Below, one piece after another: positions 1 through 38,390 of a stretch of 38,390 nucleotides of DNA. The DNA is taken from NCBI GenBank assembly GCA_017449765.1, contig JAFTFE010000003.1:1-38390 (forward strand), given 5' to 3'. Positions within the stretch are counted from its first letter, which is position 1, and every line of letters begins with the position of its first letter. The translations under genes were made by a program, and so were the position numbers. The DNA comes from Lachnospiraceae bacterium. Lineage in GTDB: Bacteria; Bacillota; Clostridia; Lachnospirales; Lachnospiraceae. A model generated the notes under the pieces. It made no database searches and had not been told where the DNA came from. It worked only from the letters and a program-made list of their open reading frames with translations.

Positions 1-486
1 GGTTACCGTACACTGCCCAACAAGATGTACGAGCTGGTGAAAAATTCCGGAGACATGCATAAGACCGGAACAGGATATTTTACAGATGCCGAGAGCGAAA
101 TGCTTACTATTCTGGAGTATCTTAACCATGGGGTTAAGACTAATATTACAGAATCCATGATTGAGCAGATTGAAACTGCCATCAAGGAATCTCTCAATAT
201 GACCTTGGAGCAGGATACCGGCTATGCTTATAATGAGCGCGATACTAATATAACTCTTACAACATTTATCAGTGATCTCGTTAATATAGCCAAGACAGAT
301 GTATGTATAATACGTCATTACGATGAAGATTTTTCAATTCAGATAAGAACTCCTGATGATAATAAGAATGTGCACTATCGTTCTTCACTTCAGGAATGCA
401 GAGATTATGCATGGAGTAAGGGCTTTCGGGTTAAATACCCAAGAACCTCTGCCGACCAGAGCGATATATTAGAGGTATGGATCTAG
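1..486 (+). CDS. Hypothetical protein, 5' end outside the window
   Basis: The reading frame is open from the first base of the window, so this is the C-terminal part of a longer protein; the Met at position 25 is probably internal. The visible part is about 161 residues, soluble, without a signal peptide or membrane segment. It has an acidic helical first half and a C-terminal part rich in charged and aromatic residues, ending in EVWI. I do not recognise the family. It is one of very few plus-strand genes here and converges on the histidine phosphatase gene with a 4-bp overlap of the coding ends; no terminator is visible between them. Confidence 0.75.
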   Translation, partial: GYRTLPNKMYELVKNSGDMHKTGTGYFTDAESEMLTILEYLNHGVKTNITESMIEQIETAIKESLNMTLEQDTGYAYNERDTNITLTTFISDLVNIAKTDVCIIRHYDEDFSIQIRTPDDNKNVHYRSSLQECRDYAWSKGFRVKYPRTSADQSDILEVWI

Positions 487-1031
487 AATTCATACCTCAC
501 AACTTCGCAGTTCTTTACTCCAAAGGATGAGAACTCCTCGCTATCCATGCTTCTGAAATAGGACTCCACAATCCTTGCAATTCCGTTATGAGCCACAAGA
601 ATATAGGTTTTCTCATCTGATTCTTCTTTGATATCATCCAACAGATTATATATTCTCTGGGCTAAATGCAGCATGGACTCACCACCCTCATAACGGCTGG
701 CACAGTGCTTCTTAGCCTCGTGAAACTCTGCTCCATTTCTTGCAGTAGACTCATATTTTCCAAAATTCTGCTCAATAAGTCTTGGCTCTATTCTCATGGG
801 AATTCCTGTAATCTCCGAAATATGTCTGGCTGTATCTGCGGCTCTTACAAGAGGTGATGACAATATCTCATCTGCACTAATTCCCATCTCTAATATCTTA
901 TAACCGGTTTCCATTGCCTGCTGATGCCCAAGCTCTGTCAGTTCTATATCCGTAGCTCCACATATTTTATTTTCCACGTTCCACACAGTCTGTCCGTGTC
1001 TCACAAAATAAAAGTGTCCCTTCTTATCCAT
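483..1031 (-). CDS. Histidine phosphatase family protein (phosphoglycerate-mutase-like)
   Basis: A cytosolic phosphatase of the branch-1 histidine phosphatase superfamily. The N-terminal FYFVRHGQT motif holds the catalytic RHG triplet (His about residue 12), followed by the usual LTELGHQQA segment. A later VAHNG supplies the second catalytic His, and SSPLVRAADTA matches the conserved SPLxRAxxTA motif. About 182 residues is normal for small members such as CobC- or GpmB-like phosphatases; the substrate cannot be read from sequence. The start is ambiguous: ATG at 1031 or GTG at 1040, the latter overlapping the sirtuin stop codon as GTGA. Either way the gene is translationally coupled to the sirtuin gene upstream, which suggests a joint function. 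Confidence 0.88.
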   Translation of the reverse strand: MDKKGHFYFVRHGQTVWNVENKICGATDIELTELGHQQAMETGYKILEMGISADEILSSPLVRAADTARHISEITGIPMRIEPRLIEQNFGKYESTARNGAEFHEAKKHCASRYEGGESMLHLAQRIYNLLDDIKEESDEKTYILVAHNGIARIVESYFRSMDSEEFSSFGVKNCEVVRYEF

Positions 1032-1036
1032 AACTG

Positions 1037-2026
1037 TCACAGCTCCTCCAGTATCTCACCAATATCCCCATCAAGACATATAGATCTGTCCTCAATATCC
1101 TTAGGACAAAATGCCTCTCCGTAATTAAGGCAGGCATACACAGCATTAATATTATCCTCGGTCAAATTCCAGAATGGATACTTGATTATCACGGGGGTGT
1201 TGCCACCAACCCCCAGCTCCAGAAACAGTATATGCTGTCCACTGTAGCTATCCAGGAATTCCTCATAATTACCTGCTGCCTCATGCCATCCCTCGTCCTC
1301 AACAAAGGTGTTGTCAGCGCGAAGATTCATAGACATGGGCTCACCGCACACAGGACAGTAGGGCACAAGACCTGATGGTACTGACATACTGAGCTTATCA
1401 AAATCTGTCTCACCATTTTCCTTCATTGGCGGAATAAGCTCTCCATCATCTCCAATGGAAAAGCCCTGGGACAATACCATCTTAATCACCTTATCCTTGT
1501 TATCATATGTACGCTTATGGCAAGGCTTACTGCACTGCCACAAGCCGTAATCCCCCTGTGTATAAAAGATCCTTCTCTTGCTGAAGCCCGCCTTTCTGAA
1601 CTGATGATCCACATTAGTCGTGAGAATAAAGTAATCCTTCTTAGGCTGGCTGGACAGGTCACCCTTATTCCTCCCATCCACAAGCTCATAAAGTCTCTCA
1701 TAAACAGGCTTTGGCGGTTTCACAAAACGGTTTATATATATGTTGCGGCTCCAGTATGCCCAGTTCTCCTCCAATGTACTATACGGGTAGAAGCCTCCTG
1801 AATACATATCCCTGAAACCAAATTTGTCAGAAAAATCCTTAAAATACTTATCAAATCTTCCCCCGGCGTAAATGAACCCAGCCGAAGTGGAAATACCGGC
1901 TCCTGCTCCGATCACAACTGCATCAGCACTTTCCAGCTCCTTTTTCAGGCGTTCAAGCTGTTCCTCCCTGGTTCCGACACCTTTAGATATGTCACCATTC
2001 ATTCCTGCAAATCTGTATCCCGGCAT
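1037..2026 (-). CDS. Sir2-family (sirtuin) protein, SirTM-like
   Basis: A 329-residue NAD-dependent sirtuin-fold protein. Visible motifs are the NAD-binding GAGAGIST (residues 40-47), TTNVD (136-140, equivalent to the TQNID motif) and two Cys pairs that could bind zinc (Cys165/Cys169 and Cys226/Cys229). The position of the catalytic His is occupied by Gln in TQGDYG (Gln157). This substitution, with the following QCSKPCH and the later LELGVGGNTP segment, matches what I know of class M sirtuins (SirTM), which are protein ADP-ribosyltransferases rather than deacetylases. The macrodomain, GcvH-like and lipoate-ligase genes usually linked to SirTM are not next to it here. Start supported by AAGGAGGT at 2040-2033. 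Catalytic type is inferred, not shown. Confidence 0.85.
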   Translation of the reverse strand: MPGYRFAGMNGDISKGVGTREEQLERLKKELESADAVVIGAGAGISTSAGFIYAGGRFDKYFKDFSDKFGFRDMYSGGFYPYSTLEENWAYWSRNIYINRFVKPPKPVYERLYELVDGRNKGDLSSQPKKDYFILTTNVDHQFRKAGFSKRRIFYTQGDYGLWQCSKPCHKRTYDNKDKVIKMVLSQGFSIGDDGELIPPMKENGETDFDKLSMSVPSGLVPYCPVCGEPMSMNLRADNTFVEDEGWHEAAGNYEEFLDSYSGQHILFLELGVGGNTPVIIKYPFWNLTEDNINAVYACLNYGEAFCPKDIEDRSICLDGDIGEILEEL

Positions 2027-2241
2027 AAGCGTACCTCCTTATTATGTCTTTATTTAGGCATTTGCAAAACCCTGCATTTTTTGTGTTGCACATACGCCTA
2101 TAATTATTATTTATTCCTTCTCCCGTATTATGTCAACCACGTTATATATCTTTATTCCAGCACCATATTAATTACATTAATAATGCGCCAGAATCACATT
2201 ATGTAAGCCAGGTCATCCCTTCGGGCTTTCATCCTCTTCTT

Positions 2242-2409
2242 TTATTTTGACATATCCACATTTTCAAAGATCTCACCGTTAAATGTCACATAATAAGTTC
2301 CGGTGACAGTAAGGGATTCCTCTTCATATCTGCCGCCCCTTACAATAATAAAAAAGACAACAAAAATCCCCAGTGACAATATAACATCCTGTGTTATTTT
2401 AACACATAA
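2242..2409 (-). pseudogene. Short coding remnant with one membrane segment
   Basis: A frame of about 55 codons, open from an in-frame TGA at 2412 to TAA at 2242, reads like protein: a hydrophobic stretch (VILSLGIFVVFFIIV) followed by RGGRYEEESLTVTGTYYVTF. It has no ATG and no convincing ribosome binding site. It lies downstream of the terminator at 2427-2466 and is probably the tail of a decayed small membrane protein, though a TTG-started micro-gene is not excluded. The rest of the 2027-2511 gap is AT-rich and shows nothing else. Confidence 0.4.
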
Positions 2410-2426
2410 TCATCCATTCTGAAAGT

Positions 2427-2466
2427 AAAAAAGCTGATGACCATACCTATAAACCAGTCATCAGCT
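2427..2466 (-). terminator. Rho-independent terminator after the membrane-protein operon
   Basis: Perfect 10-bp inverted repeat (AGCTGATGAC at 2432-2441 with GTCATCAGCT at 2457-2466) followed on the minus strand by six T. It sits 46 bp past the stop of the lipoprotein gene at 2512 and ends that operon. Confidence 0.85.
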
Positions 2467-2511
2467 ATATATCACGTATATTCCCGGCATACATAATCAG
2501 CTTTATCTATA

Positions 2512-2964
2512 TCAGGTATCCTCCCTGCACACATAAAGTGTATCCGTGTCACAGTTGTATATCATCACCGTAAAATTGTATGAGCCTCTGTTAAGCAGTT
2601 CCGTAGCGTCATATGGATTACTGCTTTTTGAATGCCTGTCATAAAAATAATAATACCCGTTGGTAATCTTCGGCATCTTTATTCCATCATCTAGCGGTTC
2701 ATATATGAACTCGTTTAGATTCTTTGAGAGGGGAAGTTCGTGCCATTTCGTATTAGTTTTTATTCGTTCCAGAGTAGAATTATCCGAAAACTTAAGCTCC
2801 GAAAAATATAAGCCGTCACCATGGAATCCTCCATGACTGTCATTTTCTGATATCACCTTGCCTTTGCTTGCATCTATTCCACCTTCCAATGAAATCGTAT
2901 GACCACAGCCTGTCAGCATGGCAATCAAACAAAACCCTACTATCATCATCATTTTTTTATACAT
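2512..2964 (-). CDS. Hypothetical lipoprotein
   Basis: 150 residues with a short basic N-terminus, a hydrophobic stretch and the lipobox LTGC (Cys at about residue 20), so it should be lipidated and held on the outer face of the membrane. The mature part has no motif I recognise; it ends in CDTDTLYVCREDT, with two Cys that could pair. The start (ATG 2964, preceded by GGGAGAGGG) overlaps the end of the large membrane protein gene by 8 bp, so the two are coupled. A strong terminator follows. Confidence 0.8.
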   Translation of the reverse strand: MYKKMMMIVGFCLIAMLTGCGHTISLEGGIDASKGKVISENDSHGGFHGDGLYFSELKFSDNSTLERIKTNTKWHELPLSKNLNEFIYEPLDDGIKMPKITNGYYYFYDRHSKSSNPYDATELLNRGSYNFTVMIYNCDTDTLYVCREDT

Positions 2965-4147
2965 TCAAACCCTCTCCCTTCATCCCGTACTGCCTGCTGA
3001 TTCTCCCCTCAGGATCAATATCAAACATATATAACACCACAAGAAATGCCCACTCTAACGGCTTCATAAGATAATAAATGATATCTGCCCGCAAAGGAGT
3101 GGTAATGACCTGTGACAACGGATATCCATGATGGTCATAGAATTTCCTTACCTTCTTGTGAAATGATGGCAACCTATCCTGAAGCAATTCCTCAAAGGCA
3201 TTGGCGATCATAAGCTGTCTGTTCACAACGATCACAGCACCTCTCCGTTTTCCAAACCGCAACGGCTTAACTATCTTCCTATGCCCTCCCGCTGCCACAG
3301 TGCATAGATAATGTCCCTCATACTCCACCGGCGGTGGGGGTATCTGGGTTGAAAATCTCCAATCCGCAGTCATTGTAAATGCTTTCACCACTCCATCCGG
3401 TCCCTGACCGAACAGGATCAAGATAATTTCCAATATGGCTGCCACCGGAAAAAGCATAAAAAAATAAAACTCCCTCATCTGAGACATTTTAAGTATATGA
3501 GGATACAGCTTAAGCATCCATTCATAACGGAATACAGTCTTTCTTTCATGCAGTATTCTTATATGCTCCCTCATAACTCTATGAATATGACTTACGGAAA
3601 GAATCAGTATATTCAGATGAAACAGATAAAAGAGTAAAATATACGGAAGCTCATCCTCCCGCCATGTCTGTATCTCAAAAAATATGCCCACAACATGAGC
3701 GATCACAATACATGCTGTAGAGACTGCCGATACAAGGGGTGACAATTTCTCCACCGGAACACAGCCTATCACTATAAGTCCAATGAATCCAAGAACCATA
3801 GGCAGTGCAAATGATAATACATACTCTGACGAGATGGCATTATGAACCTGCATAGTATTGACAGCCACATTATAATCGCCCGCCGTTTCATAAGTAATAC
3901 CGTAAAGCATTGCATAATCAATTAATCCTATAGATACTGTGAGCAGCAATGCTACCCTTGGTTTTCTCTTATTATGCGATAGCAGGTTGACAACATTCCA
4001 TATAGTAAGAACCACCGGCATTACAATACTTGAAATTATAAGTGCCGCAAGAAAGAAATGTCCGGTCACCATAGAGATCAGTAATACAATGGCTCCCACA
4101 GTAATATATATTGCTTTTTTGTTATTATTATCATTTATTGTCTTCAT
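2957..4147 (-). CDS. Polytopic membrane protein, DUF6688-like
   Basis: 396 residues. The N-terminal two thirds carries about seven hydrophobic segments. The C-terminal part is a soluble domain with CTVAAGGHRKIVKPLRFG, a VNRQLMIANAFEELL segment and a closing helix around MKPLEWAFLVVLYMFD. From memory this C-terminal pattern belongs to a domain of unknown function (DUF6688); I am not certain of the number. No catalytic motif is visible. It lies in an operon with small membrane proteins, lipoproteins and a YozG-like regulator, and its coding end overlaps the next lipoprotein gene. The role is unknown. Confidence 0.78.
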   Translation of the reverse strand: MKTINDNNNKKAIYITVGAIVLLISMVTGHFFLAALIISSIVMPVVLTIWNVVNLLSHNKRKPRVALLLTVSIGLIDYAMLYGITYETAGDYNVAVNTMQVHNAISSEYVLSFALPMVLGFIGLIVIGCVPVEKLSPLVSAVSTACIVIAHVVGIFFEIQTWREDELPYILLFYLFHLNILILSVSHIHRVMREHIRILHERKTVFRYEWMLKLYPHILKMSQMREFYFFMLFPVAAILEIILILFGQGPDGVVKAFTMTADWRFSTQIPPPPVEYEGHYLCTVAAGGHRKIVKPLRFGKRRGAVIVVNRQLMIANAFEELLQDRLPSFHKKVRKFYDHHGYPLSQVITTPLRADIIYYLMKPLEWAFLVVLYMFDIDPEGRISRQYGMKGEGLNV

Positions 4148-4186
4148 ACTCTTTACTACCTATTTTTATCAATTACTACACTATCC

Positions 4187-4357
4187 TTACATTGGTGTAC
4201 TCATCCACATACATATAAGTACTATTACAGAAATAAGCATTACCGTAATAATTATCATTCCAATTAACTTCTTACCCTTGACAAAAGCAATAACTGTTAA
4301 TGCCGTCAGTATCAGATAAATGATAATCAAACGCATGGTAAACCCCATTATGAACAT
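4187..4357 (-). CDS. Small two-helix membrane protein
   Basis: 56 residues with two hydrophobic helices separated by a basic KGKK turn. A longer reading from 4411 is possible but unlikely: the ATG at 4357 has GGAGG at 4369-4365, inside the last codons of the upstream HTH gene, and starts one base after that gene's TAA. The two genes are therefore translationally coupled. Small hydrophobic partners beside YozG-type regulators are common, but I cannot assign a function. Confidence 0.7.
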   Translation of the reverse strand: MFIMGFTMRLIIIYLILTALTVIAFVKGKKLIGMIIITVMLISVIVLICMWMSTPM

Positions 4358-4358
4358 A

Positions 4359-4598
4359 TTATTTCCTCCGAAATTCCAGAATATCTCCCGGCTGGCAATC
4401 AAGGGCATCACAGATTTTAACCAGAGTTGAAATCTTAAGAGCTTTTGCCTTACCGGTCTTTAGCACCGACATATTTGCAATCGTTATTCCCACCTTATTA
4501 GCCAGCTCTGTCACACTCATCTTCCTCTTTGCTAACATCACATCTATATTAAAGATGATCTCCCCATTTAATTCTTCTTCGTTATTATCTGTTCCCAT
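4359..4598 (-). CDS. XRE/Cro-type HTH regulator (YozG-like)
   Basis: 79-residue DNA-binding protein made almost wholly of one Cro/CI helix-turn-helix (about residues 14-75): MLAKRKMSVTELANKVG forms the first helices, ITIANMSVLKTGKAKALKIS the recognition region, and LVKICDALDCQPGDIL the closing helix. This layout is that of the YozG family, which usually accompanies DUF2975 membrane proteins; such a protein is encoded upstream at 5259-5738. Two direct copies of TATTGTTTGTTA, 22 bp apart, lie just upstream and could be its operator. Confidence 0.9.
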   Translation of the reverse strand: MGTDNNEEELNGEIIFNIDVMLAKRKMSVTELANKVGITIANMSVLKTGKAKALKISTLVKICDALDCQPGDILEFRRK

Positions 4599-4614
4599 AT
4601 ATCATTCTCTCTCC

Positions 4615-4652
4615 TAATATTGTTTGTTACTTTGCTTAGTATTGTTTGTTAT
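4615..4652 (-). promoter_or_regulatory. Direct repeats upstream of the YozG-like gene
   Basis: TATTGTTTGTTA occurs at 4618-4629 and 4640-4651, a 22-bp period, which places both copies on the same face of the helix. On the transcribed strand they read TAACAAACAATA. They lie 20-55 bp upstream of the HTH start codon and the ribosome binding site AGGAG adjoins the nearer copy. Autoregulation is inferred. Confidence 0.5.
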
Positions 4653-4694
4653 TTTTCTTAGCAGCATCTCTCAGTTCATTTTAAGATAATATCG

Positions 4695-5171
4695 CTATTT
4701 CCAATAGTCATAACCTCTATTATCTATATATTCAGGTATCTCTATATCCTTTTCTTTTGTATCTATGGCTCTATAAAATGTCTTTGGCGGCGGCATTAAA
4801 TCCACACCATCATCAATATAATCCATCAGAAAATTATTATCCTTGTCACAAGCAAGTGTATATACTTTCCAATCCTTATTATCTATATCAGGAACAGAAC
4901 ATACATTTTCATCTTGAATAATATAACCAATGCATTTATCTATGTCAGTTTGTTTAAACTTAGAATTAGGCCCGCCATACCAAGCATATATCCTGCCATT
5001 ATATTCAATAGTTTCCATTAATTCATCATCATGTTCCTTATCTTCAAAGCTACTCATTCTAAAAGCAATAGCATTATCCGGCAAATCAGGATAGTTTTGT
5101 TTACCGCAGCCACTCAATAGTACTAATGCTACAATCATAGTCCATATTATTATATTTTTGACCTTGACCAT
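4695..5171 (-). CDS. Hypothetical lipoprotein
   Basis: 158 residues with an N-terminal membrane segment ending in the lipobox LLSGC, so a surface-anchored lipoprotein. The mature region is acidic and rich in Tyr/Trp and Asp (AWYGGPNSKF, CIGYIIQDENVCS, ending in NRGYDYWK). I do not recognise the family. ATG 5171 is chosen because AAGGTGA lies 8 bases upstream; an in-frame TTG at 5189 would place that ribosome binding site inside the coding region. It sits between the DUF2975 gene (87-bp gap) and the YozG-like regulator, an unusual insertion into a normally adjacent pair. Confidence 0.78.
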   Translation of the reverse strand: MVKVKNIIIWTMIVALVLLSGCGKQNYPDLPDNAIAFRMSSFEDKEHDDELMETIEYNGRIYAWYGGPNSKFKQTDIDKCIGYIIQDENVCSVPDIDNKDWKVYTLACDKDNNFLMDYIDDGVDLMPPPKTFYRAIDTKEKDIEIPEYIDNRGYDYWK

Positions 5172-5258
5172 ATTTAATATCACCTTCAATATTACGGTGT
5201 AGTCTTACGACACCATTTTTACTAATAAATCAATCATTATATTATGACAAAACCCGTT

Positions 5259-5738
5259 CTATATGGTCAGGTCACTCTGCTCCTGCAGTGCTGCCGCCTT
5301 CATAACAAGATGTGATAATGCAGCTGCTGCCACAGCTACGGAAATGCCTGCAAAGATCACAAACAACGATCCTATGAACACCGACGGATGACTTATAGTC
5401 ATAAAAGTCAGCACGATATTCCCCACAAAGAAATAAATGCTGTCGATTACCGCCATATATGATATCCTCTTGAGATAGACCGCATTGTCTTCACAGAATG
5501 AATTATCGCGTCCTATATTAGAAGCAACCTTCCAGCCATAGAAAAGAACCACATAACATGGTATTGCACTGATCCATATAAATACCATCCACGGCCAGTA
5601 ATAATGTTCCATTCCCGATCCTGCATACAGAATATCCTTTGCAAGTATCGGTAATATCACCAGACATATGAGAAATCCGCATATCCCAATACCTATAATT
5701 ATTCCTTTCAGCCACTGTGCCAACGAATCCTGTTTCAT
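5259..5738 (-). CDS. DUF2975 domain membrane protein
   Basis: 159 residues with four membrane helices: about 10-32, 45-68, 95-120 and 125-150. Between helices 2 and 3 lies the family-typical soluble segment IGRDNSFCEDNAVYLKRIS, recognisable as the DUF2975 signature (NSFxxxNxxxLxxIs). DUF2975 proteins are found beside YozG-type HTH regulators; the biochemical role is unknown and they may act as membrane partners of that regulator. ATG 5738 is preceded by AGGAGGT. It is the first gene of the operon behind the promoter at 5789-5833. Confidence 0.88.
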   Translation of the reverse strand: MKQDSLAQWLKGIIIGIGICGFLICLVILPILAKDILYAGSGMEHYYWPWMVFIWISAIPCYVVLFYGWKVASNIGRDNSFCEDNAVYLKRISYMAVIDSIYFFVGNIVLTFMTISHPSVFIGSLFVIFAGISVAVAAAALSHLVMKAAALQEQSDLTI

Positions 5739-5788
5739 AGTAATTATATACCTCCTAAAATAAAATTTTTCCTATTATCAATAATCAT

Positions 5789-5833
5789 TTATCGTGTTGC
5801 GATAAACTTATCACTAACACACTCATATGTCAA
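5789..5833 (-). promoter_or_regulatory. Promoter with palindromic operator for the DUF2975 operon
   Basis: On the minus strand TTGACA (5833-5828) is followed after 17 bp by TAAGTT (5810-5805). A dyad, TTATCG-TGTTG-CGATAA, occupies 5789-5805, overlapping the -10 end and the expected start site. Further GATAA/TTATC half-sites flank it. A repressor site is the simplest reading; which regulator binds is unknown. Confidence 0.6.
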
Positions 5834-5866
5834 GCACTTTTTTACCGCAATAAAATAATTCAACGC

Positions 5867-5907
5867 AAAAAGTCCCAATCTCACTAAGCATAAGATTGGG
5901 ACTTTTT
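5867..5907. terminator. Bidirectional rho-independent terminator
   Basis: Perfect 15-bp stem (5867-5881 with 5893-5907, core AGTCCCAATCT) closing an 11-base loop, with T runs on both strands. It ends the minus-strand gene at 5937 and insulates the DUF2975 promoter. Confidence 0.9.
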
Positions 5908-5936
5908 TCAATTTATCATCTTCAATTATTATCTAA

Positions 5937-6335
5937 TTACAACTTATATTTATTTGAATATATACAAACTGCTATCAAAGCAACAGTGAATACTATTATA
6001 TCCACCCACCATTCAATATGGAGCACATGTGCAACTATCGAGTATAGCGCATAAAAAACAGCAAATATTCCAAACAGCCGCATATGCAAAAAGGCAAATC
6101 TTTTTCTGTGTTCACTTCCCACACTCACAGCTTGCTCAAAAGATATTCCACTCATCCAGTATACAGTCTCCTGTACATATATGATCGCCATTAAGCAAAC
6201 AACAGCAGCCGCAGTAAATACCATCAAAATCCTGCTTAAGAGCATCCAGTCCCTAATAGGCAAAAAGGCCACCGCACTCATCAAAACGGAATAAATTATT
6301 ATCCATATAATCAAACCCATATACGTTTTCTTCAT
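5937..6335 (-). CDS. Hypothetical membrane protein with four helices
   Basis: 132 residues with two N-terminal helices (about 5-25 and 33-52), a loop with ISFEQAVSVGSEHRKRF, and two C-terminal helices, ending in a basic NKYKL tail. I do not recognise the family; size and layout resemble small DUF3784- or DUF2178-type membrane proteins, but I see no defining motif. The start is supported by TTAGGAGA. It is transcribed alone: a strong terminator follows and a broken gene precedes it. Confidence 0.7.
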   Translation of the reverse strand: MKKTYMGLIIWIIIYSVLMSAVAFLPIRDWMLLSRILMVFTAAAVVCLMAIIYVQETVYWMSGISFEQAVSVGSEHRKRFAFLHMRLFGIFAVFYALYSIVAHVLHIEWWVDIIVFTVALIAVCIYSNKYKL

Positions 6336-6434
6336 AGCGTTATCTCCTAATACTGTAAGTTGCTATTCACCACAGTAAGCTGTGAGCGATACTCCTTCTA
6401 CGTTTTCTAATGTTACATGTATGGTCACAGTTCC

Positions 6435-6602
6435 TCAACGTATATCTAACTCCGGCGGCTCGTCCAGATTGGCTGACACATACTTGCCGTCCTTCTTGCG
6501 CTGCTTCACACACTCTGTAAGCAGATATTCGATCTGTCCGTTGACTGACCGGAAATCATCCTCCGCCCATGCGGCAATGGCGTCATAGAGCTTCGCATTC
6601 AA
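6435..6602 (-). pseudogene. N-terminally truncated ribbon-helix-helix (Arc-like) DNA-binding protein
   Basis: A 55-codon frame reads LYDAIAAWAEDDFRSVNGQI followed by EYLLTECVKQRKKDGKYVS, the helix-helix part and tail of the Arc-like proteins common in Lachnospiraceae. The N-terminal beta strand that contacts DNA, and the start codon, are missing: the frame is closed by TGA just upstream and only a TTG is available. It is not in a larger open frame, and base composition is higher in GC than the AT-rich restriction genes beside it. I read it as the 3' remnant of a gene cut when the upstream segment was inserted or rearranged. The rest of 6336-6691 shows nothing else. Confidence 0.65.
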
Positions 6603-6691
6603 TAAATGCCATCAATAATCATATTTACAATTTTAATAATACTAATTATTTTTTAAGAAATCCAGTCAATTATCCATATCAACCTATCTCA

Positions 6692-7498
6692 TTACTGCTG
6701 ATGTTTCTTACTCCAACTCTTATATATATTCTTATATCTCGTTACATCCTCTCCTATCTGTTCTTCGTAATCAAAATATTCAATTAAAGATGTATATTTT
6801 GATGTAGCAGATCTATATTTAGGATACCCTGCCCAATAATCTTCAAACACTTCATTGCCTAATACAGAGAACGGTCCTTCCCCATTAACTAAACATTCAA
6901 TTCTATTAGTCTTATAAGAACCAATATTTTCAGTATTACCACTTCCAGGTTTTTCTCCTGCTATCTTATACTTTTCTTGGCAAAACACCTCTACATCTTT
7001 GTATGGTACTGGTAAAGATTTTAATTCTTTAAATGAATATATATCTCCCTCACTTGCATCAATATTTCTAGTATAAACAAAACCAATTACGTAATGATTT
7101 GCGTATTGATTATATGGAAATGCAATATTTTTTTTACCATCTCTCATAAAAGATGCATATGAGCCCAAAGTAAATACATATCCTAAAGGCTCTCCAATTC
7201 GATTAAACTTACGATATGTAGTCTTTATATCTATTGCAATTTTCTTAGTATCTTCTTTACTTTTCATGAGAGTAAAATCTGGATAAACAGTTTGTGCTGG
7301 AGAAGTATATAAAATGTATCCATATTCATCTGCTATTTCCTGAAGTATACTCTTTGAAATAAGTTCAAAAATACGTCCTATTAATTTTGAATCACTACCA
7401 AGTGAATATAGATTTCCATTTGGTGCTGCTAAAGCACTTACTTCCCAATCAATTTTCCTCTCTAAAATTTTTTCGTTAAAGACTTTAATAAAATCCAT
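6692..7498 (-). CDS. EcoRV-family type II restriction endonuclease
   Basis: 268 residues, clearly homologous to EcoRV (245 residues), which cuts GATATC bluntly at its centre. The PD...D-x-K catalytic site is complete and keeps EcoRV numbering: Asp74 in YPDFTL and Asp90/Lys92 in AIDIKT, with Glu45 in FEL. The DNA-recognition loop is preserved as GSGNTENIGS (185-194), matching the EcoRV loop that reads the outer bases, so GATATC specificity is likely. FTLGSYASF and HYVIGFVYTR are also family-conserved. The gene lies 12 bp downstream of its methyltransferase on the same strand. It is more AT-rich than its neighbours, which points to horizontal transfer. Confidence 0.95.
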   Translation of the reverse strand: MDFIKVFNEKILERKIDWEVSALAAPNGNLYSLGSDSKLIGRIFELISKSILQEIADEYGYILYTSPAQTVYPDFTLMKSKEDTKKIAIDIKTTYRKFNRIGEPLGYVFTLGSYASFMRDGKKNIAFPYNQYANHYVIGFVYTRNIDASEGDIYSFKELKSLPVPYKDVEVFCQEKYKIAGEKPGSGNTENIGSYKTNRIECLVNGEGPFSVLGNEVFEDYWAGYPKYRSATSKYTSLIEYFDYEEQIGEDVTRYKNIYKSWSKKHQQ

Positions 7499-7510
7499 AT
7501 TTCATCCCTT

Positions 7511-8431
7511 TCATATTGCAATTTCATTTTTTAGATAATCAGTAATCATCATTTGCCGACCATTTCTCGTTGAATTATTATTACAAGTAGTCGGATCATA
7601 ATTCATCAAAAGAGCTTCCATCATTGAATTTCTATTTTTTTCATTTGCTCCAACATGATAAAAATGTTCCTTATTCAATTTATAACATTCGCTCCATATT
7701 CTTTCAATATACTCATTTTTTCGATATTTATTTTCATCCCATGTAGACAACATAAATCTTGCTCCAGACGAATACAGAGCATTTTTCAGTGCAATTTCAT
7801 GTTCTTCGTCCCAGCTATCATAATAGTCAACATGCCTACCTATATAAGGAGGATCACAATATATAAAATCTTCAACTCCAGCTTTTTCTATAGTTTTCTC
7901 AAAAGGACAACAAACAAATTCCCAATCATTCTCAGGAAATATGTTTTCCAAATGCTTAACCTGATTAACTATTTTAGTCACATAGGCTTTTGCAAACCTA
8001 TTAGGCTTATGCCCATATGGTACATTAAATTTGTACTCTCTATTAAAACGAATCATCCCATTAAAACAACTTCTATTTAGGAACAGAAAATCAAGAGGGT
8101 CATGTTTTTTATTAAATCTATCTCTTATATAATAATAATGTTCACCATCTTTTTGAGCTAGAATAGCTCCCTCATATTCTAAATATTCTCTAACTATTTG
8201 AGAAGTAATTTTTTTCTTTTTAATCGCATTATATAAATCTATTGTGTATGGATTTGTATCCGAGAAAACAGCTTTATGAGGTGCCAAGTTTAATCCAACA
8301 ACACCTGATCCCATAAAGGGTTCATACCAAGTACTATTCTGTTCCATATAAATATTTTCAGATATTAGATCAACGAGTTTCGTCTTAATGCCTTGTATCT
8401 TTATCGGCGGTACAAATACTTTATCTATCAT
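7511..8431 (-). CDS. DNA adenine N6-methyltransferase (Dam/M.EcoRV type)
   Basis: 306-residue class alpha adenine methyltransferase. The AdoMet motif I is EPFMGSGVVGLN (residues 37-48), the catalytic motif IV is DPPY (193-196), and NRSCFNGMIRFN (119-130) matches the conserved Dam-family segment. It belongs with the EcoRV-type endonuclease 12 bp downstream and should methylate an adenine in GATATC, protecting the host: GATATC sites do occur in this window (for example 2849, 3080, 5461). Start ATG 8431 is preceded by AGGAGG. No C-protein controller gene is seen; with the methylase first in the operon, order of expression may suffice. The 275-bp AT-rich stretch upstream should hold the promoter. 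Confidence 0.94.
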   Translation of the reverse strand: MIDKVFVPPIKIQGIKTKLVDLISENIYMEQNSTWYEPFMGSGVVGLNLAPHKAVFSDTNPYTIDLYNAIKKKKITSQIVREYLEYEGAILAQKDGEHYYYIRDRFNKKHDPLDFLFLNRSCFNGMIRFNREYKFNVPYGHKPNRFAKAYVTKIVNQVKHLENIFPENDWEFVCCPFEKTIEKAGVEDFIYCDPPYIGRHVDYYDSWDEEHEIALKNALYSSGARFMLSTWDENKYRKNEYIERIWSECYKLNKEHFYHVGANEKNRNSMMEALLMNYDPTTCNNNSTRNGRQMMITDYLKNEIAI

Positions 8432-8706
8432 ATATATCCTCCTGTTTTCATAATTATATTAAATTACAGTTATATATATAAGTTGTAAATAATATTACTT
8501 TAATATTTCACCTCATTGTATTCCAATATAAAATATTTACGATACAATGTATCTATTCAAAAAATTTATCATAATAATTGGTAACAATCAAGCATATATT
8601 AAACTTTATATTTTTATGTTTTATGAAATTATTATTTTAAACAGTATGTTATCCCTATATAAGTTTTTTACACCTAATTATTACTTAAAATCTAACTTCT
8701 TAATTT

Positions 8707-9099
8707 TCACCTTAATGTATTGCCAACCTTCTCCGCTAATGCTTCCTGTAATATCTTGGAAAAATTAAAGCCTCTCTTCTCCGCCTCAGCATTAAGGTAA
8801 TATGGTATTGTACAATTCTTCCTAACTGTTCTGTTATCATGTCTCATTCGATATTCCGTAAAATCCACATCCACAAGAGTTTCAATATCCCCATCTTCTT
8901 TATCAATAGTTCTTGAATAAGGTTCTGGTAATTCCTTCCCCTCATCCTCCAGTTCAATACCCAACAGCCCAATCGCATCTCTTGCCATAAATATAGCATC
9001 TCCCAGATTCTTGCCTTCAGTAACAGACCTGAAATCCGGTATTCTTACTACATATCCCTCTCCATCCTTTGAAAGTATAACAGGATATACCTTAACCAT
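8707..9099 (-). CDS. hicB: HicB-family antitoxin with ribbon-helix-helix C-terminus
   Basis: 130 residues. The N-terminal half is the degraded RNase H-like HicB fold (VKVYPVILSKDGEGYVVRIP followed by a DFxxVTEGKNLGDAIFMARDA segment); the C-terminal RKNCTIPYYLNAEAEKRGFN with SKILQEALAEKVG is a ribbon-helix-helix DNA-binding domain. It should neutralise HicA and repress the operon. ATG 9099 is chosen because GGAGG lies 8 bases upstream, inside an apparent longer start at 9114. It follows hicA by 5 bp. Confidence 0.92.
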   Translation of the reverse strand: MVKVYPVILSKDGEGYVVRIPDFRSVTEGKNLGDAIFMARDAIGLLGIELEDEGKELPEPYSRTIDKEDGDIETLVDVDFTEYRMRHDNRTVRKNCTIPYYLNAEAEKRGFNFSKILQEALAEKVGNTLR

Positions 9100-9104
9100 T
9101 ATCA

Positions 9105-9284
9105 TTACCTCCATTCAATTCCAGCTTCGCTAAGTATCCCTCTTGCCGTTATCTCTTTGATCTCTTTATGTCTCGGAACAGATATATTATAACTACCATT
9201 GCTGTATATATCATGATTGGAACCATTCCTTAACAAAACCCAGCCGTTCTTTTTTAAAAGCTTTATCAAATCCTTCTTTTTCAT
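9105..9284 (-). CDS. hicA: HicA-family mRNA interferase toxin
   Basis: 59 residues, the usual HicA size, with a single double-stranded-RNA-binding-like fold: KKKDLIKLLKKNGWVLLRNGS followed at once by NHDIYSNGSYNISVPRHKEI. The His in GSNHDIY is the expected catalytic residue. HicA toxins cleave mRNA at the ribosome. ATG 9284 has AGGAG 8 bases upstream; a longer frame from 9338 would begin inside the promoter and is rejected. Toxin first, antitoxin second is the standard hicAB order. Confidence 0.92.
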   Translation of the reverse strand: MKKKDLIKLLKKNGWVLLRNGSNHDIYSNGSYNISVPRHKEIKEITARGILSEAGIEWR

Positions 9285-9298
9285 AAGTCTTCTCCTGA

Positions 9299-9366
9299 GT
9301 TCAAATATAATTATACGCATTATATACGCATTAGTCAATATATTATACTATATACTATATTTGAAC
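9299..9366 (-). promoter_or_regulatory. hicAB promoter flanked by inverted operator arms
   Basis: TTGACT (9338-9333), 17 bp, TATAAT (9315-9310) on the minus strand is a near-consensus promoter. Exact 11-bp inverted arms, GTTCAAATATA at 9299-9309 and TATATTTGAAC at 9356-9366, lie directly past the -10 and upstream of the -35. Two HicB dimers could bind the arms and close the promoter between them; that is inference from placement. Confidence 0.65.
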
Positions 9367-9370
9367 CCAT

Positions 9371-9418
9371 TATATCAAAACTGCAGTACATTTTTTTGTA
9401 CTGCGGGTTTGATATAAT
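9371..9418. promoter_or_regulatory. Palindrome with outward-facing extended -10 elements
   Basis: A 20-bp inverted repeat with two mismatches (9371-9390 with 9397-9416, loop of six T). Each arm carries TTTGATATAAT-like sequence, giving an extended -10 on the plus strand (TGATATAAT ending at 9418) and another on the minus strand (ending at 9369). The plus-strand one fits transcription of the small peptide locus starting near 9425. No clear -35 is present for either. Confidence 0.5.
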
Positions 9419-9508
9419 AAATGCGGGTGCTATCCATACGGTGGCGGTTATGCCTTTTTATGTACATAACTTATGTGCGAAAGCTTCCTTGGCATGTAAG
9501 GGGGTGAT

Positions 9509-9571
9509 ATGCGAATGAGGAAAGTATTTAGAAAGGATATGCTTATATGTGGACTATCATCGGTGCCATAG
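9509..9571 (+). CDS. 20-residue leader peptide overlapping the membrane-peptide start
   Basis: ATG 9509 follows an unusually strong ribosome binding site (AAGGGGGTGAT). The frame encodes a basic N-terminus, MRMRKVFRKD, and stops at 9571, 25 bases inside the next gene in another frame. The layout resembles mok in hok/sok, where translating a leader frame controls the toxin frame. Translation is not proven. Confidence 0.4.
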   Translation: MRMRKVFRKDMLICGLSSVP

Positions 9572-9669
9572 CTACGGTTGTATGTGCTGTTTTTGCAATA
9601 TTAACCTATATGCATGACATTAAGAAAGATAAGAAACAAAAAGAGCAACCGCCTCAGCCAAAGGTTTAA
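9547..9669 (+). CDS. Small single-helix membrane peptide, candidate type I toxin
   Basis: 40 residues: MWTIIGAIATVVCAVFAILT forms one membrane helix, followed by YMHDIKKDKKQKEQ, a strongly basic tail, and a Pro-rich end. This is the architecture of type I toxins (Fst, TxpA, holin-like toxins), although I cannot match it to one of those families by sequence. AAGGA lies 9 bases upstream. The stop codon falls in the loop of a bidirectional terminator. A promoter on the opposite strand drives an antisense RNA over the 3' end. It is one of only a few plus-strand genes and sits next to hicAB. Confidence 0.65.
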   Translation: MWTIIGAIATVVCAVFAILTYMHDIKKDKKQKEQPPQPKV

Positions 9670-9684
9670 GGTTGCTCTTTTTGT
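9636..9684. terminator. Shared bidirectional terminator
   Basis: A perfect 15-bp stem (9636-9650 with 9670-9684; core AAAAAGAGCAACC) with A and T runs on both sides can stop transcripts from either direction. It contains the last codons of the membrane peptide gene. Confidence 0.88.
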
Positions 9685-9727
9685 AACTAACAAACCAAAG
9701 GCATAACCGTCACTGGATAGTGCCTTC
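9636..9727 (-). ncRNA. Candidate antisense antitoxin RNA
   Basis: From the minus-strand promoter at 9762-9734 a transcript of about 90 bases would start near 9727 and end at the shared terminator. It would be fully complementary to the 3' end of the membrane-peptide mRNA over about 50 bases, and its 5' leader repeats the mRNA leader. It has no start codon with a ribosome binding site. Existence is predicted from promoter and terminator only. Confidence 0.55.
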
Positions 9728-9733
9728 GCATTT

Positions 9734-9762
9734 ATAGTAACACTATTTCATATATTCGTCAA
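9734..9762 (-). promoter_or_regulatory. Promoter of the candidate antisense RNA
   Basis: TTGACG (9762-9757), exactly 17 bp, TACTAT (9739-9734). It faces the small-peptide gene and has no protein gene to serve on this strand before the terminator. Confidence 0.6.
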
Positions 9763-9815
9763 ATTGTTTTTTATGTGATAAACTGTGATAAATACCTTTT
9801 ATTATAACCCCCCGT

Positions 9816-11021
9816 CTATCTACTCTCCATACTCTTCATACTCTTCATACTCTTCATACTCTCCGCACTCACCGTACTCTCCGTACTCTTCATATTCTCC
9901 AAATTCTCCACATACTCTGCAATAGTCCACCCATTCTCGTCACATTCCTTCTTCATCGCAGCAAAAATTTCACAGTCCGATTTTGAAAGTCCTGCAAGGA
10001 ATAAAGCAACCAACAGACATATACATATGATCATAAGAAAGAAGAAAACTGCATCAAGTCCACTTTCAAAGAAATCAGTATTCGCTTCACCGGATAATAT
10101 TCCCAATGCATCAAGGACCATAACAAGTCCGGCGCCAAACAATCCTCCACCGATAGTCGATGCAATAGTCGTAATCTTCTTTCTTCTGTAATCATACCGC
10201 TTAGTAAGCTTATCCATAAACTCTTCATTCGTAAAAGGCTGTTTTCCCTTCTTTTCCCTTTTCTTATTCTTCTTTTCAAACTGCTTAAGCCAGGTCTTTG
10301 GAAGCTCCGTCTCCAAATTAGCATTTATCATATCCTTCATAGTAATCTTCTCTACCTTAGGCTCACGCACCGTTCCATATTTCCTATAATTCTTAACTGC
10401 CCGCATAACTGCATAAATGATAATATACACGCCAAGAACTGCAAGAAGTATATATCGGGGAAATATTATATCTAAGCGGTCATCCATAATACCTACAGTT
10501 ATTACAGCTGCAATAATTGATACAATACTAACAACAGCCGTAATCCTATCATATATTTTTACAGAAAGCTTTTTCTTGAGAAATAGCGGATTAAGTATTA
10601 TATTGATCAATAAAACAGTTATCATACCACAGGCAACTCCACACATATATGGAAATAATACACCACTTCCACCTGTAAAAAACGGTTCCTCATCCATCAG
10701 GATCAAACCATCAATAAGCTCTAAGACAAACAGAAATTTCGCCATGCCATATATCCAGCGAAATGTACCCTGTATACGATCTTTAAGTGTATACCTGCTG
10801 TAAAAATCCATACAGAAGCGGTCTATATCTGTACCAACGATCTTTTCCACAGGCTCACCTGCTTCCTGTGCCTCCAGCATGCTATCCAATAATTCCATCA
10901 ACCATTCACCACCAACTTCCGCATCGATGTTGTTAGCAGAACCATACGCCTCAACAATATCAAACGCTTCCCTATACTCCTTATTTAATTTGTCCTCATA
11001 AGCTATATATCCCAGATTCAT
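9816..11021 (-). CDS. DUF1048-like membrane protein with a repetitive C-terminal tail
   Basis: 401 residues. An N-terminal cytosolic helical region (about 1-75, with WLMELLDSMLEAQEAGEPVE and KIVGTDIDRFCMDF) resembles the DUF1048 domain found beside PadR regulators. It is followed by membrane helices near 90-107, 120-142, 160-180 and 190-208, a charged cytosolic segment (KQFEKKNKKREKKGKQ), and two more helices at about 290-345. The tail is a run of Ser-Met-Lys and related triplets coded by 9-bp repeats. The PadR gene 127 bp upstream probably regulates it. The function is unknown; PadR-linked membrane proteins are often involved in envelope or drug stress. Confidence 0.75.
   Translation of the reverse strand: MNLGYIAYEDKLNKEYREAFDIVEAYGSANNIDAEVGGEWLMELLDSMLEAQEAGEPVEKIVGTDIDRFCMDFYSRYTLKDRIQGTFRWIYGMAKFLFVLELIDGLILMDEEPFFTGGSGVLFPYMCGVACGMITVLLINIILNPLFLKKKLSVKIYDRITAVVSIVSIIAAVITVGIMDDRLDIIFPRYILLAVLGVYIIIYAVMRAVKNYRKYGTVREPKVEKITMKDMINANLETELPKTWLKQFEKKNKKREKKGKQPFTNEEFMDKLTKRYDYRRKKITTIASTIGGGLFGAGLVMVLDALGILSGEANTDFFESGLDAVFFFLMIICICLLVALFLAGLSKSDCEIFAAMKKECDENGWTIAEYVENLENMKSTESTVSAESMKSMKSMKSMESR
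9821..9897. repeat. 9-bp tandem repeat within a coding end
   Basis: Units of TACTCTTCA and close variants (TACTCTCCA, TACTCTCCG, CACTCACCG) repeat about eight times. The 9-bp unit keeps the reading frame, so copy changes alter only the length of the C-terminal tail of the DUF1048-like protein. Confidence 0.8.
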
Positions 11022-11148
11022 ATTCTTCGCCTCCTCATCTCATAATATAAATGCTGTTTTAGTTCTATTTGATTATCAAACACATACTCTCAAACGATAT
11101 ACCGGTCTTGTATATGTAATTGTTCTTCATATTGCAGCCACATAGCAA

Positions 11149-11472
11149 TTATCCTCCACTCTTCAGTACCGCATCAGCGCACGCCGTAACTCTCTTGTAA
11201 TTCTCCCTAAAGCCTGCCAGATACTCCTTCCCACTGTCCGTGATCGAGTAATACTTCCGCACCGGACCTAACGGTGACTTTGCCTTACGGCATGAAATGT
11301 ACCCGTTCTTATCAAGCCTTGTCAGTACAGGGTACATGGTCCCCTCAGACAGATCATGAAAGCCATATCCGTCAAGCGCCTGCAGTATCTCATAGCCGTA
11401 TGTCTCGCCCCGTTCTATGATTGCGAGCACGCATCCCTCCAGTATTCCTTTCATTAATTGTGTATCTTCCAT
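11149..11472 (-). CDS. PadR-family transcriptional regulator
   Basis: 107 residues, the normal size for a subfamily-2 PadR. The winged helix is clear: LMKGILEGCVLAIIERGETY followed by GYEILQAL, then LSEGTMYPVLTRLDKNGYIS (the conserved EGTxYPxLxRLexxGxi) and GPVRKYYSITDSGKEYL for the wing. It should act as a dimeric repressor. It is followed by the DUF1048-like membrane protein gene, its probable target partner. Upstream on the same strand lie two copies of a CTACTT...AAGTAG dyad that could be its operator. Confidence 0.93.
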   Translation of the reverse strand: MEDTQLMKGILEGCVLAIIERGETYGYEILQALDGYGFHDLSEGTMYPVLTRLDKNGYISCRKAKSPLGPVRKYYSITDSGKEYLAGFRENYKRVTACADAVLKSGG

Positions 11473-11596
11473 ATATATTCACTCCATGATATTCTATTGA
11501 TTCACTACACTAATACTATAATGAATCTTCTGTTTCACAGTTTCAGTTACTGTATCTGTATTATTAATTATTGGCTTTACAAGATATTTCTGATTA

Positions 11597-11620
11597 GCTA
11601 CTTTGTATTATCAAGTAGTT
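11597..11620 (-). promoter_or_regulatory. Candidate PadR operator, copy 1
   Basis: CTACTT-TGTATTATC-AAGTAG, a dyad with a 9-base centre; on the minus strand it contains TTGATA, usable as a -35. An almost identical copy lies 43 bp upstream. It precedes padR by about 125 bp. Operator function is inferred from the dyad and duplication. Confidence 0.5.
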
Positions 11621-11624
11621 CTGA

Positions 11625-11667
11625 AATAAAAATACCACAGCTACTTTGTATTGTCAAGTAGTTGTGG
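11625..11667 (-). terminator. Terminator of the XRE membrane gene, containing dyad copy 2
   Basis: CCACAGCTACTT (11635-11646) pairs with AAGTAGTTGTGG (11656-11667) with one mismatch, and TATTTTTATT follows on the minus strand. The inner part repeats the 11597 dyad, so this hairpin may be both a terminator and a second regulator site. Confidence 0.7.
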
Positions 11668-11692
11668 CATTTATTTCCAACTAATCCTTTTT

Positions 11693-12835
11693 CTATTCAT
11701 CAGAGTATTCGGTCCAGTAATCTTCCCCCGGAAATCTGTGCGCATATATCGTAAATCTGTCAAGGGTATCTCCATCCCCGGTATCATAAGCCTCTTTATT
11801 CTTTTTCAGGTAATCCTTATATTCAGAAAGCTCTTCATAATCCGGATAAGCGAGATGCACATATATAATGGTGTTGTTATCCTCATCAAGAAGCGCATAT
11901 TCATACCCGGAACTATATCCGTCACTGGCGATAAATGCAGGATAGTTATACATGGTTTCGTCAAACCTGATCTTGCCGGTGTATGTGTTATCGCCATTCT
12001 TGATCTCGCATGTGATCCCGCTAAGCCTTTCCACCTCCTGCTTGTAATCATCTGCCGCATAACCAGCCGTCAAAATGAAGTATCCGTAAGAATCAAAAAT
12101 ACCACTCTTCACCGCTGACACATAATCTGCTTCTGACATTTTCTCAGTACTATCAGGAAATATCATGAATGCCGAATCCATATCCCCCTTATTATTTTCA
12201 ACAATTGATGACTTATCGTAGTTCTCAATTCCCGAAACCACATCATAGGGCTTGCTGTCAATCCATGCTTCAATGCCAAAAATAAAGCCAATCATAGCAA
12301 TCTGCCTAATGCCTAAAAATACAAGTACAATAGTCACAACCTTTATGGCAGTAACAAGCTTAGTTTTTTGGCTCAGCTTTTGAATAACGCCTGTTACATA
12401 TAATGTTATTGCAACCATGGCTGCCAGTGCAATAAATGAAGTAAAAATGGCGCCGGACCTTCTAAGATCAGGACTATAGGCACTACATTGAAGTACTATA
12501 GATCCTGTAAGCAAAAGCACACCCAAAAAGCATATTATCTGAATCCATTTAAGAAGTCTGCTTTTTTCATTTCCCGCATACTCCGCTATCTTCAAAGCCA
12601 TATCCTTAATTTCTTCATTTGTTGCATTTCGCTCTCCATCAATTATTTCCCTCACATCCACTCCGTAGAAATCAGCTATTTCCACAAGGGTAGATATATC
12701 AGGAAGATTGCTGCCGTTTTCCCAGCGTGATACTGTTCTTGTGCTGACATTAAAAACCTCGGCAAGCTGAGTCTGTGTAAGCTCTTTTTCCTTCCTTAAA
12801 GCTTTGAGAAATTCTCCGGTCTTTTTCTGATCCAT
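11693..12835 (-). CDS. Membrane-anchored XRE-family regulator
   Basis: 380 residues. The N-terminal Cro/CI helix-turn-helix is textbook: FLKALRKEKELTQTQLAEVF, then NVSTRTVSRWENGSNLPDIS and LVEIADFYGVDVREIIDGER. Three or four membrane helices follow between about 85 and 200 (WIQIICFLGVLLLTGSIVL and others). The C-terminal about 170 residues is a soluble domain (AGYAADDYKQEVERLSGITC and DRFTIYAHRFPGEDY), probably outside the cell. This makes it a one-component sensor that could transmit an extracytoplasmic signal to DNA. ATG 12835 has AGGAGG 9 bases upstream, which rules out the longer frame. Confidence 0.87.
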   Translation of the reverse strand: MDQKKTGEFLKALRKEKELTQTQLAEVFNVSTRTVSRWENGSNLPDISTLVEIADFYGVDVREIIDGERNATNEEIKDMALKIAEYAGNEKSRLLKWIQIICFLGVLLLTGSIVLQCSAYSPDLRRSGAIFTSFIALAAMVAITLYVTGVIQKLSQKTKLVTAIKVVTIVLVFLGIRQIAMIGFIFGIEAWIDSKPYDVVSGIENYDKSSIVENNKGDMDSAFMIFPDSTEKMSEADYVSAVKSGIFDSYGYFILTAGYAADDYKQEVERLSGITCEIKNGDNTYTGKIRFDETMYNYPAFIASDGYSSGYEYALLDEDNNTIIYVHLAYPDYEELSEYKDYLKKNKEAYDTGDGDTLDRFTIYAHRFPGEDYWTEYSDE

Positions 12836-13084
12836 TAAAATATGCCTCCTGTGTGCAGTGCTGCATTTCAAAAATATTTTTTACCAAGCAACATCAATAT
12901 TCAATACTGCTGCTTCATAAAATATATATAATTCTACCTCATGCACACTCATAAGTCCACGACATAAAATGAGAATTCGTTATTATCGCACCGGACATAC
13001 CATGTCAGGCAGTGGATATTTTTGAATATCCGATCCTCCACACTGTCACCTCCATTTCTCACCTATATACTACCGAATTGGGGA

Positions 13085-13249
13085 ACAGTTCTTCGACTTC
13101 GCAAGATACCATTCACAATCGAAGCACCTGCCGCCCCATTTTATTCTGAAACTAACATGGAACGTCTCAGACATTCCTTTCAGCAGGAAAAAGAAGGGAA
13201 AGTTATAACTAAAACTATGGAGGAACTGTAGGCTATGGCTTACAATTAG
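13085..13249 (+). pseudogene. Remnant of a RelB/DinJ-type antitoxin gene
   Basis: The frame LRLRKIPFTIEAPAAPFYSE followed by TNMERLRHSFQQEKEGK and VITKTMEEL matches the C-terminal half of RelB/DinJ antitoxins, whose tails read RKIPFxI...PFYSExNMxxL. Two lesions are visible: the N-terminal ribbon-helix-helix half is absent, and a TAG at 13229 interrupts what was probably ...EELEAMA, after which the frame continues AMAYN to a second stop at 13249. No toxin partner follows. The tail overlaps the convergent gene at 13233 by 17 bp. Confidence 0.65.
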
Positions 13250-14021
13250 TGACATTTACCGCATACATTATAGCTCGTTCATTCTGCACTAGCAATTCCG
13301 CAGACAACCTCTCATATTCCTCAAGCATTCCTTTCTCGTGTGCCATGCCTGAGGGATCATCATTCCAAGAGCCCATTCCACCAAAAACATCTGCTTTTGA
13401 AGCTGCTAAGAATAGCCGAAGATTCTTTCCACTTAAAATATTTTTAACATCTCCCATCCACTCGGGAATTTCAACATTATCTTCTCTCACAAGAATTTCA
13501 TAAGCATCATGAAATATTTTCCCAAACCCTTCACATCCTATTACATTCGCTAACTTCTCAATTTGACAAAGCACATTACCATAATCATCTGATGGATCAT
13601 CAAACCTCGGTAATTCCTTTGGCGGATCGGACCACTCATGTTCAGTATATTCGATATTCCACATTTTCTGTTTTGAATCAAATTCCCACATTGGTGTCCA
13701 ATATGTAACGTGGCCATTCTTATAAAATGTCGCCATACATATTGGCCATGTGTTTGCAAAGCCTCGCAAATAACTATCTTTCACACTGGCATTGATAAGC
13801 AGATAAATATATTTTAATCCATTAGCAACAATTTTTTTATACCATTTTTCAGGGGTGCATTCGATTACCTCTCTATTCCCTAATATAGTTTTTTTGTTAA
13901 GAAAACGGAATACAATTTTATTATCATATTGAGAGAGAGAAAACGAAAAATCTATATTTCCCTGTAATGCTAATCTTGTTGTTAATACTATTTTTGAAAT
14001 TTGAAACACTTCTCCGTTCAT
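13233..14021 (-). CDS. Hypothetical protein
   Basis: 262 residues from ATG 14021, which has GTGGAG 9 bases upstream; a longer frame to 14099 runs through a TATAAT element and a hairpin and is unlikely. The protein is soluble and rich in Trp and aromatic residues (WPICMATFYKNGHVTYWTPM, WNIEYTEHEWSDPPKELPRF). A C-terminal helical part has FLAASKADVFGGMGSWND. The last half recalls immunity-type proteins of Firmicutes that pair a beta domain with a GSWND segment, but I do not recognise a named family. Neighbours are toxin-antitoxin genes. Confidence 0.72.
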   Translation of the reverse strand: MNGEVFQISKIVLTTRLALQGNIDFSFSLSQYDNKIVFRFLNKKTILGNREVIECTPEKWYKKIVANGLKYIYLLINASVKDSYLRGFANTWPICMATFYKNGHVTYWTPMWEFDSKQKMWNIEYTEHEWSDPPKELPRFDDPSDDYGNVLCQIEKLANVIGCEGFGKIFHDAYEILVREDNVEIPEWMGDVKNILSGKNLRLFLAASKADVFGGMGSWNDDPSGMAHEKGMLEEYERLSAELLVQNERAIMYAVNVTNCKP

Positions 14022-14079
14022 AAGTAACTTCTCCACAATCATTATATCATGTCGCCTGTCGGCTCCATGTGTTTTTTCG

Positions 14080-14120
14080 CAAAATGTCAGAACATGCAAG
14101 CATGTTCTGCCGCTTTGCTC
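14080..14120 (-). repeat. Hairpin element, copy 1
   Basis: On the minus strand GAGCAAAG is followed by a stem (CAGAACATGC at 14088-14097 with GCATGTTCTG at 14100-14109, two-base loop) and then CATTTTGCG. The GAGCAAAG start, CATGCTTGCATG centre and C-TTTTG end recur at 34680-34718 with a different but still paired stem. A TATAAT lies directly upstream. It occupies the space between the zeta toxin gene and the next gene. Confidence 0.65.
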
Positions 14121-14126
14121 ATTATA

Positions 14127-14681
14127 TCATACTATTCTTTTATACCACTCCGGTAGTTCATCCATCAGCTTATGTAATTCTCCATTTTCATAAACTGCGA
14201 AACGCCTAAAACTGTCTGTATTATCATACATAACAATTAAATCACATAAACCAATAATCTGTGATAGGCGTTTTAAACTTTCCTCATATCTACGTTCCAC
14301 ATCCTCATCCGGAATACCATGACCTCCATGTGCTACGCGATATGCTATACGTTCCTTGGCAATTTGAACAGAATCCACCCCTACATAATGAATTTCTATC
14401 TTGTATCCCAATGTTTTTGCCTTTTCAATATTTCGGATAATGCTGTTGCCACACAAAGTTGTTTCCTGATTAAATGTTATACCCTCTTCGAAATATTTAT
14501 ATATATTTTTAACAGCAATTTTACCTGCCTTCATAATATCAGCAGGATTCTTCCAATCTCCAAAGTCTTTAACAATCTCATCTGTATTGACCCTTGGCAT
14601 ATCCTTTAACGAATCTAAAGTCTGATATAAAGTAGATTTGCCGGCACCATTAACGCCGGCAATCAAAATATATTTCTTCAT
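14127..14681 (-). CDS. Zeta-toxin family protein
   Basis: 184-residue P-loop kinase of the zeta toxin family. The Walker A motif is GVNGAGKST (9-17), followed by the substrate-site RVNTDEIVKDFG and NQETTLCGNS, and later a basic RIAYRVAHGGHGIPDEDVERR segment that supplies phosphate-binding Arg residues. Zeta toxins phosphorylate UDP-N-acetylglucosamine and so block wall synthesis; chromosomal relatives may have other substrates. Its ATG shares a base with the TAA of a 59-residue gene upstream (TAATG), a coupling typical of antitoxin-toxin pairs. A structured repeat follows the stop. Confidence 0.88.
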   Translation of the reverse strand: MKKYILIAGVNGAGKSTLYQTLDSLKDMPRVNTDEIVKDFGDWKNPADIMKAGKIAVKNIYKYFEEGITFNQETTLCGNSIIRNIEKAKTLGYKIEIHYVGVDSVQIAKERIAYRVAHGGHGIPDEDVERRYEESLKRLSQIIGLCDLIVMYDNTDSFRRFAVYENGELHKLMDELPEWYKRIV

Positions 14682-14860
14682 TAAAATAGATTCCTTTCAA
14701 TAATCTGTTTCTGTTTTTGTTGCAACAAAAAATTACCAATCATCTCGAAAAAAACCTGCTCATCCTTATCCTTTGCTTCCATAACAAGTTGTAGCGTATC
14801 CTCAGGTTGTAAATTCTTTATTTCCTCATACATCTTCGAATATTTTTTCAAATCACTCAT
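14681..14860 (-). CDS. Small acidic protein, candidate antitoxin of the zeta toxin
   Basis: 59 residues, below common length cut-offs but well supported: ATG 14860 has GGAGGTG 9 bases upstream and the stop overlaps the zeta start as TAATG. The sequence begins MSDLKKYSKMYEEIKNLQPE and contains DTLQLVMEAKDKDEQVFFEM, so it is all-helical. Position and helical character suit an epsilon-like antitoxin, which binds zeta through a helical bundle, but I see no sequence match to epsilon. Confidence 0.72.
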   Translation of the reverse strand: MSDLKKYSKMYEEIKNLQPEDTLQLVMEAKDKDEQVFFEMIGNFLLQQKQKQIIERNLF

Positions 14861-15040
14861 AACAGAACACCTCCAATAATTATATAAGACATTATACTTA
14901 ATTATTTTTATTATATATTTTAATTATAGATTTATCAATATCAGATATTACGCGTATTTTTGCATAGAATTATTAAATAATAACACCATTTTCATAATCC
15001 ATAATCGTTAATACTCATTTTCAATTTCCTCACCAACCAT

Positions 15041-15157
15041 TTACCTGCAAATGTAACAGTAAGCTAATGGGACTTGATTTCCTTTTACAGTTTCATATAA
15101 TTTAGAAAAGAATTCATTCTTTATTTTTTCTGATTCAGTATCATTTAATCTCTTCAT
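15041..15157 (-). CDS. Possible 38-residue peptide or truncated gene
   Basis: ATG 15157 is preceded by AGAGGA, 17 bp after the stop of the next gene upstream. The frame reads MKRLNDTESEKIKNEFFSKL and ends in AYCYICR. It may be the start of a gene whose remainder has been lost; the following DNA shows no continuing frame. The 14881-15174 gap otherwise holds only AT-rich sequence. Confidence 0.35.
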   Translation of the reverse strand: MKRLNDTESEKIKNEFFSKLYETVKGNQVPLAYCYICR

Positions 15158-15174
15158 TTTTATCAATCCTCTTA

Positions 15175-15519
15175 TCACACTCCAAAATGAATCATGTATT
15201 TATCTCTGTTAATCGCATCATGTATTTTCTCAGCCAGTGCAATCAAATTCTCGTCTTCATTCTTCCGCTTGTCCGACAACACAATCTCTAAAAAAGTCGG
15301 TAATGATTCCGGCGGAATCAATGTTATTCCGTATCTGGCCAAACCTAATTCCGGACGGTTCAGATTGTGAAAATATGTTTTCATAAGGACAAGTCTGTCC
15401 CACCAATCATCTATGTAGATGTCATCCGCAATCGCTACGCAATGATATCTTTCGGGATCATAAAAATATTCTTGTGATTCCGTTATATCCTCTATAATTC
15501 CAAATCGTGTTTTTGCCAT
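15175..15519 (-). CDS. Hypothetical protein
   Basis: 114-residue soluble protein beginning KTRFGIIEDITESQEYFYDP, with IYIDDWWDRLVLMKTYFHNL, then LARYGITLIPPESLPTFLEI, and a charged C-terminal helix ending in YMIHFGV. I do not recognise a named family; compact acidic proteins of this type are often immunity or antitoxin partners, but nothing here shows that. Start supported by AGGTGATG. A small frame follows 17 bp downstream. Upstream, the 14-bp sequence TTTCAATGACCATT is repeated directly near 15584 and 15617. Confidence 0.65.
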   Translation of the reverse strand: MAKTRFGIIEDITESQEYFYDPERYHCVAIADDIYIDDWWDRLVLMKTYFHNLNRPELGLARYGITLIPPESLPTFLEIVLSDKRKNEDENLIALAEKIHDAINRDKYMIHFGV

Positions 15520-15650
15520 ATTTCATCACCTATACTTCACACAAAGTCAAGTGCCATCCTGACACTTATAAGCATGCCTTACATTTTCAATGACCATTTT
15601 CTTTGTTTTACCACAATTTCAATGACCATTCACTGCATTATGTCAACCAT

Positions 15651-16694
15651 CTACCTAATTTCAAAAATCTTCTCTTCTCCGTCATCATTCTCATATCTCA
15701 CAATAACCCTGTCACCGTTTCTCTCCACCGCAACAACCTTCACGCTCTCCCAAAGGGCTTCATATTTGCTATTCTCCACATTGATGTCATTCCCATTAAG
15801 CTCACCCGAATAACAAATGTTATAATTACCTGGAAGAAAATCTCCCTCCATCATCCGCCTGTCCCTTGTCATTCCATAATAGGACACCCCGCTTTCATCA
15901 CGCAGATTAAATGTTGGATCCATATAGTAATAGTCCCCATCAAGCCGCACTAATGACCAGACATGGGCTTCATTTTGCGTGTCAGATTTTCCATATACAA
16001 CCGTTGCTTCAATGCCGCATTGATTGCACAGATAACTGTAGCCGCCTGCAAAGGACTGACATATTCCGGTATATTCCATCAATCCGCGATAGGGAAACCA
16101 ATCAGTTATTTCCGCAGAATAGACTGCATCATAATCATAATTCAGCTTCTGCAAATAATTATAATATAGCAGAAATGCTTTCATGGAATCAGAATCACTA
16201 AGCACTGTACTTTCATTTACCAGCTTCTCAATCCTCTCCCTAAATGCGGCAATGATCTTACAAGCCTCGTTCTGACTTACCGAATAAGATATATGACATG
16301 TTCCATTCTCATAAGATGTATCATTTACCAGCACTGAAAGAACCGGACACACATATTCCTGAAAGTCATAAAATTTCCATGTATTTTCTTCATTTCCACA
16401 TATAAATGATTCCTCATAATTAAGTGCTGCATTTACATAGGCATCAAAGTCATCATGAAATTGTTCACCGTATATCTGCGTGTACAAATCATTCCACATA
16501 TACGGCGTCCACTCAAACCCCGCGTTCTGCTCTGACTTAATGGAATTACTCTCATCATTGCTCTTATCGACACCGTCTTCATATACTTCCTCTGTTGTTT
16601 CCGAAATCGAAACAGAACTTGTGTTGCCACAGCCTGTTAATACAAGGACGATCATACAAACCATGAGATATTTTGTTCTATTCCTTAATATCAT
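15651..16694 (-). CDS. Transglutaminase-like lipoprotein
   Basis: 347 residues from ATG 16694, with a signal segment ending in the lipobox VLTGC and a Ser/Thr/Asp/Glu-rich linker. The C-terminal domain has the complete transglutaminase/cysteine-protease triad: Cys in GICQSFAGGYSYLCNQCGIE, His in AHVWSLVRLDGDYYYMDPTF, and Asp in the same MDPTF. Such domains act on peptides or cross-links at the cell surface; the substrate is unknown. The start overlaps the end of the upstream GNAT remnant by 17 bp, and the ribosome binding site is weak (TTGGAAAT). Confidence 0.85.
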   Translation of the reverse strand: MILRNRTKYLMVCMIVLVLTGCGNTSSVSISETTEEVYEDGVDKSNDESNSIKSEQNAGFEWTPYMWNDLYTQIYGEQFHDDFDAYVNAALNYEESFICGNEENTWKFYDFQEYVCPVLSVLVNDTSYENGTCHISYSVSQNEACKIIAAFRERIEKLVNESTVLSDSDSMKAFLLYYNYLQKLNYDYDAVYSAEITDWFPYRGLMEYTGICQSFAGGYSYLCNQCGIEATVVYGKSDTQNEAHVWSLVRLDGDYYYMDPTFNLRDESGVSYYGMTRDRRMMEGDFLPGNYNICYSGELNGNDINVENSKYEALWESVKVVAVERNGDRVIVRYENDDGEEKIFEIR

Positions 16695-17187
16695 TATTTC
16701 CAATATCTTCACCTGTTCTATCAATATTCTTTTTAAGCAGCTTATTCATCTTCTTCACAACCTCGTTATATACCGAACTTCCATCTAATGTAGTACCGTA
16801 TGTATCAATCCAACATGGAATATAGCCACATCTGCTTGCAACCATTTGGGAACCTATGTTGGTAACAGATGCGGAATAGAATGAAACGATATCCTCCGAT
16901 AACAATCGCTCTGTTAATTTACTTACAAGATATGTCGCTAAATGTGCATATCTGTAATTATCCATAACATCAACTCCTATTTCCAATAATGCATCAACCG
17001 ATGTTTCAGAGGCACCCGCTACTCCAACTATTTCATCATTTTTTCTTGCCACATATACCGCTTTTGCAGGTGTGTAACCATTATCATCAAAGGAAAGCGA
17101 ATTATCAAATCCTGAAATTCCAAAAAGACCTTTAATATCTTCATCACAAACAAACTCAAAATCGAATTCTAACGGTGCTCGTCCACA
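16678..17187 (-). pseudogene. N-terminally truncated GNAT acetyltransferase
   Basis: The frame, open from a TAA at 17190, reads CGRAPLEFDFEFVCDEDIKG, then DNSLSFDDNGYTPAKAVYVA, EEIVG-type IVGVAGASETS, and LLEIGVDVMDNYRYAHLATY with ASRCGYIP. That order matches the middle and C-terminus of Lachnospiraceae GNAT proteins of about 260 residues; the first 90 or so residues and the start codon are missing. A GTG at 17052 could start a 124-residue piece but cuts through the fold. The acetyl-CoA loop (normally RGKGIA) reads YRYAHLA, so the binding site is also altered. The break abuts the DUF2625 gene end. Confidence 0.65.
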
Positions 17188-17201
17188 TTACCATTCCGTT
17201 A

Positions 17202-17795
17202 CTAATCTGCCTTATCTGTCAACTGCTTAAGCATATCGAACTCCAACCCAATAATTTCCTCCATCGGAACAATCCTTCTTGACCTGCTTTCTAATTTCTC
17301 TGTCTCCGCCCACAAGAAAGGGTAAAATGAGACACCCACATTACAAGATATATCAGTGAGTTCCTCCCTCCAGTTGTTCCATCTGTAATCATCATAGAAG
17401 GTTTCCGTATCCCCATGAAGACACCAATACATAAACTGGCTCATGCCAATACCAAGCTCCTCAAGTTCCAAGGTGTCCGGTGCAAAATATCCTATTTTAT
17501 CATCAGAAAGATACAAAAACAGACCACCCAGTACATCCTCTGCAATCACAATCTCATCAAACGGAAACAATGTATTTCTTGTAATAAAATTAAGCTCTCC
17601 TGTTCCATATATCCGTATCCAGTAATCTATTATGATACCTCCTGTATTATCCAATAGTATTCCCAGCAGGCTTTCAGGATTGATGTCATATATCTTTCTC
17701 AATTCTTCTCTTATTACATCGTCACTTGGAAGAATTTCCACCTTTTTTTCTGATTTTTCTATGTCATCAAGTATTCGTTGAAATTTCTCACTCAT
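17202..17795 (-). CDS. DUF2625 family protein
   Basis: 197-residue cytosolic protein. The conserved run of the DUF2625 family is visible: NTGGIIIDYWIRIYGTG, then FPFDEIVIAEDVLGGLFLYL, IGYFAPDTLELEELGIGMSQ, FMYWCLHGDTETFYDDYRWN and VSFYPFLWAE, in the order expected. The function of the family is unknown. The ribosome binding site AGGGGA is about 15 bases from the ATG, a little far. It neighbours the GNAT remnant 15 bp downstream. Confidence 0.85.
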   Translation of the reverse strand: MSEKFQRILDDIEKSEKKVEILPSDDVIREELRKIYDINPESLLGILLDNTGGIIIDYWIRIYGTGELNFITRNTLFPFDEIVIAEDVLGGLFLYLSDDKIGYFAPDTLELEELGIGMSQFMYWCLHGDTETFYDDYRWNNWREELTDISCNVGVSFYPFLWAETEKLESRSRRIVPMEEIIGLEFDMLKQLTDKAD

Positions 17796-18009
17796 GTTAT
17801 CTCGTATAATCCCCTTCTGTATTACTCATTTATTCCACAAGCTATTCTTTTTTAGAAAAGTAGTACAAAACATCAGAATGTTTATCTGGTGCACTTCCCT
17901 AACTCCGCTTCAAACCAACCATATGTAATCTTATTTATTTTAAACAATCTCATATATATTTCTCCCCTTAATTACATTTATAATTATATCTATCGTATTA
18001 AACTTTAAT

Positions 18010-18040
18010 TTTAGTTGTACGATATTATCGTACAGCTAAA
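18010..18040. promoter_or_regulatory. 31-bp palindrome upstream of the candidate small RNA
   Basis: GTACGATA-T-TATCGTAC forms the core and the symmetry extends to TTTAG...CTAAA with a single mismatch (14 of 15 pairs). It ends 20 bp before the -35 of the plus-strand promoter at 18060. There is no T run, so it is an operator rather than a terminator. Confidence 0.6.
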
Positions 18041-18059
18041 TTGAATAATAATATTTTCT

Positions 18060-18088
18060 TTGACAAAACAAATGAATTAACATATAAT
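18060..18088 (+). promoter_or_regulatory. Full-consensus sigma-A promoter
   Basis: TTGACA (18060-18065), exactly 17 bp, TATAAT (18083-18088). It points into a region with no plus-strand protein gene, so the likely product is the RNA at 18095-18161. Confidence 0.75.
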
Positions 18089-18094
18089 ACTAAT

Positions 18095-18161
18095 TAAAAG
18101 AGGCAGTTTTTCCCGTGTGTTTGCCATTCATGGCTCTCGCGGTGTACTTGCTTCTTTTTTT
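18095..18161 (+). ncRNA. Candidate structured small RNA
   Basis: About 65 bases from the predicted start to a run of seven T. A basal stem pairs AAGAGGCA (18098-18105) with TGCTTCTT (18149-18156), an inner stem pairs CCGTG with CGCGG, and GCCATTCATGGC folds into an apical hairpin. It is antisense to the last codons of the interrupted gene at 18128-18610. The combination of consensus promoter, nested stems and terminator is unlikely by chance; the function is unknown. Confidence 0.6.
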
Positions 18162-18610
18162 ATGTCTATTATATCGTATAAGAATAATCCTCTATCATTT
18201 ATTTTCACAATAACCGTTGCCCGATAATCATTCCATCTTACCACATCCTCGTTTTATGCCTTAGTCGGAACTGAAAAAAATGTATCATATCTATACCAGC
18301 CATAATATGCATTTCCGCTATGTTTTTCTGCTTTATTTTCTATCCATCTTCTATTTTCTGCACCTTCAACTAATTGTGGTAATATCTGTACAATATTTGC
18401 CTTTACTTTTGCCAAACCACCTTTTAAATGTTTTGTATAACGTGATTGAGTATATTCATCTGCAAACGAAGCATTTATTCTTATTTTATCATTATAACTT
18501 TTATTAACAAGTACCATTCCATAATAACGTTTTAAATATTTCTCAACATCATTCCAAGGAATATTCTGCCTACCTTTGAATATTATTTTAGGCAATACTA
18601 TTCTCTCCAT
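18128..18610 (-). pseudogene. Interrupted gene for a phage-type nuclease-like protein (PBECR-like)
   Basis: An uninterrupted frame of 118 residues (MERIVLPKIIFKGRQNIPWN, then DVEKYLKRYYGMVLVNKSYN, ending YYGWYRYDTFFSVPTKA) stops at TAA 18254. The same frame continues for 41 codons, including RWNDYRATVIVKINDRGLFL and YDIIDIKKEASTP, to TGA 18128. The continuation has a normal protein character, and relatives I recall run through GWYRYDSRF to a YDI-KKE end, so TAA is a nonsense mutation. The family resembles phage-borne barnase/EndoU/ColicinE5-RelE-like nucleases; that name is tentative. It lies 15 bp after an HTH gene with which it forms a pair. Confidence 0.6.
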
Positions 18611-18625
18611 GTATCCACCTCACTT

Positions 18626-18898
18626 TTATCCATTCGTCTCTTTATCATTAATCTCCCATTCCTTAATCTTCTTATCAGTAATCCCCTTTTCCATAATGTA
18701 CTTCTGCATCCTGACATAATAAGTTATAAGGCGAAGCACATAATTAGGCATTCTCCGTCTTCCTGCCTCCCATTCCTCCAAAGTTCGAAGCGGTATCCCC
18801 ATATAATCTGAAAACTCCCTGCGGTTCAACCCCGCCTCCTCTCTGAGCTTTTTCATCGTCTCTATCTGTTCATTTAACTCTTCTCTTTTTTCTATCAT
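18626..18898 (-). CDS. XRE-type HTH protein
   Basis: 90 residues. A charged N-terminal helix precedes a helix-turn-helix, MKKLREEAGLNRREFSDYMG with IPLRTLEEWEAGRRRMPNYV, the form used by antitoxin-type regulators. It should bind DNA and probably controls itself and the following (now broken) gene, in the manner of an antitoxin paired with a toxin. ATG 18898 has GGAGCAG upstream. A TACCAC-7-GTGGTA dyad 60 bp upstream is a candidate operator. Confidence 0.88.
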   Translation of the reverse strand: MIEKREELNEQIETMKKLREEAGLNRREFSDYMGIPLRTLEEWEAGRRRMPNYVLRLITYYVRMQKYIMEKGITDKKIKEWEINDKETNG

Positions 18899-18958
18899 TA
18901 TGCTGCTCCATACCTTCTTAATAGATTGATTTCAAAATATTTTATATAGTGTCGGCTT

Positions 18959-18977
18959 TACCACTCGTTGTGTGGTA
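18959..18977. promoter_or_regulatory. Candidate operator of the XRE-type gene
   Basis: TACCAC-TCGTTGT-GTGGTA, a 6-bp dyad with a 7-base centre, next to a TATAAT-like element. Binding by the HTH protein encoded 60 bp away is inferred. Confidence 0.4.
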
Positions 18978-19010
18978 TAATTGTAGCATACTGTATATTA
19001 TATTACAAGA

Positions 19011-19050
19011 AAAAACAGCCTATCATTATCATCTCGATAATAAAAGGCTG
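19011..19050 (-). terminator. Terminator of the esterase-like gene
   Basis: CAGCCT (19016-19021) pairs with AGGCTG (19045-19050), with an inner TTATC/GATAA stem, and five or six T follow on the minus strand. It lies 35 bp past the stop of the gene at 19085. Confidence 0.8.
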
Positions 19051-19084
19051 CATTTTCCATGCATAACATTTATCCTAAAATATA

Positions 19085-20194
19085 TCATTTACTCTGCTCA
19101 AAGAGCCAGTCACGGACAGCGTTAAGCTTATATGCATAATTAAATGAAGCCATATGCTCCATTCCGCTTTGTCCATCCTTGAAGACTGTACCTGTCTCAA
19201 AGCGGATCATGTTGGCAGAATTCCCCTCAGCGATCAGTGCATTTACCGCTGATGTCTGCTCATCAGAGCTGTTCTGGGCGTTCCATTCACCATAGCTGTA
19301 GGATACACCGTCTGCATCGAACATTGCCATGACCTCACTCTGCCCGCCGGAAGCCTTTTCATCACCGCCCGCCGTAATATAGAAGAATTTCTGATTCTCC
19401 ATTTCCTTGAGGACGGATATGTCCCACTGTCCCGACACATACATGCTTGCCGCAAACAGATCGGGGTAAGTACTGTTCAGATAAAGAGATGTCATACACC
19501 CCATTGACTGTCCTGTTGTGTATATCCTGTCGGAATCAATGTTATATTCTGTCTGCAGCTCGCCAATCAGCTTCACTGCCGTTTCCACCTGATCGGAAAT
19601 ATTCCAGTTGTCATCCGTCACAGTTTCAGTAAATGCAGGCACCATCACAAATGACGGATGCTTTTCCTGATCTTCGTCTGTCACCCACACCGCTGCTCCA
19701 TAGTACTGCTCCACTATCTCCTTTGCGCTTTTGCCTGAACCTGATGCATCCGGGATATACATGAGCAGAGGATACTTATTATTGGCATCATAATCCTCCG
19801 GAATGTAGAGACTGTACTCCAGTGTCGTACCACTTTCCGAATCGGTGTATTCAAGCTGCTGGAATTTGCCGGCATTTTCATCAAGGATACTCTGGATTTC
19901 CTCATCATTCTGACTGCCCATATCTCCTCCGTTGCCTCCTCTGCCTCCGCCGTTTCTTCCGCCACCTTTGCCGTTTTCACCACCCCTTCTTCCGCCAAAG
20001 TCATCATCTTGCGGATTCTGTGTATCATCCTTATTCTGCGTATCATCTGTAGAATCCTGCTCATTCGCATCATTTTCCTGTGACGCTGTCTGCTCTGCCA
20101 CGCCTGCCGTATCTGTTGACACTTCTGTACCCGAACAGCCCGTAACTAACATACAACAAGTCACAATAGCACATATCTTTTTCCATCTCTTCAT
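19085..20194 (-). CDS. Secreted alpha/beta-hydrolase (esterase-like) lipoprotein
   Basis: 369 residues. A signal segment ends in the lipobox LVTGC; a linker of Asp/Gln/Asn and a Gly/Arg-rich stretch (about residues 65-95) separates it from a hydrolase domain. The domain has the family start LEYSLYIPEDYDANNKYPLL, the nucleophile elbow TTGQSMGC (Ser in GQSMG) and a late His in GMEHMASF, as in PHB-depolymerase/feruloyl-esterase-like enzymes. It should be anchored outside the cell. ATG 20194 is chosen over 20200 because GGAGG is 9 bases from it but only 3 from the other. The gene is 67 bp below the KAS III-like gene and could share its transcript, though an AT-rich stem with eight T lies between. 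Confidence 0.87.
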   Translation of the reverse strand: MKRWKKICAIVTCCMLVTGCSGTEVSTDTAGVAEQTASQENDANEQDSTDDTQNKDDTQNPQDDDFGGRRGGENGKGGGRNGGGRGGNGGDMGSQNDEEIQSILDENAGKFQQLEYTDSESGTTLEYSLYIPEDYDANNKYPLLMYIPDASGSGKSAKEIVEQYYGAAVWVTDEDQEKHPSFVMVPAFTETVTDDNWNISDQVETAVKLIGELQTEYNIDSDRIYTTGQSMGCMTSLYLNSTYPDLFAASMYVSGQWDISVLKEMENQKFFYITAGGDEKASGGQSEVMAMFDADGVSYSYGEWNAQNSSDEQTSAVNALIAEGNSANMIRFETGTVFKDGQSGMEHMASFNYAYKLNAVRDWLFEQSK

Positions 20195-20261
20195 GATCAT
20201 CGACCTCCTTTTATATAAATTATAGCCGAAAATCTAAAAAAAATATTGAAATTTAATATTA

Positions 20262-21191
20262 TTAATATTTAAGAATTAGCACATTGGATGTGAGTCCCGC
20301 TGCCGTACCCAGAAGCATTACTGTATTACCCTTCACTATCTCATTATCATGAATAGCATTACATAAAGTAAATGGAATAGCCGCTGAGATCATATTACCA
20401 TATTCATTAACATGATCTATATACTTATCCTCAGAAATACCTAATCTCGGCATAATTACCTTAAGTGCCTTACTTGCCTGATGGGGCACCACCTTATCAA
20501 TATCATTCATGGTTACTCCAGCCTCCTTAAGGCAGTCATCCAAAAAACCGGGAAGCTTCTTTGCTGAAAGCTTAAGTACCTTAGGCCCTTTCATATCAAA
20601 GTAATAATCCTCTTTATTATTCTCGTTGAATTTGAATACCGACATAAGTCCACAGCCACCTCTTATCTCTGTATCATGTGCACCCTCAGACCATGTTCTC
20701 TGTGCTGAATATATTATCCCGCATTCTTCCTCACACCTGCTTACGATAAATGCTGAGACTGCATCGGAGAATAATTCATAGCTCTCCTTTTGATTAGGAT
20801 TAAGTGCTGCCGAAGCAGTATCTCCTGATACAATAAGAATATTATTATATCTTCCCGAATCCGTCATATAGGCTGCCATATCCAATGCGGATACAAAGCT
20901 AGTGCATGATGTGTTAATATCCATTGCCGGAATATCCATACCCTTTGCAATCCTCTCATGAATCAATGCCGCATTACATGGAATAGCCTGTAACGGCGTT
21001 GCTATCCCCCCTATGATGCAATCAATATCTGATATTTCTATACCTGCATCTTCTAATGCATTTTCTATCGCTTTGTCTGCAATATCTAAAAGTGTCTTTC
21101 CTTCTGACAAACGATACCTGGTCTGGTCTCCAAAGGTGATCTTTTGCTCCGGTATTGCATTACCACAGCCTGTTATCTTAATTTTCCTCAT
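20262..21191 (-). CDS. KAS III/FabH-like beta-ketoacyl synthase
   Basis: 309-residue thiolase-fold condensing enzyme. The catalytic triad of KAS III is present: Cys in NTSCTSFVSALD, His in VVPHQASKAL, Asn in NEYGNMISAAIP, and the C-terminal LLGTAAGLTSN. It would load an acyl-CoA or acyl-ACP on Cys and extend or transfer it. At 309 residues it is a little shorter than OleA/FabH (about 320-350). The surrounding AMP-forming, SDR and MBL genes suggest it works in a dedicated pathway rather than in bulk fatty-acid synthesis, whose other genes are absent. Start preceded by AAGGAGG. Confidence 0.92.
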   Translation of the reverse strand: MRKIKITGCGNAIPEQKITFGDQTRYRLSEGKTLLDIADKAIENALEDAGIEISDIDCIIGGIATPLQAIPCNAALIHERIAKGMDIPAMDINTSCTSFVSALDMAAYMTDSGRYNNILIVSGDTASAALNPNQKESYELFSDAVSAFIVSRCEEECGIIYSAQRTWSEGAHDTEIRGGCGLMSVFKFNENNKEDYYFDMKGPKVLKLSAKKLPGFLDDCLKEAGVTMNDIDKVVPHQASKALKVIMPRLGISEDKYIDHVNEYGNMISAAIPFTLCNAIHDNEIVKGNTVMLLGTAAGLTSNVLILKY

Positions 21192-21291
21192 ATGCTTTCC
21201 TCCTTATTTCAGTTCCGTATCTTTACTTATTATTAACTATCCTTTTATATAAGCCCGGCTATGATTCTCATTTATATTCATGCATGTCTGT

Positions 21292-22563
21292 CTATAACGA
21301 TCTTTCAACCCGTTTGAGCTTTCTTCCCTTATCAAATGTATACGATTTAAATCTTACTCGCGAAAGAATAAATCCTTGATCCAAAGAAAGCTTTTCAAAC
21401 TCTTTAAATACTTTACTGCGCAGCTCTTCATCAATATCGGCATAGACAGTTATACTGCTGTCTTTTTCCTGTACAATCCTGTAATCGGTAATGTCACCGG
21501 CAAACAGAATACACCGCCTTATAAAATCCGGAAAAATTGGAATTTCATTTCCATTCTTTTCCGCAAAGATAAAGACATCATCCTCCCTCCCCTCTATCTC
21601 AATAAGCGGCGTGAATATTAAGCCGCATTCACATCTTTTCTTATCCTCAACAAGGATATCATTTAACCTATATCTGATTATCGGCTGGGAAGTGCGCTCC
21701 AAATCTGTGATTATAGGAACAAAACGCTCATCATCTATGTACTCCTTCTCTATGTACACTATATCTTCGTTTAAATGCAGTCTGCCGCATGAGCATGTTG
21801 TGGCAAGACATCCCTCTGTGCACTGATATACCTGATGTATCACATCAAGCCCTAATACTTTTTTCAGATATTCCTCATCCCGTCTTTCCAACACCTCTGC
21901 AATCGATATCACCTTCTCCGGCAAAATTCTAAGCCTGCCTTCTTTTACCGCAGCAGCTATCATCAATAAAACCGAAGGCTGCGCTACAATAATATCTGCA
22001 TTAAGGTCATTTAACCTTCTGAAGTTTTCCTCCATATCCTTATAAATATCGAAAAAATCAAACCTTATTCTGCCCTTTCCCACATTTTCATACAAATTGC
22101 TGTTGGCACGCATGAAAAATGCAATGGAACATTTTGAAAGTATCCCTTTCGGAAGAAATCGTGCAAGCACATAACCCGCCCACTTGTCCTTCTCCTCATC
22201 CTCCACAAGAAAAATCCCTCTGCTATATGAGGTTCCGGAGCTTAATCCTACAGTTATACCGGAAAGCTTTGAAGAAAATTCCCTGCGGTCTTCGGATTCA
22301 ATGGCAAAGGATAACGCTTCCTCCCTATTGATTCCAACGGTGTTGATACTGTCAAAGTTGTCCATCATGATCTTCTTATCAATAATTGGAAAGTCCTCAA
22401 GCTTACATCCCTTGTATTTATTATAAAATCCTGAATGCTCCGTGACATATTCCAGCCGTTTCTTAAGCTTCTTTTCCTGATATCCTTTAAGCCTGTCCTC
22501 ATCCTCAAATTTTGTGTATTTATATTTCAAATAGTATTTAAGTACATTTATCATCTGACTCAT
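21292..22563 (-). CDS. Adenylate-forming enzyme related to coenzyme F390 synthetase
   Basis: 423 residues of the PaaK/F390-synthetase-like branch of adenylate-forming enzymes. The nucleotide-binding loop is GITVGLSSGTSYSRGIFLVE; later YQCTEGCLATTC replaces the usual YGxTE core, and two Cys pairs (TCSCG and CECG) suggest a bound metal. QPIIRYRLNDILV is the conserved R-Y-R-x-x-D adenylate-site segment. It should activate a carboxylic acid as the acyl-AMP for transfer to a thiol or other acceptor. The start lies inside the end of the MBL gene (26-bp overlap; AAGGAGAG upstream), so the two are coupled. Confidence 0.85.
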   Translation of the reverse strand: MSQMINVLKYYLKYKYTKFEDEDRLKGYQEKKLKKRLEYVTEHSGFYNKYKGCKLEDFPIIDKKIMMDNFDSINTVGINREEALSFAIESEDRREFSSKLSGITVGLSSGTSYSRGIFLVEDEEKDKWAGYVLARFLPKGILSKCSIAFFMRANSNLYENVGKGRIRFDFFDIYKDMEENFRRLNDLNADIIVAQPSVLLMIAAAVKEGRLRILPEKVISIAEVLERRDEEYLKKVLGLDVIHQVYQCTEGCLATTCSCGRLHLNEDIVYIEKEYIDDERFVPIITDLERTSQPIIRYRLNDILVEDKKRCECGLIFTPLIEIEGREDDVFIFAEKNGNEIPIFPDFIRRCILFAGDITDYRIVQEKDSSITVYADIDEELRSKVFKEFEKLSLDQGFILSRVRFKSYTFDKGRKLKRVERSL

Positions 22564-23380
22564 AACATCTCTCCTTCATCGCTCCGTGGAAATAAATGAT
22601 CTTTACCTCAGGATGGGCTTTCGAAAATCTGTAAAATTTTTTATTAGTCCTCATATATTCCGCAAAATCATTCTGTACAAGTCTTGGAATCAGCCTCATC
22701 CTTCTGATTTCCGGTACTAAATCTCTCCCCCAGCAGGCATCAGCAGCAAACAGGATTCTCATTTCCGGTATGTATATACCAAGCTGTCCCTTAGCATGAC
22801 CGTTAAGCTCTATGCCAAGTATTGAGCCATCCCCTAGCACATCATAGACCTTCCCAAAATATGCTGCCAACTCTCCCGCCTCAACACTGTAATCAGCAGC
22901 TGGTTTCACAGCCATGTATGTAACATCTTTATCCGGCACCATATTCTTAAATACAAGTTGAAACGCATTTCCATATTTCAGTGTATGCAGCACTTGTTTT
23001 GTGGAAATAATTCTGTAATTCTTTAATAGCTTAAGCCCCCCGATATGATCCGGATGCGCATGAGACAGGATCACATTGTTAATCAGCAGCGGATCAATGG
23101 AATCTTTTTTAAGTTTATTGGTTATAAGATCCTCCTCTTTCACATAAGTGGGATTTAACATATTATAGATGAATGAAACTATATGATTTTTATAAATGAG
23201 CCCGGAGTATCCGGTATCATATAAAACATTTCCAAAATCCTCATGCTCTATCAAGACTGACAGTGCGGGAAACTGGCGTTTTTCATATCTATGTTTTCTG
23301 AACACCACACTTAAATTATTGACACAGCAGCCACAGCTATAAAGCCTTATTCTTTTGATTTTCTTTCCACCATTTTCCAT
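22538..23380 (-). CDS. MBL-fold metallo-hydrolase
   Basis: 280 residues with the metallo-beta-lactamase metal site HAHPDHIGG (HxHxDH), an LIEHEDFGNVLYDTGYSG strand, and later ELNGHAKGQLGIYI and LFAADACWG for the remaining His and Asp ligands. It most resembles lactonase- or thioesterase-type members, so it could hydrolyse an ester, thioester or lactone made by the neighbouring enzymes. ATG 23380 has AAGGAGGGG upstream, inside the SDR gene: a 44-bp overlap, so translation is coupled on both sides. Confidence 0.9.
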   Translation of the reverse strand: MENGGKKIKRIRLYSCGCCVNNLSVVFRKHRYEKRQFPALSVLIEHEDFGNVLYDTGYSGLIYKNHIVSFIYNMLNPTYVKEEDLITNKLKKDSIDPLLINNVILSHAHPDHIGGLKLLKNYRIISTKQVLHTLKYGNAFQLVFKNMVPDKDVTYMAVKPAADYSVEAGELAAYFGKVYDVLGDGSILGIELNGHAKGQLGIYIPEMRILFAADACWGRDLVPEIRRMRLIPRLVQNDFAEYMRTNKKFYRFSKAHPEVKIIYFHGAMKERCYESDDKCT

Positions 23381-24341
23381 AATCTTCTATCCCCTCCTTC
23401 ATTGATTTGATCGGTTTATAAGAAAGTTTCTCCTTTGCCTTTGAAATATTAAGTGTTTGAGAAAATGCAAGAGTACACACGGTATATCTTGTAAGAACCG
23501 GTTCTCCCTTCTTGTGAAATACTCTGTATATACCTTCAAGAATAGAGGACATGGCATACACTACAGAAAAAGGCAGTTTCAGATACTTTGGTGACTCGCC
23601 AATTGAGGCAAGGAACAGCTCCAAGATTTGCTTAAATTCCATGGGTTCTCCGTTGGTAATATTGAAAACCTCCCCCTTGACATTCTCTGCCTTAAGGCTT
23701 AATAAGCAGGCATATGCCACATTCTCCACACAGGTTATATCCACATAATTTTGACCTTGGTTAAAAAGAGGTATTCCTATTTTACTGTTTGCCTGTAATA
23801 TTCGGGGAATTAAGCTTGTATCTCCAATCCCGAAAAGTCCTCTGGGACGAAGTATAACCGCATAAAGTCCCTTTTTCTCATATTTATCTATAATCTTTTC
23901 AGACATGATCTTTGATCTTATATAATAGTTCAGTCGGTTATTCGGATCATAGTCACTTTCTTCAATATCAAACCGATGCTTTTTTCCTGAATAAATACTT
24001 GGGGATGATATATATACAAGCCTTTCTACTTCATGTCCGATACAAAGCTCGCATACATTACGGGTTCCCAAAACATTTGTGTCATAGAAATCTTCCCATT
24101 TTCCCCATACTGTTGATAGCGCTCCTGCATGAATCACATAATCTGTATTCTCAAAGTATCCCTCACAAAGCTGCTTATCAGTGAAATCTCCCCTGCAAAA
24201 TTCCGCCCCCAGCTCCTCAAGCTTTTTTCCTGCCTTTTCATTTCTGCCTAACGCCTTAACCTTATATCCTTCCTTAACAAGCAGTTCCACAAGATATTTC
24301 CCAAGAAATCCTGTTGCGCCTGTAACAAGTACTGTTTTCAT
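23337..24341 (-). CDS. NAD(P)-dependent SDR (epimerase/dehydratase or 3-beta-HSD type)
   Basis: 334-residue extended SDR. The dinucleotide site is VLVTGATGFLGKYL; HAGALSTVWG and the catalytic YISSPSIYSG are conserved, and the active-site Tyr-Lys is NYYIRSK (YxxxK). Domain order is that of extended SDRs acting on sugar nucleotides, sterols or beta-keto acids; OleD, which reduces a beta-keto acid made by a thiolase, is the functional analogy suggested by the neighbours. ATG 24341 has GGAGG 9 bases upstream and is preferred to a TTG at 24347. The glycosyltransferase gene ends 47 bp before it. Confidence 0.9.
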   Translation of the reverse strand: MKTVLVTGATGFLGKYLVELLVKEGYKVKALGRNEKAGKKLEELGAEFCRGDFTDKQLCEGYFENTDYVIHAGALSTVWGKWEDFYDTNVLGTRNVCELCIGHEVERLVYISSPSIYSGKKHRFDIEESDYDPNNRLNYYIRSKIMSEKIIDKYEKKGLYAVILRPRGLFGIGDTSLIPRILQANSKIGIPLFNQGQNYVDITCVENVAYACLLSLKAENVKGEVFNITNGEPMEFKQILELFLASIGESPKYLKLPFSVVYAMSSILEGIYRVFHKKGEPVLTRYTVCTLAFSQTLNISKAKEKLSYKPIKSMKEGIEDYGKWWKENQKNKAL

Positions 24342-24388
24342 ACACAAAAACCTCCATCTTTAATTTTCATCAATATACTTCTAAAATT

Positions 24389-25627
24389 TTATTTTCTAAC
24401 ATACTCATGTATTTTTATTATCAGTTCTTCTAAATACACTTTAGAAAAAGCCTTTATCTTACGCTCCTCCGGCCGAAAGTCTGCTATCAGCTCTTCTGCC
24501 TCATCATATATACTTTCTCCATCCTTCAACAATCTTCCAAGTCCAAGTCCTTCAAACCTTTCAGCATTTATCATCTGCTCCCCCTGCTGAGGACATAAGA
24601 GGCACGGCACTCCTGATGCTGCTGCCTCACATATGCTATTCATCCCTCCTGCTGTGATGAAGAGAATTGCCTTACTAAAAACCTCATGCTGATCCACATA
24701 CGAAAACAGTTCTATATTTGAAGGCTTATTCATTCTCGAAAGTCTGTCATATTGACTGCCGCAGGATATTATCAATTTATAACCGGTATCACCAAAAGCT
24801 TTAAATATCCTCCGGTAGAACTGAATGCTGTCATTAAAAACAGTTCCTAATGAAACATATATAATTTTTATATTTTCACTTTCATCATACACATCCGTAT
24901 TTTCACCCTTATGTCTGTTATTATCTTTATATATTTCATTCAGCTCAACATTATCAAAGTTACTGTTCTCTTCCCGAAGAAGTGCCGAAGATCCTATATA
25001 ATAATTGCCACTCCCAATTGTTCTGCCATCGGGATGCATGACTTTTGGATAGGTGAACACATTGAAATTTTCCTTATTCATCAATATTCCCAAAATATCA
25101 ATTCGCTTCAGATCATATTTTCTCTTTAACAGACATCTATATTTCAATATATATGGTATTTCCTTAATCTCTTTAACACTCGGCAAAGCAAACTGCTTCA
25201 TATACATTCGAAAGGCTCTGCTATTATATCCATATGCCGTTATTATTGTATTGATTGATACTGCTTTGACACCAATTGTTTCAGCTGTCATCCTTCCCCA
25301 AAATGCAAGTGTGTCATGTATTATAAGAACCGGTTTCCGATTTCTTGCTGAGGAGATCATGGTATCCGATTGTTTTTCGGTGAACTCAAGTATCAACCGT
25401 GTAAGAGGAAGAATATGGCTTCCAATCTGAGGTGAAAATTGAAGATTGCCAAAATCGTAGGCTTCAAAGACGGCACCGGTTCCTTCTATTTCTTTGCGAA
25501 ATTCTTCTGTTGCATAAAAGATTACCTCATAGCCGTCACTCACTAATGCTGCTGCAATAGGCAGCACCGGATTGATATGTCCGTAAGCCGGTGTAGCGTA
25601 TATTATAATAATATCGTTTTTCTTCAT
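24389..25627 (-). CDS. GT1-family (MGT-type) glycosyltransferase
   Basis: 412-residue GT-B fold enzyme. The acceptor half starts IIIIYATPAYGHINPVLPIA, a typical G-H-x-N-P signature; the donor half has IKIIYVSLGTVF, then FITAGGMNSICEAAASGVPC and LLCPQQGEQMINAERFEGLG, the sugar-nucleotide binding region of macrolide, sterol and antibiotic glycosyltransferases. It would attach a sugar to a lipophilic or small-molecule acceptor. It is the first gene of the cassette, with AAGGGA before ATG 25627, which suggests the pathway product is glycosylated. Confidence 0.92.
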   Translation of the reverse strand: MKKNDIIIIYATPAYGHINPVLPIAAALVSDGYEVIFYATEEFRKEIEGTGAVFEAYDFGNLQFSPQIGSHILPLTRLILEFTEKQSDTMISSARNRKPVLIIHDTLAFWGRMTAETIGVKAVSINTIITAYGYNSRAFRMYMKQFALPSVKEIKEIPYILKYRCLLKRKYDLKRIDILGILMNKENFNVFTYPKVMHPDGRTIGSGNYYIGSSALLREENSNFDNVELNEIYKDNNRHKGENTDVYDESENIKIIYVSLGTVFNDSIQFYRRIFKAFGDTGYKLIISCGSQYDRLSRMNKPSNIELFSYVDQHEVFSKAILFITAGGMNSICEAAASGVPCLLCPQQGEQMINAERFEGLGLGRLLKDGESIYDEAEELIADFRPEERKIKAFSKVYLEELIIKIHEYVRK

Positions 25628-25731
25628 AGTCTTAATCCCTTCAAAATCATCATTCTTCTACTTTGTTTCTTTTAATTTAATCAATTACTATCTTTTATCT
25701 CCTAAAGATAGAATAGCAGATAATAGGTCAA

Positions 25732-25786
25732 ATAAAAATATGACAAACATCACTGTTTTTTTCATACACAGTGACATTTGTCATAT
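25732..25786 (-). terminator. Terminator of the ABC transporter operon
   Basis: 19-base arms (25738-25756 with 25768-25786, ATATGACAAA...TTTGTCATAT) pair except for a central CA/CA, with TTTTTAT following on the minus strand. It separates the exporter genes from the glycosyltransferase promoter. Confidence 0.82.
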
Positions 25787-25798
25787 CAATTTTTTAAA

Positions 25799-25817
25799 CG
25801 GTTACGATTTGTAACCG
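25799..25817. promoter_or_regulatory. Short palindrome CGGTTAC-GATTT-GTAACCG
   Basis: A 7-bp perfect dyad at the 3' end of the permease gene. It has no T run and adjoins the terminator at 25732-25786. It shares GGTTA with the TetR dyad at 28412, so a second binding site is possible but weakly supported. Confidence 0.3.
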
Positions 25818-25838
25818 AATTATATTATAAGCTCACTC

Positions 25839-26627
25839 CTACGCCCTTATATCCTTCCTGCTGTATTTCACATACCCTGCCACAATTCCAACCAGCATGA
25901 ATACCATACCTGGTATCACATACTCCATTTTAAGACCGTGGTCGTAAATAATATCCGCACCCTCAGTATAACCGAACGCTGTAATGTACTTCAACACCTT
26001 TGCGTCATCAGAAATGTTAGCCACAATGTTGATAAAATACATAACAGCCGCAATTCCAATCCCGATTCCGATTCCCGAACGGCTGATAAATGCAGAGATT
26101 CCAAAGCATATTCCCGCAATCTCAAACTGCAGGATAAGAAATGCCAGATGTATCAGCAGCACATCCTTCCACTCTATTTCCTCATTGATCATCACAACCG
26201 AGATCCATGAGCAGACAAGCACGATCACATTAAGCAGAATAATAAGTGTAAATGTGCTCACAAGCTTCTCAGTTATGACCCTTCCTCTCGATACAGGATG
26301 TGTCATGAGAAACTCTGCCGTCCTGTCCCGCTCCTCCTTCATAAGTGCGGTAATTCCTGTAATTGCGGCAAAGAAAGCACCTCCTATTCCGAGAATATTA
26401 CCGCCCTCAACAGCATAAAAACCGATCAGCGTTCCGAAATTAAGCTGATCCATTCCGAATGCCGCCGTGAAATTCCCCATGGATGAAAAGATATCATTTA
26501 CTCCATCCATCTCCGATTTCATATCGGGATACATAAGAACACACACCGCCACCAGCAAACCGATGGACAGACTCCATATTATAAGAGACAGTCTCTGCTG
26601 CCTTATCTCCTGTCTGAATATAACCAT
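25839..26627 (-). CDS. ABC-2 type transporter permease
   Basis: 262 residues with six membrane helices: one near 12-33, a long periplasmic-facing loop, then helices at about 66-88, 118-142, 150-176, 180-202 and 232-255. KEERDRTAEFLMTHPVSRGR is the cytosolic coupling segment typical of ABC-2 permeases. It works with the ATPase at 26845-27711 as an exporter. The ribosome binding site before ATG 26627 is poor. The 217-bp gap to the ATPase gene is AT-rich with no gene. Confidence 0.9.
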   Translation of the reverse strand: MVIFRQEIRQQRLSLIIWSLSIGLLVAVCVLMYPDMKSEMDGVNDIFSSMGNFTAAFGMDQLNFGTLIGFYAVEGGNILGIGGAFFAAITGITALMKEERDRTAEFLMTHPVSRGRVITEKLVSTFTLIILLNVIVLVCSWISVVMINEEIEWKDVLLIHLAFLILQFEIAGICFGISAFISRSGIGIGIGIAAVMYFINIVANISDDAKVLKYITAFGYTEGADIIYDHGLKMEYVIPGMVFMLVGIVAGYVKYSRKDIRA

Positions 26628-26844
26628 ACATACGGTATGACACTAGGGCCTACCTTCCTCCCTTCTACTATTTTAAACGTGGTTTTTACTTTTAATGTTA
26701 CATTCGTATTCACAATCTTACTTTGCAATTAGCCAATATTAATTGACATTTCCAAAGCTTTATTCCTTCTTCACTATATTGAATTTCTCAATCTCATAAT
26801 CTCAGACTTGCTCATGCCTCATTCATATCTTGTTCATATTCAAT

Positions 26845-27711
26845 TCACGCCTCATAATAATTCATAAAAATCTCTTCAAGCGTCGGCTCAGTAATATTCA
26901 CATTCTGAAGCTTGCAGTCTGCCAGTGTACTAAGAAGTTCACTTATATCTCCCTTGAACAGAAAACTTGTGCTGTTGCCATCATGTTTCAGATCACTTAT
27001 ACCCTTAAGGTCTCCGCTTTCAAATGCTCCCACGACCTCAACCTTCTTCGCCCCGGTCTCCTCCAGCTTTTCAACACTGTCAGAAACAATAATCCTTCCA
27101 TCCCGTATAAATGCTGCCGTATTGCAGTGGCTCTGTACCTCTGACAGAATGTGAGATGAGAAGAAAATGGTCGCTCCCTTCTTATTCTGCTCCGTAAGTA
27201 TTTCAAAAAACTCCCGCTGCATCAAGGGATCAAGTCCCGATGTGGGCTCGTCTAATATGAGCAGCTTCGGCTCATGCTGAATGGCACAGATAATACCCAC
27301 CTTTTTGCGGTTGCCAAGAGAAAGGGCATCCACCTTTTTACTGACATCTATTCCAAGTCTCTCACAAAGCACATCGGATATCTCTTTGCAATTCTTGTGT
27401 CTCAAAGTAGCAGAATACTTTATTACATCCTTGACCTTCATACCGCTTGAGAAGTTGATCTCTGACGGAAGATATCCCACATTTTCAAGGATATTATCCT
27501 TCTCCGTTACTATATCGTAGGATAGCACCTTTGCACTTCCGCCAGTAGGACTTATAAGTCCAAGAAGGGTTCTTATGGTGGTGGATTTACCGGCACCATT
27601 TGGTCCTATAAATCCGAAGAAATCACCTTGGTCCACATTAAGCTGAAGATTAGTTATTCCCCGGCTTGTACCGTATGTTTTTGTAAGCTTGTCAGTCTCT
27701 ATTGCATACAT
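26845..27711 (-). CDS. ABC transporter ATP-binding protein
   Basis: 288 residues. Walker A is GPNGAGKSTT (about 36-45), the signature is ALSLGNRKKVGI, Walker B with catalytic Glu is LLILDEPTSGLDPL, and the switch His is in FFSSHILSEV. A C-terminal extension of about 70 residues is usual in ABC-2 exporters of the CcmA/BcrA type. It follows the tetR gene by 13 bp, with GGGAGG before the ATG, so regulator and exporter form one operon. Substrate unknown; peptides or drugs are typical. Confidence 0.95.
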   Translation of the reverse strand: MYAIETDKLTKTYGTSRGITNLQLNVDQGDFFGFIGPNGAGKSTTIRTLLGLISPTGGSAKVLSYDIVTEKDNILENVGYLPSEINFSSGMKVKDVIKYSATLRHKNCKEISDVLCERLGIDVSKKVDALSLGNRKKVGIICAIQHEPKLLILDEPTSGLDPLMQREFFEILTEQNKKGATIFFSSHILSEVQSHCNTAAFIRDGRIIVSDSVEKLEETGAKKVEVVGAFESGDLKGISDLKHDGNSTSFLFKGDISELLSTLADCKLQNVNITEPTLEEIFMNYYEA

Positions 27712-27724
27712 GGTTGTCCTCCCT

Positions 27725-28339
27725 CTACACTTCTTTCTTAAGATACAGCTTTTTCCAGAATGCTATCATTTTCTTGTAATCCTCTATCATAACATCAACA
27801 TCCACCTCTCCATTCTGTGCCATCTCATACATGTACCCCTCAGAGGCAAGATACAGATCACGATACATAAGTGAAAGATCAATTCCGTCCTTGTATTTCT
27901 CCTTATCAAAATGTGGCAGCGTGACATTCGTAGTCAGCTGTGTATATGGCTCGATGATATTAAGCATCTCCTCGCGGATTTCCGGATCTCTTTCATAATA
28001 TGCCTTGACAGAGAAATTACCCAGATCAGGATACTCCCGAAACATCTCTGCCTTTGCAAGCAAGCCTTTATACATCATCTCAAACAGATCCGTTTCCTCA
28101 TAACATCCGCTTTCCATAAGCTTTCTGTGGGTAACCTCCTCAACAGTCTTCCACAGAAAAAGATATAGCTCTTTCTTATTCTTAAAATAGAAAAACAAAA
28201 GCGACTTGCTGATTCCCGCCTCAGCGGCAATCTCATTCATAGGACTTTTCTTATATGAGTTCTGCGAAAACACACGAAAACCTGCATTGATGATCCGGTT
28301 TTGTTTCTCCTTCGGAAGTGAGTAAAACTTTTCATTCAT
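27725..28339 (-). CDS. TetR/AcrR-family regulator
   Basis: 204 residues from ATG 28339, which has AGGAGA 10 bases upstream. The N-terminal helix-turn-helix is IINAGFRVFSQNSYKKSPMN followed by EIAAEAGISKSLLFFYFKNK and KELYLFLW. The C-terminal helices form the ligand-binding domain. It should repress itself and the two ABC genes; TTGACCGATTCGGTTAA at 28412-28428 is a likely operator. Confidence 0.93.
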   Translation of the reverse strand: MNEKFYSLPKEKQNRIINAGFRVFSQNSYKKSPMNEIAAEAGISKSLLFFYFKNKKELYLFLWKTVEEVTHRKLMESGCYEETDLFEMMYKGLLAKAEMFREYPDLGNFSVKAYYERDPEIREEMLNIIEPYTQLTTNVTLPHFDKEKYKDGIDLSLMYRDLYLASEGYMYEMAQNGEVDVDVMIEDYKKMIAFWKKLYLKKEV

Positions 28340-28411
28340 ATCAACAAATCTCCTATTTGTACTGTATATATCTTGCATTTATATATCCTGTATTTATACA
28401 GCATCATTTTG

Positions 28412-28428
28412 TTGACCGATTCGGTTAA
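28412..28428. promoter_or_regulatory. TetR operator candidate
   Basis: TTGACCGATTCGGTTAA is a 17-bp dyad (ACCGA-T-TCGGT core, seven of eight pairs matching) about 70 bp upstream of the tetR start, adjoining a TGTATAAAT -10. Spacing and form fit autorepression. Confidence 0.65.
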
Positions 28429-28551
28429 TAATAATTATATCCCATTGACCATTTTTGAGAAGACCCCAAATTGAAAGCAGTAAAATATGCAACTTCTATC
28501 CAACCGTAAGGAATATCTCATACTTCTATGAGAATGAAATACTATCTCAAT

Positions 28552-28593
28552 AAAAAAAACCGGGTACATGCTTGTTCAATAAGATGTTCCCGG
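28552..28593 (-). terminator. Terminator of the glutathione-peroxidase operon
   Basis: CCGGGTACAT (28560-28569) pairs with ATGTTCCCGG (28584-28593) with one mismatch; eight T follow on the minus strand. The remainder of 28429-28733 shows no gene. Confidence 0.85.
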
Positions 28594-28733
28594 ATATTTC
28601 TATAATTCTATTTTTATAATTCTTTATTAAAAATAACAGATTTTATATTTCACTTACTGCTTTTCTTAATCCTTGTATCATTTATGAGAAGCTGCTTTTT
28701 TGTCACTTTCCCATCCTAATATGCCATAGTAAC

Positions 28734-29240
28734 CTAATTATGATCATGATTTGTTACCGGCATGAAGTATTCCGACTTATTAAGTTCCTGCTCTATGGCT
28801 GCAGTTAACGAATCCGGTTTGTCCGTTGGGGCAAAACGCTCCACGACATTTCCCTTTCTGTCTATAAGAAACTTGGCAAAATTCCACTTAATATTACCCG
28901 GCTTCTGCTCCTTTAGATATACATAAAGGGGATCTGTATCCTTTCCATTGACCTTGATCTTGGCAAATCTGGGAAATTTGGTATCGTAACGCAGCCTGCA
29001 GAAGCTGTCGATCTTTTCATCACTTCCCGGTGCCTGAAATGCGAACTGGTTACATGGGAAATCAAGGATCTCAAAACCCTGCTCATGATATTTTTCGTAA
29101 AGTGCCTCCAGCCCTTCATATTGCGGTGTAAGTCCACATTTAGTAGCTGTATTCACAATAAGCAATACCTTTCCTTTATATTTAGAAAGTGATACATCAC
29201 TACCTTTATTATCTTTGACAGTTATATCGTATACATTCAT
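28734..29240 (-). CDS. Glutathione peroxidase family protein (thiol peroxidase)
   Basis: 168 residues, the normal bacterial size. The peroxidatic Cys lies in NTATKCGLTPQYEGL, the Gln in ILDFPCNQFAFQAPGS, and the Trp-Asn of the tetrad in IKWNFAKFLIDRKG. In bacteria without glutathione these enzymes usually draw on thioredoxin. ATG 29240, with GGAGGATAGG upstream, is preferred over a longer frame to 29330 that overlaps the nitroreductase gene. The nitroreductase gene lies 16 bp upstream, so they share a redox operon. Confidence 0.94.
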   Translation of the reverse strand: MNVYDITVKDNKGSDVSLSKYKGKVLLIVNTATKCGLTPQYEGLEALYEKYHEQGFEILDFPCNQFAFQAPGSDEKIDSFCRLRYDTKFPRFAKIKVNGKDTDPLYVYLKEQKPGNIKWNFAKFLIDRKGNVVERFAPTDKPDSLTAAIEQELNKSEYFMPVTNHDHN

Positions 29241-29256
29241 GCTGCCTATCCTCCAA

Positions 29257-29781
29257 TCAGATATAATATACATAATTATCTTTTCTTGATGCCGCCTCAT
29301 TTGCAGGCTTATCAGCATATCCAAGAGCACAGTGTCCTATGCCTTCATAATCACCCTCAATACCAAGCCTCTTAAGTATATTCTTACCAAAATCAGACTC
29401 AAACTCCTCTTTAGCCCTGTGTATCCATATATTTGCCACTCCAAGACTTTCTGCCGCATTCATGAGATTACCCATTACAAGTGCCCCGTCATACACATAT
29501 GTTGGAACAGATTTATCCGCAAGAACGATAAGAATTATCGGAGCACCATAAAAAGGATCAAATCCTTCATTCCAGCCACCGATTTTTCTGTTCTCCTCAG
29601 AAAGCTCATCTCTTAACTGCTTATCTGTCACAGTGATAATAATAGGACTTTGCTTTCCCATGCCGGTTGCTGCATATGTTCCCGCTTTAATAATTGCTTT
29701 TAAATCTTCTTCATTTACCATGTCCGATTTAAAATTCCTGCAGCTTCTTCTTGACTCCAATACCTTCAATGTCTCATTCAT
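29257..29781 (-). CDS. Nitroreductase family protein
   Basis: 174-residue flavoprotein. The FMN-binding start LKVLESRRSCRNFKSDMVNE is typical, as are AIIKAGTYAATGMGKQSPII and the central MGNLMNAAESLGVANIWIHR, and the C-terminal HCALGYADKPANEAASRKDN. It would reduce flavins, quinones or nitro compounds with NAD(P)H. The natural substrate is unknown. AAGGAGG precedes the start. Confidence 0.94.
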   Translation of the reverse strand: MNETLKVLESRRSCRNFKSDMVNEEDLKAIIKAGTYAATGMGKQSPIIITVTDKQLRDELSEENRKIGGWNEGFDPFYGAPIILIVLADKSVPTYVYDGALVMGNLMNAAESLGVANIWIHRAKEEFESDFGKNILKRLGIEGDYEGIGHCALGYADKPANEAASRKDNYVYYI

Positions 29782-29808
29782 TTTTTTATTCCTCCTTATT
29801 AATTGTGA

Positions 29809-29980
29809 TTACGCTGCTGTATACTGGTTCCATCTTTCAATAAGTAAACTTTCATCCTGTCCGAACATATATACACATTTATTATTACTTATGAGTGTAT
29901 ATTCATCTGCTTTTCTGTAACGCTCCGGAAGCCCGTATGGCAGATCATTAAGATACCAGCTAATAAAGCTCCCATTTCAT
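29809..29980 (-). pseudogene. Small gene with an apparent one-base frameshift
   Basis: ATG 29980 has a clear AAAGGAGAT upstream, but its frame stops after six codons. Moving one base after codon 3 (TGGGAG read as TGGAG) gives a 57-codon frame that includes SFISWYLNDLPYGLPERYRK and ADEYTLISNNKCVYMFGQDE, ending IERWNQYTAA at TAA 29809. The composition is protein-like and the total length (172) is one base over a multiple of three. Either a single-base insertion has inactivated it or the sequence has an error. I do not recognise the family. It precedes the nitroreductase gene by 27 bp. Confidence 0.55.
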
Positions 29981-30017
29981 ATCTCCTTTTCGCATGTCAA
30001 AACTTAGATTCTATGAT

Positions 30018-30476
30018 CTAACTGTCCGTAAAAATCTTTTTTATTACAAATAAAGCAGCAATTAAAAATACAATATAGGGAAATAAAGGCTTATCGTTAT
30101 ATTCCCCATTGAAAAGTAATTCTTTAACGGTATCCCCATGACGCTTTTCATCATTCATAACACCTTCTACATCAGGATATTCTCTCATCATTTTCTTATA
30201 TCTTGGGATCGCAGCATATTCAAATCCCGCTATTATGGGATATAGCAGCCTCTTCCCAAAGATACTGTATAATAACGATACAGCATTAGCCTGAAACTTT
30301 TTGGGGTTGAGCATTATTTTTGTATACTGCCTGAATACAGCTGCATGTCTTCCCTCATCGGCGGCAAGTCTTCTAAAAGTGTCTGCATCCGACTCATTAT
30401 TAACAGTTTCCGCAAGCTTTAGATATGTCTCAACACCATCAAGTTCACCCTGCTGGGACTTGATCAGATTTTTCAT
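30018..30476 (-). CDS. Ferritin-like di-iron protein with C-terminal membrane anchor (rubrerythrin-like)
   Basis: 152 residues. The N-terminal Glu in GELDGVETYLKLAE and the pairs LAADEGRHAAVF and VMNDEKRHGDTV give two E-x-x-H-type ligand sets, the di-iron site of the ferritin-like superfamily. The rubredoxin domain of a full rubrerythrin is absent. A single C-terminal helix (PYIVFLIAALFVIKKIF) should anchor it in the membrane. It probably handles peroxide or oxygen, in keeping with the neighbouring redox genes. The glutaredoxin-like gene ends 3 bp upstream. Confidence 0.88.
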   Translation of the reverse strand: MKNLIKSQQGELDGVETYLKLAETVNNESDADTFRRLAADEGRHAAVFRQYTKIMLNPKKFQANAVSLLYSIFGKRLLYPIIAGFEYAAIPRYKKMMREYPDVEGVMNDEKRHGDTVKELLFNGEYNDKPLFPYIVFLIAALFVIKKIFTDS

Positions 30477-30479
30477 TTA

Positions 30480-30794
30480 TTAACATCCTTTCCCATCAAT
30501 ACTGCATGCCTGTCCGAAAGCCTCGCTTTTCACTTCTAAGCCCTTATCTTCCAGATACTTTTCCCAATCGCAGAACTCTTCACCATCTTCTCCCATTACA
30601 AATGGAATCCCTATCTTTCCCTTTTCTTTGTAAGCTTCAAATATTTCCTTATTATCTCTGAGTCTTAGAAACTCTTTAAGACCTCCAAGAGATTCAGTGA
30701 TATCAATAAATGTATATTCAATACCATACTCGTCAAAATTTGCCTTGCATTTTCTACAGTCAGGACACATCTGACTCCCATAAACCTTATGCAT
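30480..30794 (-). CDS. Glutaredoxin-like thiol-disulfide protein
   Basis: 104 residues, thioredoxin fold: the active site is CPDC in VYGSQMCPDCRKCKAN, followed by IEYTFIDITESLGGLKEFLR and the cis-Pro in GIPFVMGEDGEEF. A Cys-rich tail, ACSIDGKGC, is unusual for a glutaredoxin and could bind metal or serve as a second redox site. ATG 30794 has GGAGGT upstream and is preferred to the Met at 30812. It is transcribed with the ferritin-like gene 3 bp downstream, and may reduce it. Confidence 0.88.
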   Translation of the reverse strand: MHKVYGSQMCPDCRKCKANFDEYGIEYTFIDITESLGGLKEFLRLRDNKEIFEAYKEKGKIGIPFVMGEDGEEFCDWEKYLEDKGLEVKSEAFGQACSIDGKGC

Positions 30795-30891
30795 TTTAGT
30801 ACCTCCCATCATTTTAATTGTTCTCGATTAGATTTTGCACAAGTTATTTGTATTGAATATACCATCTTTCTATCTATAATGCAATAATTTT

Positions 30892-30990
30892 TTAAAATGC
30901 TTCGACTTGCAGCAAACCATTTGTGATCGTTGGTGCTTCATACTCTTTATTTTCATTGAAATTTTCGTTATTATTATCTTTCATTGTCAT
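30892..30990 (-). CDS. Small peptide gene with a YxxP-type leader
   Basis: 32 residues: MTMKDNNNENFNENK followed by EYEAPTITNGLLQVEAF. AGGAAAGGA lies 5 bases upstream of ATG 30990. The EYEAPTI...LLQVEAF pattern recalls leader regions of RiPP precursors (lasso-peptide type YxxP), but no core follows and no maturation enzyme is encoded nearby. The Asn/Asp/Glu-rich half is low in complexity. A short hairpin, CCTGC...GCAGG, adjoins the start. Confidence 0.4.
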   Translation of the reverse strand: MTMKDNNNENFNENKEYEAPTITNGLLQVEAF

Positions 30991-31074
30991 TATTTCCTTT
31001 CCTGCCAATAAGCAAAGCAGGATAATCACAAAAGTCAACAATCTCATCAACTGATTTTCTTTTTTAACATCATT

Positions 31075-31554
31075 TCAGTCATTTTCATCCTCCCATCCTT
31101 TACATACATCACACCATCCAACCGCTCCTGATGCTTTTTCAAGTTCGTAAGGAGTAAGCTTTACGGAAGTGTATTCGTCACCTCCGGCGGGGTGGACATA
31201 CTCAAACCGTTTCATTGATATATCAAGCCATATGGGAATATTATCCGGAATTCCAAAGGGGCATACTCCACCGGGCTGAAAACCTGTTATTTCCTCAACC
31301 TGGTCTCTTGGTATCATACTTGGCTTTGTATGAAACAGTTTTTTGAATTTTGAACTGTTCACTCTGCCATCCCCTGCCATAACAACAATGACAGGCTTTT
31401 CACCCACTATAAATGACAGTGTTTTTGCAATCTCTGCCTCGCTGCATCCTATACGCATTGCTGCATGTGTGACAGTATCTATTGTTTCAGCGTGCCTTGT
31501 CACACGATCAGAAAACCCTTTGTCTGTAAGGTGCTTTAATACTTTTTCATTCAT
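31075..31554 (-). CDS. YbaK/EbsC-family aminoacyl-tRNA deacylase
   Basis: 159 residues of the YbaK/ProX/INS editing-domain family. SEAEIAKTLSFIVGEKPVIV and VVMAGDGRVNSSKFKKLF give the conserved lysine-containing core (AKTL...), and EEITGFQPGGVCPFG is the signature GxxPGGVxPFG. These proteins hydrolyse mischarged tRNA, mainly Cys- or Ala-tRNAPro. A Cys pair near the end (WCDVCKGWED) is a local addition. Start supported by TGGAGG. Confidence 0.93.
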   Translation of the reverse strand: MNEKVLKHLTDKGFSDRVTRHAETIDTVTHAAMRIGCSEAEIAKTLSFIVGEKPVIVVMAGDGRVNSSKFKKLFHTKPSMIPRDQVEEITGFQPGGVCPFGIPDNIPIWLDISMKRFEYVHPAGGDEYTSVKLTPYELEKASGAVGWCDVCKGWEDEND

Positions 31555-31645
31555 TTGTAAACCTCCAGTTTTATTTCATATTACTCTCTTATGAGAGCAT
31601 ACATTTTCATATCTACAACCTGCCCACATTTCACTGCATTACTCC

Positions 31646-32032
31646 TCAATATTCCTTCGCATTGAAACCCAGCCTTTGAACCGCATCTATACGCTCAACC
31701 GCATAAATGGGGACTTTAGAGATTATTTCTACACAATCGAACAAGTCAAATGCAGAGGGAATAAAAAGACACAATATTTCTTGAATCACTTCCGATTTTT
31801 CGCAATCACTTTTTAAATCAAGTCGAAGAACTCCCATATCATTAAAGTCATCATCAGATGTTCTATGAAACATCTCTATGGTTCCTATTGCCTTTGAAAT
31901 GGTTTTATCAATAATAGTCCACCTGACAAACCATTTTGTCTCATAAGACTGCAGCCAAAAACTTATTGCATTTTCTATTTTTTCTTTAGTCGAATTATTC
32001 CTCCTTTTCCTTATTTCAAAACTCTTTTCTAT
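31646..32032 (-). pseudogene. GNAT acetyltransferase remnant
   Basis: The frame between TAG 32033 and TAA 31646 reads KEKIENAISFWLQSYETKWF, then VRWTIIDKTISKAIGTIEMF, DFNDMGVLRLDLKSDCEKSE and the C-terminal ERIDAVQRLGFNAKEY, matching the middle of Lachnospiraceae GNAT proteins of about 185 residues. The N-terminal 50 or so residues and the last 15-20 are missing and no start codon with a ribosome binding site exists; the ATG at 31873 begins in mid-domain. It is a decayed gene. Confidence 0.65.
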
Positions 32033-32042
32033 CTATACACCC

Positions 32043-32108
32043 CATAATAACATAATTATTATATTAATTACATAAACAATGTTATTATGCAAATTTTATG
32101 TTATTATA
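32043..32108. repeat. Three copies of an ATGTTATTAT motif
   Basis: CATAATAACAT at 32043-32053 is the exact reverse complement of ATGTTATTATG at 32079-32089, and ATGTTATTATA follows at 32098-32108. They fill the AT-rich gap between the acyltransferase stop and the GNAT remnant. Operator or weak terminator function is possible. Confidence 0.45.
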
Positions 32109-32109
32109 C

Positions 32110-33177
32110 TCATTTAGTTCCCATAAGAAAACACAAGACGGGAATCCTCAGACATATCTCTGAGCAGATAAATGTTACAGCATAAGCCAAAACAACCGGC
32201 ACAAAATAAAGCAAAACTATATTACCGACGAACATGCCGGATAACCAGTACTGGAACAGAACTATCCATAGAAAATGAAAACTAAAATAAGGAAATGATC
32301 TCCGGGACATATAAGTTGACACTTTCCCAACCGTATCAAGCTTATTCTTCCCAAGCCCGATAAGTGCAAGTATCATAAACCATTCTGCAAATGCCTTTGC
32401 TGCAACATTTATAACCCCATAATCCTTACCTGACCAGATAAACATATATACATCTGCCACACAGGCTGCAAGACCGACAGCTAATGTAATATATCTGTAT
32501 TTCTCAGCCTTTTCTATAGCCTTATCGTAGGACATAATGTAATATCCCACAAGAAATACATACAGATATTCCGCAAAGCTCTTCCCGCCTACTGCCAACA
32601 GATCATATAAAAACGGAAGCGGAATAACCATAAGCACGATCAGCCAAAAAGGTATATTCCCATCACTCTGACTTTTCTTAAAGACCTTTTTCGTTAATGC
32701 TATTATCATTACAGACACAAGTGATATCACAAAGAGAAAAAGGAGAAACCAGAACTGTCCGACACCAAAACCGCCGTCAAAGCCTGACAGATCAGTCCAC
32801 TTGCTAAAGAACACTTTATAATGAGCAAAGAAACTACCACCATAGCCAAAATTGGTTTTATCACCTATGTAGGCAAGAACCGGGCAGAACACGATCACTC
32901 CGAACGCAAAAGGAACCATCAGCCTCTTAATTCTTTCGACAATGTACTGTGAGTATGAGCGTTTCTCCAAGGCATACCTTGTACTCATGCCTGCCAGCAT
33001 GAACAAAAGAGGCATGAAAAACGGACTCATAAATACTATAAAACTGCTTATAACTTTATTGGGTGCAAAACATATATAATTCAATTCTCCCCATGTGTTA
33101 AACGCCTGCGCAGCATGATAAGGGATAAGCAGAAAAACATCCATACATCTTAAATTGTCAATAAAATGTTTCCTCAT
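32110..33177 (-). CDS. Acyltransferase-3 family membrane protein
   Basis: 355 residues with about ten membrane helices. The start HFIDNLRCMDVFLLIPYHAA carries the family His (normally R-x-x-D-x-x-R-x-x-x...H); FFMPLLFMLAGMSTRYALEK is the conserved helix-3 region. Members transfer acyl groups to sugars, lipids or peptidoglycan at the outer membrane surface. Start supported by AGGTGGG. It follows the DUF4143 ATPase gene by 16 bp. Confidence 0.9.
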   Translation of the reverse strand: MRKHFIDNLRCMDVFLLIPYHAAQAFNTWGELNYICFAPNKVISSFIVFMSPFFMPLLFMLAGMSTRYALEKRSYSQYIVERIKRLMVPFAFGVIVFCPVLAYIGDKTNFGYGGSFFAHYKVFFSKWTDLSGFDGGFGVGQFWFLLFLFVISLVSVMIIALTKKVFKKSQSDGNIPFWLIVLMVIPLPFLYDLLAVGGKSFAEYLYVFLVGYYIMSYDKAIEKAEKYRYITLAVGLAACVADVYMFIWSGKDYGVINVAAKAFAEWFMILALIGLGKNKLDTVGKVSTYMSRRSFPYFSFHFLWIVLFQYWLSGMFVGNIVLLYFVPVVLAYAVTFICSEICLRIPVLCFLMGTK

Positions 33178-33193
33178 AGTCCCACCTGTAATT

Positions 33194-34540
33194 TCAATTA
33201 ATTATCCTATCCGCCAGCAGCCTTTTCAGCATAAATGCCATAAAATACGGATAAGTATATATCAATCCATTATATCCGATATTAGCATTTGCAAACTTTA
33301 TACCATATTTAACATCCACATATTTGTCTTCTTTAATCATTTTGTTAAGTGATGGAGTAGAATCATTGGATGCCTTAACTTCAACAGGTATAAGTGTATC
33401 CGCATCTCTTACAAAAAAATCTATCTCTATTGTTCCCTTTTCATTCTTGTAAAAATATAATTGATATCCCTGCTTGACCAATATCTCAGCAATTACATTC
33501 TCGTATATTGCACCCTTATAAGTATTAAAATTTTTGTTATGTCGCAGATCCGTCTGTGCTTCATCATCTAATGAAGCAATCAAAAGTCCGGTGTCAGCAT
33601 AATACACCTTATAATCGTTTGGTTTATAATTACCCTTAAGTGGTAATTCCGGATCATCCATACAATAACAGACATTCACTATACCTGCATCAGATAGCCA
33701 TTCTATTATACCTATATAATCTCTGTTTCTTGCATTTTTTGAAATCTTGGAAATCTGATATTTTTTATTCTCCTTCGCAAGAAATGTAGGTATATTTCTG
33801 TAAAAATTAAGTACCTTTGCCTTATCCAAGCCTTCTGTATATTTTGTTATATCCTCTTCAAAATCCAGATGAAGCTGATTTTGCATATCCAGAATTCCCG
33901 AATAATTATTATTAGTAATAAATGTAGCAACAATCTCCGGCATACCACCAATTACCATATATTCACGAAAACATTCAAGTAAAGGTGAATACATAGCTTC
34001 AGGAATCGGTCTGCAATCTACCATATAAGAATACAGATCTTCTATATGCTTCTCATTGTATCCTTTTGCCCATAGAAATTCCTCAAAATCAAGAGAATAC
34101 ATCACATAATCCTGCTTATATCCTACACTGTTAGACTCAATCTCCTTATAATGAATACCCATAAGCGAGCCACTGCATATTACATCATAACGTCCATCTA
34201 TCTTAAAAGCTTTTAAGCTTGTTGCAGCGTTAGGACAGGCCTGTAGTTCATCAAAAAATATCAAGGTTTTATCTGCCTCAAATTTGATATTAGGATTTTT
34301 AAATGATATATTCCTTATTATAGTATCCACATCAAATCCATCATCAAAAATATCACAATATTCTTTTTGAAGTGCAAAATTAATCTCCACCACATTATCA
34401 TAAAAATCCGATGCAAAATGCCTTATTGATTCTGTCTTTCCAATCTGACGACATCCTTTTACAATCAAAGGTTTCCTATCAGAATTATTCTTCCAATCAT
34501 ATAAGAATTTATCTATCTTCCTTTTAAGAAATACTCCCAT
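33194..34540 (-). CDS. AAA ATPase with DUF4143 domain
   Basis: 448 residues. Walker A is VKGCRQIGKTESI (N-terminal), Walker B is TLIFFDELQACPNA, and SGSLMGIHYKE is the sensor region. The C-terminal half is the DUF4143 fold, with DYKVYYADTGLLIASL, KGAIYENVIAEILVKQGY and a PD-(D/E)xK-like segment IEIDFFVRDADTLIPVEVKA. The family (annotated as ATP-binding protein or DUF4143) is common in Clostridia; the role is unclear and has been suggested to involve mobile elements. ATG 34540 has AAAGGG 8 bases upstream. Confidence 0.92.
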   Translation of the reverse strand: MGVFLKRKIDKFLYDWKNNSDRKPLIVKGCRQIGKTESIRHFASDFYDNVVEINFALQKEYCDIFDDGFDVDTIIRNISFKNPNIKFEADKTLIFFDELQACPNAATSLKAFKIDGRYDVICSGSLMGIHYKEIESNSVGYKQDYVMYSLDFEEFLWAKGYNEKHIEDLYSYMVDCRPIPEAMYSPLLECFREYMVIGGMPEIVATFITNNNYSGILDMQNQLHLDFEEDITKYTEGLDKAKVLNFYRNIPTFLAKENKKYQISKISKNARNRDYIGIIEWLSDAGIVNVCYCMDDPELPLKGNYKPNDYKVYYADTGLLIASLDDEAQTDLRHNKNFNTYKGAIYENVIAEILVKQGYQLYFYKNEKGTIEIDFFVRDADTLIPVEVKASNDSTPSLNKMIKEDKYVDVKYGIKFANANIGYNGLIYTYPYFMAFMLKRLLADRIIN

Positions 34541-34679
34541 AAAACACAACCCTTTCAAATCATACTATTATCATTCACAAATTTCATCATATTATACAGG
34601 TATTATTTCACATTTTTCCTTAATTATCAATATAATATTTCACATTTCCCCTTAATCACCGATATATTATGTTAACCCA

Positions 34680-34718
34680 CAAAAGTGCGTTTCATGCAAG
34701 CATGACGCACCTTTGCTC
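34680..34718 (-). repeat. Hairpin element, copy 2
   Basis: On the minus strand GAGCAAAG, GTGCGT, CATGC-TT-GCATG, ACGCAC, TTTTG: a nested stem with the same GAGCAAAG start and CATGCTTGCATG centre as the element at 14080-14120, but a different outer stem whose two halves still pair. On the plus strand CTCC and six T follow, so it could also act as a plus-strand terminator. Confidence 0.65.
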
Positions 34719-34755
34719 CTTTTTTCACATTTTCATCATGTCTTGTATCACTGGC

Positions 34756-34792
34756 AAAAAAGGATTATCACACTAACTGTATGTGATAATCC
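34756..34792 (-). terminator. Terminator of traX
   Basis: Perfect 11-bp stem (GGATTATCACA at 34762-34772 with TGTGATAATCC at 34782-34792) followed by six T on the minus strand, 16 bp past the traX stop. Confidence 0.88.
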
Positions 34793-34807
34793 ATGCTCTG
34801 ACAATTA

Positions 34808-35530
34808 TTAAAACTTTATTACCCAAAACATTAACAGGTGCAGTGGATAAATGATATAGAAAAACCACTTATCGACAGCCGACTTACTTCCGGATTCCCC
34901 ATTATAGCAAAGCAAAAACGGGATAACCAGAAACATTCCTGCCTGCCACAGTTCTCCGTACCAATGGTGTCCGTTGCTATAAAGGAAATAAGCAGCACTG
35001 ACTATCAGTATAGCACATACTATAACATAAGCTTTGATCTGTGCTTTCTTATCATCATGATTTTTATAGAACAGCCATGCCATAAACGGTCCGATCACTC
35101 CCCAGTCACAGCAAAATGTAGCCATTATCAATATAAAAGCAACTAAGCCTTTCAGAAAACGATTCTCAATATTCCCATAGGCTGCAAGCATCAGGAAAGC
35201 AACAAATAGGGTAATGATAACATTGAAATCCATTACAAGCAGTTTATTATAATGTGACAGCGCATACGGTATCTGTGATATAAGACCAAATACCAGCAGA
35301 CGAACCCCATATTTCATTCGTGACGAAGTATAAATGAAGCCTTCCACCAGAAAATACAACATCAGCGGACCCGTAAGCCTTCCTATAACTCTCATTGCAG
35401 AATACAAAACGATTCCCGGCAAAGAACCATTTTCTCCAGGTGACAGGAAGAACATGGCCATATGGTCGATTATCATCGCAATTATAGCAATGTACTTGAT
35501 CTGATTCCTATTCAAACTGAATTTACTCAT
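34808..35530 (-). CDS. TraX-family membrane protein
   Basis: 240 residues with about seven helices. The start QIKYIAIIAMIIDHMAMFFL has the conserved I-D-H of TraX; RVIGRLTGPLMLYFLVEGFI (R-x-x-G-R-x-x-x-P) and RLLVFGLISQIPYA are further family signatures, and the C-terminal YIIYPLHLLMFWVI is normal. TraX acetylates F-pilin in the F plasmid; chromosomal Firmicute relatives probably acylate other surface molecules. It is transcribed alone, with a strong terminator. Confidence 0.92.
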   Translation of the reverse strand: MSKFSLNRNQIKYIAIIAMIIDHMAMFFLSPGENGSLPGIVLYSAMRVIGRLTGPLMLYFLVEGFIYTSSRMKYGVRLLVFGLISQIPYALSHYNKLLVMDFNVIITLFVAFLMLAAYGNIENRFLKGLVAFILIMATFCCDWGVIGPFMAWLFYKNHDDKKAQIKAYVIVCAILIVSAAYFLYSNGHHWYGELWQAGMFLVIPFLLCYNGESGSKSAVDKWFFYIIYPLHLLMFWVIKF

Positions 35531-35576
35531 TCCCCAGCCCTCTCAATTTATATATTGACATAAATGCGCCTAATTA

Positions 35577-35621
35577 TAAAAGTGGGGTTGCTGCCCTTTA
35601 AAAAGTAATTTGCACCCCACT
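35577..35621 (-). terminator. Terminator of the VanY-like gene
   Basis: AGTGGGGT (35581-35588) pairs with ACCCCACT (35614-35621); TTTTATAA follows on the minus strand, about 55 bp past the stop. Confidence 0.7.
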
Positions 35622-35675
35622 AGATTCTATCAAATATAAAATATTTCACAAGGGAAATATATCCTGCTCTCCAGC

Positions 35676-36620
35676 TCATTTTGCCGTGTATTCCTCTAAC
35701 GTCAGTCCACCTTCATATATATGCCTTGCAGCCTCTTCCCCAACATACCTGTAGTGCCATGGTTCATAATCAATTCCGGTTACGGCTTCCTTGCCCTCCG
35801 GATAACGAAGTATAAAGCCATACCGATACGCATTGTCATATAACCATTGATACACCTCTTCATGTGTAGTGGAAGAATCCAAAGCCGCATTGATGTCAAG
35901 CGCTATTCCAAGCTCATGCTCTGATGTTCCGGGAACTGCAACCCAATCCTTTGCCAGCCTTTTTGCCTCCTTCTTAGAATAGCCTTCGGCTCTAAATGCA
36001 TCAATCTTATCCTGCATCATTTTCTCCTGCTGTTCATGAGTACGATAACCCTCTCCCACAACCGGATATATCCCCTGGGCTCTCATATCGTCAAACATAC
36101 GCTGAAGATCAGGGTATATCCGAGAATCCACCTTCACACCGTTTGAAAGGGTTGTAAGTTCTATATCATAATTATCAGGAATGGGATTATTCTTATTAAC
36201 CACGATCAGTTTCCAATCACCAGTATATTCGGTTTTATCATAACTTGAATCAACACCTGCTTCATCGCTTAACAATTCGTAGCCGTCTGAACTCCTTCCG
36301 TCTCTATTTGCCATGTTACCCACAATATAACTGATCATATGGATACCGACGTAAATAATAAGGAAAAACATCAATACAATTGAAAGTCTGATCATTCTCA
36401 GTTTAAATCGCCTTACCCGCCTATTATGTTCATTCTGCCTTGATACTGCATGTTTCTTTGTACTATGCTTTATATCTGTCTTTCTCTTTGTATTTTTACC
36501 TTGTGTCATCCCTCCAACATTTTGACTATGGTTAAATTCTCGAATCCTCTCCATATTCGCCCTTGAAACATCCTGATTATTCCAATAATCGTCAAATGTT
36601 TTAATTTCTACAGCTTGCAT
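35676..36620 (-). CDS. VanY-like D-Ala-D-Ala carboxypeptidase (peptidase M15)
   Basis: 314 residues from ATG 36620, which has GGAGGTGG 8 bases upstream; starts at 36635 or 36665 are weaker. A basic cytosolic N-terminus and one membrane helix (about residues 75-97) place the enzyme outside. The zinc site is SEHELGIALDIN (S-x-H-x-x-G-x-A-x-D) with EPWHYRYV as the third ligand, and GEGYRTHEQQEKMM is conserved. It would remove the last D-Ala from peptidoglycan precursors. A VanS-like kinase gene is 300 bp upstream; no vanHAX genes are present here. Confidence 0.93.
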   Translation of the reverse strand: MQAVEIKTFDDYWNNQDVSRANMERIREFNHSQNVGGMTQGKNTKRKTDIKHSTKKHAVSRQNEHNRRVRRFKLRMIRLSIVLMFFLIIYVGIHMISYIVGNMANRDGRSSDGYELLSDEAGVDSSYDKTEYTGDWKLIVVNKNNPIPDNYDIELTTLSNGVKVDSRIYPDLQRMFDDMRAQGIYPVVGEGYRTHEQQEKMMQDKIDAFRAEGYSKKEAKRLAKDWVAVPGTSEHELGIALDINAALDSSTTHEEVYQWLYDNAYRYGFILRYPEGKEAVTGIDYEPWHYRYVGEEAARHIYEGGLTLEEYTAK

Positions 36621-36796
36621 ATCTGCCACCTCCATAATTATTTCCACACTGCGTTCATAGTACATTTTCCGATACTAAGCCCATCCGGATTCCACTTAAC
36701 GATGAACACTTTTGTCCTCATATGTAACCTTTCAACTACCATGTATTCAGGGTTTCCCACCCATTAGAAACGTGCGCCGCAGGGTATACAACGAAA

Positions 36797-36827
36797 ATGT
36801 ACCGAATGCTTATTGCACCCGGTACAT
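36797..36827 (-). terminator. Possible terminator of the sensor kinase gene
   Basis: ATGTACCG (36797-36804) pairs with CGGTACAT (36820-36827); only TTTTC follows on the minus strand, so it is weak. The rest of 36621-36917 shows no gene. Confidence 0.45.
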
Positions 36828-36917
36828 ACAAGATATCAGATATACAATTATAGATTTTACGTTATTTCTATATAAATCCTTATATATTTCTATTGAAAAC
36901 CTTACAAATTCCTTACA

Positions 36918-38135
36918 TCACCTAATTATACATCGAACTCCTCTATCAGATCCATCATTTATACCTGCCGGTATCTTCACCGTAAATCTGATTTTCTCAT
37001 TCTCACTCTCGGCTGATATGCAACCTCCATGTGCTTCCACCAGCTGTCTGGCAATGGCAAGTCCCAGTCCGGAGCCCCCTGTAGCACTGCTTCTTGATGA
37101 ATCCACACGATAGAACTGTTCAAATATCCTGTCAAGCTTCTCACCGGGAATAGTTTTTCCCTTATTGATCACCTGCAGCATTATATTATCCTTGGATTCA
37201 TCCTGCTGCGTCTCAATATTTCTTGAAAGCCTGACCTTAATCTCCGTATCCGGATAACTGTAATGCACTGCATTGCGGATGAGATTATCAATCACTCTCT
37301 CCATTTTATCTGAGTCAATATATGCCTCAATGTCCGGTTCAATATCCGATTCAAAAAGTAAATGTTTCTCTGAAAGCATTGGACCAAACTCAAACAATAT
37401 CTGCTCAAGCATTATGGATAGATTCACTTTTCCTTTCTCAAGTTCAAAATGATGAATATTATATCTTGTAATCTCAAAAAGCTCATTGATAAGCTCCTCC
37501 AATCTTTCCGACTTATTCACTGCAATTTCTGTATATCGGCTTCGCATTTCATCAGAAATTTCCGGCTCATCCTTCAGCAATGTAAGATACCCTATCACAC
37601 TGGTAAGAGGTGTTTTCAGATCATGAGCAAGATAGGTTACAAGGTCATCCTTTCTTGTAGTCTCTGCGAGTATTTCCTGCTCCTTCTTCTGCTCCTCATA
37701 CTTAACCTCTGAAAACTTAGCAAATACTTCTGCATACTCCGAAGGAATGTCAGCCGGAAATGGCTCATCATCAATTATAAACCTATCAATATAGCCGGAA
37801 ATCTTAGCATTGTCCTGACGTCTTGTCTTTCTTATCTTCCAATCTATAATGATTAGAAAGATAATACAAATGATAGGAACTGCTATCATCATGATCTCCA
37901 TAAAATAATATTTGAACTCCGGCCAGTCAATCATTCTCACAAACATTTCCTGTCCATCAGGCGTGGTGGTGTTATATTCGATCATCATGTTTTTATCTAT
38001 CCAATCTGCCACCCCGCCCATTGCCACATCATCAGCCCATTTGTATAGGGCAGAAAGCAGTATCATCAATACTGCCGGAATGACAATATATTTTGCCACT
38101 TTCCATATACGTTTCCACACACTATTCTTTTCCAT
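36918..38135 (-). CDS. VanS-like sensor histidine kinase
   Basis: 405 residues. Two membrane helices (about 15-30 and 80-98) enclose a sensor loop of about 50 residues. The H-box is TYLAHDLKTPLTSVIGYLTL, the N-box ERVIDNLIRNAVHYS, then RIFEQFYRVDSSRSSATGGS and GLGLAIARQLVEAHGG. The H-box wording matches VanS-type kinases. The partner response regulator is not in the 255 bp upstream that can be seen; it may lie beyond the window. The VanY-like gene downstream is a plausible target. AGGAA precedes the start. Confidence 0.93.
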   Translation of the reverse strand: MEKNSVWKRIWKVAKYIVIPAVLMILLSALYKWADDVAMGGVADWIDKNMMIEYNTTTPDGQEMFVRMIDWPEFKYYFMEIMMIAVPIICIIFLIIIDWKIRKTRRQDNAKISGYIDRFIIDDEPFPADIPSEYAEVFAKFSEVKYEEQKKEQEILAETTRKDDLVTYLAHDLKTPLTSVIGYLTLLKDEPEISDEMRSRYTEIAVNKSERLEELINELFEITRYNIHHFELEKGKVNLSIMLEQILFEFGPMLSEKHLLFESDIEPDIEAYIDSDKMERVIDNLIRNAVHYSYPDTEIKVRLSRNIETQQDESKDNIMLQVINKGKTIPGEKLDRIFEQFYRVDSSRSSATGGSGLGLAIARQLVEAHGGCISAESENEKIRFTVKIPAGINDGSDRGVRCIIR

Positions 38136-38259
38136 ATTATTCCTCGCATTTCTATCTATCTCACAACATTACTGTTTAGTGAATTTTTGTTTTTTATCAC
38201 GTACACAGGTAAACTGACAGCATGGTGCGTTTTGTATGACTTTCTGTACGGTGATAAGA

Positions 38260-38390
38260 GTTTCTAAGTATCCCGTTAAAGCCTTAATGACGTACGCGGC
38301 AAGGTGCTTAGTCGCCCTCCGTGGCTCCGGCGCACCTGCTCGGCATCCATGCCTCGCATCCGCTGGGTATTTATCGGGATACTAAGAAAC
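38260..38390. repeat. GC-rich structured element bounded by 21-bp inverted repeats
   Basis: 38260-38280 and 38370-38390 are reverse complements at 19 of 21 positions (core AGTATCCCG/CGGGATACT). The 89 bp between is about two-thirds GC, against an AT-rich surround, and folds further: AGGTGC with GCACCT and GGCAT-CC-ATGCC. No reading frame runs across it on either strand with a start. The right arm ends at the last base of the window, so it may continue. It could be a structured RNA or a small mobile repeat. Confidence 0.6.

What the first reader, a model, noticed from the sequence alone, without database searches (positions are those of the whole stretch)
9371..9762. Convergent small-peptide/antisense-RNA locus resembling an undescribed type I toxin-antitoxin
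Seen: a 40-residue single-helix peptide with a Lys-rich tail; a 20-residue leader frame with a very strong ribosome binding site overlapping its start, as mok does hok; a TTGACG-17-TACTAT promoter facing the gene from the other side; one 15-bp bidirectional terminator shared by both; and near-identical leaders at the two 5' ends created by inverted repeats. Known: par/Fst and TxpA/RatA systems use convergent transcripts and 3' overlap. The identical, not complementary, leaders differ from par, which suggests a different regulatory logic.
Basis: partly seen in the sequence, partly recalled or inferred. Interest (0 to 1): 0.75.

Follow-up and report, generated by a model that had tools for sequence, protein, structure and literature searches.

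The report
Widespread unannotated RNA-controlled toxin-antitoxin locus
A tiny membrane-peptide gene and an opposing small RNA form what looks like a toxin-antitoxin pair; relatives of it occur in many gut bacteria of the Lachnospiraceae, and the unusual near-identical heads of the two RNAs are conserved and match the tail of the toxin RNA.

Summary
In detail: 40-aa single-helix peptide, overlapping leader ORF, convergent promoters, one bidirectional terminator, near-identical 5' leaders. The locus is a divergent member of a large Lachnospiraceae family that looks like type I toxin-antitoxin. A relative's peptide finds 70 of 299 genomes; the exact antitoxin leader occurs in at least 119 stretches of GTDB genomes. 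Both promoters exceed shuffles (82 and 88 of 101 loci against 16 and 20); toxin codons show coding selection. The mok-like leader ORF recurs in the window's subfamily (17 of 31 by strict criteria), its amino acids not conserved. A candidate reason for identical leaders: the mRNA leader GGYGGYU is complementary to the terminator's 5' arm in the same mRNA, with covariation (two variable pairs Watson-Crick in 102 and 78 of 108). Relatives, not the window, often carry an exact LexA-type box in the toxin promoter (19 of 102; 0.3 expected) and none in the antitoxin promoter. The same RNA module serves several unlike peptides, including some Hol_Tox peptides. No transcript or toxicity could be tested. 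New variant of a known kind.

The parts
9410..9418 (+). toxin-mRNA promoter: extended -10 TGATATAAT, weak -35
   Evidence: promoter-like sites stand upstream of the mRNA leader in relatives
9369..9418 (.). 22-nt inverted repeat over the promoter (AGTACA-N6-TGTACT core at 9385-9402); candidate operator, unexplained
   Evidence: core is not more frequent in the genome than the reversed-pattern control
9425..9457 (+). mRNA 5' leader; GGCGGTT at 9443-9449 is complementary to AACCGCC at 9647-9653
9483..9505 (+). hairpin that hides the Shine-Dalgarno sequence of the leader ORF (CTTCCTT / AAGGGGG)
   Evidence: (SD paired probability 1.00; 0.63 with shuffled upstream sequence)
9509..9571 (+). 20-aa leader ORF, mok-like, overlaps the toxin start out of frame
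   Evidence: architecture recurs in relatives; amino-acid sequence not under visible selection in the subfamily tested
9547..9669 (+). 40-aa putative toxin MWTIIGAIATVVCAVFAILTYMHDIKKDKKQKEQPPQPKV, one hydrophobic helix and a basic tail
   Evidence: hydropathy and charge; relatives
9636..9684 (.). bidirectional terminator, 15-bp perfect stem; overlaps the toxin's last codons; shared complementary 3' end of both RNAs
9636..9727 (-). putative antitoxin RNA, about 92 nt (ends predicted)
   Evidence: same arrangement in relatives
9697..9727 (-). antitoxin 5' leader, near-identical to the mRNA leader
9734..9762 (-). antitoxin promoter TTGACG-17-TACTAT with extended -10 TG
   Evidence: across relatives

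Best explanation
A chromosomal type I toxin-antitoxin-like locus. The + strand makes a mRNA of about 260 nt for a 40-aa membrane peptide, the minus strand an antisense RNA of about 92 nt; both end at one bidirectional terminator, so their 3' ends are complementary and pair (inferred), which would silence or destroy the mRNA. The mRNA also locks itself: the strong ribosome site of the leader ORF is in a predicted hairpin, and the 5' leader GGCGGUU can pair with AACCGCC at the mRNA's own 3' end (covariation across relatives; pairing itself inferred). Toxin translation would depend on translation of the overlapping leader ORF (inferred, mok-like). The antitoxin leader repeats the same element because it must recognise the same mRNA site (inferred). 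Loss of a short-lived antitoxin, or induction of the toxin promoter, would release a membrane-acting peptide (inferred).
For: Anatomy in the window. In relatives: promoters; paired leaders (43 of 95 loci have identical sense/antisense 8-mers; mean 6.94 of 8 matches against 5.88 with relabelled pairs, maximum 6.14 in 2000; 66 of 161 rows were dropped before this count); leader-terminator complementarity with covariation; SD in a structure (82 of 100 loci above their own control); leader ORF in the window subfamily (17 of 31); coding selection on the peptides; exact LexA-type boxes on the toxin side (19 of 102; 24 of 90 in a second, partly overlapping set, 0.20 expected). Three of ten module peptides picked by eye pass the Hol_Tox cut-off.
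Against: No transcript, toxicity or antitoxin activity is shown. The minimum-energy fold of the whole mRNA keeps the terminator hairpin and does not show the 5'-3' pairing, so that pairing would need processing, a folding intermediate or action in trans. The shuffles do not remove common descent; with the 35 distinct leader/arm combinations alone, 27 and 50 of 5000 shuffles reach the observed values, and two further positions of the helix show no covariation because they hardly vary. In L217 the antitoxin leader does not follow the arm although the mRNA leader does. The window's own -35 is poor, and it lacks the LexA-type box.
Confidence: 0.75

Rival explanations
1. The peptide is a small membrane protein with a non-toxic job (for example a regulator of a membrane enzyme or of division), and the antisense RNA only tunes its dose.
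For: Peptides are under coding selection; a member sits between two MATE transporter genes in [Eubacterium] eligens; toxicity untested.
Against: Several layers of predicted silencing, several copies in some genomes (up to 6), copies without an intact toxin frame (L157), unlike peptides on one RNA module and the Hol_Tox link fit an addiction module better.
Confidence: 0.15
2. The leaders are identical because they bind the same factor (an RNA-binding protein or a paused polymerase), not because they pair with the terminator.
For: The antitoxin leader is very conserved (25 of 25 in 11 of 95 places, at least 22 in 60), and it mismatches the arm at one fixed place (A opposite C in 88, C opposite C in 2, of 92 loci).
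Against: Leader and terminator arm change together (CGGUU/AACCG, UGGUU/AACCA, CGGCU/AGCCG).
Confidence: 0.15
3. A member of the Fst/par family of enterococcal and staphylococcal plasmids and chromosomes.
For: Convergent promoters, bidirectional terminator, hidden SD, small helix with charged tail (par description in PMC7472228, passages).
Against: Repeats are inverted (identical leaders), not direct; complementary orientation scores 13 against 33. No Pfam or NCBIfam model reaches its cut-off.
Confidence: 0.02
4. A chance arrangement or a repeat element without gene function.
For: The window's exact leader pair is unique among 397 family genomes.
Against: Conserved architecture in many genera with coding selection.
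Confidence: 0.02

Closest known systems
par/Fst (RNA I/RNA II) of pAD1 and relatives
   Same: Convergent promoters, one bidirectional terminator giving complementary 3' ends, SD of the toxin hidden by a 5' stem-loop, small peptide (PMC7472228, passages).
   Different: par has direct repeats, so its RNAs are complementary there; here the repeats are inverted, so the leaders are identical; no family model matches the window peptide; this subfamily has a leader ORF.
hok/mok/sok
   Same: Toxin start overlapped by a leader ORF with the strong ribosome site; hok translation relies on coupling to mok (PMC11228461, passage); 5'-3' long-distance locking of toxin mRNAs, described for hok-like and aapA mRNAs (PMC6733600, passages).
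   Different: sok is a 5' antisense RNA (recalled); here the antitoxin is convergent and overlaps the 3' end.
Hol_Tox (PF16935) toxins, with txpA/RatA and bsrG/SR4 as characterised relatives (the last two names recalled)
   Same: 3 of 10 peptides attached to the same antitoxin leader pass the Hol_Tox cut-off; 3' overlap of convergent RNAs (recalled for RatA and SR4).
   Different: The window peptide has no Hol_Tox match. In an SPbeta-like phage with a Hol_Tox-like peptide no inverted leaders were found. Of 30 Hol_Tox loci fetched from Lachnospiraceae, 25 gave a readable ORF; about 4 (L396, L399, L403, L410) show signs of paired leaders, 7 share another downstream element, the rest I did not classify.
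Clostridioides difficile type I modules (CD0956.2/RCd10 and others)
   Same: Convergent, long 3' overlap, hydrophobic N-terminus and positively charged tail (PMC6563280 and PMC7699646, passages).
   Different: That paper reports no homology to modules of other bacteria; we did not compare sequences with them directly.

Membership tests
type I toxin-antitoxin (general) | small hydrophobic peptide under coding selection | tested here: met
   window: hydropathy 2.43 over 19 residues, tail charge +3; selection tested on relatives, whose third codon positions change most
type I toxin-antitoxin (general) | antisense RNA gene overlapping the toxin mRNA, with promoter and terminator | tested here: met
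   sequence level only:
type I toxin-antitoxin (general) | peptide toxic, RNA neutralises it | not testable with these tools
   needs expression tests
Fst/par | convergent promoters and bidirectional terminator | tested here: met
Fst/par | direct repeats that make the two RNAs complementary near their 5' regions | tested here: not met
   inverted repeats; alignment score 33 inverted, 13 direct
Fst/par | Fst-type peptide | tested here: not met
   no Pfam or NCBIfam match above cut-off
Hol_Tox (PF16935) | peptide matches the Pfam model | tested here: not met
   window peptide has no Hol_Tox match listed up to E = 10
hok/mok | overlapping leader ORF with the main ribosome site | tested here: met
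hok/mok | translational coupling of leader and toxin | not testable with these tools
   needs a reporter
hok-type mRNA locking | 5'-3' pairing within the mRNA | tested here: inconclusive
   covariation supports it; the computed fold does not show it
C. difficile RCd type | sequence relationship of toxins | not tested
   no direct comparison made

The most novel reading that the evidence does not exclude
Control by mimicry: the antitoxin RNA carries a copy of the toxin mRNA's own 5' leader and competes with it for one site, the 5' arm of the shared terminator in the mRNA. mRNA leader and antitoxin leader therefore stay alike in each locus (concerted evolution), and this RNA module is swapped among unrelated toxin peptides, in many lineages with the toxin promoter under the SOS repressor LexA.
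Probability: 0.3. Interest if true: 0.75.

Novelty: new variant of a known kind. Interest (0 to 1): 0.62.

Why it matters
Our paper searches (open-licence papers only) found no description of a type I toxin-antitoxin family of Lachnospiraceae, common gut bacteria. One peptide type alone is found in 70 of 298 sampled genera at E of 0.01 or better, and the two members checked in annotated records were unannotated. A candidate RNA logic visible by covariation, and SOS-type boxes on the toxin side, make regulation, stress response and element maintenance in these bacteria directly testable. The antitoxin leader can be used to find such loci whatever the peptide is.

Tried and rejected
Rfam: nothing at gathering level at the locus; with a loose E-value seven matches in five loci, all far below their cut-offs, the best a plastid 3'UTR model at the window's terminator (30.2 bits, cut-off 55.8). 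Exact paired-leader pattern: own genome only, 1 of 397, too strict. Peptide search in the genus: the best foreign hits (E = 0.008 to 0.013) lie in 500-aa frames and were rejected. A comparison of leaders around all terminator-like stems, not anchored on the peptide (390 stems; inverted mean score 18.0, direct 20.7; at least 24: 61 against 26, at least 28: 14 against 20) did not separate the two orientations and is not used; it takes in non-members and tandem copies. A first covariation count with faulty arm extraction (90 loci; position 2, 77 against 72.3, maximum 78; position 5, 64 against 54.6, maximum 63) was replaced, where the arm is chosen by likeness to the family consensus, not to its own leader; two arms there (L160, L184) are still mis-read, to the disadvantage of the claim. 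Rows (161, in 147 loci) include pieces of long proteins (e.g. L187, L223) that the later filters drop; its print-out and that were cut, so I saw part of the rows; 96 of 397 genomes match, but many matches are pieces of long proteins; I count 22 short-frame places at E of 1e-5 or better in 11 genomes, the window left out, 4 of them with a stop inside. Restriction-modification neighbourhood: 140 of 202 flanking genes (from 80 of 119 loci) contain 3 N6_Mtase and 3 Methylase_S matches and up to 5 PADLOC type I methylase matches; none is among the 25 families listed for 140 of 154 control genes, which have their own defence-model hits (mad2 4, mad8 4, one Cas9). Only 25 families are shown per call, so this stays a hint. 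The palindrome at 9385-9402 is not enriched (10 sites, 11 for the reversed pattern, one mismatch allowed). Window DNA has no match in plasmids or phages.

Full report
What is there. In the window a 40-aa peptide gene (9547-9669, +) is overlapped by a 20-aa leader ORF (9509-9571) with AAGGGGGTG in front of it. An extended -10 promoter (TGATATAAT, 9410-9418) precedes it; a TTGACG-17-TACTAT promoter faces it (9762-9734). A perfect 15-bp inverted repeat (9636-9650/9670-9684) serves both strands. The two 5' regions are a 22-nt inverted repeat (86%), so the two RNAs would start alike; the alignment score 33 exceeds all of 500 shuffles (maximum 32), and the complementary orientation scores 13. By DNA comparison the region has no second copy in its genome.

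Finding the relatives. The peptide alone gave nothing credible in 37 genus genomes, and exact paired leaders occur only in the window's genome (1 of 397). A DNA comparison showed one promoter-plus-leader match in another species of the genus (E = 1.9e-4). That place (L033) holds a convergent locus with another peptide (MLTTELFIAIISLCITCFALGYTVGSKSNNKTQK), again with alike leaders. This peptide finds 70 of 299 family genomes at E of 0.01 or better, 60 of 245 among the good-quality ones; a few of the weakest matches lie in long frames. Of 95 distinct places found from it, 75 have an antitoxin leader with at least 19 of 25 matches to GGTGCTACCGATAGACGGTTAGYCC, 66 an mRNA leader with at least 13 of 16 matches, 59 both; the rest are divergent, truncated or cut by contig ends.

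The window's own subfamily. Among the genus hits two loci (L160, L155) bridge to the window: MFLEIIGIIVTVISIAVTVVSIYLNIKEHKNSNHSR and MILDIVGIVVTVMSIIITIISILLTIKEHKNSNHSDQR. A profile of the three finds 22 further short-frame places at E of 1e-5 or better in 11 of 397 genomes, 4 with a stop inside (many of the 96 genomes of its tally match only in long proteins). L185 is the most similar to the window by eye, sharing IIG-IATV-CA. In this subfamily a short ORF with a strong SD again overlaps or abuts the toxin start; strict criteria find it in 17 of 31 loci, the window included. Some of the 14 misses have lost the upstream part; others (L217, L218, L225) look similar by eye but failed the criteria. 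Single-base codon differences in the toxins fall mostly on third positions (third, first, second: 2865, 518, 119 in 26 main-type; 3025, 814, 312 in 30 type-b; 342, 82, 117 in 12 window-subfamily ORFs), while in 9 leader ORFs they do not (20, 65, 34; pairwise counts, so one change counts many times). So the toxin sequence is selected; for the leader, translation as such may matter, not its peptide.

Promoters and structure. Promoter-like sites with at least 9 of 12 matches precede the mRNA leader in 82 and the antitoxin leader in 88 of 101 loci, against 16.1 and 20.0 in shuffles. The Shine-Dalgarno sequence is more paired than with shuffled upstream sequence in 82 of 100 loci (mean 0.81 against 0.67); in the window 1.00 against 0.63.

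Why alike and not complementary. In 108 loci (161 rows; 42 lacked a recognisable mRNA leader, 7 were duplicates, 2 lacked an arm, 2 a core) the mRNA leader GG[C/T]GG[T/C]T faces the arm A[A/G]CC[G/A]CC of the terminator in the same mRNA (in the window GGCGGTT 9443-9449 and AACCGCC 9647-9653). Two variable pairs are Watson-Crick in 102 and 78 of 108 loci (shuffled means 93.1 and 67.1; 0 and 2 of 5000 shuffles reach this), with 3 and 1 mismatches (7.5 and 6.5 expected); the next pair outward is so in 67 of 108 (56.6; 1 of 5000); two positions that hardly vary show nothing. Changes include CGGUU/AACCG, UGGUU/AACCA and CGGCU/AGCCG; two copies in one genome (L217, L218) differ in just this way in their mRNA leaders. 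With only the 35 distinct combinations, 27 and 50 of 5000 shuffles reach the observed values. The antitoxin leader has the same core and covaries with the arm more weakly (84 and 65 of 92; 40 and 13 of 5000), but it cannot pair at one place where the mRNA leader has G (mismatch in 90 of 92 loci, mostly A opposite C), and in L217 it does not follow the arm. A plausible reading is that the mRNA leader locks the mRNA in cis and the antitoxin leader visits the same site in trans. Sense and antisense 5' elements also agree within loci: 43 of 95 identical, mean 6.94 of 8 matches against 5.88 relabelled, maximum 6.14 (66 of 161 rows dropped). Against: these controls ignore descent, and the computed whole-mRNA fold keeps the terminator hairpin and shows no leader-arm pairing.

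SOS link in relatives. The LexA motif of B. subtilis and clostridia, GAAC-N4-GTTC/T (PMC4234289, passages), lies exactly in the toxin promoter of 19 of 102 loci (0.3 expected) and of 0 of 102 antitoxin promoters (0.3 expected). With one mismatch allowed it is 28 (5.7 expected) on the toxin side, but also 12 (4.3 expected) on the antitoxin side, so the contrast rests on the exact sites. In a second set, taken from the exact antitoxin leader and partly overlapping in species, 24 of 90 have it exactly (0.20 expected); there, of 117 distinct sites (137 less 16 cut off by contig ends and 4 repeats), 92 have the mRNA leader, 90 a small hydrophobic ORF, 85 both. The window has no such box; an unexplained palindrome sits at its promoter.

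Comparison with the known. par/Fst shares convergence, terminator and hidden SD, but its repeats are direct (PMC7472228, passages), so that membership fails on a tested feature. hok relies on the overlapping mok ORF (PMC11228461, passage), and long-distance locking is described for hok-like and aapA mRNAs (PMC6733600, passages): it works like these, without being a member. The module carries several unlike peptides; of ten chosen by eye, three pass the Hol_Tox cut-off and one falls just short. Hol_Tox itself occurs in 35 of 120 family genomes (34 over the cut-off); of 30 such loci fetched, 25 gave a readable ORF, about 4 of them with signs of paired leaders and 7 with another shared downstream element. 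An SPbeta-like Hol_Tox locus has no inverted leaders. The Clostridia review has no occurrence of Lachnospir-, Eubacterium, Ruminococc- or Butyrivibrio. Paper searches listed no description; they cover open-licence papers only, and most listed papers were seen as listings.

Setting. The neighbours are HicA and HicB, a D12 adenine methyltransferase and an EcoRV-type endonuclease; L033 lies between HsdS- and HsdR-like genes (my reading by eye, no family search). A few restriction-modification genes are among 140 flanking genes scanned, none among the families listed for 140 control genes: a hint only.

Verdict. A real, conserved type I toxin-antitoxin-like family with an unusual leader arrangement, shown by sequence only. 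The members checked in annotated records (two Lachnospira eligens plasmids) have no annotated feature; I did not check annotation more widely. Shown here: anatomy, conservation, coding selection, covariation. Inferred: transcripts, toxicity, pairing, coupling, SOS control.

Noticed in passing
window 6692-9338 (-): EcoRV-type endonuclease (PF09233), D12 adenine methyltransferase (PF02086) and a HicB/HicA pair lie side by side next to the locus.
   Followed up: partly
window 9369-9418: A 22-nt inverted repeat makes a mirror-image extended -10 (TGATATAAT) facing the hicA side; its core AGTACA-N6-TGTACT has one other exact copy in the genome.
   Followed up: partly
window 9816-9925 (-): The C-terminal end of the 401-aa ORF 9816-11021 is encoded by an imperfect 9-nt tandem repeat.
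   Followed up: no
window 38243-38390 (-): TwoAYGGAY RNA (RF01731), 64.5 bits, cut by the window end.
   Followed up: no
L157 (G000:C108:2617-2639): The window's genome has a second antitoxin-type leader without a recognisable toxin ORF; relatives with an ORF occur in L158, L165 and L166.
   Followed up: partly
L033 822-932 (-): A related locus lies between HsdS- and HsdR-like genes of a type I restriction system, by eye.
   Followed up: partly
L239, L274: The exact antitoxin leader also occurs in records titled Anaerovibrio lipolyticus and Selenomonadaceae, outside Lachnospiraceae; transfer or binning error not separated.
   Followed up: no
L382, L383, L385, L387, L388, L406, L411: Seven of 25 readable Hol_Tox loci of Lachnospiraceae share another downstream element on the opposite strand (about CGCCCACA...GTGGTYRRCC), perhaps a second regulator type.
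   Followed up: no
L376 2899-3200 (NC_012780.1): An intact member on the large plasmid of [Eubacterium] eligens ATCC 27750, between two MATE efflux genes, with no annotated feature under it.
   Followed up: partly
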